This document shows, one piece after another, positions 1 to 43,493 of a stretch of 43,493 bases of DNA (position 1 is its first letter; each line of letters starts with the position of its first letter). The stretch lies in NCBI GenBank assembly GCA_021325095.1, contig JAJPHV010000009.1:1-43493 (forward strand), read 5' to 3'. The stretch is from Chloroflexota bacterium (GTDB taxonomy: Bacteria; Chloroflexota; Anaerolineae; Aggregatilineales; UBA2796). The notes under the pieces are model-generated. The model was given only the letters and a program-made list of their open reading frames with translations, did no database searches and was not told the origin of the DNA. Both the position numbers and the translations under genes were made by a program.

Positions 1-738
1 AGCCCGGTTGAAGTGCTCAACGACAAAGACCAGGAACTCATCAATTTTTTCCGCGTCGTCAAAGAAAAACCCGACGAACTCATTGCGTCCTTTGAATGGG
101 AGCTTGCCTCGCGTGCTGAATTCGAGCGCCTTGCGGAACTGCCCACAACGCAGCTTTCCGATGTTCAGCGTGCCCACCGGTTTTATTACCTGATTATGGC
201 CGGATGGGGCGGTGAGCTTCACTACCCTCGCTTTCAGACCAGCATCACGGATGGCGGTCATGGCAATCGGCTGATTGGCGCATTGAAAACGCTGAGACAA
301 CGCATTATGCCAGTCTACGAACGCTTGCAGACCGTCCTTATTGAGAATCTGGATTGGCGTGAATGCATCAATCGCTATGACCGACCCAAAACCATCATGT
401 ACCTTGACCCTCCGTATCCGGGCAACGGGTGCAATTACGTCCACAATATGCGAAACTGGGATGAGCACCGGGAGTTGGCGGAACGGCTTAATGCTGCCCG
501 GTGCAAATGGATACTGTCCTCATATGACATGCCCGAAATGCGTGAATTATTCGCACAACATCATATCATGCCGGTACAATCCTTCTCTGGAATGAGGACG
601 GCTAAAGATAAGGACGAACGAGTACTGAATCAAGAAATTCTCATTACAAACTTCGTCCCAAAAGTCACCTCAGCCACTCGGCGTGATAATCACCAGCCAA
701 TGCTGCTAGATACCGAGTCTAACCCAATTGAAGATTAA
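1..738 (+). CDS. D12-class adenine-specific DNA methylase, 3' part (5' end outside window)
   Basis: This protein would transfer a methyl group from S-adenosylmethionine to N6 of adenine in a short DNA site. The reading frame is open from base 1 and begins inside the family's conserved segment (EVLNDKDQELINFFRV), so the true start lies upstream. The catalytic motif IV DPPY is plain at bases 409-420 (context MYLDPPYPGNG). The order of these motifs matches Dam/D12 enzymes, in which the AdoMet motif I lies further upstream and is missing here. About 245 residues remain out of an expected 270-320. No restriction gene is visible downstream, so it may be an orphan or phage-type methylase, or its partner may lie upstream. 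An 8-bp inverted repeat follows 31 bases after the stop. Family confident; recognition site unknown. Confidence 0.9.
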   Translation, partial: SPVEVLNDKDQELINFFRVVKEKPDELIASFEWELASRAEFERLAELPTTQLSDVQRAHRFYYLIMAGWGGELHYPRFQTSITDGGHGNRLIGALKTLRQRIMPVYERLQTVLIENLDWRECINRYDRPKTIMYLDPPYPGNGCNYVHNMRNWDEHRELAERLNAARCKWILSSYDMPEMRELFAQHHIMPVQSFSGMRTAKDKDERVLNQEILITNFVPKVTSATRRDNHQPMLLDTESNPIED

Positions 739-769
739 GCGGAAGTCATCGCTTATCAGGGTTAGAGCA

Positions 770-793
770 TAGGATACACAGCCTGGTATCCTA
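770..793. promoter_or_regulatory. 8-bp inverted repeat between methylase and downstream gene
   Basis: TAGGATAC at 770-777 is repeated inverted as GTATCCTA at 786-793 with an 8-base spacer. It sits between the methylase stop and the start at 838. It could be a weak terminator of the methylase gene or an operator for the next one. There is no strong U run, so the role is open. Confidence 0.4.
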
Positions 794-837
794 ATTTGTA
801 TTGCTGCATTGGCACTTTTCTAAACGAAAAAGCCAGG

Positions 838-3800
838 ATGCGTTCTCTACTCATTTTTGTGCTGTGCGTTGCCCTGCTGACTGGCGGTGTCGCAATAGCC
901 ATCGGCGCAGAACATCAGCGTGACACCGCGCTGCGCGGCTGGACAGACCCGGCTCAAAGCGCCGACTTGCCACGCAAGATACCGCTGGCCGGGGTCAACG
1001 TCGAACTGACCCAGTACGATGCCGCAACGCTGGATCGTGAACTTGGCCGGATCGTGGCGGCGGGCTTTGTCTGGGTGCGCCAGAACTTCCTGTGGCCGGA
1101 CATCGAGCCGGTGCAAGGCCGGTACGATTTCAGCCGGTACGATCCGATTGTCGAGGCGGTCAATGCCCATCCGCCGCTGCGGTTGGTGGCGGTGCTGAAC
1201 GGAACACCTGCCTGGGCGCGCCGTCCTGACGCCTCGGATCGTCTGTACGGGCCGCCGAACAGCATGGCCGCGTTCGGTAGATTCGCAGGTGCGGTGGCCG
1301 ATCATTATGGCAGCCGGATCACCCACTACCAGATTTGGGACGAGCCGAACCTGACTGCGCAGTGGGGCGGGCTTGATCCGCGCCCTGCCGATTACCTGGC
1401 GATGCTCAAGGCGGCCTACACCGCCATCGACAAGCGCGCGACGGTGATCATGGCGGCGCTGGCCCCGACGGTTGAAACGGGGCCGCGCAATCTGAGCGAC
1501 GTGCTGTATCTGCAAGCCTTGTACGATCTGGGCGCAGCGGATTCGTTCGACGCGGCGGCGGGCAAACCCTACGGCTTTGACACGGGGCCAGAGGATCGCA
1601 CGGTGAGCCAGGATGTGCTGAACTTTTCGCACATCATCCTGCTGCGCGAGGTGATGGTGCGTTACGGCGACGGGCACAAGGCGCTGTGGGGCAGCAATTT
1701 CGGCTGGAACCACTTGCCCGCACACTGGTCTGGCCCGCCGTCGATTTGGGGGCAGGTGGACGCAGACACGCAGCGCCGCTACACGCGCCAAGCGTACCAG
1801 CGCGCCGAACGCGAATGGCCCTGGATGGGCGGGTTGATCCTGGAACACTGGTCGCCTGCCGCGCCCGCCGACGACCCGATCCAGGGCTTTGCCGTATCCG
1901 CCGTCGCCGCCGAATGGACGGAATCAGGAGCCTTGTTCGCCCATCCCACGCTCGGAACTGGCTTGCACGACCCTGCGGATCCACGCTTCAAGTATGTTGG
2001 CGACTGGCGTTTCGGGCCGCTCGGCGCGGACGTTCGCCACCAGACACCGGATGACCCGCCTGCCGATGGCTCCGCGCACCGTCTGACTTTCCAATTCGAG
2101 GGCAGTGCCCTGTCGTTTCTGGTACGGCGGGCAGATTACGTCGCCTTCCTGTACGTTCTGATCGATGGACAGCCCGCCAATGCCCTGCCGCGCAACAACG
2201 TCGGCGCGTACATCCTCCTCAAATCGCCGGACTTGAAGGAACACACCGACCTGATCGCTGCCGCGCAGAACCTCACGCCGGGCGTGCATACGGCGGAAGT
2301 GCGCGCCTACCTGGGCTATGATCGCTGGGAACTGGCCGGGATCGCCGTCGGCGCGCCGCCCGAGACGCGCCGTTTCGACCTGCTGATCGCGGCGAGTGGA
2401 TTTGGCGCGCTGATCGGGTTGGCGGGTGTAGCCGTCACCAGCCGCCACCTTGTCGCACGCGCGACGCCCGGACACAGGTCGGCCATTGCCGACTACCTGC
2501 GGCGGATGGCGGCTATTTTCGCCGGGATCAGCGTGTCTGGGCTGGCGATGATCGGGCTATTCCTGACCTGGGGCGATACACTGCCGAACGTTTTCCGCCG
2601 CGATCCGCCGACCCTGGCGCTGACCGCGATCACGCTGGGCCTGATCTACTTCTCTCCGGCGCTGATTGTAACGATGCTGGCACTGGTCGCTCTGTGGCTG
2701 ATCATCTACAACCGGCCTGTGGTCGGGCTGGCGTTGATTGTGTTCTGGTCGCCGTTCTTCCTGATGCCTGTCGAGTTGTATCTACGGGCTGCGCCGATGG
2801 TGGAGGTCAGTCTGCTTCTGGCGGTAAGCGCGACGCTGGTGCGCGGCCTTGTCGGCCTCAGGGACTGGCGGGCGCGCCCTTCCCCTGGCAGACTGCACCT
2901 GGCCGACTGGGCGATGCTGGCCTTTGTGGGCGTCGCCACGCTCACCTTGCTATGGAGCGAACAGCGCGAACCCGCTTTCCGCGAATGGCGGACGATGGTC
3001 ATTGAGCCTGCACTGTTCTATCTGCTGCTGCGCACAACGCCGTTGACCGGGCGCGACGCCGTGCGGTTGGCCGATACGCTTTTGCTGGCCGGGTTGGCCG
3101 TCGCTGTGATCGGGCTGATCCTGTACGTGCGGGGCGGCGAGGGCGTCGTCGTGGCGGAGCAGGGATCGCGCCGCCTCGCCAGCGTATACGGCTCGCCCAA
3201 CAATGCGGCGCTGTTCCTGGGGCGCTGCATTCCGATGGCGCTGGCTATGCTGCTCCTCGCGCCGGGGACGGTTCGTAAAGTGGTGGCCGGGGCCGTGCTG
3301 CTCGTTCTCGGTCTTGCCGCTCTGCTGACGCAGAGCGGTGGCGCGGCCCTGTTCGGCATCCCGGCCAGTGTGGTGTGTGTGGTCTGGCTGTGGCATCGGC
3401 GGCGCGGTGTGGCCGTCGCAGGGCTGGTCGTGCTGGTGTTGGTTTTGCTCCTGCTGGGGTCGCGTTTCATTCCCCGCTTGCAGGGCGTGCTTGACCTCTC
3501 ACGCTCCTCGTCGCTGGTACGCACCCAGGTCTGGGCGAGCACCATCAACCTGCTACGCGAACGCCCCATTACGGGCGCGGGTCTCGACCAGTTCCTGTAC
3601 CTGTACCGCAGCCGCTACATCCTGCCCGATGCGTGGCGCGAACCGGACCTGTCGCATCCGCACAACATTGTGCTGGACTACTGGGTGAGCCTGGGTATCC
3701 TGGGGTTGGCGATCCTGGTGGCGCTGCAAGCCGGATTCTGGCGGGCGGCGCTGGCGGCGTGGTGCAGGCTACGGTCAACCGATCCACTGCTCATGGCGGT

Positions 3801-3987
3801 GGCGGTGGGCCTGATGGGCAGTATGGTCAATTTCCTGACGCACGGGCTGGTGGACAACAGCTATTTCGTGGTCGATCTGGCCTTCGTGTTTTGCCTGTCG
3901 CTGGCATTGGCGGTCAGGTTGAGGGAACTGTCTCTGGCCCCCTCTCCAACCGGAGAGGGGGAAAAGGGTGGACGGGTGATTCCCTAG
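838..3987 (+). CDS. Glycosidase-like / O-antigen ligase-like membrane fusion protein
   Basis: 1049 residues with two unlike halves. After an N-terminal hydrophobic segment (residues 3-22), residues 50-345 resemble a GH-A clan TIM-barrel glycosidase (GH5/GH39 style), with the acid/base motif WDEPN at 167-171. Residues 385-505 look like a beta-sandwich carbohydrate-binding segment. From about 513 on the chain is polytopic membrane protein. Its C-terminal part resembles the Wzy/WaaL O-antigen ligase family (SPNNAALFLG, then GAGLDQFLYLYRS and HPHNIVLDYW). A role in joining or polymerising surface glycans is likely. In the place where the barrel's nucleophile Glu is expected (usually TEFGW) the sequence reads GSNFGW, so the glycosidase half may bind rather than cleave sugar. 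I chose ATG 838 because the signal-like segment begins there; TTG 796 is in frame upstream. The last 17 residues come from a dispersed repeat. Confidence 0.75.
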   Translation: MRSLLIFVLCVALLTGGVAIAIGAEHQRDTALRGWTDPAQSADLPRKIPLAGVNVELTQYDAATLDRELGRIVAAGFVWVRQNFLWPDIEPVQGRYDFSRYDPIVEAVNAHPPLRLVAVLNGTPAWARRPDASDRLYGPPNSMAAFGRFAGAVADHYGSRITHYQIWDEPNLTAQWGGLDPRPADYLAMLKAAYTAIDKRATVIMAALAPTVETGPRNLSDVLYLQALYDLGAADSFDAAAGKPYGFDTGPEDRTVSQDVLNFSHIILLREVMVRYGDGHKALWGSNFGWNHLPAHWSGPPSIWGQVDADTQRRYTRQAYQRAEREWPWMGGLILEHWSPAAPADDPIQGFAVSAVAAEWTESGALFAHPTLGTGLHDPADPRFKYVGDWRFGPLGADVRHQTPDDPPADGSAHRLTFQFEGSALSFLVRRADYVAFLYVLIDGQPANALPRNNVGAYILLKSPDLKEHTDLIAAAQNLTPGVHTAEVRAYLGYDRWELAGIAVGAPPETRRFDLLIAASGFGALIGLAGVAVTSRHLVARATPGHRSAIADYLRRMAAIFAGISVSGLAMIGLFLTWGDTLPNVFRRDPPTLALTAITLGLIYFSPALIVTMLALVALWLIIYNRPVVGLALIVFWSPFFLMPVELYLRAAPMVEVSLLLAVSATLVRGLVGLRDWRARPSPGRLHLADWAMLAFVGVATLTLLWSEQREPAFREWRTMVIEPALFYLLLRTTPLTGRDAVRLADTLLLAGLAVAVIGLILYVRGGEGVVVAEQGSRRLASVYGSPNNAALFLGRCIPMALAMLLLAPGTVRKVVAGAVLLVLGLAALLTQSGGAALFGIPASVVCVVWLWHRRRGVAVAGLVVLVLVLLLLGSRFIPRLQGVLDLSRSSSLVRTQVWASTINLLRERPITGAGLDQFLYLYRSRYILPDAWREPDLSHPHNIVLDYWVSLGILGLAILVALQAGFWRAALAAWCRLRSTDPLLMAVAVGLMGSMVNFLTHGLVDNSYFVVDLAFVFCLSLALAVRLRELSLAPSPTGEGEKGGRVIP
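3934..3972 (+). repeat. Dispersed hairpin repeat, copy 1 (inside a gene end)
   Basis: CCCCCTCTCC (3938-3947) pairs perfectly with GGAGAGGGGG (3952-3961) around a 4-base loop. The first 14 bases, CTGGCCCCCTCTCC, recur exactly at 14752. This copy is translated as the C-terminus of the O-antigen-ligase-like protein (LAPSPTGEGEKGG), so it appears to have extended the gene. Confidence 0.6.
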
Positions 3988-4250
3988 AGCGCTTCGGCCC
4001 GGCCCACAAAGAGGCGTACCAGGCCGAGCAGGATGACGGCCCCGACGAAGGCAACGACAACACTCAGGAAGTCAAAGGCCGTTGCGCCGGGCTTGATGAC
4101 CAGCATGTATAGGACACCGCCCACCACCGCGCCGATGATACCAAAAATGATATCACCCAGCAGATTCATGCGGCCTTGCAGCAGAAGGCTGGCAAGCCAG
4201 CCGCAGACCGCACCGACGATCAACCAAGCGAGCAACGAGATGATGTCCAT
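3984..4250 (-). CDS. GlsB/YeaQ/YmgE-family small membrane protein
   Basis: 88 residues made almost entirely of three hydrophobic segments (about 4-24, 31-51 and 59-80) rich in Gly. It has the family pattern of a glycine-rich first helix (WLIVGAVCGWLASLL) and a later GAVVGG. Members are stress-associated inner-membrane proteins once called transglycosylase-associated proteins; no catalytic role has been settled. It is transcribed toward the O-antigen-ligase-like gene. Both stop codons sit on the same palindrome CTAG at 3984-3987, so the two genes overlap tail to tail by four bases. The family call rests on length, topology and Gly spacing. Confidence 0.85.
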   Translation of the reverse strand: MDIISLLAWLIVGAVCGWLASLLLQGRMNLLGDIIFGIIGAVVGGVLYMLVIKPGATAFDFLSVVVAFVGAVILLGLVRLFVGRAEAL

Positions 4251-4416
4251 AGCGCCCTGCTTTCTGAACAGCCGTCAGCCTCAGATAGGCCAGGTGGGGA
4301 AGCGGGAGGGTGCGAATGACTGCACAGTGGGGGCGATAGGATACCACTTGGCTTGTTGCTGACGCCAAGATATGTCTATCCAACCCGATTGAACCATTTT
4401 CAAACGGGCAAGACCA

Positions 4417-4441
4417 GTGACAAAAATCCTCGAATTGTCAC
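4417..4441 (-). terminator. Possible stem-loop after the alcohol dehydrogenase gene
   Basis: GTGACAA (4417-4423) and TTGTCAC (4435-4441) form a 7-bp stem with an 11-base loop, just downstream of the minus-strand dehydrogenase stop. On the minus strand it is not followed by a clear T run, so termination is only possible. Confidence 0.3.
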
Positions 4442-4453
4442 TTCGTGAGCAGG

Positions 4454-5554
4454 TTAGAACACGATCACGCCGCGCGCCACATTGCCCGTCAGCATCGCGT
4501 CAAAGGCTTCGTTAACCTGATCGAGTGTGTATTCCTTCGAGATCAGTTCGTCCAGTTTCAGCTTGCCAGCAGCGTAGAGGTCGAGCAGCATCGGGAAATC
4601 GCGCGGAGAATTGACCGTTCCATAGTAGCTGCCCTTCACAACTTTTTCCTGGCGGGTGATGATGGCGCTTGGAAAATTGGTGGCCGAACCCATCGGGGCC
4701 AGGCCGACCAGCGCCAGCGTGCCGCCGGGCCGGGCATAGTCCAGGCTGGCCTCCTGTACGGACGGGATACCTATCGCCTCAAACACGTGATCCGCACCCC
4801 TGCCGCCCGTCAGGTCACGGATGGTAGCCAGCGTCTGGTCACCAGCCAGGAGCGTATGCGTCGCCCCAAACTGCCGGGCCAGTTCCATTTTGGCGGGTGA
4901 ACTGTCGATGGCGATGATCGTCTGTGCGCCGCACAAGGCCGCGCCTTGCAGGATGTTGAGGCCCACGCCGCCGCAGCCGACCACGACCACGCTGTCGCCG
5001 GGACGAACCGGACTGGAATACAGGGTGGCGCCCACGCCCGTTGCGACGGCGCAGCCGACCAGTGCCGCCACCTTCAGCGGCGCATCGCGGCGGACGGGGA
5101 TGCAGCTTTCCTGTGGCACAACCGCATACTGGGCGAAGGTCGCCAGCCCGCAGTAATGGTAGACAGGCTGGCCGTTGCGATGCAGGCGCGGCGTGCCGTT
5201 CAACATGACGCCCGCCCAGATCGGCCCGGTGAAGGTTTCGCACAAATTGGGCTTGTCGCGCTGGCAGTAAAAGCAGATTCCGCAGGCAGGCGCCCAGTTC
5301 AAAACAACGTGATCGCCCACCCGCACGTGGCGGACGCCTGTGCCCACCGCCTCCACAACGCCCGCTCCTTCGTGGCCGAGGACGGCGGGCATCGGGTGTT
5401 TGGTCGTCCCACTGATCAGGTGGTAGTCGCTGTGGCAGACACCGCTGGCCGCCAGGCGCACCAGCACTTCGCCATCGGCGGGTGGATCGAGGGTCAATTC
5501 ATCGACAACGAGGCGCTGCTGCGGCGCAGGCAGAAATGCCGCTTGAGTTTTCAA
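4454..5554 (-). CDS. Zinc-dependent alcohol dehydrogenase (MDR superfamily)
   Basis: 366 residues, the usual length for medium-chain zinc alcohol dehydrogenases. Expected reaction: NAD-dependent interconversion of an alcohol and an aldehyde in the cytosol. Catalytic zinc ligands are Cys40 (GVCHSD), His61-Glu62 (GHEGAG) and Cys168 (VGCAVATG). The structural zinc lobe has Cys91, 94, 97 and 105 in the standard spacing. The Rossmann motif GCGGVGLN lies at 193-200, followed by an Asp at the end of the second strand (IIAIDSS), which favours NAD over NADP. The class resembles class III and aryl-alcohol dehydrogenases; the substrate cannot be read from sequence. The TTG start at 5554 is supported by AAAGGGA upstream on the minus strand. 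It stands alone, with about 200 bases on its downstream side. Confidence 0.93.
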   Translation of the reverse strand: MKTQAAFLPAPQQRLVVDELTLDPPADGEVLVRLAASGVCHSDYHLISGTTKHPMPAVLGHEGAGVVEAVGTGVRHVRVGDHVVLNWAPACGICFYCQRDKPNLCETFTGPIWAGVMLNGTPRLHRNGQPVYHYCGLATFAQYAVVPQESCIPVRRDAPLKVAALVGCAVATGVGATLYSSPVRPGDSVVVVGCGGVGLNILQGAALCGAQTIIAIDSSPAKMELARQFGATHTLLAGDQTLATIRDLTGGRGADHVFEAIGIPSVQEASLDYARPGGTLALVGLAPMGSATNFPSAIITRQEKVVKGSYYGTVNSPRDFPMLLDLYAAGKLKLDELISKEYTLDQVNEAFDAMLTGNVARGVIVF

Positions 5555-5607
5555 TGATCAATCCCTTTGTGGGCCTGGCAGGTTCAGATGGCACAGCGGC
5601 GCATTTG

Positions 5608-6969
5608 CTAACGCCCCATCAGCGTTTTCACCAGATAGGCCAGCGATACCATATTCAGCACTGCCAGTACGATAACGGTCAGGACGAGCCGGGCACTACC
5701 GCCACCGCCCTGGCTCCTTCGTTTGGCGGGCTGAATCTCCGGGGGAATGGCCTTAAAGTAGACTTGCATCCCCGATGCACCCGAGCCGGAGAACGCAAAC
5801 CCGCCCGATGCGGGGCCTGGCGCGCCGAAATCATCGTCCAGGGCAGGTGGCGCACTCCCAAATACACTGGGCTGAGACGGGCCAAACGGGTTGCTGCTGG
5901 CAGGCACAGGTGGCGGCGCAGCGGACGTCCTGGTCTTGGCAGTGCCTGGCCCTGGCACGCTGCTGAACAAGTCAGCCACCGGATCCTTGTCGAAGGTATC
6001 GGCGGCGGGCGCAGCGGCTTTGGCTGCCGGTGCAGGTTTGTCGAACGGGTCAGGCGCCGCAAACGGATCGGAGCGGCCCGGCGTGCCGAAAGCACTGCTG
6101 CCACCAAAGGGGTCGACGCTGCCAGCGTTGAACAAGTCGTCGGAGCCACCAAAAGGATCGCTGCCGAAGGAGGGCGTGCCGGGGGCGTCAAAGTCTCCGA
6201 AAGGACTGGACGACCTGGTGGCTGGCGCGCCAAAAGGATCGACGGCCCCCTGCTCAACGCCGAAGGGGTCTTGAACGGCGCTGCTGGTGCTGCTGCCACC
6301 AAAGGGGTCGGCGCTGTCGTCGAAGGAAGATGCGAACGGCCCGCTGGATGGATCAAAGCTCGAATCGAAGCCACTTCCGAAACTCGCATCGCCGGCTGCA
6401 CTGTTCCCACCCAGTTGCAGGCCAGACACCCAGTTGTCGTATTCCTCGGAGCTTGGCAGTTGGACTTCTTTCCCACTGCCGTATACGGCAGGGCCGCTGC
6501 CCCGGTTCCAATCCACGCTGGTGGCGGGGGCTGTGGAAGCGCTGTCAGCAGTGTCGAACCCTCCCCACCCGGAGCCAAGCACCGGGTCTGCACCGCTGCC
6601 ATAAGGGTTGCTGTCGAAGCCCGTTCCAGCGAACGGGTTGCTGTCGAAACCGCTGTCAAATGGACTGGCGGCTGCCGAAGTGGGCGTCGGAGCTGGTGCG
6701 GCGGGTTTGGGTTTCTGCCCGGACGCCTTCTTGAGTGCCTCCAAACCCCTTTGCGCCTTCTGGTTAGAAGGATTGATCGACAGCACATTTTCCAGGCAAA
6801 GCTGCTGTTCGTCCGGCGTATCGACCACAGCACTCAGCCAGAGCCACGCCGTTTCATTGCGCTCGTCCAGGTCAACCGCCTTCATAAGCGCCCGACGTGC
6901 ATCGTCTTTGCGGCCCGCCTTGATGGCCGAGATGCCTTCCTGGATAATCGCCTCTACGTTGGGTGCCAT
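5608..6969 (-). CDS. TPR protein with disordered DPF-repeat linker and C-terminal membrane anchor
   Basis: 453 residues. Residues 1-85 form two to three TPR-like helical repeats (IKAGRKDDARRALMKAVDLD; AWLWLSAVVDTPDEQQLCLE). Residues 95-410 are a low-complexity linker of Ser, Gly, Asp, Pro, Phe and Ala containing seven DPF motifs, five of them DPFG. A hydrophobic helix close to the C-terminus (RLVLTVIVLAVLNMVSLAYL) would anchor it with a tail of only a few residues, leaving the TPR in the cytoplasm. The ATG at 6969 is preceded by AAAGGGA at good spacing; an in-frame ATG 16 codons upstream lacks this. It lies 51 bases downstream of the MFS gene on the same strand and may be co-transcribed. Function unknown; the TPR suggests a scaffold. 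Confidence 0.75.
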   Translation of the reverse strand: MAPNVEAIIQEGISAIKAGRKDDARRALMKAVDLDERNETAWLWLSAVVDTPDEQQLCLENVLSINPSNQKAQRGLEALKKASGQKPKPAAPAPTPTSAAASPFDSGFDSNPFAGTGFDSNPYGSGADPVLGSGWGGFDTADSASTAPATSVDWNRGSGPAVYGSGKEVQLPSSEEYDNWVSGLQLGGNSAAGDASFGSGFDSSFDPSSGPFASSFDDSADPFGGSSTSSAVQDPFGVEQGAVDPFGAPATRSSSPFGDFDAPGTPSFGSDPFGGSDDLFNAGSVDPFGGSSAFGTPGRSDPFAAPDPFDKPAPAAKAAAPAADTFDKDPVADLFSSVPGPGTAKTRTSAAPPPVPASSNPFGPSQPSVFGSAPPALDDDFGAPGPASGGFAFSGSGASGMQVYFKAIPPEIQPAKRRSQGGGGSARLVLTVIVLAVLNMVSLAYLVKTLMGR

Positions 6970-7020
6970 GATTGTGATCCCTTTTCGCTGACGACGATGC
7001 CCTTTATGATACCACAACTG

Positions 7021-8388
7021 TCAGTCCATTGCTGCCGACAGCACCGTTTCAGCAGCAGGCGCTTGCTGCTCGAAGGCAGCGACATTCAGACGGCTCAGAA
7101 TGCCAAAGGCCAGCGCAAAGCCAAGCACTTCGACCAGGAACACGGAGCCGTAGGCTGCGGGCAACTGCCCGGAGAGGCCGAACACCACGTCGCGCACGAA
7201 GCCGCCCAGGGCTGTGCCCAGGCCGCGCGCCAGCGTCTCGGAAACCGTCCACAGCGCCAGGTACAGCCCGGCTCCCCAGGCGCGGGTCATGTCCATCATC
7301 AGGCCGAGCGTGCCCACTGTCCAGACACCCAGGCCCAGGCCCAGGATCACCAACCCAATCGTCACCAGCGGACGAACCTGAGCAGCGGCGCATGCCAGCA
7401 GGACAGCGCACGCCACGAGCAGAATCGTCACGCCCCAGCGCGCAAGCGACGTGTTGTCGGCGCGTTTCGGGAAGCGCCGTACCAGCCACAGGCTGACCAG
7501 AATGCCGATCAGCGCCATCGATCCCCAGTAGGCCGAGAAGCGATTGGTGGTGGCCGGTGGCATATGGAACACCTGCCCGGCGAATGGCTCCAGGATGCTG
7601 TCCTGCGTGTAGAATGCCAGCGTGGAAATGCCCAGGAACAGGAAGAAGATGCGCGTTTGCCCGTTGGCCCAGACCGCTTTCAAATCTTGCCAGAATGGAC
7701 GGCGCTCGATTGGTGCGGCGTGTGTCCGCTTTTCAGGGACGATAGGCTTTTCCTCGCCGACCAGCGAGACGAACCACAGTATGCCCATGATCAGCGGCGC
7801 GACGATGAACAGTGTCAGGAACCCTTCACGGCTGTACTGCGGCAGCAGCCTGCCATAAGCGATTCCGGCGACGGCAAAGCCGATGATCAGGAACAGCCAG
7901 ACCACGCTCACGGCGCGCGTGCGCTGCGCATGTGGCGTGATGTCGTAGATCAGGGACAGGTAGGTCGTGCTGGAAAGGGCCGACCCGATGCTGAAGGCGA
8001 CCAGCGCCACGACCAGCCCGGCCCAGGCCAGCATGTTGTCACGGTTGTCGGCCAGCGTGACCGTGCAGAAGCCGAGCAGCATGTAACTGAGCACCATCGC
8101 CAGCCGCCCACCCCAAACGTAGGGCAGGCGCCGGTAACCACGCCACGACGTCACATCGGAACGCTGCCCGATCCAGATGGAGAGCGGGGCCAGGAAATAG
8201 CGGAGGGCCAGCAGCAGCCCCACCGGGGTCGCCGAGAAGCCAAGCTCTGCGATGACGATCCGGTTCCAGACACCCGACGCCAGGATGTCGGCCATTGAGG
8301 AGCCAACGTGAAACAAGGCGATTTTGGCGTTGCGAGGAAGGGAGAGACTGCCCGGCGCGTCCGTTGGATGAGCGGTTTCGTTATCCAT
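7021..8388 (-). CDS. PucC/BCD-family MFS transporter
   Basis: 455 residues with about twelve membrane segments. It carries signatures of the bacteriochlorophyll-delivery (BCD) branch of MFS proteins: IWIGQRSDVTSWRGYRRLPY in the first cytoplasmic loop, and GTLGLMMDMT followed by LYLALWTVSETLARGLGTAL near the C-terminus. In phototrophs PucC, LhaA and Bch2 help to assemble light-harvesting complexes. Members also occur in non-phototrophs, where the cargo is unknown. No pigment genes are seen in this window. The N-terminal 20 residues are soluble and start at ATG 8388. A candidate promoter lies at 8436-8465. The TPR-DPF gene follows 51 bases downstream. Confidence 0.88.
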   Translation of the reverse strand: MDNETAHPTDAPGSLSLPRNAKIALFHVGSSMADILASGVWNRIVIAELGFSATPVGLLLALRYFLAPLSIWIGQRSDVTSWRGYRRLPYVWGGRLAMVLSYMLLGFCTVTLADNRDNMLAWAGLVVALVAFSIGSALSSTTYLSLIYDITPHAQRTRAVSVVWLFLIIGFAVAGIAYGRLLPQYSREGFLTLFIVAPLIMGILWFVSLVGEEKPIVPEKRTHAAPIERRPFWQDLKAVWANGQTRIFFLFLGISTLAFYTQDSILEPFAGQVFHMPPATTNRFSAYWGSMALIGILVSLWLVRRFPKRADNTSLARWGVTILLVACAVLLACAAAQVRPLVTIGLVILGLGLGVWTVGTLGLMMDMTRAWGAGLYLALWTVSETLARGLGTALGGFVRDVVFGLSGQLPAAYGSVFLVEVLGFALAFGILSRLNVAAFEQQAPAAETVLSAAMD

Positions 8389-8435
8389 GCAGCGTGAATC
8401 CCATAAAATCTGCGCAAACCTGTGGAATTATGGAG

Positions 8436-8465
8436 ATTATAGAGGCTTTACGTGCACAGCGCCAA
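8436..8465 (-). promoter_or_regulatory. Candidate sigma70-type promoter for the MFS gene
   Basis: On the minus strand, TTGGCG (8465-8460), an 18-base spacer and a perfect TATAAT (8441-8436). Predicted start of transcription is near 8429, giving a leader of about 40 bases before ATG 8388. Confidence 0.5.
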
Positions 8466-8695
8466 ACCCGGTCAGGTCGAGTCGAGCCAATTAGGCCAGT
8501 TAAGCGGAGGCTATTCCTGTTTGTTCGGGCGGTAATCTCAATTGCTGTTCGCGTTGTACCTTTGCGCCTTCCTGTAGCCACTCCAAAATGCCGGCTTCGT
8601 CAGGGTGCACCCACTGTCCGCACGACACAGCAATTGACTTTATTTGATAGAACCCGGCCAACTGCGTCTCTTACCCCACGTACTCCGGTCAGGTT

Positions 8696-8724
8696 GCGGA
8701 GCCAGCACCATACGGCTATACTAC
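8696..8724 (+). promoter_or_regulatory. Candidate sigma70-type promoter for the PPIase lipoprotein gene
   Basis: TTGCGG (8696-8701), a 17-base spacer and TATACT (8719-8724). Transcription would start near 8731, about 60 bases before the TTG start at 8793. Confidence 0.55.
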
Positions 8725-8792
8725 TGCCGCGTTGCACATCGCTGCCGATAGGCATGGCCGTTCGCCCCGGCGTAACAGCAGGAGCAGAGAGT

Positions 8793-9719
8793 TTGAAACG
8801 TTTTCTGACGTGCCTGACGTGCGTTATGACCATTGCATCGCTCTCCGTGAGTGCGTGCGCCAGCATACCAGCCACCCAGACCCTTGCACCGGGGGGCACG
8901 ACCAGCACTGTCCAGCAGGGACAACCCGCAACCAAAGAACCGATTGCAGCGCTCGTCAACGGGCAGAGCATTCCGCTGGCGGCGCTCGAACGTGAAGTCA
9001 CGCGCCGCCTCGACGGTATCCGCAGCGTGGGCGATCCGCTGCCTGCCGATCAGGCGGCCTTCCGCCTGGCGGTGCTGGATTCGATGATCGACCAGATGTT
9101 GATCGAGCAGGCCGCTGCCATCCAGGGCGTGAAGGTAACGGATGCCGACGTAGACAACGAAGTGCAGGCCAATATCAAGATCGCGGGCAGCCAGGAGAAG
9201 TGGCAGGCCCAGCTTGCCGCCGACCACATGAGCGAGGCCGACTACCGGGCCGGAATCCGTTCGGCGCTGATCACACAGAAGATGCGCGACATCGTGACAT
9301 CGGGCATCGGCAATACGGCGGAGCAGGTGCACGCCCGGCACATTCTGGTAGCGGACGAAGCGACAGCCAGGCAAATTGAGGACAAGTTGAAGGCGGGCGG
9401 CGATTTTGCACAGCTTGCCGCCCAGTATTCGCTGGACGTGACGACCAAGCAGACGGGCGGCGACCTGGGCTGGTTTTCGCGTGGGCAATTGCTTCAAAAA
9501 AGTGTCGAGGATTCGGCCTTTGCGCTGGCCGCCAACCAGATCAGCGCTCCGGTAAAAAGTGATCTGGGCTATCATATTATCCAGACGCTGGAACGAGTCA
9601 AAGATCGGCCTATCGATGCGCAGACGCGCTATCGGCTGACCGAGGAAGCGTTCGAGCGCTGGATTCAGAGTTTGGTGAAGGGCGCCCACATAGAGAAATT
9701 CCCGAACGGGCGAGCCTGA
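8793..9719 (+). CDS. PrsA/SurA-like peptidyl-prolyl isomerase lipoprotein
   Basis: 308 residues. The N-terminus [22 protein letters not shown] is a lipoprotein signal with lipobox VSAC, giving a lipidated Cys22. A SurA_N-like chaperone region follows ([34 protein letters not shown]). The parvulin rotamase domain comes next ([44 protein letters not shown]). It would help exported proteins to fold outside the cytoplasmic membrane by isomerising prolyl bonds. TTG 8793 is preceded by AGGAG (8780-8784) at 8 bases and gives a proper signal peptide; longer in-frame starts upstream do not. Two Thr/Pro-rich membrane proteins follow on the same strand, 38 bases on. Confidence 0.92.
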
Positions 9720-9757
9720 GACGCGCGGCGCATAGCCATACACTGGGGGAAAAGATT

Positions 9758-10576
9758 ATGGGCCGAGGTTCTGCAGGGTGTCTCAACTTAATTACGCTCG
9801 TGTTCCTGATACTCACCCTCGTAGTTATTCTGGCCGTCGGTGGAATGCTGTTCAACGTCGTGCCTGTCCCGCTCGCCTTCCGCCCGATGACGGCCACCCT
9901 GCCGCCGACGGCATTCTTCCCAACCGAAACTCGCACGCCCATCCCAAGCCCCACCGACACGCCAACCCGCACCAATACGCCAACCCGCACCCCAACGCCG
10001 CGCCCGCCGACGGCCACGCCGACGCAGACACCGACCATCACCGACACGCCGACCAACACAACCACGCCTTTGCCGCCGACGGCCACTGCAACACTAACGC
10101 AGACGCCGACCAACACCAAGCCACCGACAGCAACGCGCACGCCGACGCGCACCAGGGTTCCGACCCGCACCAAAGCGCCCACCCAGCCGATCACGCCCAC
10201 GCAGGCGCCAGCCTTCACGGTGCTGCCGCCCTCGCCCTCACTGACCTCAAACTTCGTCAATCCGGGTGCAGGCTGCAACTTCATGGGCATCGGCGGGCAG
10301 GTCTACGACATGAACAACCAGCCGCTGCCGGGCATCCAGATCAGCGTCACGTCGGATACGGGATTCAACCAGACGACCATCTCCGGTTCCAATACGACGA
10401 TGGGCCAGTCAGGGTGGCTCATCCAGGTCGATACGAAAGTCAGCCCGATCACCTACATCGTGGAACTGAAAAGCCCGCAGGGCGTGTCGCTGTCCAACAA
10501 GGTCAGGGTTTCTTTCCCTGGCACCTGCGAGCAAAACCTGGCGCTCATCAACTTCAAGCAGGGGCGGCCATTCTAA
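9758..10576 (+). CDS. Membrane-anchored Thr-Pro stalk protein with Ig-like C-terminal domain (paralogue 1)
   Basis: 272 residues. One membrane helix (about 9-34) follows a short cytoplasmic start. Residues 43-165 are a Thr/Pro/Arg stalk of TPT-type repeats, a pattern common in Chloroflexota surface proteins. The last 100 residues form a compact beta-rich domain ([49 protein letters not shown]) resembling carboxypeptidase-regulatory-like folds. It has a Cys near each end that could pair. The C-terminal domain aligns by eye with that of the next protein. The ATG is preceded by a GGGGGA ribosome site. It is probably in an operon with the genes up to the KaiC-like ATPase. Function unknown; display of the C-terminal domain outside the cell is inferred. 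Confidence 0.8.
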
Positions 10577-10579
10577 GCC

Positions 10580-11599
10580 ATGACCGACCAGGGGCCTGAC
10601 GACAGCCTGCCCGGCAAACCGAGCGACGTGCCCGATTGGTTCGCTACGTCGGAGGAGTCGTCGCCGGTGGTCAACGAGGCCCCGGACGAGGAGCCGAGCG
10701 TGCCTGCGCCACCCGCCGACGAGGAGTCAGACCGGATCGAGGCGGAACAGGACGAGGAAGCTGGCGACGAGTACGATGAGCCTGACGAGGAAGTCGAGGA
10801 AGCGCTGCCGCCACCACCACCGGTCCGAACCCGCCGCCGGCGTCCCGGCGGGCAGCCCACCGTCGTCACCGTCGCACCGAGCGGGCGGGGCTACGCCTGC
10901 GCGGACGTGATCACGGCGATCTTCCTGCTGCTGACGATCCTGGTGATCTCGGCCACGATCCTGTTGCTTGCCAACCCGCGTTCGGCGCTGAATCCGCTGC
11001 AACCGCCGACCTACCCGGCCATCCTGGTGCTGGCGACGGAATTGCCCACCAACACGCCCACGCAGACCTTCACGCCGGAGCCAGCCACACCGACGCCGAT
11101 TCCGAGCGCCACGCCCACCCACACGCTCACACCGACGCCCACCGTCACGAATACGCCCGTCGTCGGTGGCGGCGCGCAGCCGACGCTCACGCAGACCGTT
11201 CGCAGCGCGCCCACCGAGCCGCCCTTCACACTCTCGCCGTTCCCCTTCACGGTCAAGCCACTCAGATATACGGCGAACACCACCCAGGACGGCTGCCAGT
11301 GGCAAAGTATCGCCGGTTCCGTGGTGGATATGGCAAATAAACCGATCAAAGGGCTGGCGATCCGCGTGACAGGCAGCAACGGCAACATCGACGAAGTGCA
11401 TTATTCGGGCACGGAAGCGCGGTTTGGCGAGGGCGGCTTTGAGGTCTTCCTGGGGGCAACCCCGCGCGAAGATGAGTACACCATCCAACTGCTGGGGCGG
11501 ACGGGCGCGCCGATCTCGGACGCCATCAACATCAAGACCAAAGCAAGCTGCGACCAGAACGTGGTCATTGTTAGCTTTACTCAGAATCACCCGTATTGA
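10580..11599 (+). CDS. Membrane-anchored Thr-Pro stalk protein with acidic cytoplasmic tail (paralogue 2)
   Basis: 339 residues, starting 3 bases after the stop of paralogue 1. Residues 1-90 are strongly acidic (EEVEEALPPPPPVRTRRRR), ending in a basic Arg patch just before the membrane helix (about 109-133), as expected for a cytoplasmic N-terminus. A Thr/Pro stalk follows (about 150-220). The C-terminal domain is the same kind as its neighbour's: GCQWQSIAGSVVDMANKPIKG, then GTEARFGEGGFEVFL, then CDQNVVIVSFTQNHPY. The Cys pair and the final FTQ/FKQ motif are conserved between them. A tandem duplication followed by gain of the acidic tail is the simplest history. The tail could contact a cytoplasmic partner. 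Function unknown. Confidence 0.8.
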   Translation: MTDQGPDDSLPGKPSDVPDWFATSEESSPVVNEAPDEEPSVPAPPADEESDRIEAEQDEEAGDEYDEPDEEVEEALPPPPPVRTRRRRPGGQPTVVTVAPSGRGYACADVITAIFLLLTILVISATILLLANPRSALNPLQPPTYPAILVLATELPTNTPTQTFTPEPATPTPIPSATPTHTLTPTPTVTNTPVVGGGAQPTLTQTVRSAPTEPPFTLSPFPFTVKPLRYTANTTQDGCQWQSIAGSVVDMANKPIKGLAIRVTGSNGNIDEVHYSGTEARFGEGGFEVFLGATPREDEYTIQLLGRTGAPISDAINIKTKASCDQNVVIVSFTQNHPY

Positions 11600-11614
11600 C
11601 CAAGGGGGTCGGGC

Positions 11615-11749
11615 ATGAACAATAACCAGCCAGGATGCGGATGCCTTTTCATGCTGCTGCTGGTGTTGCCATTTGCGCTCATTCTGGCGCTGGTCCTGAT
11701 CGGCCCGACTGTCGGCAATGTTTTTAGCAACATTGTTACCACAATATGA
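11615..11749 (+). CDS. 44-residue single-span membrane protein
   Basis: A short frame of 44 codons (MNNNQPGCGCLFMLLLVLPF... ending NIVTTI) with a CGC motif directly before one strong hydrophobic helix (residues 11-30). Its ATG is preceded by AAGGGGG at a good distance. It lies 15 bases after paralogue 2 and 16 bases before the KaiC-like ATPase, so it fits an operon. The N-terminal part echoes the GCLNL start of paralogue 1. No family recognised. The tight spacing and ribosome site make it likely to be real. Confidence 0.65.
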   Translation: MNNNQPGCGCLFMLLLVLPFALILALVLIGPTVGNVFSNIVTTI

Positions 11750-11765
11750 GAACCCGGAGAGCGCA

Positions 11766-12524
11766 ATGACCGCTGAATCACGAGTCACGACCGGGATCGC
11801 CGGGCTGGATGCCATGCTGCATGGCGGATTCATACCAGAATCGGCGGTGCTGGTGCGCGGCGCGCCAGGCACAGGCAAGACGACGCTGGCCTTTCATTAT
11901 GTGATGGAGGGAGCCAGGCGCGGCGAGCGCTGCCTGTTCGTTTCGTTCGAGGAATTCCCCAAATCGCTGTACAGCGATGCCGCTTCGGTGGGCTGCAACC
12001 TGGCTGATTACGAGGCCAACGGCTGGCTGCACATGGTCTTTACGTCACCGCTGGTCTTGCTGCGCAGCCTGGAAGTGCCCGACAGCCCGCTGATGCAAAC
12101 CTTGATGACCCACGACATCCGCCGGGTGGTGGTGGACAGCCTGACGCACTTCACGCGCCTGACCAACGACAGCCTTGAACTGCGCCGCATCTACAACTCG
12201 GTCATCAATGCTTTCCGGCGCGAGGGCGTGACGGCCCTGTTCCTGGGCGAGGAGATGCGCTCAGATTTCACCGCCGAAGAAAAAGGGCGATTGTCTTTCA
12301 TCGTGGATTGCATCGTGATGATGCGTTACCTGGAAATCGAGAGCGCCATTCAGCGCGCGATCCTGGTGCTGAAGATGCGATCCAGCGACCACGATAAGGC
12401 CATTCACAGCTACACTATTGGCGTAAACGGGATCAGCGTTGGGGAGCCGCTCGAAGGCCGGATCGGGCTGTTGAGCGGCCTGTCGAGGCACACGTTGATC
12501 TCGACGGTGCAGACGGCGCGCTAG
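11766..12524 (+). CDS. KaiC/RAD55-like RecA-fold ATPase
   Basis: 253 residues with a single RecA-type domain. Walker A is GAPGTGKT at 32-39, and a Walker B-like strand (IRRVVVDSLTHF) occurs about 90 residues later. The opening TTGIAGLDAMLHGGFIPES is typical of KaiC, RadA and GvpD-like proteins, and the FVSFEEFP segment carries a pair of acidic residues as in KaiC. Single-domain KaiC homologues are common in Chloroflexota and Archaea and usually serve signalling or regulation rather than circadian timing; no kaiA or kaiB is present here. ATG 11766 has GGAGAG upstream. It follows the 44-residue membrane protein by 16 bases and precedes rsmI by 20. Confidence 0.85.
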   Translation: MTAESRVTTGIAGLDAMLHGGFIPESAVLVRGAPGTGKTTLAFHYVMEGARRGERCLFVSFEEFPKSLYSDAASVGCNLADYEANGWLHMVFTSPLVLLRSLEVPDSPLMQTLMTHDIRRVVVDSLTHFTRLTNDSLELRRIYNSVINAFRREGVTALFLGEEMRSDFTAEEKGRLSFIVDCIVMMRYLEIESAIQRAILVLKMRSSDHDKAIHSYTIGVNGISVGEPLEGRIGLLSGLSRHTLISTVQTAR

Positions 12525-12534
12525 GGGCGCGCCG
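12514..12534. repeat. GC-rich inverted repeat across the KaiC-like gene stop
   Basis: CGGCGCGC (12514-12521) and GCGCGCCG (12527-12534) form a perfect 8-bp stem with loop TAGGG, which contains the stop codon. No U run follows. It may stabilise the mRNA end or reduce read-through into rsmI. Confidence 0.4.
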
Positions 12535-12544
12535 CACGGACGCC

Positions 12545-13360
12545 TTGAAGCGCCTGTACATTGTGCCGACGCCTATCGGCAACCTGGAAGACATCACCCT
12601 CCGCGCGCTGCGTATCCTGCGCGAAGTGCGGTTGATCGCTGCTGAGGATACCCGTACCACGCGCAAGCTGCTCGATCACTATCAGATCAAGACGCCGCTC
12701 ACCTCGTACCACGAACACAATAAGCTGACGAAGCTGGACGCCATCCTCGACGCACTGACGGCGGGCGACGTGGCGCTGGTGTCCGATGCTGGAACACCCG
12801 GCATTTCCGATCCGGGTTTTGAGCTGATCCGTGAGGCAATTGCCCGCGAGATCGAGATCGTGCCGCTGCCCGGCCCATCGGCCATCGTTACGGCGCTGGT
12901 GGCGTCGGGCTTGCCGACGGACAGTTACGTTTACCTGGGTTTTTTGCCGCGCAAAGCCAAAGCGCTGCGCGAGGCGCTGTCTGAAGTGGCACACGAACGC
13001 CGGACGCTGGTCGCCTATGAAAGCCCGAACCGGCTGGTCGAAACGCTGTCGGCCATTCTCGAAACGTTGGGGGATCGGCCCGTCGCTGTCGCGCGCGAAC
13101 TGACCAAGATTTACGAGGAAATCCGGCGTGGCCCGGCCAGCGTCGTCCTGGCACACTACCGGGAACACGAGCCGCGCGGCGAAATCACACTGGTCATCGG
13201 CGGCGCGCCAGAGCAGATCGACGATCACCCCTGGGACGAGGAACGGGTACGCGCGGCCCTACAGGCGCGGCTGGATGCCGGCGAGTCGCGCCGCCAGGCA
13301 GCCAAAGCGGTGGCGGCGCTCTCCGGGTGGGACAGCCGGGCTATCTACGACCTGCAATAG
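12545..13360 (+). CDS. rsmI: 16S rRNA (cytidine-1402 2'-O)-methyltransferase RsmI
   Basis: 271 residues, the normal length. RsmI uses S-adenosylmethionine to 2'-O-methylate C1402 in the decoding centre of the small ribosomal subunit. Family motifs run in order: VPTPIGNLEDITLRAL at the start, AEDTRTTRKLL near 33, SYHEHN near 59, SDAGTPGISDPG near 80 and PLPGPSAIVTALVASGLP near 103. Later come AYESPNRL and ARELTKIYEE. The C-terminal helices (residues 230-271) match the small RsmI tail domain. The start is TTG 12545, at the exact family N-terminus, with only a weak GGA upstream. It ends 24 bases from the convergent aminotransferase gene. Confidence 0.97.
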   Translation: MKRLYIVPTPIGNLEDITLRALRILREVRLIAAEDTRTTRKLLDHYQIKTPLTSYHEHNKLTKLDAILDALTAGDVALVSDAGTPGISDPGFELIREAIAREIEIVPLPGPSAIVTALVASGLPTDSYVYLGFLPRKAKALREALSEVAHERRTLVAYESPNRLVETLSAILETLGDRPVAVARELTKIYEEIRRGPASVVLAHYREHEPRGEITLVIGGAPEQIDDHPWDEERVRAALQARLDAGESRRQAAKAVAALSGWDSRAIYDLQ

Positions 13361-13384
13361 CGGATTAGCGATCTGCGGTCTTCC

Positions 13385-14617
13385 TCACTGCGCCGCGACA
13401 GGGTGGAGCTGCTGTTGTTCTGAAATGACTTCTCCGAGCCGCCGCACGCCTTCGCGGATTTTGTCCGGCGGCATACACGAGAAATTCAGCCGCATCGAGT
13501 CCGCGCCGCGCCCGTCGAAGAAGAACGAGTCGCCGGAGACAAACGCAACGTTCTTCTTGAGGGCCTCCCTCATCAAGCTGGTGGTGTTGAGTCCGCACAA
13601 CAGCGTGAGCCAGATGAACAGGCCGCCTGCCGGGTGTGTCCAGGTGGCGCAGTCGCCAACGAAGGTTTCAAGTGACTGAATCATCGTGTCGCGGCGCTCG
13701 CGGTACAGGCTGACCAGTTTGGGCAGATTGGCATCGACCACACCGTTAGCCAGCAGTTCCACCGCGATGCATTGAGTCAATGTGCTGCTGTGCAGGTCTG
13801 CGCCCTGCTTTGCCAGCGACGCCATGCGGATCGCTTCTGTCGGCGCGAGCATCCAGCCGATGCGCAGGCCAGGAGCCATGACCTTTGAGAATGTGCCAAG
13901 ATGGATGATGCGGCCTGCGGCGTTCCAGTCTGCGCCGAGCATCTGGGCTTCGATTTCGACCAGCGCCGGGATGTCCTGGCCTGAATAGCGCAGCGCCCGG
14001 TACGGGTCGTCCTCGATGAGCAGGAACTTGTGGCGATGGGCCAGAGCAACGGCCTCCTGACGGCGTTCGGCGCAGAGTGTGATGCCTGCCGGGTTCTGGA
14101 AATTGGGCAGGAGGTACAGGAGTTTGATCGGGAGCGAGGTCTCGATCTGATCGATCTGCATCCCATCGTGATCCGTCGGAACGCTGGCGAAATGCGGGGC
14201 CAACGGACGCCACGCCTGCAAAGCGCCGACGTAGGTAGGTGCTTCGGTCAGGATCAGGTCGCCCTCATCGATGAGCGTCCGGCCCAGCAGATCAAGTCCC
14301 TGCTGGCTGCCCGTCGTGATCATCACGTTGTCCACTGTCGCGGGGACGCCGCGCGCCCGGTACATGGCGGCGATCTGTTCACGGAGCGGCATATAGCCCT
14401 CGGTGGGGGCGTATTGCAGGGCTACGTGGGCATTGGTCGAAAGGATTCGCTCACAGGCTGCCTGGATGGCCTCCACCGGGAAAGTCTCGGCGGCGGGCAG
14501 CCCTCCGGCGAAGGAAATGACTTCGGGGCGGGCGGTGATCTTGAGCAGTTCCCGGATGGCAGAGGCCGACATCCGTCCCGTGCGCGCTGCAAAATGGCTC
14601 GACCAATTGGTAGACAT
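13385..14617 (-). CDS. PLP-dependent aminotransferase, class I/II (LysN/2-aminoadipate type)
   Basis: 410 residues. A fold-type I aminotransferase moving an amino group between an amino acid and a 2-oxo acid using pyridoxal phosphate. The PLP lysine is Lys245 in GTFSKVMAPGLRIGW. Asn175 (NPAG) and Asp203 and Tyr206 (EDDPYRAL) are the usual cofactor contacts, and the substrate-carboxylate Arg is in SMRLNFS near the end. The opening (EVISFAGGLPAAETFP; ALQYAPTEGYMPLRE) is that of the MocR-related group including LysN and 2-aminoadipate aminotransferases. There is no N-terminal GntR domain, so it is an enzyme and not a MocR regulator. The start is ATG 14617 with GGAG upstream. It is divergent from the HTH gene across a 292-base gap containing an 8-bp dyad. 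Confidence 0.93.
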   Translation of the reverse strand: MSTNWSSHFAARTGRMSASAIRELLKITARPEVISFAGGLPAAETFPVEAIQAACERILSTNAHVALQYAPTEGYMPLREQIAAMYRARGVPATVDNVMITTGSQQGLDLLGRTLIDEGDLILTEAPTYVGALQAWRPLAPHFASVPTDHDGMQIDQIETSLPIKLLYLLPNFQNPAGITLCAERRQEAVALAHRHKFLLIEDDPYRALRYSGQDIPALVEIEAQMLGADWNAAGRIIHLGTFSKVMAPGLRIGWMLAPTEAIRMASLAKQGADLHSSTLTQCIAVELLANGVVDANLPKLVSLYRERRDTMIQSLETFVGDCATWTHPAGGLFIWLTLLCGLNTTSLMREALKKNVAFVSGDSFFFDGRGADSMRLNFSCMPPDKIREGVRRLGEVISEQQQLHPVAAQ

Positions 14618-14655
14618 ACGGACTCCATTTCACTGGGAGGTGATTGACAATCTGT

Positions 14656-14675
14656 CGCTTGTCCTATGACAAGCG
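14656..14675. promoter_or_regulatory. Perfect 8-bp dyad upstream of the aminotransferase gene
   Basis: CGCTTGTC (14656-14663) and GACAAGCG (14668-14675) flank CTAT. It lies 39-58 bases upstream of the minus-strand aminotransferase start. Further GACAA words occur at 14646, 14704, 14714 and 14726. The symmetry suggests an operator for a dimeric regulator. Confidence 0.45.
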
Positions 14676-14751
14676 TAACAGAGCCTGAACCTGCCGTAAA
14701 CAGACAATGATAGACAAAACAGGGGGACAAAGATCACGATTTACTTACTCC

Positions 14752-14787
14752 CTGGCCCCCTCTCCGCTTCGCAGCGTGGGGGAACCG
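14752..14787 (+). repeat. Dispersed hairpin repeat, copy 2 (intergenic)
   Basis: Begins with the same 14 bases, CTGGCCCCCTCTCC, as the copy at 3934, then diverges to CGCTTCGCAGCGTGGGGGAA. The arms CCCCCT/GGGGG still allow a hairpin. A dispersed intergenic repeat family is likely. Confidence 0.6.
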
Positions 14788-14855
14788 GCAGGTCGGAACG
14801 TCACTCTTTATTCTGACCGGAGATGAGACAGATCAGGCGAAACGTGCGCGTCGCT

Positions 14856-14885
14856 TTGCGTTGCAGCCGATCAATCCTGTACAAT
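14856..14885 (+). promoter_or_regulatory. Candidate promoter for the HTH gene
   Basis: TTGCGT (14856-14861), an 18-base spacer and TACAAT (14880-14885). Transcription would start near 14892, only about 18 bases before the TTG start at 14910 and just ahead of its GGGGGA ribosome site. Confidence 0.5.
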
Positions 14886-14909
14886 GGGAAGGACAGAGGG
14901 GGAAGACCA

Positions 14910-15506
14910 TTGGCAAAGACGTGGGTCGGCTTGAGCGAGGCCGCCCGGATACTGGGCGTGCACCCGGCAACTGTCCGCGCCTGGGCGGATCGGGGAGATT
15001 TGCCTTCGCAGCGCACGCCGGGCGGCCACCGGCGCTTCCGGCGGGATGACCTGGCGCAATGGATGGCGCACCAGCATTCTGCGTCCTCGATGGAGGCGCA
15101 ACTGGTTGTGCAGAGCGCCATGGGGCGTGCTCGCCTGGAAATCGGGGCGGGCAGCATGGCAAATACCGAATGGTATCAACGGCTGGACGAGAAAGCCCGC
15201 GCCGCGATGAGCCTTCACGGACGCCGCCTGATGGATATCTTGCAGCGCTACCTGGCTTCGACGGAGGGTGCGCTGTCGGAGGCACACCTTACGGGCTTGC
15301 AGTACGGTAAGACCATTCGTAGCCAGCAACTGTCGCTGGCGCAGGCCGTTGAGGGCTTTTTTACCTTCAACGACTTCATTCTGGACGCGATGTTGCAAAT
15401 GGCAGAGGTCAGCCGCCCCGGCGTCGCGCAGAGCGACGCCATCCGCAAGATTTACGCCTTCACCCGCACCGTCATCCTGGCACTGATCGAGGCGTACCAG
15501 GACTGA
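14910..15506 (+). CDS. MerR-like HTH regulator with C-terminal helical (RsbRD_N-like) domain
   Basis: 198 residues. Residues 6-53 are a MerR/excisionase-type winged helix: LSEAARILGVHPATVRAWAD, then the wing TPGGHRRF. The rest (about 85-198) is all-helical and resembles the N-terminal region of RsbR-type stressosome proteins and some histidine kinases (LDILQRYL-like pattern; TIRSQQLSLAQAVEGFFTF). It probably senses a signal through that domain and binds DNA as a dimer. TTG 14910 has GGGGGA about 6 bases upstream and starts directly at the HTH; longer in-frame starts add an unlikely Arg-rich tail. The dyad at 14656-14675 is a possible target. The receiver-domain gene follows after 139 bases. 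Confidence 0.8.
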   Translation: MAKTWVGLSEAARILGVHPATVRAWADRGDLPSQRTPGGHRRFRRDDLAQWMAHQHSASSMEAQLVVQSAMGRARLEIGAGSMANTEWYQRLDEKARAAMSLHGRRLMDILQRYLASTEGALSEAHLTGLQYGKTIRSQQLSLAQAVEGFFTFNDFILDAMLQMAEVSRPGVAQSDAIRKIYAFTRTVILALIEAYQD

Positions 15507-15645
15507 AATACCAGACTGAACCAGAGCGCTCTACAAACATTCCGGGGGAACTCATTGGCTGCTAAGGCACGCCTTCTACCATCAGTGCGAACCGGCGCCC
15601 CGCCATTGGCGGTTTCAGGGGGTGGCGGTTGAGGGAGAGTGAGCG

Positions 15646-16212
15646 ATGTCCACACTTCTGATCGTCGAGGCCGACGCCGAGATTGCTTACCTATACAGGG
15701 CACTGTTCCGGCTGCATCAAATCTTCGTTTGCCCTGATACCCGTGCAGCGATTGAGTTCCTGCACTATCACCGCCCCGATCTGGTCATTACGGATATTCC
15801 ACTGCCGCCAGGGAGAGCACTCCGTTTTCTGAATTACATCCGCTTGCAGTCGGCAATGTGGCATATTCCTGTCATTGGCGTTTCCACCGACGAACTGGTG
15901 CAGCACAGGGCGCACACGATGGGCCTGGACGCTTTCCTGCCCAAGCCGCTCAACATTCCGCACCTGCTGTCCACCGTTCTGCACCTCCTGAACCGGGAGA
16001 AGAGCGCCGGCAATTCTCGGATGCAAGAGGCACTTGACGAGTACCTGGACGCTTACCAGCGCGTCTATGGCCGCTATCCCAACCTGCGCTGGGTCGGCAG
16101 CTACATTATGCTGGGCAAGGAACGTCTGGACGAAGCCCGGCTGAAAGCCGAAACACGCCGCCTGCACGACCAGCGGGCCGAGAGGGAGAACCAGGCATTG
16201 GCCGAGACGTGA
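15646..16212 (+). CDS. Response-regulator receiver-domain protein
   Basis: 188 residues. Residues 1-118 form a CheY-like receiver: acidic residues Glu8 and Asp10, phospho-acceptor Asp50 (DLVITDIP), Ser80 (IGVST) and Lys100-Pro (LPKPL). The remaining 70 residues are charged, helical and end in KAETRRLHDQRAERENQ. They match no DNA-binding domain I know, so the output is probably protein contact rather than transcription. No histidine kinase is encoded next to it. The upstream HTH gene on the same strand may be related in function. A GAGGGAGAG ribosome site precedes the ATG. The gene converges with the Ser-rich membrane protein gene, 8 bases away. Confidence 0.85.
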   Translation: MSTLLIVEADAEIAYLYRALFRLHQIFVCPDTRAAIEFLHYHRPDLVITDIPLPPGRALRFLNYIRLQSAMWHIPVIGVSTDELVQHRAHTMGLDAFLPKPLNIPHLLSTVLHLLNREKSAGNSRMQEALDEYLDAYQRVYGRYPNLRWVGSYIMLGKERLDEARLKAETRRLHDQRAERENQALAET

Positions 16213-16220
16213 GTCTGTGG

Positions 16221-16910
16221 CTACTGCTTGCTTTCCGGCGTGCGTGTCGGCGCGGGCAGGGCTGGCGTGCCCGTGCGCGGGATGATGGTCATGGTTGGCA
16301 TGGCCCTGAAGGTGGCATCGTCGGTACGCATGGTGATGAAGTGCCAGCCGCCGCCGACATTGTCATCGGAAGCGATATAAAAGCCTTCCGGGTGGCAGGC
16401 ATTCGGGTAGCTGCCCGGCGTGTAGGCATAGCCCTCAGTATCCGCGAAGTAGCCGCCGGGCCGCGACATCTCCAGCACGTAGACGTAGAACTGATCCACC
16501 GTGCAATAGCCGTAGAGGACTTCTTTGGTGTTGCCGTCGTCCAAACCCGCGTCCGGTGTGCCGACGTGATGGACGGCCCCGTCGCCGACTTTTTTCCACT
16601 CGCTAATGCGGCCATCCAGTGCTGCGTGTAGTTCGGCCAGGTCTTGAGCCGTGATGGCTGCCGTCGTGGCAGTGGCGTTGGCGTTATCGCGCCGCTGGTT
16701 GGCTTTGTTGACCTGATCGCCTATCCAGAACACGGCCAGTATGACCAGAAGGACGCCCAACACGATCAGGCCGAGCATCTGCTGTTCAGGACTGCTCGGC
16801 CCATCGTTATCATAACGGTTGTAAGTGCTCCATGACGAACTGCTGTGCCAGGAAGAACTACCCGAAGAAGAGCTTGAGCCGGCGCTGTCATCGGAATGTC
16901 GTTGGGGCAT
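16221..16910 (-). CDS. Ser-rich single-span membrane protein, unknown function
   Basis: 229 residues. The first 40 are a Ser/Trp/Tyr-rich low-complexity tail (SSSSSGSSSWHSSSSWS), followed by one membrane helix (about 45-65). An outer domain of about 140 residues comes next, containing four Cys-free beta-like stretches around VLYGYCTVDQFYVYVLEM and GGGWHFITM. The C-terminus ends in a short Thr/Pro tail (PALPAPTRTPESKQ), as in other stalk proteins nearby. No family recognised. It starts 16 bases after the stop of the GTPase-like gene on the same strand, so the two are probably co-transcribed and may act together at the membrane. Confidence 0.65.
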   Translation of the reverse strand: MPQRHSDDSAGSSSSSGSSSWHSSSSWSTYNRYDNDGPSSPEQQMLGLIVLGVLLVILAVFWIGDQVNKANQRRDNANATATTAAITAQDLAELHAALDGRISEWKKVGDGAVHHVGTPDAGLDDGNTKEVLYGYCTVDQFYVYVLEMSRPGGYFADTEGYAYTPGSYPNACHPEGFYIASDDNVGGGWHFITMRTDDATFRAMPTMTIIPRTGTPALPAPTRTPESKQ

Positions 16911-16926
16911 AGGGGTAGTGTGTTCC

Positions 16927-17475
16927 TTACGATTCGCTTTCGCTTTGCGCCGACAGCTTTTCCAGTTCGGCTATCAGGGTGTCGAGCCGGTCAAATTCCT
17001 GATTCACAGCATATAACAGTTGCAGCAAGACATTGCGGGCACTCTGGGGATCGGTGGCGTTGCAGCCGCAGACCTGCATCATCGTTTCCATGCCCAACCA
17101 GGCCCCAATCTGCTCCGGGGCGTAGGCGCCGGGCAAGTCCTGCTTGTTGGCCGCAATGACCATTGGCAGCCGCGCATAGCCGCGACAGTTGGCGATCATG
17201 ACGCGCGCTTCGTGCCAGGAGTCCGGATCGGTGCTGTCGATCATGACGATGTAGCCAAGCAGGTCGCGCTGCGGAATCTGGAGGAGCTGGTCGAAGCGCG
17301 CAGCGTCTATGGCGCATATCAAGTCTACGTCCAGCGTGTCATCGACGACAACACGACGATGTTCAAGGCCCGTTTCCGCGTCCTGCCACCACGTTTCAGG
17401 ATCGCCCAGGGCATACAGGAGTTGCGATTTGCCGGAACCATTTGGCCCGGTCACAAAGGCGTACAGGGTGGGCAT
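16927..17475 (-). CDS. Small Ras/Arf-like P-loop GTPase, atypical
   Basis: 182 residues. The P-loop GPNGSGKS is at 10-17 and the guanine-specificity motif NKQD at 110-113 (AANKQDLPGA). The middle segment YIVMIDSTDPDSWHEAR matches the strand before G4 in Arf/MglA-like proteins. The usual G3 motif DxxG is not evident, so GTP hydrolysis may be altered. In many Chloroflexota such small GTPases work with membrane or Roadblock proteins in polarity or signalling; no Roadblock gene is seen here. ATG 17475 is better placed behind GAGG than TTG 17481. The Ser-rich membrane protein gene follows 16 bases downstream. Confidence 0.75.
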   Translation of the reverse strand: MPTLYAFVTGPNGSGKSQLLYALGDPETWWQDAETGLEHRRVVVDDTLDVDLICAIDAARFDQLLQIPQRDLLGYIVMIDSTDPDSWHEARVMIANCRGYARLPMVIAANKQDLPGAYAPEQIGAWLGMETMMQVCGCNATDPQSARNVLLQLLYAVNQEFDRLDTLIAELEKLSAQSESES

Positions 17476-17492
17476 GGGCAAACCTCAGCTTA

Positions 17493-17523
17493 ACCCTTCC
17501 CAGCGCGCGGAGAAGGGGAGGCC
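17493..17523 (-). repeat. Hairpin repeat related to the CCCCTCTCC family, copy 3
   Basis: On the minus strand it reads CTCCCCTTCTCCGCGCGCTG, then GGAAGGG. The arms CCCTTC and GAAGGG can pair. It resembles copies 1 and 2 but is not identical. It lies between the secreted-protein and GTPase genes. Confidence 0.45.
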
Positions 17524-17569
17524 ACTGGATACAGTAACGCTGATGAGGGCAGATTTGTTCCCGCGCGCC

Positions 17570-18103
17570 TTATTTGCGCCAGACGTCGTGTGACTGCCAG
17601 GTCTTGCCGGTGATGGTGAATACGTCCCAACCCTGGCCCGCAAACCAGATCGTGTCACCGCGCTGCTCGATGAGGGTGGTGAAGCCGGTAGGCGGTTCGA
17701 TACCCCAGCCCAGGCCATCGCGGACTTTCTGATTGGTGCGCCACAGATAGCCGCCGCCGCGCGTGGGCTGGTACTTGCCCTGTGGCGGGACGATGTTCGG
17801 ATCGGTTTCGGGCATTCCTTCTTTCCACTGGTCGTCGGGGTATGTCTCGACCAGGGAGCCGCTGAACTGATCGCCGTAGAGCACGTAAAAGGTCCTGGTG
17901 TCTTGAATCCAGATCATGTAGCCGTGTTCGTAGCGCTGCATGGCCGCTCCGGTGATGCGTGGTTCGGGTGGGGTGGGCGGGCAAGGCGTGGTCTTCTGGG
18001 CCGCGCTTGATATGCTCGTCTGTGACGGCGCCAGCATCAGCAGCAAACCAACGAACCCGGTGCACAGCGCGATGGCGAACCAGCGGTTAATTCGTATTGT
18101 CAT
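17570..18103 (-). CDS. Secreted or membrane-tethered Trp/Tyr-rich protein, unknown function
   Basis: 177 residues. A basic start (MTIRINR) and a hydrophobic segment (about 9-28) make a signal peptide or anchor; cleavage near SSAAQ is possible. The mature part starts with Pro-rich CPPTPPEPRITG and then a domain with regularly spaced aromatic motifs (YEHGYMIWIQDTRTFYVLY; GGGYLWRTNQKVRDGLGW; TIWFAGQGWDVFTI) that suggests a small beta-propeller or repeat fold. I do not recognise a named family. AAGGA precedes the ATG. It is 94 bases upstream of the GTPase gene on the same strand and divergent from the LysM gene. Confidence 0.65.
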   Translation of the reverse strand: MTIRINRWFAIALCTGFVGLLLMLAPSQTSISSAAQKTTPCPPTPPEPRITGAAMQRYEHGYMIWIQDTRTFYVLYGDQFSGSLVETYPDDQWKEGMPETDPNIVPPQGKYQPTRGGGYLWRTNQKVRDGLGWGIEPPTGFTTLIEQRGDTIWFAGQGWDVFTITGKTWQSHDVWRK

Positions 18104-18189
18104 TGCCCCGAATCCTTTTTAAGTGATATGCTTCAGGTTAAGATCAGGTCTTCCGCCTTAGTTTAGCATAAGTGGAGATAAGTGCGCGT

Positions 18190-18423
18190 ATGACCGGCTA
18201 CCTCTATTTGATCCAGGAAGGCGATACGCTGTTCAATATTGCGCTGCAAGAATGTGGCGATGGCAACCTGTATCAGGCGCTGGCAGCCTTGAATAACATT
18301 GAAGACCCGGACTTGATTTATGCAGGCTCTAACCTGATCATCGACTGCGATGCATTGCGGGCCTGGACGCCAGGGACGACGATGAGCCGCCCGGGCCCCA
18401 ACCCGGACGGCACGTATGGATGA
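18190..18423 (+). CDS. Small LysM-domain protein
   Basis: 77 residues made of one LysM motif (YLIQEGDTLFNIALQECGDGNLYQALAALNN, ending in a YAGSNLIID strand) and a Pro/Gly tail. LysM binds N-acetylglucosamine in peptidoglycan or related glycans. No signal peptide or membrane segment is seen, so it may be cytoplasmic or leave by another route. ATG 18190 follows GGAGAT at about 10 bases; a GTG six codons upstream is possible. It ends 7 bases before the convergent SRPBCC-like gene. Confidence 0.8.
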   Translation: MTGYLYLIQEGDTLFNIALQECGDGNLYQALAALNNIEDPDLIYAGSNLIIDCDALRAWTPGTTMSRPGPNPDGTYG

Positions 18424-18430
18424 GCGCGGC

Positions 18431-19063
18431 TTATCCTTTTTGGAGGTAGGCCATCGTCTCGGCGCGCTGGCGGATGTTTTCCAGTTGAATCATCGAGTCG
18501 AAGTAATCGATCACTTCATAGAGGGCATTGTAGAGCGGGCCAAGCATCCCGTAGGTGTAGCCGCGCTGCCGCCGAATCAGCCGTGTGCCGCCATCGCGCT
18601 GCCGTTCCAGCCGCAGGAGCACGGTACATTCCATCGGGCTGCCCATCGGGGTTGGCAGGTCAAAGCCGCCGTAGAGGAACAGGTGCTCCGGGTCCACTTC
18701 CAGGATGCGATAGCCGCCATCCATGTCCATACCTACCTGCGGCGCAGGCAAATCCTGGCGCAAGTAGGCCACGCTCGGAATGCTCTGGTTTGTCAGGGCA
18801 TCCAGGCCGTAAAAGCCGGTCTTCTCCCGACCCATTTGCGCGATCCAGGGCCAGACCGCCTCTGGCGGCGCATCAATATTGATGGCGCGGGTGCTCTGGA
18901 AGTTGGGCGTCATGATCATCTCGTCGCCAGGCAGGCGCCGCTGGGATTCCCCAAGCTGTGTCCCGGCCTTGAGCATCTGCGGGCGCAGGAAAAAGTAGTA
19001 GGCTGCGCCCGCCGCCACTGGCAGCAAGACACGCAGCGCCGAAGACGAGCGTGGTCGAGCCAA
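18431..19063 (-). CDS. SRPBCC (START/Bet v1-like) family membrane-tethered protein
   Basis: 210 residues. A hydrophobic stretch near the start (about 9-27, LRVLLPVAAGAAYYFFL) is followed by a lipid- or ligand-binding fold of the polyketide-cyclase type. Evidence is the family opening STRAINIDAPPEAVWPWIAQMG, the middle strand YRILEVDPEHLFLYGG, the segment TRLIRRQRGYT and a long C-terminal helix (YNALYEVIDYFDSMIQLENIRQRAE). Function in this family ranges from ligand binding to catalysis and cannot be read here. TTG 19063 is preceded by GGGGAGG at 5 bases; a TTG at 19126 is in frame but has no ribosome site. Confidence 0.72.
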   Translation of the reverse strand: MARPRSSSALRVLLPVAAGAAYYFFLRPQMLKAGTQLGESQRRLPGDEMIMTPNFQSTRAINIDAPPEAVWPWIAQMGREKTGFYGLDALTNQSIPSVAYLRQDLPAPQVGMDMDGGYRILEVDPEHLFLYGGFDLPTPMGSPMECTVLLRLERQRDGGTRLIRRQRGYTYGMLGPLYNALYEVIDYFDSMIQLENIRQRAETMAYLQKG

Positions 19064-19246
19064 ATCTGCCTCCCCAACCGAATCGCCAGCCGACAAGACT
19101 ATACATCCGGGCGTTACGGGCTGCAAACCATAATTTTTCTGCCTTTGTTAGGGTGGTTTTCTACTCCTGTCCGCACTTCAACCACGTGGAGAGGAACCGC
19201 GGGTGCGGTTATGAGTGCCGCATAACCCTTCCACCGTCTGGCTGCT

Positions 19247-19858
19247 TCACTGCCCGTCCGTCGGCGTCCAGTCCGAGGCGGCGGTTACGGTAGGCAGCGG
19301 CGCGTCAAGTTCCTGGCGGGTTTGCTTTTCGACCTCCGCGTGATCGAGCGATTGTTCCATCAGCGGCAGATCAGGATCGTTGATGATCTCCGCGATGTCC
19401 AGGCGTTCCCCGATCAGGTGCAGCAGCCGCAGTGCCTTGCTGATCTCTTCTTCGGCTACGATGTTGATCTGCAAATCCATCTCGTTGCGCAGGTCGGCAA
19501 TCTCCGAAGAACGGTTCTGGCTCATGATGATGAAGATAGTCAGCAGCGATTGTTCCAGCGTCAGGGCCATCGTCAGCAGCCCAAACGGGAACGGATCGAA
19601 GGGAGACAGGCCGGGAATCAGGCGCAGGTTGATGCTCAACCAGACCGCGAACAGGCAGACGTGGAAGATCAAAAAAGGGACGCTGCCCATCACGCCGGTC
19701 AAACCATCGGCGATTCGCTCGGCGCGGGAACGGCGCTCGTTGGCTCTGGCCCGGAACGTCCCCAACGTTTTGCGGCGTTCGGCAAGCCGGTCCAATAAAT
19801 AGCGGGCAGACTGATTCGGAAGCCGGTAAGGGGTTGTGCGGCTGTTGGTACGGGCCAT
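19247..19858 (-). CDS. DUF1003 membrane protein
   Basis: 203 residues. The core matches DUF1003: RIADGLTGVMGSVPFLIFHV, then LSPFDPFPFGLLTMALTLEQ, then FIIMSQNRSSEIADLRNEMD. There are two membrane helices (about 57-77 and 90-113), with a charged cytoplasmic N-terminus and a long coiled-coil-prone C-terminus (residues 125-175). The function of the family is unknown; it is often grouped with cyclic nucleotide-linked or transport accessory proteins. AAGGAC lies upstream of ATG 19858. It is divergent from the ClpB-like gene, 175 bases away. Confidence 0.93.
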   Translation of the reverse strand: MARTNSRTTPYRLPNQSARYLLDRLAERRKTLGTFRARANERRSRAERIADGLTGVMGSVPFLIFHVCLFAVWLSINLRLIPGLSPFDPFPFGLLTMALTLEQSLLTIFIIMSQNRSSEIADLRNEMDLQINIVAEEEISKALRLLHLIGERLDIAEIINDPDLPLMEQSLDHAEVEKQTRQELDAPLPTVTAASDWTPTDGQ

Positions 19859-19969
19859 AAGGTTTCTGTCCTTCTCAGGGCTGTGCGGCTGGAAAGCCGA
19901 TCAGAATTCGTCGGGAGACAATACAGCAGGTCGAGTCCGGGTTCAAGCCTTTCTATACAGTCTTTCACC

Positions 19970-19998
19970 TTGTTTTGGCTGGAATTTCGCGCTACCTT
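19970..19998 (+). promoter_or_regulatory. Possible promoter for the ClpB-like gene
   Basis: TTGTTT (19970-19975), a 17-base spacer and TACCTT (19993-19998), 36 bases before ATG 20034. The match is modest. No CIRCE or other heat-shock operator was seen by eye. Confidence 0.3.
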
Positions 19999-20033
19999 AG
20001 ACCCATTAGCGAGGAAAGCGGCAAGAGGCGGTC

Positions 20034-22247
20034 ATGGCGACACTGAATCCGAACCTGATCTCGGCGGATATGACGGCGGCGCTCAACAGCGCTGTGGACA
20101 TCGTCAAATCTTATAACAAGCGGGTGATCTATCCGGAAGCCGTCTTGCTGGCCCTGGTGCGGGGCAAGGACACCGCCGCGCGCCGAATTCTGAACTATTA
20201 CCAGGAGCAGCGCGGGCTGGACGTGGATCGGCTGGAGCGCTCGGTGCGGATGGCCGTCGAAACCCGGCGCGACGTGGACGGCGATCTGCAATTCCTGGCT
20301 GCCAACGGCGAGAAATGGCCGCTCAGTCGCCAGATGATCATCGGGCTGGACGAAGCCCTGAGCATCGCGCAGGCCGGCAACGAAGTCTACATAGATACCG
20401 ACCACATGCTGGCCGTCATGACCGAGAGCAAACTGAGCACGGGTGGCCTGCTGCGCCAGTTCGGGCTGACGCCCAACGCCATGACCGACCTGATGGCCGA
20501 CAAGTTGGTCGCCAAGCAGTCCACGACAGCCAACGACATGGTTGCCAGCGCCAAAAAGGGCAGCGTGCGGGCCGTCTATTTCCGTGACGACCTGCTGCGC
20601 CAATTGACCAACATGCTCTCGCAGCGCGTCAATCGCCACGTGATCCTGATCGGGCCGGACGGGGTGGGCAAGCGCACGCTGGCCTACAGCCTGGGCCTGT
20701 TGATGGCGGAGGGCAAAGGCCCCACCGGGCTGAACAAGCTCGTCACGGTTGAAGAGGGCGCGCTGCTGGATAACCCGGTGCAGGCGGTGATCAGTGGGCT
20801 GAACCAGGCCCAGGGCGGCATCCTGTTCATCCCGCACATCGAGCGTTTTTTCGGCGGGCCGATCAAAGCCGAGTTCCCGAAGGCTGCGCCCACCGTCCAG
20901 AAAGCGCTCTTGGGCGATTCGCCCGTCATCATGGGGACGGCGACCCAGGCCGATTATGATGACCGGGTCGCCAGTACCAGCGGCGTGGCCGACCACGTGC
21001 AGATTCTGCGCGTGCCCGAACCCAACGACGCCGAGGCCACCGAGATCATGAAGGTGCTGGCTCCGCACATCGCGGCGGACTACAAGGTAACGGTGACGGA
21101 CGACGCCATCAAGACGGCGGTGCAGCTTGCGCGGCGCTACATGAGTCCGGGCGTGCCGCTGCCACGCAGCGCCGAACACCTGATGCACCGCGCAGCAGCG
21201 ATGGTCAACGTCAGCCAGCAGGGGTCGGGCACGGGCGACGCCAAACTGGATGCAGAAGACGTGACGCTGGCGGCGGCGCAGATCACCGGTATCCCGGTGT
21301 CCAAGTTGGGCCAGGACGAACGCACCCGCTACGCCAGCATGGTCGAGCACATCCACGAGCGGATCGTCGGGCAGGACGAAGCGGTGCTGGCCGTTAGCCG
21401 CGCCGTTAAAACGGCACGTGTCGGGTTAAAAGACCCCAAACGGCCCATCGGCAGCTTCCTGTTCCTGGGGCCGACGGGCGTCGGCAAGACCGAACTGGCG
21501 AAGGCGCTGGCCGAGTTTCTGTTTGGCAGCGAGGATGCGCTGCTCGAAATCGACATGAGCGAGTACATGGACGACGGCAGCGTGAACAAGCTGATCGGCG
21601 CGCCACCCGGCTACGTGGGTTACGAGGGCGGCGGCCAGTTGACGGATCGCGTCCGGCAGCAGCCGTACATCGTCGTGCTCTTTGACGAGGTGGAGAAAGC
21701 CCACCAGCGCATCATGGACATTTTGCTGCAAGTCCTGGAAGCCGGGCGTCTGACTGACGGGCAGGGCCGCGTCGCGCAGTTCAGCGAGAGCGTGATCATC
21801 CTGACCAGCAACCTCGGCTCGGCCTACTTGCAGGATACGACCATCACCGACCAGGATCGGGAGGGCGTGATGGACGAAGTGCGCAACTTCTTCCGGCCCG
21901 AATTCCTGAATCGCCTGGACGAGATCGTGATCTTCCACCCGCTCGGCGAGCCAGAGCTACGTAATATCCTGGACATGATGTTGAAAAAGGAAGCCAAGCT
22001 CGCCGAAGATCGCGGCCTGAAGCTGGAATTCACCCAGGCCGCCAAGGACTGGATGATGGCCCAAAACGACCACCCGGAATGGGGGGCGCGTCCTCTGCGC
22101 CGCATTATCGGGCGTGCCGTGCGGGAGCCGCTGGCCGATTACCTGCTGACGGCCAACCCGCCCCCAGGCACGACAGTGCGCATCGACGGCACGAACACTG
22201 CCAACGCACTCACATTCTCTACGGTGGAGTCGCAGCCTACGTCGTAG
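20034..22247 (+). CDS. ClpB/ClpA-like AAA+ chaperone with degenerate first ATPase domain
   Basis: 737 residues. An N-terminal Clp_N-like repeat domain (1-165) leads to a first AAA+ domain (about 185-400). In it the Walker A is GPDGVGKRT, with Arg in place of the catalytic-site Ser/Thr, and the Walker B reads ILFIPHIERF without the Asp-Glu pair, so it is probably inactive. The second AAA+ domain (about 430-660) is intact: GPTGVGKTE, VVLFDEVEKAH, the pore motif GAPPGYVGYEGGG, the sensor TSNLGS and the Arg finger in RPEFLNRLDEIV. The D2-small domain ends the protein. There is no ClpB M-domain coiled coil between D1 and D2 and no IGF-type ClpP loop, so it is neither a standard ClpB nor ClpA/ClpC. 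It probably remodels protein substrates with one active ring. GGCAAGAGG precedes the ATG. Confidence 0.88.
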   Translation: MATLNPNLISADMTAALNSAVDIVKSYNKRVIYPEAVLLALVRGKDTAARRILNYYQEQRGLDVDRLERSVRMAVETRRDVDGDLQFLAANGEKWPLSRQMIIGLDEALSIAQAGNEVYIDTDHMLAVMTESKLSTGGLLRQFGLTPNAMTDLMADKLVAKQSTTANDMVASAKKGSVRAVYFRDDLLRQLTNMLSQRVNRHVILIGPDGVGKRTLAYSLGLLMAEGKGPTGLNKLVTVEEGALLDNPVQAVISGLNQAQGGILFIPHIERFFGGPIKAEFPKAAPTVQKALLGDSPVIMGTATQADYDDRVASTSGVADHVQILRVPEPNDAEATEIMKVLAPHIAADYKVTVTDDAIKTAVQLARRYMSPGVPLPRSAEHLMHRAAAMVNVSQQGSGTGDAKLDAEDVTLAAAQITGIPVSKLGQDERTRYASMVEHIHERIVGQDEAVLAVSRAVKTARVGLKDPKRPIGSFLFLGPTGVGKTELAKALAEFLFGSEDALLEIDMSEYMDDGSVNKLIGAPPGYVGYEGGGQLTDRVRQQPYIVVLFDEVEKAHQRIMDILLQVLEAGRLTDGQGRVAQFSESVIILTSNLGSAYLQDTTITDQDREGVMDEVRNFFRPEFLNRLDEIVIFHPLGEPELRNILDMMLKKEAKLAEDRGLKLEFTQAAKDWMMAQNDHPEWGARPLRRIIGRAVREPLADYLLTANPPPGTTVRIDGTNTANALTFSTVESQPTS

Positions 22248-22276
22248 ACAGTTCCACTGGAAGGAGCTGATAAACG

Positions 22277-22816
22277 ATGACTTCGACTGGATACGTGGAT
22301 GGGTTACGCACCTGGCAGGCCGCCGTCGTGCGCCTGTGGAGCGCCAGCGACGACGCCTTTGCCACCCTCAGTCTGTTCTGGCTGCCAGAGGGCATACAGG
22401 GCGCTCCCTGGATGGCCGCCCTGGAACACGGCGACGAGCGCTGGTCGCAGCAGCTACAAGTCAAGGGCGCATCGACTCTTGCGGAGGCGTTGCAACGGCT
22501 GTGGAAGCACGTCCAGCCGCTGCGCAGCCTTTTCGATGAAGGCACAGAACCCGGCTTGTTCCCCGACGATCTGCCGGAAGACGCCTGGCTGACGGCGGAG
22601 GAGCAGTCTGCCCTCGACCAACTGCGCGGCATCCTGGAACTGCGCCAGCCCATCGCGCTGCGCCTGACCTACCGGCCCGAAATGGGCCTCAGTTCGCGGT
22701 GGATGGCCGTGCTCTACGATCCCCGGCAGGAACCGTCTCAGGGAACGGCGTTGGAAATGCACGGCGGCGAACTGGTCGAAGTCTGCCAACTGCTGATCGA
22801 CGCGGCAGGGACGTAG
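22277..22816 (+). CDS. Unknown 179-residue protein in operon with the ClpB-like gene
   Basis: A soluble, acidic protein with no signal peptide or membrane segment. It starts 29 bases after the chaperone stop, with AAGGAGCTG as ribosome site, so co-transcription is likely. The chain is Trp- and Leu-rich (TWQAAVVRLWSASDDAFATL; AWLTAEEQSALDQLRGILEL; LRLTYRPEMGLSSRWMAVLY). It alternates helical and strand-like stretches. I do not recognise a family. Its position suggests a partner, adaptor or substrate of the chaperone, but that is inference. It ends 3 bases before the convergent PfkB gene. Confidence 0.7.
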   Translation: MTSTGYVDGLRTWQAAVVRLWSASDDAFATLSLFWLPEGIQGAPWMAALEHGDERWSQQLQVKGASTLAEALQRLWKHVQPLRSLFDEGTEPGLFPDDLPEDAWLTAEEQSALDQLRGILELRQPIALRLTYRPEMGLSSRWMAVLYDPRQEPSQGTALEMHGGELVEVCQLLIDAAGT

Positions 22817-22819
22817 GCG

Positions 22820-23755
22820 CTACTCACCGCGCTGGCGCAGAAAGGCTTCGACGGCGGCCTGTGACGGGATACCCGCCGGGCCGCTCACCGGGCTGGCAGC
22901 CTTGAGCGCTGCCGCCGCCGCTGCATAGCGTACCCGCGCCGCCACGTCCAGCCCGCGCGCCAGCAACGCCGCATAGACGCCGTGAAATACGTCACCACAG
23001 CCCGTCGAGTCTACGGTTTCGACCTGGTAAGCGGGTTGGAATCGGGCCTCGCCGTCGGCGCTGTCCGCGTACCACGCGCCCGCCGTGCCACAGGTAATGA
23101 CGACGGCCTGCCGGTCCGCTGCCCACAGCTTGCGCGCGATCAGCGCCGGGTCTGCCTCGCCCGTGATCCGCGCGGCGAAGTGTTGAGACAGGATCAGGTG
23201 ATCGGCCAGGGCCAGCATGTCCGGGAAACCTGGGGCGGCATCGGATTCGTAGTCGGCGACCACTGGGATGCGGGCAGCACGGGCAATACGCGCAGCACGG
23301 ATCGTGCCCTCCGGGCCAAGATGATCGACAAACAGCACGCGCGTCTGTCGAATAATTTCCGGCGCTGGCCGCTGCGGGTCTGCACCGTTGACATGGCTGG
23401 CGTCGAACAGGATGGTGCGCGTCGGTGGACGGCTGGTCACGATGATGGTCGCGTCAATCGGGCGGGCATCGTCGCGCCGCACCAGATGCGATAGGTCAAT
23501 CCCGTACTGTGACATGATCTGGATCGCTTCGTGCGAGAGCGGATCGTCGCCGAGCGCACCCGCGTAGGCGCACCGTGCCCCGAAACGGGCCGCGGCCAGC
23601 AGCGCAATCGCGGTAAGGCCACCAAGCTGGCGCTGCTGGCCGCGAACCTGCAACTTGGTGTCCGGGGTAGGGTATTCGTCCACGTAGAGCAGGTGGTCGA
23701 TGGTGACGGCCCCCAGTCCCAGAATGTCGAAGCTCACTGAATGGTCTGTAGACAA
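22820..23755 (-). CDS. PfkB-family sugar kinase
   Basis: 311 residues. It should phosphorylate a sugar or nucleoside using ATP in the cytosol. The N-terminal glycine pair of the family is present (LGGLTAIALLAAARFG, Gly45-Gly46). The C-terminal signature is DSTGCGDVFHGVYAALLA, with anion-hole GCGD at 252-255 and catalytic base Asp255. The lid strands (LQVRGQQRQLGG) look normal. The exact substrate cannot be fixed; ribokinase-, fructokinase- or sulfofructose-kinase-like members are all possible. The start is TTG 23755, which fits the family N-terminus (FDILGLGAVTIDHLL), although the ribosome site is weak. The LLM oxidoreductase gene lies 114 bases upstream on the same strand. Confidence 0.92.
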   Translation of the reverse strand: MSTDHSVSFDILGLGAVTIDHLLYVDEYPTPDTKLQVRGQQRQLGGLTAIALLAAARFGARCAYAGALGDDPLSHEAIQIMSQYGIDLSHLVRRDDARPIDATIIVTSRPPTRTILFDASHVNGADPQRPAPEIIRQTRVLFVDHLGPEGTIRAARIARAARIPVVADYESDAAPGFPDMLALADHLILSQHFAARITGEADPALIARKLWAADRQAVVITCGTAGAWYADSADGEARFQPAYQVETVDSTGCGDVFHGVYAALLARGLDVAARVRYAAAAAALKAASPVSGPAGIPSQAAVEAFLRQRGE

Positions 23756-23869
23756 GGATCACACTCGCTGAACGCGATGAAAGCTGAACACAGTCTGTTG
23801 TCTGTCGATTGACACCGATGAAGCCGGGCATAAGTCAAAACGCGATCCGATGAGTCCGGGCTCGCTTCC

Positions 23870-24748
23870 CTACAGGCCAGCCACCGCCGGGATGATCTCC
23901 TTGCCAAAGACCTCGATAGGCGTGATCTCAACCACGTTCGGCAGTCCGAAGATCATATGCTGGATGCCGATCTGCGCGTAGGAGCGGCACGTCTCGATCA
24001 CCTGGGCGGGTGTCATGGCTCCGGGCGCCAGATTAGCAAAGGCCAGCACCGTCTTCTCAATCTCCTCGTAGGGACGCTGTACATCCTGGCAGTGCTGCTT
24101 CAAAATATCCAGCTTGCGCTGCACGGCCTCGGTGCCCATCGCAAACAGGTTGCAGGCGTCAGCATATCTGGCAACCAGCCGCAGCGTCTTCTTCTCGCCC
24201 CCGCCGCCGATCAGGATCGGCGGGTGTGGCCTGGTAAGCGCCTGGGGTCGGTTCAGGGTTTCTTCAAGCTGGTAGTGCTTGCCGATATAGGGGGCCGGGT
24301 TGTCCGACCACATCAGGCGCATGATCTGCAACGCCTCCTCGAGGCGCTCGAACCGCTCGCGCGTGGCCGGGAAAGGGATACCCAGGCCCCGCGATTCAGC
24401 CTGGTTCCAGGCCGCGCCGATGCCCAGGTAGGCGCGCCCGCCCGACAGCACGTCGAGCGTGGTCACGGTCTTCGCCAGGATGCCGGGGTGGCGGTAGACC
24501 ACGCCCGTCACCAGCGTGCCCAGGCGCGCCCGTTTGGTCAGCGCTGCCATGTAGCTCAGGGCGCTGTAGGCTTCCAACATGGGTTCGCTGGCTGGCCCGA
24601 TGTTTGGGATTTGCCAGAAGTGATCCATCACCCATAGGCTGTCAAAGCCGCAATCGTCGGCGGTTCTGGCGATCTCCGCGAGGTGCGCTCCGATCTGAGC
24701 ATCGCCGCCGGGCCAGGTGAAACGTGAAATCTGCAAACCGATCTTCAT
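23870..24748 (-). CDS. Luciferase-like (LLM) F420-dependent oxidoreductase
   Basis: 292 residues, a single TIM-barrel of the bacterial luciferase superfamily. Typical markers are the opening MKIGLQISRFTWPGG, then CGFDSLWVMDHFWQIP near 33. Later segments are LGTLVTGVVYRHPGILAKTVTTLD, GIGAAWNQAESRGLGIPFP and RPHPPILIGGGGEKKTLRLVARYAD. The pattern is that of F420-dependent members rather than FMN luciferases, which implies that the host makes coenzyme F420. The substrate is unknown. ATG 24748 has the strong site AAGGAAG. It may be co-transcribed with the PfkB kinase gene downstream. Confidence 0.92.
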   Translation of the reverse strand: MKIGLQISRFTWPGGDAQIGAHLAEIARTADDCGFDSLWVMDHFWQIPNIGPASEPMLEAYSALSYMAALTKRARLGTLVTGVVYRHPGILAKTVTTLDVLSGGRAYLGIGAAWNQAESRGLGIPFPATRERFERLEEALQIMRLMWSDNPAPYIGKHYQLEETLNRPQALTRPHPPILIGGGGEKKTLRLVARYADACNLFAMGTEAVQRKLDILKQHCQDVQRPYEEIEKTVLAFANLAPGAMTPAQVIETCRSYAQIGIQHMIFGLPNVVEITPIEVFGKEIIPAVAGL

Positions 24749-24940
24749 ACGACTTCCTTTCGCGCTAACAATCCCTCAAATACGGGGCGATAGCCAGAGT
24801 CTAATGGCGCGCATAGCCTTTCGCCAACACCGGATTCAGGATCGTCGAGATGTCAAAGCTGAGAGTTGTGCGAAAGAACGTGGCGAAAAGCCAGTTCGCA
24901 CGCTAGAGTCCGGGTAATCCCCGTCTGCATCTTCGCCAGT

Positions 24941-25680
24941 ATGATTGCTTCACAAAACCTTCTGAGACCGGAGTGCAAGCGATGTCTCCCGAATACGCGA
25001 TTGAGCGCGTCGAGATGGTCTTTAAGCCTGTGTTGGATAAAATGGCGCGCCCTGGTCAGGCTGCCGGGCACACTCGTTCTGATGGTCAGCGGGCTGGCAA
25101 TGGCTGCCATTTACTATTTCGGCTTCGCCCGGCGCTACAGCCTTGCCCAATACGGTGACAGGACAGGCCCTTTCAGACGATTGCCTCTTTGAACAATTTG
25201 TCGGCCAGCGGCGCGTTTCTGTATGTTTTTGGGTTTGTCGCGCTGTTCGGCCTGTACTGGCTCGGTTTGCGCCGGGGCCTGCGCGCGCCCACCCAGGCGC
25301 ACTGGATCATCGTGGCAGGGTTTGCCGTCGTCTTCAGCCTGGCTCTGCTGCCCATGTACCCCGCCGATGCCGCCGACGTGTACGACTATGTGCTGCGTGG
25401 ACGGATGACGACCCTTTACGGGCTGAACCCGATGCGTGACCTGCCTACCCAGGCGCGCTTCGATCCGTTCTACGACTTCGCCTCGCTGCGTGAGTAGCCA
25501 TCGGCCTACGGGCCAGCCTGGGAAGTTCTGGCAGCGCTTGCCAGCCGGCTCGCAGGCGACGACAGAAATACGAATGTTATTGTCTTCAAGTTTGTGTCGG
25601 TTGTCGGCTATGGCCTAATTGGGCGGCTGATCGGCCTGACCCTGCGCAGGGTTGCGCCACGCCGCGTGCGCCAACGGCCA
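24941..25680 (+). pseudogene. Decayed GT-C membrane glycosyltransferase (polyprenyl-mannosyltransferase type)
   Basis: Fragments of one membrane protein are spread over frames. From ATG 24941 a first hydrophobic helix (TLVLMVSGLAMAAIYYFGFA) ends at a stop near 25190. The frame then shifts to one starting at 25189 with helices ALFGLYWLGLRRG and AGFAVVFSLALLPM. This is followed by the loop PADAADVYDYVLRGRMTTLYGLNPMRD, typical of GT-C glycosyltransferases that use polyprenyl-phosphate sugars. An in-frame TAG at 25495-25497 interrupts the loop. Beyond it PSAYGPAWEVLAALASRL continues the same family motif (usually PSVYGPLW). The rest of the gene, expected to be over 400 residues, is gone before the glnA promoter at 25691. 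Two lesions plus truncation argue for a pseudogene. Confidence 0.75.
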
Positions 25681-25690
25681 ATCAGCCGCC

Positions 25691-25718
25691 TTGCGCGGCG
25701 TTACATAAGCGCTACAAT
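25691..25718 (+). promoter_or_regulatory. Candidate promoter for the glutamine synthetase gene
   Basis: TTGCGC (25691-25696), a 16-base spacer and TACAAT (25713-25718). Transcription would start near 25725, giving a leader of about 35 bases. No known nitrogen-control site was recognised. Confidence 0.5.
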
Positions 25719-25759
25719 TGCCCGCCGTTTGATCCGCGACCAACACAGGACACAGCTTG

Positions 25760-27184
25760 ATGACTTCCGAAATACGAGACTTCCTCCAGATCCCCTACGA
25801 CCAGCTTGAAGAAATGAACCTGGAAGCCAAGGCGAAACGCCTGGCCCGCACACCCGCCGATCAGATTCGTGAGGAGCGAATGCGCTATCTCACCGACGAA
25901 AAGCGGATCAAGGCCGTCACGGTCTGCTTCTCCGACCTCGAAGGCCGTCTGCACATGCTCGACTACGACAAGAAATTCCTGCTCAAAGCGTCCGATAACC
26001 TGACGTTCGATGGCTCCTCGATTCGCGGTTTTTCGCAGCAAGCCGAGTCCGATTTGCGGCTGGCAATCGATTGGGCTGCTTTTTACTGGCTGCCCTCGGA
26101 CGTTTTCGGGCCGGGCAAAGTGCTGGTCTTTGGCGAGGTCCTGGAACGCGATGGGACGCCTTACCTGGCCGATATGCGTTCCCGTCTGAAACAGTACACC
26201 GAGTACCTGTATCAGAAAGAGCATATGGTCTGCCACGCCGCCAACGAAATTGAGGGCTTCCTGTTCAAAGGCAAGAATGCGGAGCAGCACTACTTCCAGA
26301 CCGGCCAGTTTGAATTCCTCAGCACAGGCGGCTATTACCATTCGCTGCCGGGCGATCCACTGCGCAGTTTTATCGACACCGCTGCCGAAGTGCAGCGCGC
26401 GATGGGCTTCGCCAACGAAAAGGATCACCCCGAGGTTGCGCCGTCGCAGTTTGAAATGAACTACGGCTATACCGAGGCGACCATTGCTGCCGATCAGGTG
26501 CTTCTGTACAAGCTGATCTGCCGCCAGGTTGCGCATCGCCTGGAAATGACGGCCAGTTTCCTGCCCAAGCCCGTGACCGGGGTGAATGGCAGCGGGATGC
26601 ACACCAACCTTTCCATTTCGCGCGATGGAACCAACACTTTCTACGATGCCAACGGTCAGGATGGGCTGTCGGAGTTTGGCTGGTTATTCCTGAACCGCAT
26701 CCTCTACAGCGCGCTGGATCTATGCCTGATCCTGAACTCAAGTGTCAACTCGTACCGCCGTCTCGATCCGCACTATGAAGCACCCAACCAGATCAAGGCG
26801 TCGCCCATAGACCGTGGCTCCATGATCCGCATCCCTCTGGGCAACTCCAAATCGGCGCGTGTCGAAGTGCGTTCTATTGCCCCCGACGCCAACCCCTACA
26901 TGACCATCTATGCCCTGCTCAGGACCGGTCTGGAAGGGCCGTTTACGCCGAAGAAATCGCGCCAGACTCCGGTGCTGCCGGACAACATCTACGATGCCAT
27001 TCAGCGCTTCGCCTCAAGCAAGTTGGTGGCCGACCTTCTGTGCCGGGAAGTGCAAGAGAAATACGTGGCTGTGAAGCTGGCCTCAGCGGATCGTTGCCCG
27101 CGACAACTCGGCAATCGCATCAAGCGCGCCGAGGTGCAATTCCATCACGAGGTGACCAATCAGTACCTCTGGAGCCAGTTCTAA
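25760..27184 (+). CDS. glnA: Glutamine synthetase, type I-like, divergent
   Basis: 474 residues, the type I length. Expected reaction: ATP-dependent amidation of glutamate with ammonia. Residues 50-135 match the N-terminal beta-grasp (KAVTVCFSDLEGRLH; FDGSSIRGF at 83-91). Metal-site residues follow: Glu163 and Glu165 (NEIEGFLF), Glu225 (EVAPSQFE) and Glu232. His281 lies in NGSGMHTNLS and the ATP/Glu-binding segment RVEVRSIAPDANPY is at 367-380. The adenylylation-loop motif NLYxLP was not found, so control by adenylylation is doubtful. Several positions depart from standard GlnA (SQFEMNYG for GQHEI), so a related role cannot be excluded. ATG 25760 follows AGGA at about 9 bases. The gene has its own promoter candidate and a hairpin after the stop. 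Confidence 0.88.
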   Translation: MTSEIRDFLQIPYDQLEEMNLEAKAKRLARTPADQIREERMRYLTDEKRIKAVTVCFSDLEGRLHMLDYDKKFLLKASDNLTFDGSSIRGFSQQAESDLRLAIDWAAFYWLPSDVFGPGKVLVFGEVLERDGTPYLADMRSRLKQYTEYLYQKEHMVCHAANEIEGFLFKGKNAEQHYFQTGQFEFLSTGGYYHSLPGDPLRSFIDTAAEVQRAMGFANEKDHPEVAPSQFEMNYGYTEATIAADQVLLYKLICRQVAHRLEMTASFLPKPVTGVNGSGMHTNLSISRDGTNTFYDANGQDGLSEFGWLFLNRILYSALDLCLILNSSVNSYRRLDPHYEAPNQIKASPIDRGSMIRIPLGNSKSARVEVRSIAPDANPYMTIYALLRTGLEGPFTPKKSRQTPVLPDNIYDAIQRFASSKLVADLLCREVQEKYVAVKLASADRCPRQLGNRIKRAEVQFHHEVTNQYLWSQF

Positions 27185-27209
27185 ATCCCCGACATACGGT
27201 TAGAGCCAG

Positions 27210-27235
27210 GCTTCCGAACTGGTCAGTTCGGAAGC
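27210..27235 (+). terminator. Perfect 12-bp hairpin after glnA
   Basis: GCTTCCGAACTG (27210-27221) pairs fully with CAGTTCGGAAGC (27224-27235), leaving a 2-base centre. It lies 25 bases after the glutamine synthetase stop. Only a weak T run (CTCTTTCC) comes later, so it may end transcription inefficiently or protect the mRNA end. Confidence 0.55.
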
Positions 27236-27304
27236 TGTAGCCCTGACCTCTTTCCTTGTCGCCTCGGTTGAGCGGCCTGTGACCACCCGGATATTAACAA
27301 TATA

Positions 27305-27334
27305 TTGACAATTGGATCGGGAACGGAGTACGAT
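27305..27334 (+). promoter_or_regulatory. Candidate promoter for the FHA gene
   Basis: A perfect TTGACA (27305-27310), an 18-base spacer and TACGAT (27329-27334). The surrounding stretch is locally AT-rich. Transcription would start near 27341, about 60 bases before ATG 27403. Confidence 0.55.
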
Positions 27335-27402
27335 CTCGCTGTAGGTTTAGCAGATCGTGAACCGTGAACAGATGACTCGCCGGGCATTCATTGAGGAACA
27401 GC

Positions 27403-28215
27403 ATGTCAGATACAACCGCCCACACTTCCGATCCATCGACCCAGCCCTCCAAGCGTCCACCCGGGCGCAACCTGCATTTGGGCAGGCTGACATCGGATGC
27501 GGTGGCTCTCTACATCGGAGACGTACCTGAACCGGTCATCCTGAACGTGGCGCGCGAAGCGATCCTGGGGCGCTACTCTCCCAATAACCCGATCCAACCC
27601 GCGCTCGACCTGACCCGCTACGATGCTTACAAACGCGGTGTTTCGCGCCTTCACGCCACGCTGCACCGCACCGACACCAACGATTTTATGGTGTCGGATC
27701 GGGCCAGTGGCAATGGAACCTATTTGAATGGCAGACGCCTGGAGCCGTTTAAGGCAGCGCGGCTGGCTTCCGGGGATCGCATCCGGCTGGCACAACTTGA
27801 GCTGGAAATCTACTTCGGCCCGGAAGAGATCGCGGCGGGCAGCGAGGCCCAGGCTCCATCTACCTCGTCCGCTGCGGAAGTGCCGCCTACCCCGGCTGAA
27901 CCAGCCAGCCCGCCCGATACCGTCCCTGTCGGCGCACTCAAGCCGCCAGTTACCGAAGCGCCTAAGAGTGCTCCGACGCATTTTCAGGGGGCGGTCAAGC
28001 TCGACCCGCAGCACGTGTTCAGCCAGATGGGCCTGCTTGACGAACGGGTATTGCAGCAATTGACTGCCATGAAGGATGCGAACGTTGGGTTAGTTCTCAA
28101 GATCGAGGCCCAGACGGCCAGCGGGTTTGATGCGGCCACCATCCGCTGGCTCGCGGCACTGTGTGAGGAGCTTAAGTTCAGCAACGCGACGTTTGATAAC
28201 GAGAAACAGGGCTGA
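27403..28215 (+). CDS. FHA-domain protein
   Basis: 270 residues. The forkhead-associated domain (about 45-135) binds phosphothreonine peptides. The key residues are present: Arg57 (ILGRYS), Ser81-Arg82 and His84 (VSRLHATL), and Asn104-Gly105-Thr106 with Asn109 (SGNGTYLNG). An Ala/Pro/Ser linker (140-195) leads to a C-terminal helical segment (VFSQMGLLDERVLQQLTAMKD; AATIRWLAALCEELKFSN) of unknown type. A Ser/Thr kinase is the expected partner but none is encoded in the window. ATG 27403 is preceded by GAGGAAC. Cytoplasmic; probably a signalling adaptor. Confidence 0.9.
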   Translation: MSDTTAHTSDPSTQPSKRPPGRNLHLGRLTSDAVALYIGDVPEPVILNVAREAILGRYSPNNPIQPALDLTRYDAYKRGVSRLHATLHRTDTNDFMVSDRASGNGTYLNGRRLEPFKAARLASGDRIRLAQLELEIYFGPEEIAAGSEAQAPSTSSAAEVPPTPAEPASPPDTVPVGALKPPVTEAPKSAPTHFQGAVKLDPQHVFSQMGLLDERVLQQLTAMKDANVGLVLKIEAQTASGFDAATIRWLAALCEELKFSNATFDNEKQG

Positions 28216-28293
28216 ACAGCCGCCTGCTCACTTTGCTGCATAGAACCCCTATTGTGCATTTTACTATCAGTCGGCCTGAGTGTTTTTTTAACC

Positions 28294-28320
28294 TTGTGCT
28301 GGAACAGACTGTGATAGAAT
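28294..28320 (+). promoter_or_regulatory. Possible promoter for the CBM48 gene
   Basis: TTGTGC (28294-28299), a short 15-base spacer and TAGAAT (28315-28320), 44 bases before ATG 28365. A run of seven T lies just upstream at 28283-28289 and may belong to the end of the FHA transcript. Confidence 0.35.
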
Positions 28321-28364
28321 AAGGGCGGACTGGCTGCGTTAACACTCCACGACGGAAGGTACTC

Positions 28365-28667
28365 ATGTTCAAGAAGAAGTTTCTGAAGACAAAGTGCAAA
28401 GTGACCTTTGAACTGCCGCAAGGCATTGAAGGCGCTGAGACCGTGTATCTCGTAGGCGATTTCAATAACTGGGACGAGCACGCCACGCCGATGGAGAAGA
28501 AGAAGGGCCGCTTCACTGTCACGCTTGACCTGGAACCCAACCGCGAATACCAGTACCGCTATCTGGTCAATGGGCAGTGGCATAACGACTGGGAAGCTGA
28601 CAAGTACGTGCAAAACCCTTTCAGCGGCGATAACTCGGTTGTCACGACCTATGTACCGGGCCAGTAA
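28365..28667 (+). CDS. Stand-alone CBM48 (isoamylase N-terminal-like) protein
   Basis: 100 residues forming one early-set beta-sandwich as found at the N-terminus of glycogen branching and debranching enzymes and in AMPK beta. Motifs are CKVTFELPQ, then VYLVGDFNNWDEHATPMEKK, then FTVTLDLEPNREYQYRYLVNG, then WHNDWEADKYVQNPFSGDNS. The GDFNNWD turn and the Trp and Lys positions suggest binding of alpha-glucan. No catalytic domain follows. A role in glycogen sensing or as a small adaptor is inferred. The gene is a single unit with its own possible promoter and a strong terminator. Confidence 0.9.
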   Translation: MFKKKFLKTKCKVTFELPQGIEGAETVYLVGDFNNWDEHATPMEKKKGRFTVTLDLEPNREYQYRYLVNGQWHNDWEADKYVQNPFSGDNSVVTTYVPGQ

Positions 28668-28709
28668 TCGGTAATACATTCAACACATACATTTTTCCCA
28701 TGAATCACA

Positions 28710-28737
28710 AAAAGCCCCGGTGCTGGCCGGGGCTTTT
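28710..28737 (+). terminator. Rho-independent terminator after the CBM48 gene
   Basis: GCCCCGG (28714-28720) pairs with CCGGGGC (28727-28733) around loop TGCTGG. The stem is flanked by AAAA and TTTT, so it can work in either direction. Confidence 0.85.
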
Positions 28738-28849
28738 CATTTCGTTCCATCCTTTGTCGTGCTGCACAGGGTGTTCTGCCTGAGTCACTGATGGCGAACT
28801 TGTGGGATAAACTCGACTTCGCTGCGGGCCTTTCAACGAAAAGGAAGAA

Positions 28850-30997
28850 ATGGCAATGCCGATTCCTGACGACTATGTGGAGCGGGTCTACGCCGGAGTG
28901 CTGGGCAAGATCATCGGCGTATACCTCGGGCGCCCCTTTGAAGGCTGGACCTACGAACGCATCACGCACGAGCTTGGAGAGATCACCTACTTTGTCAACG
29001 AGCAGCTTGGCGTTCCCTTGATCGTGACCGATGATGACATTTCTGGCACCTTCACCTTTCTGCGCGCGCTGCCCGACTACGGCAACCGCCGCGACCTGAC
29101 CCCTGCGCAGATCGGGCAAACGTGGCTGAATTACATCATCGAACGCCGCTCGATTCTGTGGTGGGGCGGGCGGGGCAATTCCACCGAGCATACCGCATAT
29201 CTGAACCTGAAAGAAGGCATCCCTGCGCCTCGCAGCGGTTCAATTGCGCAAAACGGCAAAGTCGTTGCCCAGCAGATCGGCGCCCAGATCTTTATCGATG
29301 GCTGGGCGATGGTCGCGCCGGGCGACCCCGAACTGGCCGCCGATCTGGCCTGCCGGGCGGGGAGCGTCAGCCATGATGGTGAAGCGCTCTACGGTGCGCA
29401 GGTCATTGCGGCAATGGAGGCGCAGGCTTTTGTCGAACCGGACATCGATAAGCTGATCGATACCGCGGTAAGGTTCATCCCCAACGATTCCATCATCTAC
29501 CGCATGATCGCCGACATTCGCAACTGGCACAGCCGTGACAAAGATTGGCGCAAGACCCGCGAGCGGATCGCAGCCGAATACGGTTACGACAAATATGGCG
29601 GCAATTGCCACATAGTTCCCAATCATGGCCTGATCATCTTGGCGCTGTTGTACGGCGAAGACAATTTCCAGAAATCGCTGATGATCGCCAACACCAGCGG
29701 CTGGGACACCGACTGCAATTCCGGCAACGTTGGCTGCCTGATGGGTATCAAGAATGGCCTGGATGGTCTGGCCGATGGGCCGGACTTCCGCGGTGTGGTC
29801 GCTGACCGCCTGTACTTGCCAACGGCGGATGGTGGCCGAGCCATCAGTGATGCGGTGGCTGAAACTTTTCACATTGTGAATATCGGGCGTAGCCTGTCCG
29901 GCCTGGAACCGCTGCATCCCAAAGGCGATGCACGCTTTCATTTTGATCTACCCGGCTCGGTTCAGGGCTTCCAACCGGACGAGAGCGTTGAGGCCAGGGG
30001 GACAGCCAGCGTGGAGAACGTGGACGGTCACAGCCGCCGGGGAGCGCGCAGCCTGGCAATCCGCTACGGAGGTGTGGCTACCGGGCGCACCGCGCGTGTC
30101 GCAACGCCGACCTTCGTGCCGTCCGAAGCCGTTGCCGTTTATTTTGAACAGCGCGGCTACCGGTTGATCTGTTCGCCAACGCTCTATTCGGGTCAGATGG
30201 TCGAGGCGGGCCTCGCTGCCGCAGTTGAAAATCGGACGGCTGTAGCCTGTAATCTTTATGTGCGCGTATACGGTGAAAAAGATCAGAAAGTCATCCTGCG
30301 CGGCCCACAGGTGGAACTCAATCCCGGTGCGGAAACGGTGCTGACTTGGCAGATGCCGGATACGGATGGCGCGCCAATCGCGGAGGTGGGGCTGGAAATC
30401 ACCAGCGCCCGCCGTGCCGATGGCACGCTCTATCTGGATTACCTCACCTGGAACGGTGCTCCCCGAGTCACCTTCCATCGCCCAAAGCAGCGCAGCTTGA
30501 TGTGGCGGCGCGCCTGGGTCAATGCCCTGGATCACGAAGATCGAGTCGATTATGGCGACTGGTATCCTGAAATGTTCCGCCTGTTGCAGAACCGAGGCAG
30601 AGGCCTGTTGATTCAAGGTACACGCGAATGGACAGACTATCAGGTGAGTGCATTGCTTGCCCCACATCTGTGCAAGGCAACGGGCCTTGCAGCGCGTGTA
30701 CAGGGGATGCAGCGGTACTACGCCCTGCTGCTCTGCACCGATTCCACCGTGCGCCTGGTGAAAGTCCTGGACGGCGAGATCGCGCTGGCAGAAAAACACT
30801 TCCCCTGGGAGTTTGGCACAGTCTACGATCTGGGTCTTCAGGTTCAGGGCCGCCGTCTGGTCGCCAGCGTAAACGGCCAGACGATCTTTGACCTTGAGGA
30901 CAGAGAAAATACGCTCACCGGCGGCGCTATCGCCCTGATCTGTGAAGAAGGACGGGTGGGCTGCGAACAGGTTGCCGTGCAGCCCACCACCCTGTGA
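28850..30997 (+). CDS. ADP-ribosylglycohydrolase-like protein with C-terminal lectin-like domains
   Basis: 715 residues. The first 350 follow the ADP-ribosylglycohydrolase fold: AGVLGKIIGVYLGRPFEGW near 15, metal residues Asp61-63 (VTDDDISGTF), ASV-like CRAGSVSHDGEALYGA at 168-183 and Asp286/Asp288 in GWDTDCNSGNVG. The classic GGDTD is GWDTD here, a feature of family members thought to act on other N-glycosidic substrates. Residues 375-560 form beta-sandwich material, and 575-715 look like a concanavalin-type or DUF1080-like domain (YYALLLCTDSTVRLVKV; GTVYDLGLQVQGRRLVASVNG). No signal peptide is seen. The whole resembles large sugar-linked hydrolases rather than toxin-reversing enzymes. AAGGAAG precedes ATG 28850; ATG 28856 is an alternative start. 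Confidence 0.82.
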   Translation: MAMPIPDDYVERVYAGVLGKIIGVYLGRPFEGWTYERITHELGEITYFVNEQLGVPLIVTDDDISGTFTFLRALPDYGNRRDLTPAQIGQTWLNYIIERRSILWWGGRGNSTEHTAYLNLKEGIPAPRSGSIAQNGKVVAQQIGAQIFIDGWAMVAPGDPELAADLACRAGSVSHDGEALYGAQVIAAMEAQAFVEPDIDKLIDTAVRFIPNDSIIYRMIADIRNWHSRDKDWRKTRERIAAEYGYDKYGGNCHIVPNHGLIILALLYGEDNFQKSLMIANTSGWDTDCNSGNVGCLMGIKNGLDGLADGPDFRGVVADRLYLPTADGGRAISDAVAETFHIVNIGRSLSGLEPLHPKGDARFHFDLPGSVQGFQPDESVEARGTASVENVDGHSRRGARSLAIRYGGVATGRTARVATPTFVPSEAVAVYFEQRGYRLICSPTLYSGQMVEAGLAAAVENRTAVACNLYVRVYGEKDQKVILRGPQVELNPGAETVLTWQMPDTDGAPIAEVGLEITSARRADGTLYLDYLTWNGAPRVTFHRPKQRSLMWRRAWVNALDHEDRVDYGDWYPEMFRLLQNRGRGLLIQGTREWTDYQVSALLAPHLCKATGLAARVQGMQRYYALLLCTDSTVRLVKVLDGEIALAEKHFPWEFGTVYDLGLQVQGRRLVASVNGQTIFDLEDRENTLTGGAIALICEEGRVGCEQVAVQPTTL

Positions 30998-31035
30998 GGT
31001 AAAGATAGGGCTGGATCAGATTAACGAGAATCATC

Positions 31036-31967
31036 TGCTGTGTTGCAAACATAGGTAGCGAACGAGAGACGGTCAGACATGGATGTCATAGACCAGGGCC
31101 TGGATAATCGGCTGGCGGTTTTGCAGGCTGCGCCGACGGGAGCGAATAGCGTCGCCGAACTTGCGTTTGATGACCGAGTTGACGGTTTCGGTTTTCCAGC
31201 GCTGCCCCTGCACGCCATCCAGGGGCGCTGCCGAGACCCAATCCGCGCCGGGCATTGCGCGCTGGGGCAATCAGATTACCGCCGCGTCGGATGGGCGGGA
31301 TCACATCGCCAGCCTGAAGCGTTTGGCCGTCGAAGCCCGCAGCGGCCAGCATCACCCAGGCTCGGCGTTTGCCAACGTACCGCCCATGGCGCCGGGCATC
31401 ACGGCGCAGGCCACTCAAGAAGGACGCATCGTTGCCCGGCCCACGTCCCGTCCGCCAGGCCAGGATGAATTGCGTCTGTGTACCCACTGCAGACGCCCCT
31501 TTGAGGAAGTCTCGGAAGCGCCGTCCGCTCCGGGTCTGGTAGTAGGCGCTGGCCTGCGACGGCGAAAAGCCCGTCGAGTCCGAGGCAATGACCGCTTCTG
31601 CGACGGCCAACTCACGCCGCAAGGTGTCCTTCAGCGTCTCGAAGTCAATCATCCCCAACTTCTTGTCCGTGCGCGACAGCGTGCTGTGGTCGGGCACGCG
31701 CGGCCAGTCCAGTACTTGGCACACCGCCTCGCTCGCCAACAGGAATTCTTCCATATCCCGATAGCTCACGTCCAGATAAAACGTCATCAGCACACACGCC
31801 GCCAACTGCGGCAGCGTGAAGGGATGCGGACTCTTTGGGGGCGAGTAGCGCGGCAAGGCCTGTTGGGTCAAGCCATTGGCGATCCGCGCCACCTTGACGT
31901 ATCGGCTTTCTCGTTTCTTGCTCATGCCTGTCATCTATCATGCTTTTCCCATCTTTGCAACACCGCA
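31036..31967 (-). mobile_element. 932-bp IS5/IS4-like insertion sequence with 17-bp terminal inverted repeats
   Basis: The ends are TGCTGTGTTGCAAACAT (31036-31052) and, inverted, TGCGGTGTTGCAAAGAT (31967-31951), matching at 15 of 17 positions. Between them lies one frameshifted DDE transposase gene on the minus strand. I could not see a clear target-site duplication outside the repeats. The element sits between the ADP-ribosylglycohydrolase-like gene and the helicase operon. Confidence 0.8.
31073..31934 (-). pseudogene. DDE transposase of the insertion sequence, frameshifted
   Basis: The N-terminal two thirds run in one frame from ATG 31934. They include an IS5-type helical region (TLPQLAACVLMTFYLDVSYR; DHSTLSRTDKKLG), the first catalytic Asp in AVIASDSTGFS and a second in AAAGFDGQTL. 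Around 31240-31270 the frame changes. The expected C-terminal part with catalytic Glu, GQRWKTETVNSVIKRKFGD, is read in another frame and ends at 31073. In the original frame the protein runs on as Arg-rich nonsense to about 31086. The full product would have about 287 residues. One shift most likely inactivates it; no slippery heptamer typical of programmed frameshifting was seen. Confidence 0.82.
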
Positions 31968-32217
31968 AGGTGGAGTCATTCATTTTTGAGATGAATCTGG
32001 AGGTCAAGTGACTTACAGTTTTGCGAAGCAGGGGTTAAGATATTATCGGGGAAAAACGTTCTAGGACGAATGTTCCGCCGTATCCCAGTGTATGCAACAC
32101 ACTGGCTATTGGGACCAGGTGAGCTACACCGGAAAACAGACGGTTAGTTCACGTCTCGTAGAAACACTCACAGTACATCCGATCCGTGTATCGTCGCTTA
32201 TAGGAGTTAGTGTTACA

Positions 32218-35200
32218 GTGGACATTTTCGAACTAAGGAATCAGCTTATAAGAGATTACGCTGAGTATGCAAGCAGCTTTGTCCACATCCGGGATTCTCG
32301 AATTTATGAGACTGTACAGGAAAGCCTATCAGAAGGAGTTTTTTGGCCCGATCCCCTGATCCAACTGAATCCCACGTTCGAGCGTGGAGGAAGCATTGAT
32401 GATCTGGTCAGGCAGCAGATTCTACACCCCGAGTGCAGCCGTGTCTTCAGGCGCGGGAAAGACCGAGGTGAAGACAGCCCACTCAATCTTCATCGCCACC
32501 AGACCGACGCCATTCTTACGGCGCGAGACGGGCACAATTACATCTTGACAACTGGAACCGGGTCGGGCAAGAGCCTCGCCTATATCGTGCCCATCGTCGA
32601 TCATGTGCTGCGCAGAGGAACCGGCCACGGTATTCAGGCGATTATCGTCTATCCCATGAATGCACTTGCGAATAGCCAGGCTGGAGAGCTACGCAAGTTC
32701 CTACAGGATGGCTATCCAGACGGGAAAGGCCCGGTCAGCTTTGCGCGTTATACCGGACAAGAAAGCGATGAAGAACGTCAGCGGATTATTGCCCATCCAC
32801 CAGACATTTTGCTCACAAATTATGTCATGTTGGAACTGCTAATGACACGCCCGCGAGAGCGGAAATTAATCGAGGGCGCGCGCGGGCTGCGTTTCTTGGT
32901 GTTGGATGAATTGCATACTTATCGAGGACGGCAAGGGGCAGATGTCGCGCTGCTTGTGCGTCGAGTACGCAATCGTCTCGAATCGGGACGGCCCATTCAG
33001 TTTATTGGCACATCGGCAACGCTTGCAAGTGAAGGGACTTACGACGAACAGCGCCTAAAAGTTGCTAAGGTTGGGTCAGAGTTGTTCGGCGTGCCCGTTT
33101 ACCCAGATCACATTATCGGTGAAACCTTGCGTCGTGCTACACCAGAGCGGGATTTGGATAAGCCGGCTTTCCGAAGTGAACTGAGAGAAGTGCTGATGCA
33201 GGGTGAGCGTTTGGTTGCACCGTCTCAGTATCAGGAATTTGTTGAGCATCCTTTATCTTGCTGGATCGAGAGCACCTTTGGTGTGCAGATGCGTGAAGGC
33301 AGGTTAGTACGCAGTACACCGAGCAGCATTCAAGGGAAAGAGGGGGCCGCGCGACGGTTGCATGACCTGACGGGTGTAGATGAAGAGTCCTGTGTCCAGA
33401 TTATTCAACGCTGGCTGCTCGCAGGCTATGAATGCGAACCGAACCCTGAAACTGGATTTCACCCTTTCGCGTTTCGCCTGCACCAATTTATCAGCCCTGG
33501 CGACACAGTTTATGCGACGATTGAACCGGAAGCAGAGCGATACCTGACCCTCAATGGTCAGCAGTTTGTGCCCGGTGATCGAGAGCGTGTGCTGTTTCCC
33601 CTCTGTTTCTGCCGGGAATGCGGGCAGGAATACTATGTCGTTCGCGTTACGACAGGCAGCGATGAGCAACATAAAGTGATGCCGCGCGAATTCCGCGATC
33701 AGCTTGCAGACGATGACACAGAGGCTGGCTATTTATATCTTAGCACCGATAAACCCTGGCCCACAGAGTTCGACGACCTGGTAAAAAAGCTGCCAGACGA
33801 TTGGCTCGAAGAACGCAATGGTGTTCAGCGTGTCAAGTCAAATCGACGTGAGAAACTGCCTCGTGTCGTGCGTGTCCTCGCTAACGGTAACGAGGATGGG
33901 GACGGTCAGATTTGCGCGTATATTCCAGCCCCTTTCCTGTTCTGCGTCAATTGTGGAGTATCTTATGCGCCACGCCAAAACGATTTCGGCAAATTAGCAT
34001 CGCTCAGTTCGGAGGGACGCAGCAGCGCGACCACTATTTTGAGCTTATCCGCAATACGCTCACTGCGCATCAGTGATCTGAAGCCCGAAGCACGCAAGCT
34101 CCTGAGTTTCACCGATAACCGTCAAGATGCTTCTTTGCAGGCGGGACACTTCAACGATTTTGTCGAGTTGGGGTTGTTGCGAGGAGCAATTTATCGGGCG
34201 GTAAGCGATGCGGGAGCCGAAGGCTTGCGCCATGATGCCATTGCCCAGAAGGTCTTTGACACGCTTAATCTCCCACTGCACCTGTATGCAAGCGATCCAT
34301 CTGTACGCTTTCAGGCGCTTCAAGAGACTCAGAAAGCGCTGCGACAGGTTCTCGGTTACCGGATTTATCGAGATTTGCGGCGTGGGTGGCGCATCACTTC
34401 GCCTAATCTGGAGCAGTGTGGATTACTCGAAATTGATTACGACTCGCTGGATGACGTATGTGCGGCTGACGATGTATGGGCAAATTGTCATCCAGCCCTG
34501 GCTCATGCCAGCCCGCAAACACGCAGGCGCATCAGCAGGGTGCTGTTGGACTATCTCCGCCGGGAACTGGCTATCAAAGTGGATTATCTGGATGCGGGTT
34601 ATCAGGAACGCATCCAGCAACAGAGTAGTCAACGTTTGGTCGAACCCTGGGCCATTGACGAAGATGAGCGAATGGAACATGCGACGGTGGTCTTTCCACG
34701 TCCGCGTGGCGACGATGATTATTTAGGCAATCGTTATGTATCGGCACGCGGCGGCTTCGGTCTCTATCTGCGGCGTCCTGGGACATTTCCAGAATTCAAC
34801 CGCCGTACCCATGATTCCATTGATCTGGTTGCGACCGACCTCCTGATTCGTCAACTGCTTGAGGGGCTGCGAGTCGCTGGGCTGGTCGAGATTGTCGTTG
34901 AACCGAAGGACACAACGGACGTGCCCGGTTATCAATTGGTCGCCTCCGCCATGCGTTGGTGTCCGGGGAATGGTGAACGCGGCTTCCATGACCCTATTCG
35001 CGTGCCCAACGAGCCAGAAAGTGGAACCCGTCCGAATCGTTTCTTCGCCGATTTTTACCGTTCGGTCGCTGAGTCCTTGATCGGCCTGGAAGCCCGCGAA
35101 CATACCGCCCAGGTGCCGAATGAGGATCGCATCAAACGTGAGGTGGAATTCCGCGAAGGTCGTCTGCCTATCCTCTACTGTTCACCGACGATGGAACTGG

Positions 35201-37383
35201 GTGTCGATATTGCAGAACTAAACGTCGTCAATTTGCGCAATGTGCCACCCACACCGGCTAACTATGCGCAACGCTCAGGTCGCGCAGGACGAAGCGGGCA
35301 ACCCGCCCTGGTTTTTACCTACTGTTCCAGCGGCAGTCCGCACGACCAGTATTTTTTCCGCCGTCCAGATCGAATGGTCGCTGGCGCAGTTGCACCGCCG
35401 CGCTTAGATTTGACGAACGCGGACCTGCTGCGCGCCCATATCCACGCTATCTGGTTAGCAGAAACGGGGATGTCGCTCGGTGATTCATTGCGGGACATCC
35501 TTGATTTAGCCGGCGATCCGCCATCGCTCGAGTTGCTCCCCGAATGTCGTGAACAGGCCGAATCACTGAGCGCGCGCAGCGCAGCGCGGCAGCGTGCCGC
35601 CGATATATTGGCGACTATTCCCGACCTGGCTAATGCCGATGCGCTCCTTGACGCAACAATGAGTTCGGTGGTTCAGGCTTTCGATTCCACCTGTGACCGC
35701 TGGCGCAACCTCTACTGGGCCGCGTTGCGGCAGGCTGATGTCCAAAACAAGATTATCCGAGACGCCTCACGCAGCGCCAGCGACAAACAGCAGGCAGTGC
35801 GACTGCGCCGTGAAGCTGAAGCACAGCTGAAGTTGCTCACCGAGATTGACAGCCTGGCCCAGTCGGATTTCTACAGCTATCGCTACTTCGCCACCGAAGG
35901 TTTTTTGCCAGGCTATAGCTTTCCAAGACTGCCCATTTCGGCGTTCATTCCTGCCCGGCGCACCCGTCAACGGGACGAGTTTCTGTCACGTCCACGTTTT
36001 CTGGCAATCTCCGAATTTGGCCCGCGTGCCATCATCTACCATGAAGGTTCACGTTACCTCATTAACCAGATTATTATGCCAGTGTCGGTGAGCGAAGACG
36101 ATGAACCGCTAACCACACAAGTCAAGCAGTGTAGCAACTGCGGTTATCTGCACCCATTGCGTCCAGGTGTAAATTTCGATTTGTGCGAACGCTGTGGGAT
36201 GCCACTCGACCTGGCACTTTCGCCGCTGCTTCGTTTGCAGAATGTGGTCACTCGCCGCCGTGACCGCATTAACTCTGACGAAGAAGAGCGATTGCGGCTG
36301 GGCTACGAAATTCGCACGGGTGTGCGTTTCGCGCAGAAAGATGGACGCGCTGCGGCAACCACAGCCCGTGTAGTCGGTGAAGAAGGGGAATTGGTTCGCC
36401 TGACCTATTCCTCGTCGGCAACCTTATGGCGTATTAACCTCGGTTGGGCGCGACGCAAAAACAAATATCAGTATGGCTTTGTTCTCGATATTGAGCGTGG
36501 CTACTGGGCACGAAATGACCAGGTTGAAGATGATCCAACCGATCCCATGTCGGAGCGCACCCGGCGCGTGATTCCTTATGTGGAGGATAGTCGGAACTGT
36601 CTCCTGTTTGAGCCGCGCATTCCGCTTGAACTAGAGGATTTAGCTTCCCTACAAGCGGCCTTAAAGCGTGCGATAGAGGCACACTATCAGTTGGAAGACA
36701 ACGAACTGGCCGCCGAACCACTGCCCGATAGCTCAGAACGTCGGCTCATCCTCTTCTACGAGTCAGCAGAAGGCGGCGCAGGGGTTTTACGACGATTGGT
36801 GGATGAACCCGGGGCGCTCGTGGAGATTGCGCGTGCAGCATTGGACTTGTGTCACTTCGATCCTGATACAGGAGAAGACCTCCATCGAGCGAAACGCGCC
36901 CAGGAGGACTGTGAAGCTGCGTGCTATGACTGTTTGCTCAGTTATGGTAATCAGCGCGAGCATCCACTGCTGGATCGGCAGCGCATTCGAGACCTGCTGC
37001 TGGCGCTGACAAAATCACGGGTCGAAACCAGCCCGACCACAGAAACACGCGCGACCCATCTGGAAACATTGCTGCGGTTGTGCGACTCCGACCTGGAACG
37101 CAAATGGCTATCGTATCTCGATGAACGTGGTTATCGTCTGCCCGACGATGCACAAACCTTATTCGATGAATGTTCGGCAAGGGTAGATTTTCTTTACCGC
37201 AATCAGTATACCGTGATCCTGATCGACGGTTCACCGCATGATTATCCTCATCGCCAACAACTCGATGCGCGACAGACTGAGTGTTTGGAAGATGCAGGAT
37301 TCATCGTCATTCGCTTTGGATACCGTGATGATTGGGAAACTATCATCAAGCAAAATCCCCACATTTTTGGAGAAGGTCTATGA
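32218..37383 (+). CDS. DEAD/DEAH-type helicase with DUF1998-like domain and Vsr/DUF559-like C-terminus
   Basis: 1721 residues. Superfamily 2 helicase motifs: Walker A TGTGSGKS at 112-119, DELH at 230-233, SAT at 266-268, and the C-terminal pair ELGVDIAELNVVN and QRSGRAGRSG. The segment LSFTDNRQDASLQAGHFND is typical of MrfA/DUF1998 helicases. Zinc-type Cys clusters lie near 465 (CRECG), 575 (CVNCG) and 1305-1330 (CSNCG, CERCG). The DUF1998-like part (about 1510-1590) has YESAEGGAGVL and CEAACYDCLLSYG. The last 73 residues resemble a Vsr/DUF559 nuclease: Asp1657 (RVDFLY), Asp1670 (LIDG), His1674, Asp1683 and Arg1685, but Leu replaces the usual Glu two residues before Asp1670. GTG 32218 has AGGAG 11 bases upstream; in-frame starts from 32092 lack one. 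First gene of a probable defence operon; it overlaps the next by ATGA. Confidence 0.88.
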   Translation: MDIFELRNQLIRDYAEYASSFVHIRDSRIYETVQESLSEGVFWPDPLIQLNPTFERGGSIDDLVRQQILHPECSRVFRRGKDRGEDSPLNLHRHQTDAILTARDGHNYILTTGTGSGKSLAYIVPIVDHVLRRGTGHGIQAIIVYPMNALANSQAGELRKFLQDGYPDGKGPVSFARYTGQESDEERQRIIAHPPDILLTNYVMLELLMTRPRERKLIEGARGLRFLVLDELHTYRGRQGADVALLVRRVRNRLESGRPIQFIGTSATLASEGTYDEQRLKVAKVGSELFGVPVYPDHIIGETLRRATPERDLDKPAFRSELREVLMQGERLVAPSQYQEFVEHPLSCWIESTFGVQMREGRLVRSTPSSIQGKEGAARRLHDLTGVDEESCVQIIQRWLLAGYECEPNPETGFHPFAFRLHQFISPGDTVYATIEPEAERYLTLNGQQFVPGDRERVLFPLCFCRECGQEYYVVRVTTGSDEQHKVMPREFRDQLADDDTEAGYLYLSTDKPWPTEFDDLVKKLPDDWLEERNGVQRVKSNRREKLPRVVRVLANGNEDGDGQICAYIPAPFLFCVNCGVSYAPRQNDFGKLASLSSEGRSSATTILSLSAIRSLRISDLKPEARKLLSFTDNRQDASLQAGHFNDFVELGLLRGAIYRAVSDAGAEGLRHDAIAQKVFDTLNLPLHLYASDPSVRFQALQETQKALRQVLGYRIYRDLRRGWRITSPNLEQCGLLEIDYDSLDDVCAADDVWANCHPALAHASPQTRRRISRVLLDYLRRELAIKVDYLDAGYQERIQQQSSQRLVEPWAIDEDERMEHATVVFPRPRGDDDYLGNRYVSARGGFGLYLRRPGTFPEFNRRTHDSIDLVATDLLIRQLLEGLRVAGLVEIVVEPKDTTDVPGYQLVASAMRWCPGNGERGFHDPIRVPNEPESGTRPNRFFADFYRSVAESLIGLEAREHTAQVPNEDRIKREVEFREGRLPILYCSPTMELGVDIAELNVVNLRNVPPTPANYAQRSGRAGRSGQPALVFTYCSSGSPHDQYFFRRPDRMVAGAVAPPRLDLTNADLLRAHIHAIWLAETGMSLGDSLRDILDLAGDPPSLELLPECREQAESLSARSAARQRAADILATIPDLANADALLDATMSSVVQAFDSTCDRWRNLYWAALRQADVQNKIIRDASRSASDKQQAVRLRREAEAQLKLLTEIDSLAQSDFYSYRYFATEGFLPGYSFPRLPISAFIPARRTRQRDEFLSRPRFLAISEFGPRAIIYHEGSRYLINQIIMPVSVSEDDEPLTTQVKQCSNCGYLHPLRPGVNFDLCERCGMPLDLALSPLLRLQNVVTRRRDRINSDEEERLRLGYEIRTGVRFAQKDGRAAATTARVVGEEGELVRLTYSSSATLWRINLGWARRKNKYQYGFVLDIERGYWARNDQVEDDPTDPMSERTRRVIPYVEDSRNCLLFEPRIPLELEDLASLQAALKRAIEAHYQLEDNELAAEPLPDSSERRLILFYESAEGGAGVLRRLVDEPGALVEIARAALDLCHFDPDTGEDLHRAKRAQEDCEAACYDCLLSYGNQREHPLLDRQRIRDLLLALTKSRVETSPTTETRATHLETLLRLCDSDLERKWLSYLDERGYRLPDDAQTLFDECSARVDFLYRNQYTVILIDGSPHDYPHRQQLDARQTECLEDAGFIVIRFGYRDDWETIIKQNPHIFGEGL

Positions 37384-40226
37384 ATCATGCGGCAGGCACT
37401 CTTGTTCGTGTCCGAGGGCGAGAGTGGGTCGTTCTACCAGGCTCTACCGAAAGCCTGGTATTGCTCCGTCCTCTAGGTGGTACAGACGATGAGCAAATCG
37501 GTATTCATACAGCGCTAGACGCGGTTGAACCGGCCACTTTTGAACTACCTCGTCCTGAACAGGTCGGTGATTATCGATCCGCAAAATTGCTGCGCGATGC
37601 AGTTCGGTTGGGATTCAGGTCTAGCGCAGGCCCATTCCGTTCGTTTGCTCGAATAGCTGTTGAACCAAGACCCTATCAGCTTGTTCCTCTGCTGATGGCG
37701 CTCAAACTCAATCCTGTCCGTGTCCTGATTGCCGACGACGTTGGAATCGGCAAAACCATCGAGGCTTGCCTGATCGCTCGTGAGTTGCTAGATCGCGGCG
37801 AAATCGAGCGGATGGCGGTACTTTGCCCGCCGCAATTAGCGGAGCAGTGGCAGGCCGAGCTGCGTGAGAAGTTCTTCATAGAAGCTGAACTTGTACTTCC
37901 CGGAACCGTTGCACGCCTGGAACGAAAAAAGCGTATTCGCATGGGCGAGTCGCTATTTGAGCACTACCCTTATGTAGTCGTATCCACTGACTTCATAAAA
38001 TCTGACCGCCGCCGCGAGGAGTTTTTACGGACCGCGCCCGAATTTATCATCGTGGATGAAGCGCACACTGTCGTTAATGCCACTGAACACCGGGGAAATA
38101 GACATCAGCGTTTCCAACTGGTCTCCGGTTTGGCGAAGGATCCTTCGCGCCATCTTGTCTTCGTGACGGCTACGCCACACAGCGGAAATGAATCGGCGTT
38201 TCGATCCCTGCTTGAGCTTTTGAAGCCAGAGTTTGGCGACTTACCAGAGGACTTGAGTGGACGCGAGAACGAGGCTATTCGCCGTGAACTGGCACAGCAT
38301 CTTGTCCAACGCAGACGCGCCGATATACGCTCCTACCTGGAATCGACAACCCCGTTCCCTGAACGCCAATATACCGAAACAACCTACCGCTTATCTGAAG
38401 AATATAAGCAACTGTTTGGGCGCGTCCTTCGTTATGCACGGGAGACCATCTCCACGCCCGCAGAAGGCTATCGCCAGCGCGTGCGTTGGTGGTCTGTCCT
38501 GGCGCTTTTGAGTGCGCTCGCTTCAAGCCCGGCGGCTGCTGTAGAAACCCTGCGCAATCGAGCCGCAACAACCGACGCCCGGAACATTGATGAGGTCGAT
38601 GAAATTGGCCGTCAAACTGTTCTTGACTTAATGGACACCGAATCTGCTGAAGGCATCGACATTGTACCGGGGTCTGACATTGGGGAATTGGCGGAAGACG
38701 AAGTAAACAATCGGCGGCGGTTGCTCGACATGGCGCGCGAAGCGGCTGCCTTGATGGGCAAGAAAGACCGAAAGTTACAGCAGAGCGTAGGGATCGTCAA
38801 ATCGCTTCTGGATGAAGGCTATAGCCCCATCGTCTTCTGTCGTTTTATCCCCACCGTGGACTACGTGACTGCTGAACTCAGGCGCAACTTGCCCAACGTT
38901 GAGGTCATCGGCGTCACCGGGTTGCTGCCCTCGGCAGAGCGAGAACAGCGGGTTTCGCAGCTTGCCAGGTCGTCGCAGCGGGTTCTGGTCTGCACCGATT
39001 GCCTGAGTGAAGGCATAAACCTGCAAAAAGACTTCAATGCCGTCCTCCACTATGATTTGTCCTGGAATCCTACACGCCATGAACAACGCGAAGGGCGCAT
39101 TGATCGCTATGGGCAGCCACGTCCGACAGTCAAGGTCGTGACCTATTATGGCATTGATAATCAGATTGACGGCGTGATTCTCGACGTTTTGCTGCGAAAG
39201 CACAAGGCGATCCGCGACTCGTTGGGCATCTCCGTACCGCTCCCCGGCGACATCTCGCAGATAGTCGAGGCCATTTTTGAGGGGCTTCTCCTGCGAGACC
39301 GATCCCACCAGTCAGCAGAACAGCTTCTATTACTACCAGAGGATGTCATGCGGCCGGAAAGGACTGCTCTGAGCCTGCAATGGGAGAGTGTCAAGGAACG
39401 TGAAAAGCGCTCCCGAACCATGTTTGCCCAGCAGACTATCCGTGTGGATGAGGTTAAAGCGGAACTGGAAGCGGCGCAAAAAGCAGTCGGCTCTGGAACA
39501 GACGTGGCTGAGTTTATGATGGATGCGGTGCGGATGTACGGTGGTTTTGTTTCCGTAAATGGTGCGGTGGAATTTGACCTCACCGAGACGCCGCGCGGGT
39601 TGCGCGAAGCGATGGGCAGCCAGGTCAGGTTCGCGGCACGCTTTGATCAGATACCCGTGAAAGGCGATCAACTCTATCTGACCCGTACCCATCCTATCGT
39701 TGAAGGATTAGCCGCCTATGTGATGGATACCGCGCTTGATCCCGAAACCGATGAAGAGGAGGCGCGAGCCAGGCGGAGCGGCGCAATCCGCACCGTCCAC
39801 GTGGAAACGCGGACGACGCTGCTGTTGCTGCGTTTTCGATACCACCTTCTGACACAGCGCGGAGACCGCGAGCAGCAATTACTGTGTGAGGACAGTCTGG
39901 TTCTGGCCTTTGAGGGGTCACCGGAAAATGCTCGATGGCTGGACAATGAAACAGCGGAAAAGCTCCTGGCTATCAAACTCAGTCAGCAAGATGAGAACAT
40001 CGCTCGTGCCCAGGCCGAAATCTTCGTGCGCAGAGTCATCGATGGGTTTGACCACATCGCTCCCCACTTGAACGAGATTGCCCAGTTTCACGGAGATAGA
40101 TTGCTGGAAGCCCACCGCCGTGTGCGTGCTGCGGCCCGAATGACGGGTATTCGATACGAGATCGTGCCGCAACTTCCGCCCGATGTGCTGGGCATCTATG
40201 TTTATCTTCCGGCGAAGGGGAAATAA
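37380..40226 (+). CDS. SNF2-family helicase, DISARM DrmD-like
   Basis: 948 residues. It is a Swi2/Snf2 translocase with motif I DDVGIGKTIEA (119-129), DEAH at 226-229, TATPH at 263-267, motif V CTDCLSEGINLQ (538-549) and motif VI HEQREGRIDRYGQ (567-579). The overall form resembles RapA/HepA and DISARM DrmD, with a short N-terminal beta region before motif I (LVRVRGREWVVLP). The long C-terminal part (about 650-948) is mixed, with few recognisable motifs. Such proteins move along duplex DNA without unwinding it and in DISARM act with a methylase. ATG 37380 overlaps the previous stop (ATGA), indicating translational coupling. The methylase begins 2 bases after its stop. The DrmD assignment rests on family feel and gene context. 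Confidence 0.87.
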   Translation: MNHAAGTLVRVRGREWVVLPGSTESLVLLRPLGGTDDEQIGIHTALDAVEPATFELPRPEQVGDYRSAKLLRDAVRLGFRSSAGPFRSFARIAVEPRPYQLVPLLMALKLNPVRVLIADDVGIGKTIEACLIARELLDRGEIERMAVLCPPQLAEQWQAELREKFFIEAELVLPGTVARLERKKRIRMGESLFEHYPYVVVSTDFIKSDRRREEFLRTAPEFIIVDEAHTVVNATEHRGNRHQRFQLVSGLAKDPSRHLVFVTATPHSGNESAFRSLLELLKPEFGDLPEDLSGRENEAIRRELAQHLVQRRRADIRSYLESTTPFPERQYTETTYRLSEEYKQLFGRVLRYARETISTPAEGYRQRVRWWSVLALLSALASSPAAAVETLRNRAATTDARNIDEVDEIGRQTVLDLMDTESAEGIDIVPGSDIGELAEDEVNNRRRLLDMAREAAALMGKKDRKLQQSVGIVKSLLDEGYSPIVFCRFIPTVDYVTAELRRNLPNVEVIGVTGLLPSAEREQRVSQLARSSQRVLVCTDCLSEGINLQKDFNAVLHYDLSWNPTRHEQREGRIDRYGQPRPTVKVVTYYGIDNQIDGVILDVLLRKHKAIRDSLGISVPLPGDISQIVEAIFEGLLLRDRSHQSAEQLLLLPEDVMRPERTALSLQWESVKEREKRSRTMFAQQTIRVDEVKAELEAAQKAVGSGTDVAEFMMDAVRMYGGFVSVNGAVEFDLTETPRGLREAMGSQVRFAARFDQIPVKGDQLYLTRTHPIVEGLAAYVMDTALDPETDEEEARARRSGAIRTVHVETRTTLLLLRFRYHLLTQRGDREQQLLCEDSLVLAFEGSPENARWLDNETAEKLLAIKLSQQDENIARAQAEIFVRRVIDGFDHIAPHLNEIAQFHGDRLLEAHRRVRAAARMTGIRYEIVPQLPPDVLGIYVYLPAKGK

Positions 40227-40228
40227 GC

Positions 40229-43200
40229 ATGGCAGTCAGAATGCTTGATGAGTTCACCACCGTTCGCACTGAAGGATTGCTGCTGCCACCGGAACTCCTG
40301 CAACGGATTGTTGATCCCGACTCCGGGCTGGACGGACGAACGCCCAGCGATTACCACCTCTCCGGTGAACGCATTAACGAGGCCATCAGCAATGCCTGGA
40401 ATCGGGCAAGAGCAGCCTGGCGGAACTTCAAGGCTGCTCAGGCCATGCTGCCAGAGAGCGATGCGGGCACAACCATCACCCGCGAACGGTGGCTGCTGCC
40501 CCTATTCACCGCATTGGATTATGGGCGGCTGCAAACGGCGACTGCGGTCACCATTGACGGACGGGCCTACCCGATCTCGCACCGGTGGGGAGATTTGCCC
40601 ATCCACCTGGTCAGCTTCCGTATTGACCTGGACAGGCGAGCGCCCGGCGTCTCCGGCGCAGCCGCGAGCAGTCCCCACGGCCTCATGCAGAGTTTTCTGA
40701 ACCACAGCCCGGAACATACCTGGGGCTTCGTTTCAAACGGCTACCGACTGCGGGTGCTACGCGATAACAGCAGCCTGACCCGCCAGGCATACCTCGAATT
40801 CAACCTTGAAGGGATGATGGAGGGGGAGGTCTATCCCGACTTTGTGTTGTTCTGGATGGTTTGCCATCAGTCGCGCGTGGAGGGGAACCGGGCCGACGAC
40901 TACTGGCTGGAAAAATGGGCGCGAACCGCCGACGAACAGGGCAAACGCGCCCTCGACCAACTGCGCGACAGCGTGGAAGCGGCGATTCGGGCGCTCGGCA
41001 CTGGCTTTATCAAACATCCCAGAAACCGGGAACTGCGCGAAAAACTGCGTTCGGGTGCGCTTGACAGGCAGGACTACTACCGGCAGCTTCTCCGGCTGGT
41101 GTACCGGCTGCTGTTCCTGTTTGCCGCCGAAGATCGGGAACTGCTGCTTGACCCGGAAGCCGACGATAACGCCCAGGAACTTTATTTGAAGCATTATTCC
41201 GTTCGCCGCGTGCGAGAAGTCGCAGAGCATTTTCGAGGGACGACCCACTCTGACCAGTTCGAGGGGCTGCGGCTCGTGATGCGGCTGGTCGGCGGATACG
41301 ACAACGGGAAGGCCAAAATACTGGGGTTGCCTGTCCTGGGCAGCGCCTTGTTCGATGATAAGTTCGTTCAGGACATCATCGACTGCAAGATCGCCAACCG
41401 CGATCTGCTGGAAGCCATTCGCGCCCTCGCCTTCATCCAGGATAGGGAAACGGGCACGCTTCGCCCCATTGACTACAAGCACCTGGGGCCGGAGGAACTC
41501 GGCGGGGTTTACGAATCGCTGTTGGAACTCCACCCGGAAGTGAACCTGGCGGCACAGCGCTTCGAGCTTGAGACCGCTGGCGGCCATGATCGCAAGACGA
41601 CGGGTTCCTACTTCACCCCGCCTGCGTTGATCAACGCGCTGCTGGATTCGGCGTTAATGCCTGTTCTCAATGAAGCCCGCCAGTCCCGCGACCCGGAATC
41701 GGCTATTCTGGCCCTCAAAATCTGTGACCCTGCCTGCGGCAGCGGCTCGTTCCTGATCGCGGCGGCCCACCGTATTGCTCATGCATTGGCGCAAGTGCGG
41801 GCGGGTGGCGATGAACCGCCGCCCTCACTGGTGCGCACGGCGCTGCGCCAGGTGATCGGGAACTGCATTTACGGGGTGGACATCAACCCGATGTCGGTGG
41901 AACTGTGCAAAGTCAACCTGTGGATCGAGGCGCTTGACCCCGGCAAGCCGCTGTCGTTCCTCGACCACCATATCAAGGTCGGCAACAGCCTGCTGGGAAC
42001 CACCCCGGCGCTGATGGCGAAAGGCATCCCCGACGGCGCATTCGAGCCATTGGAGGGCGATGATAGGGCACTGACCGCGAAACTTCGCAAGCAAAACCGG
42101 AGCGAACGCAAGACATTGGAAAGCGGCCAGCTGACCATGTTCGACCTGTTTGATCTGTCCGCGAACCAGGCAGCCCTGACCAGAGCCGTGAGCGAGGTCG
42201 ATGAGATCGAAGACATTCGTATCGCCGGGATACGCGCCAAAGAAGCCCAGTGGCAGGCGCTGGCGAACGACCCGGAATACATCCGCGCCCACCTGCTGGC
42301 GGATGCGTGGTGTGCAGCGTTTGTGTGGGAACGCAGACCGGATACCGGTGTGCCGCCGCTGACCCAGTTTGTGTACCAGCGCCTGTGCCAAGACCCCTTT
42401 GCGTCCGAATTTGAACCGATCCGCCGCATCGTGGTGCAGTTGCGGGAACAGTACGGCTTCTTTCACTGGCACATCGAGTTTCCAGGCGTGTTTGAAGTGC
42501 CAGCGGAACTGGACAGCGCCGAAAACGAACAATGTGGCTGGAATGGCGGCTTTGATTGTGTGCTGGGTAATCCGCCCTGGGAACAAATTCAGCTTGATGA
42601 TCGGGAGTTCTTCGCGGAACGTGCGCCAGAAATCGCCCAAGCCTTGAACATGTCTGAACGCAAGAAAATGTTGAATCAATTTGCGAAGGCCGATCCTTAC
42701 GCCTACTCACTTTATGTCCAGGCCGTGCGAGCCAATGACGGCATCAAGCATTTTTGTCATGCAAGTGGACGCTATCCCTTAACCAGTTTCGGGCGCTTGA
42801 ATACTGCACCGCTGTTCTGTGAAGCAGGATTGAGCATTATCAACCGTGAAGGCTACTCAGCCTTGATTGTGCCAACAGGCATCGCTACCGATTCGTTTAA
42901 TCAATATTTTTTTAACCATATTGTGGACACGGGCGCGTTGAGTAGTCTTTACGACTTCGAGAACCGCGATGCCATTTTCCCTGGTGTACACCGCAGTTAT
43001 AAATTCTGCCTGCTGACCATAGCAGGCAGCGCCGCGCCCGCCCAACGAGGAGCAACCTTCGTCTTCTTCGCCCAGAATGTGGGCGATCTGGACGATCCCG
43101 AAAAGCGTTTCACCCTCTCGGCGGAGGATATTCGGCTGCTCAATCCAAACACGCGAACAACGCCGATATTTCGTTCAAAGCGTGATGCCGACCTCACCAA

Positions 43201-43493
43201 GAGTATTTATCGGCGCATCCCGATTTTAATCCGTGAAGGTGAACCAGAAGAAAATCCCTGGGGAATCAAATTTCAACTGATGTTCATGATGAACACCGAC
43301 AGCGATAAGTTCCGTACCCGCGAGCAGTTGGAACGGCGGGGGTTCCACCTCGTCGGGAATCGTTTCGTCGCTGATGATCCCGCCGATAAGCGCGTTTATC
43401 TGCCGCTGTATGAAGCCAAGATGATCCACCAGTTTGACCACCGCTGGGCCACCTACGACGGCCTGGAAACCCGCGATCTGACCCTGGCCGAGA
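40229..43493 (+). CDS. Eco57I/DrmMI-type N6-adenine DNA methylase (3' end outside window)
   Basis: The frame is open for 1088 codons to the window edge. The N-terminal 450 residues are a helical and mixed region with RTPSDYHLSGERINEAISNA and a Leu-rich helix (LLRLVYRLLFLFAAEDRELL), as in large type IIG/Eco57I-like and PglX/DrmMI enzymes. Methylase motifs follow: YFTPP at 461-465, motif I DPACGSGSF at 500-508, then GVDINPMSVELCKVNLWIEAL and VGNSLLG, and catalytic motif IV NPPW at 781-784 (VLGNPPWEQI). The target-recognition region continues past the end. It would methylate adenine N6, protecting host DNA. No PD-(D/E)XK restriction motif is seen in the visible part. ATG 40229 lies 2 bases after the SNF2 stop, so it is the third gene of the operon. 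Confidence 0.9.
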   Translation, partial: MAVRMLDEFTTVRTEGLLLPPELLQRIVDPDSGLDGRTPSDYHLSGERINEAISNAWNRARAAWRNFKAAQAMLPESDAGTTITRERWLLPLFTALDYGRLQTATAVTIDGRAYPISHRWGDLPIHLVSFRIDLDRRAPGVSGAAASSPHGLMQSFLNHSPEHTWGFVSNGYRLRVLRDNSSLTRQAYLEFNLEGMMEGEVYPDFVLFWMVCHQSRVEGNRADDYWLEKWARTADEQGKRALDQLRDSVEAAIRALGTGFIKHPRNRELREKLRSGALDRQDYYRQLLRLVYRLLFLFAAEDRELLLDPEADDNAQELYLKHYSVRRVREVAEHFRGTTHSDQFEGLRLVMRLVGGYDNGKAKILGLPVLGSALFDDKFVQDIIDCKIANRDLLEAIRALAFIQDRETGTLRPIDYKHLGPEELGGVYESLLELHPEVNLAAQRFELETAGGHDRKTTGSYFTPPALINALLDSALMPVLNEARQSRDPESAILALKICDPACGSGSFLIAAAHRIAHALAQVRAGGDEPPPSLVRTALRQVIGNCIYGVDINPMSVELCKVNLWIEALDPGKPLSFLDHHIKVGNSLLGTTPALMAKGIPDGAFEPLEGDDRALTAKLRKQNRSERKTLESGQLTMFDLFDLSANQAALTRAVSEVDEIEDIRIAGIRAKEAQWQALANDPEYIRAHLLADAWCAAFVWERRPDTGVPPLTQFVYQRLCQDPFASEFEPIRRIVVQLREQYGFFHWHIEFPGVFEVPAELDSAENEQCGWNGGFDCVLGNPPWEQIQLDDREFFAERAPEIAQALNMSERKKMLNQFAKADPYAYSLYVQAVRANDGIKHFCHASGRYPLTSFGRLNTAPLFCEAGLSIINREGYSALIVPTGIATDSFNQYFFNHIVDTGALSSLYDFENRDAIFPGVHRSYKFCLLTIAGSAAPAQRGATFVFFAQNVGDLDDPEKRFTLSAEDIRLLNPNTRTTPIFRSKRDADLTKSIYRRIPILIREGEPEENPWGIKFQLMFMMNTDSDKFRTREQLERRGFHLVGNRFVADDPADKRVYLPLYEAKMIHQFDHRWATYDGLETRDLTLAE

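What the first reader, a model, noticed from the sequence alone, without database searches (positions are those of the whole stretch)
32218..43493. Three-gene helicase / SNF2 / adenine methylase operon resembling a DISARM-Druantia hybrid defence system
Seen: three genes with 4-base overlap and 2-base spacing encode a 1721-residue DUF1998-type helicase, a DrmD-like SNF2 helicase and a DrmMI-like Eco57I methylase. Known: DISARM class 1 has drmD, drmMI, drmA, drmB and drmC, with DUF1998 in a separate small DrmB; Druantia uses one large DUF1998 helicase (DruE). Inference: here a single very long helicase seems to stand in for DrmA plus DrmB, or a DruE-like protein has joined a DISARM methylase and SNF2 pair. 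The operon's start lies next to an IS, as expected of a mobile defence island.
Basis: partly seen in the sequence, partly recalled or inferred. Interest (0 to 1): 0.88.

Follow-up and report, generated by a model that had tools for sequence, protein, structure and literature searches.

The report
ARMADA phage-defence operon with swappable recogniser
These three genes match a recently described bacterial virus-defence system (ARMADA Type I) rather than a new hybrid; one protein likely marks the cell's own DNA so that two helicases and a fused nuclease would destroy unmarked phage DNA, and a second copy of the start of its predicted target-reading part elsewhere in the genome suggests that the target may be switchable.

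Summary
Window 32218-43493 holds three tightly packed open genes: a 1721-aa YprA-family helicase with a fused DUF1998 module and a C-terminal Vsr-like nuclease, a BrxHII/DrmD-like SNF2 helicase, and a PglX/DrmMI-like adenine methylase cut by the contig end. It is not an ad hoc DISARM-Druantia hybrid: content, order and domains match ARMADA Type I (Bell et al., bioRxiv September 2025, PMC12458937). Of 55 fetched loci with at least 6.5 kb after the helicase, 54 carry all three genes, across many phyla.

What goes beyond the parts of that paper I saw concerns the methylase, ArmB. The contig stops where ArmB's methylase part meets its predicted target-recognition domain (TRD); the same 107 bases recur, inverted, on contig C101, beside the last ArmB codons and a helicase gene that follows armB in relatives. 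A separate 275-aa TRD protein fits that copy. In another genome of the order ArmB ends at this boundary and TRD genes or pieces lie on six other contigs; simple repeats concentrate in TRDs. I infer exchangeable, partly phase-variable specificity (about 0.45), as known for PglX and hsdS. Inversion itself was not observed.

The parts
31036..31967 (-). IS remnant just upstream of the operon (transposase-like ORF 31086-31934, inverted ends)
   Evidence: 12 further partial matches in the genome; inverted ends 34 nt, 74% complementary; no Pfam hit for the ORF
32218..37383 (+). armC: YprA-family DEAD/DEAH helicase, 1721 aa, with fused DUF1998 module and Vsr-like nuclease
   Evidence: Pfam DEAD, Helicase_C, MZB, DUF559; best PADLOC hits DruE; start by homologues
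32494..33030 (+). armC RecA1/DEAD domain (Walker A GTGSGKS, DELH box)
   Evidence: Pfam PF00270; K118, D230, E231 and H233 kept in 34 of 34 aligned proteins
35080..35298 (+). armC RecA2 / Helicase_C
   Evidence: Pfam PF00271
36649..36936 (+). armC MZB (DUF1998) zinc-binding domain; C1565, C1569 and C1572 invariant
37081..37365 (+). armC C-terminal Vsr-like nuclease domain (E1627, D1657, D1670)
37380..40226 (+). armA: BrxHII/DrmD/RapA-like SNF2 helicase, 948 aa
   Evidence: PADLOC model PDLC02853 (labelled DpdE) 5e-248 over almost the full length; NCBIfam DrmD 2.8e-89, below its cut-off
40229..43493 (+). armB: PglX/DrmMI-like N6-adenine methylase, cut by the contig end at residue 1088
   Evidence: Pfam Eco57I and N6_Mtase; NPPW and SAM-site sequence present in the translation
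43387..43493 (+). 107-bp boundary between the ArmB methylase part and its predicted target-recognition domain; repeated exactly, inverted, at G000:C101:1-107

Best explanation
The three genes have the content, order and domains of an ARMADA Type I operon (armC-armA-armB), which likely protects the cell by methylating its own DNA with ArmB while the ArmA and ArmC helicases and ArmC's fused Vsr-like nuclease are predicted to engage and cut unmethylated phage DNA. Shown here: gene identity, order, conservation of the trio, conserved helicase, methylase and nuclease residues, and a Vsr-like fold in the ArmC model. Inferred from Bell et al. (a Type II system works without killing the cell and needs all its genes and the methylase NPPW motif) and from BREX/DISARM: that ArmB sets self versus non-self, that ArmA translocates on DNA and that ArmC unwinds and cuts. 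Also inferred: ArmB's target is set by a C-terminal TRD that can be exchanged at a fixed boundary.
For: PADLOC, Pfam and NCBIfam hits for all three proteins. Order helicase, SNF2, methylase with the nuclease on the helicase matches the published Type I description. 66 of 68 loci with at least 1 kb after the helicase carry the SNF2 gene, and 54 of 55 with at least 6.5 kb carry both partners; 52 of 69 SNF2 genes start within -120 to +60 bp of the helicase end. Catalytic residues: Walker A K and DExH in 34 of 34; nuclease E 33, D 32, D 32 of 34. ArmC C-terminal model (mean pLDDT 84.3) matches MrfA, DrmB and Vsr. The E. coli ATCC 8739 ARMADA II proteins are detectable homologues: ArmC 26%, ArmA 27%, ArmB 28% over parts.
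Confidence: 0.87

Rival explanations
1. A new DISARM-Druantia hybrid system peculiar to this lineage.
For: DruE models are the best PADLOC hits of the helicase, and DrmD and DrmMI models hit the other two proteins.
Against: The same trio in the same order occurs in record titles from many phyla, and it was named and partly tested in 2025.
Confidence: 0.04
2. An ordinary DISARM class 1 locus whose drmA, drmB and drmC lie beyond the contig end.
For: DrmD-like and DrmMI-like genes are present; the sequence after 43493 is missing; drmA-drmB lies beside the trio in one plasmid.
Against: The counterpart of DrmA plus DrmB is already present in one chain with its own nuclease; no second full YprA-like ORF lies near the trio in the 88 sequences scanned.
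Confidence: 0.03
3. The repeat of the ArmB boundary on C101 is a remnant or a second strain's allele in a mixed metagenome bin, with no switching function.
For: The bin has 6.37% contamination; a further ArmB-tail remnant lies on C51 with 32 identical bases after it; no locus with TRDs on opposite strands among the 76 sequences with a TRD hit; MAG assemblies break at any repeat.
Against: The copy begins at the exact domain boundary; C101 also carries the end of ArmB and the NERD helicase gene that directly follows armB in L024; a full TRD protein matching the C101 copy is recorded on a contig of the same length as that of ArmC.
Confidence: 0.5

Closest known systems
ARMADA Type I (Bell et al. 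2025, PMC12458937)
   Same: YprA-like helicase first, then BrxHII-like SNF2 helicase, then PglX-like methylase; Vsr-type nuclease fused to the helicase
   Different: In relatives examined here: a NERD-UvrD helicase gene after armB in Chloroflexota, ArmD homologues in five loci and one partial match, TRD copies, split ArmB and repeats at the TRD boundary; I saw none of these in the parts of the paper I read (supplements not seen)
ARMADA Type II (E. coli ATCC 8739 / NCTC 12900)
   Same: Homologous ArmA, ArmB, ArmC
   Different: Order ArmA-ArmB-ArmC-ArmD with a RelE-UvrD ArmD; here armC is first
DISARM class 1
   Same: DrmD-like SNF2 helicase and DrmMI-like methylase
   Different: DrmA and DrmB are separate genes there; here one chain, with a fused nuclease and no PLD-type DrmC seen
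Druantia Type III (DruH-DruE)
   Same: Large single YprA-family helicase with fused C-terminal nuclease
   Different: DruE carries PLD domains and pairs with DruH (passages); here Vsr-like and paired with SNF2 and methylase
BREX/Pgl PglX phase variation and hsdS TRD shuffling
   Same: Methylase specificity or activity switched through a G-tract (pglX, passages) or TRD exchange (hsdS, listings)
   Different: Here in an ARMADA methylase, with the switch site at the methylase/TRD boundary and TRDs as separate genes in one genome; switching not observed directly

Membership tests
[quoted passage not shown]
   conserved in 54 of 55 loci with enough sequence
ARMADA Type I | YprA-like gene first in the usual order | tested here: met
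   order as described
ARMADA Type I | Predicted active Vsr-type nuclease at the helicase C-terminus | tested here: met
ARMADA Type I | OB-CON-DUF1998 module in the same chain as the helicase | tested here: met
ARMADA Type I | BrxA-like helical insertion after RecA1 | tested here: inconclusive
ARMADA Type I | Extra CxxC zinc-binding motifs in the inserted domains | tested here: met
   C465, C468, C576, C579, C1305, C1308, C1323 and C1326 in 34 of 34; zinc binding itself not tested
ARMADA Type I | Helicase falls in the Type I clade of the YprA tree | tested here: inconclusive
   quick tree of 28 rows, careful search unfinished, published Type I reference not available
ARMADA Type I | Anti-phage activity | not testable with these tools
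   needs phage assays
ARMADA Type II | Gene order ArmA-ArmB-ArmC-ArmD | tested here: not met
   armC is first in the window
DISARM class 1 | Separate drmA and drmB genes | tested here: not met
   both counterparts lie in one chain; the contig end hides what follows
DISARM class 1 | PLD nuclease DrmC | tested here: inconclusive
   sequence after 43493 missing
Druantia Type III | DruE paired with DruH | tested here: not met
   the genes directly after the helicase are SNF2 and methylase; DruH was not searched for elsewhere in the genome
Dpd | 7-deazaguanine biosynthesis and insertion genes alongside DpdE-like helicase | tested here: inconclusive
   none seen among 20 upstream ORFs; downstream unseen; the DpdE label comes from one PADLOC model

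The most novel reading that the evidence does not exclude
ARMADA's methylase is a modular, switchable recogniser: ArmB is divided at a fixed boundary motif (LPLYEAKM) into a constant methylase part and interchangeable target-recognition domains, which are exchanged by recombination at inverted boundary repeats (this genome), encoded as free-standing specificity subunits scattered over the genome (G537), or switched on and off by simple repeats at or in the TRD, so a population would carry several self marks against phages.
Probability: 0.45. Interest if true: 0.68.

Novelty: new member of a known kind. Interest (0 to 1): 0.45.

Why it matters
It places a large, widespread operon family (7629 helicase relatives scored) under one recently named system, so the locus need not be chased as a new hybrid. 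It also shows that PADLOC 2023 labels ArmA as DpdE or DrmD and ArmB as DrmMI, so annotations will misname these loci. If the TRD reading is right, ARMADA would be a defence system whose self-mark can change within a clone, which bears on phage escape and on horizontal transfer, and is directly testable by long-read and methylome sequencing.

Tried and rejected
Considered and rejected: lineage-specific DISARM-Druantia hybrid; plain DISARM class 1; Dpd on the strength of the DpdE model (no other Dpd gene seen).

Limits of the repeat statistics: 5 of the 8 simple-repeat tracts in TRDs come from one genome, G537; duplicates of two contigs were not removed there. The 90 boundaries include some contig stretches held twice, and only 3 of the 90 have a homopolymer of 8 or more.

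Full report
What is there. Three genes run in one direction with a 4-base overlap and a 2-base gap: armC 32218-37383 (1721 aa), armA 37380-40226 (948 aa) and armB from 40229 to the contig end at 43493 (1088 aa read, cut). The window is the whole of contig C62 of its genome. The 20 upstream ORFs scanned are metabolic, housekeeping or unknown, with a D12-class methylase at 1-738, and an IS remnant lies between them and armC.

Families. ArmC hits DruE models best in PADLOC, in parts (7.6e-103), with weaker DrmA hits; Pfam gives DEAD, Helicase_C, MZB and DUF559. ArmA matches one PADLOC model over almost its whole length at 5.4e-248; that model is labelled DpdE, while DrmD models follow at 5e-81 and NCBIfam DrmD at 2.8e-89, below its cut-off. 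ArmB hits DrmMI and type IIG models and Eco57I and N6_Mtase. Relatives of the helicase are very many: 7629 of 7995 scored candidates, only the best 120 listed.

Conservation. Of these 80, 68 hold at least 1 kb after the helicase and 66 of them carry the SNF2 gene (misses L068, L107); 55 hold at least 6.5 kb and 54 carry both partners (miss L064). In L052 the helicase is divergent from the other two. Among 61 genomes of the window's relatives, 8 including the window's own have a full-length helicase match. 218 plasmid records match, 70 over at least 80% of the query, including Deinococcus radiodurans MP1, where armB is annotated in two pieces and its end lies beyond an IS630 element, and a Nocardioides plasmid with drmA-drmB just upstream.

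What it is. Bell et al. (PMC12458937; I saw the abstract, Results parts 1 and 2 of 3, the conclusions, the figure legends and found passages) define ARMADA Type I as a YprA-like gene first, then BrxHII-like and PglX-like genes, with a predicted active Vsr-type nuclease fused to the helicase. Every one of these features was tested here and met. They report that a Type II system protected against 13 of 80 phages, that each of its four genes was needed, and that mutants of the helicase Walker motifs of ArmA and ArmC and of the ArmB NPPW motif lost protection, without cell death. E. coli ATCC 8739 has that system at NC_010468 4239557-4255798; its ArmC, ArmA and ArmB match the window proteins at 26-28% over parts.

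Mechanism, inferred. ArmB would methylate adenines in a target sequence set by its C-terminal TRD, marking self. Unmarked phage DNA would be engaged by ArmA and ArmC; ArmC would unwind it and the Vsr-like domain cut it. None of this is shown for this operon.

The boundary in ArmB. The contig ends because its last 107 bases (43387-43493) occur again: C101 positions 1-107 are their exact reverse complement, identity stopping at the left edge. The repeat starts just before the conserved motif LPLYEAKM, the start of the predicted TRD: 34 of 66 ArmB ORFs scoring over 400 matched a regular expression for it beyond residue 700, many of the others being cut. On C101, positions 174-230 of the other strand read RWLMPLPADPSVAHPPRD and a stop, the end of ArmB as in L025 and L024, followed by HicAB, VapBC and a NERD-UvrD helicase gene. 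A homologue of that helicase begins directly after the armB stop in L024, same family, at 73% over the stretch held, and was found in 6 of 21 further stretches of the order, on the strand of the TRD in five and opposite in one (L166). So C101 is probably the far flank of the same gene, with the boundary inverted there. That is the layout of an invertible segment, but the segment itself is not in the assembly.

A full second TRD. A search for short relatives of a free-standing TRD listed P0165, 275 aa, whose start PSGKRVYLPLYEAKM matches the C101 copy (38 of 39 residues) and not the window copy before the boundary; the database gives its contig as 36,154 bases, the same length as for the window's ArmC. 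Equal length suggests, but does not prove, the same contig.

Free-standing TRDs. In G537, same order, the operon is complete except that ArmB stops at the boundary (...LEGNHFVRRADEAGD, stop), with small reverse ORFs after it. A TRD model matches eight places on six other contigs beside unrelated genes; some are pieces. L033 and L066, same genus, also have an ArmB stop at the boundary, an insert of about 310 bp with a similar small reverse ORF, then a TRD ORF; in L033 with its own start, in L066 broken into two ORFs. 1530 short proteins (0.55-1.75 times 291 aa) match a free-standing TRD; of the 120 listed, 42 are on contigs of 10 kb or more by my count, though some may be cut ArmB ends.

Simple repeats. 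Eight tracts lie in 105,297 bp of TRD sequence against two in 1,038,183 bp of the other parts (YprA, SNF2, ArmB N-part) by the same rule; five of the eight are from G537. Homopolymers of 8 or more lie just before the boundary in 3 of 90 places against 3 of 3545 windows of the ArmB N-part: L155 G18, L071 G10, L065 G8. In L065 the methylase and TRD frames differ across the tract.

Accessory genes. ArmD (RelE-UvrD) homologues, 31-37% identical over nearly the whole of E. coli ArmD, lie between armC and armA in L038, L049, L061 and L085 and after armB in L090; L030 has a partial match. The parts of Bell et al. that I saw name ArmD only for Type II. Actinomycete loci carry an AAA_5 ATPase after armB (8 loci in one cluster).

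Prior art for the switch. [quoted passage not shown] Domain movement and phase variation in type I specificity subunits are in print (listing). Inversion of BREX pglX is recalled, not read. For ARMADA, the main text of Bell et al. has no occurrence of 'inversion' or 'phase vari', and searches for ARMADA returned only two other relevant papers (passages); supplements were not available.

Verdict. A new member of a known kind, with a testable and possibly new layer of specificity switching that this window only touches at its last 107 bases.

Noticed in passing
window:43387-43493 and G000:C101:1-107 (L003): Exact inverted repeat at the ArmB methylase/TRD boundary; C101 continues with the end of ArmB, HicAB, VapBC, a NERD-UvrD helicase gene and an IS630-like transposase.
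   Followed up: partly
L154-L159 and L174 (genome G537): An ARMADA operon whose ArmB lacks its TRD, and TRD genes or pieces on six other contigs, several with long simple repeats (G18, AAGCC x24, AGCCC x17, AGCA x11, TGGGC x7).
   Followed up: partly
L038:6928-8973, L049:7613-9694, L061:15520-17547, L085:15538-17595, L090:22128-24218: ArmD-like RelE-UvrD proteins inside or beside Type I-ordered loci.
   Followed up: partly
L024, L165, L166, L169, L171, L172, L173, L003: A NERD-UvrD helicase gene near armB in Chloroflexota, directly after it in L024; PADLOC matches the C101 copy to RTasNERD-Hel.
   Followed up: partly
L066 about 21087-21368 and L033 about 21144-21410: A conserved insert of about 310 bp with a small reverse ORF (predicted membrane segment by eye) between the ArmB stop and the TRD ORF; several copies in L174.
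   Followed up: no
L140 (G000:C51) about 5561-5900: A stray ArmB tail fragment, followed by a 32-base stretch shared with C101, away from any ARMADA gene seen.
   Followed up: no
window:37380-40226: PADLOC model PDLC02853, labelled DpdE, fits ArmA over its whole length and probably represents ARMADA ArmA rather than Dpd.
   Followed up: no
L117 (Nocardioides sp. JS614 plasmid): Annotated drmA-drmB just upstream of an ARMADA Type I-like trio, with a McrB/McrC-like pair after it.
   Followed up: no
L116 (Deinococcus radiodurans MP1), L118 (D. radiophilus): armB is interrupted near its end by IS elements (IS630, IS982), with a HicA gene downstream in both.
   Followed up: partly
L176-L184 (IMG/VR): Nine viral contigs carry relatives of the helicase; their context was not examined.
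   Followed up: no
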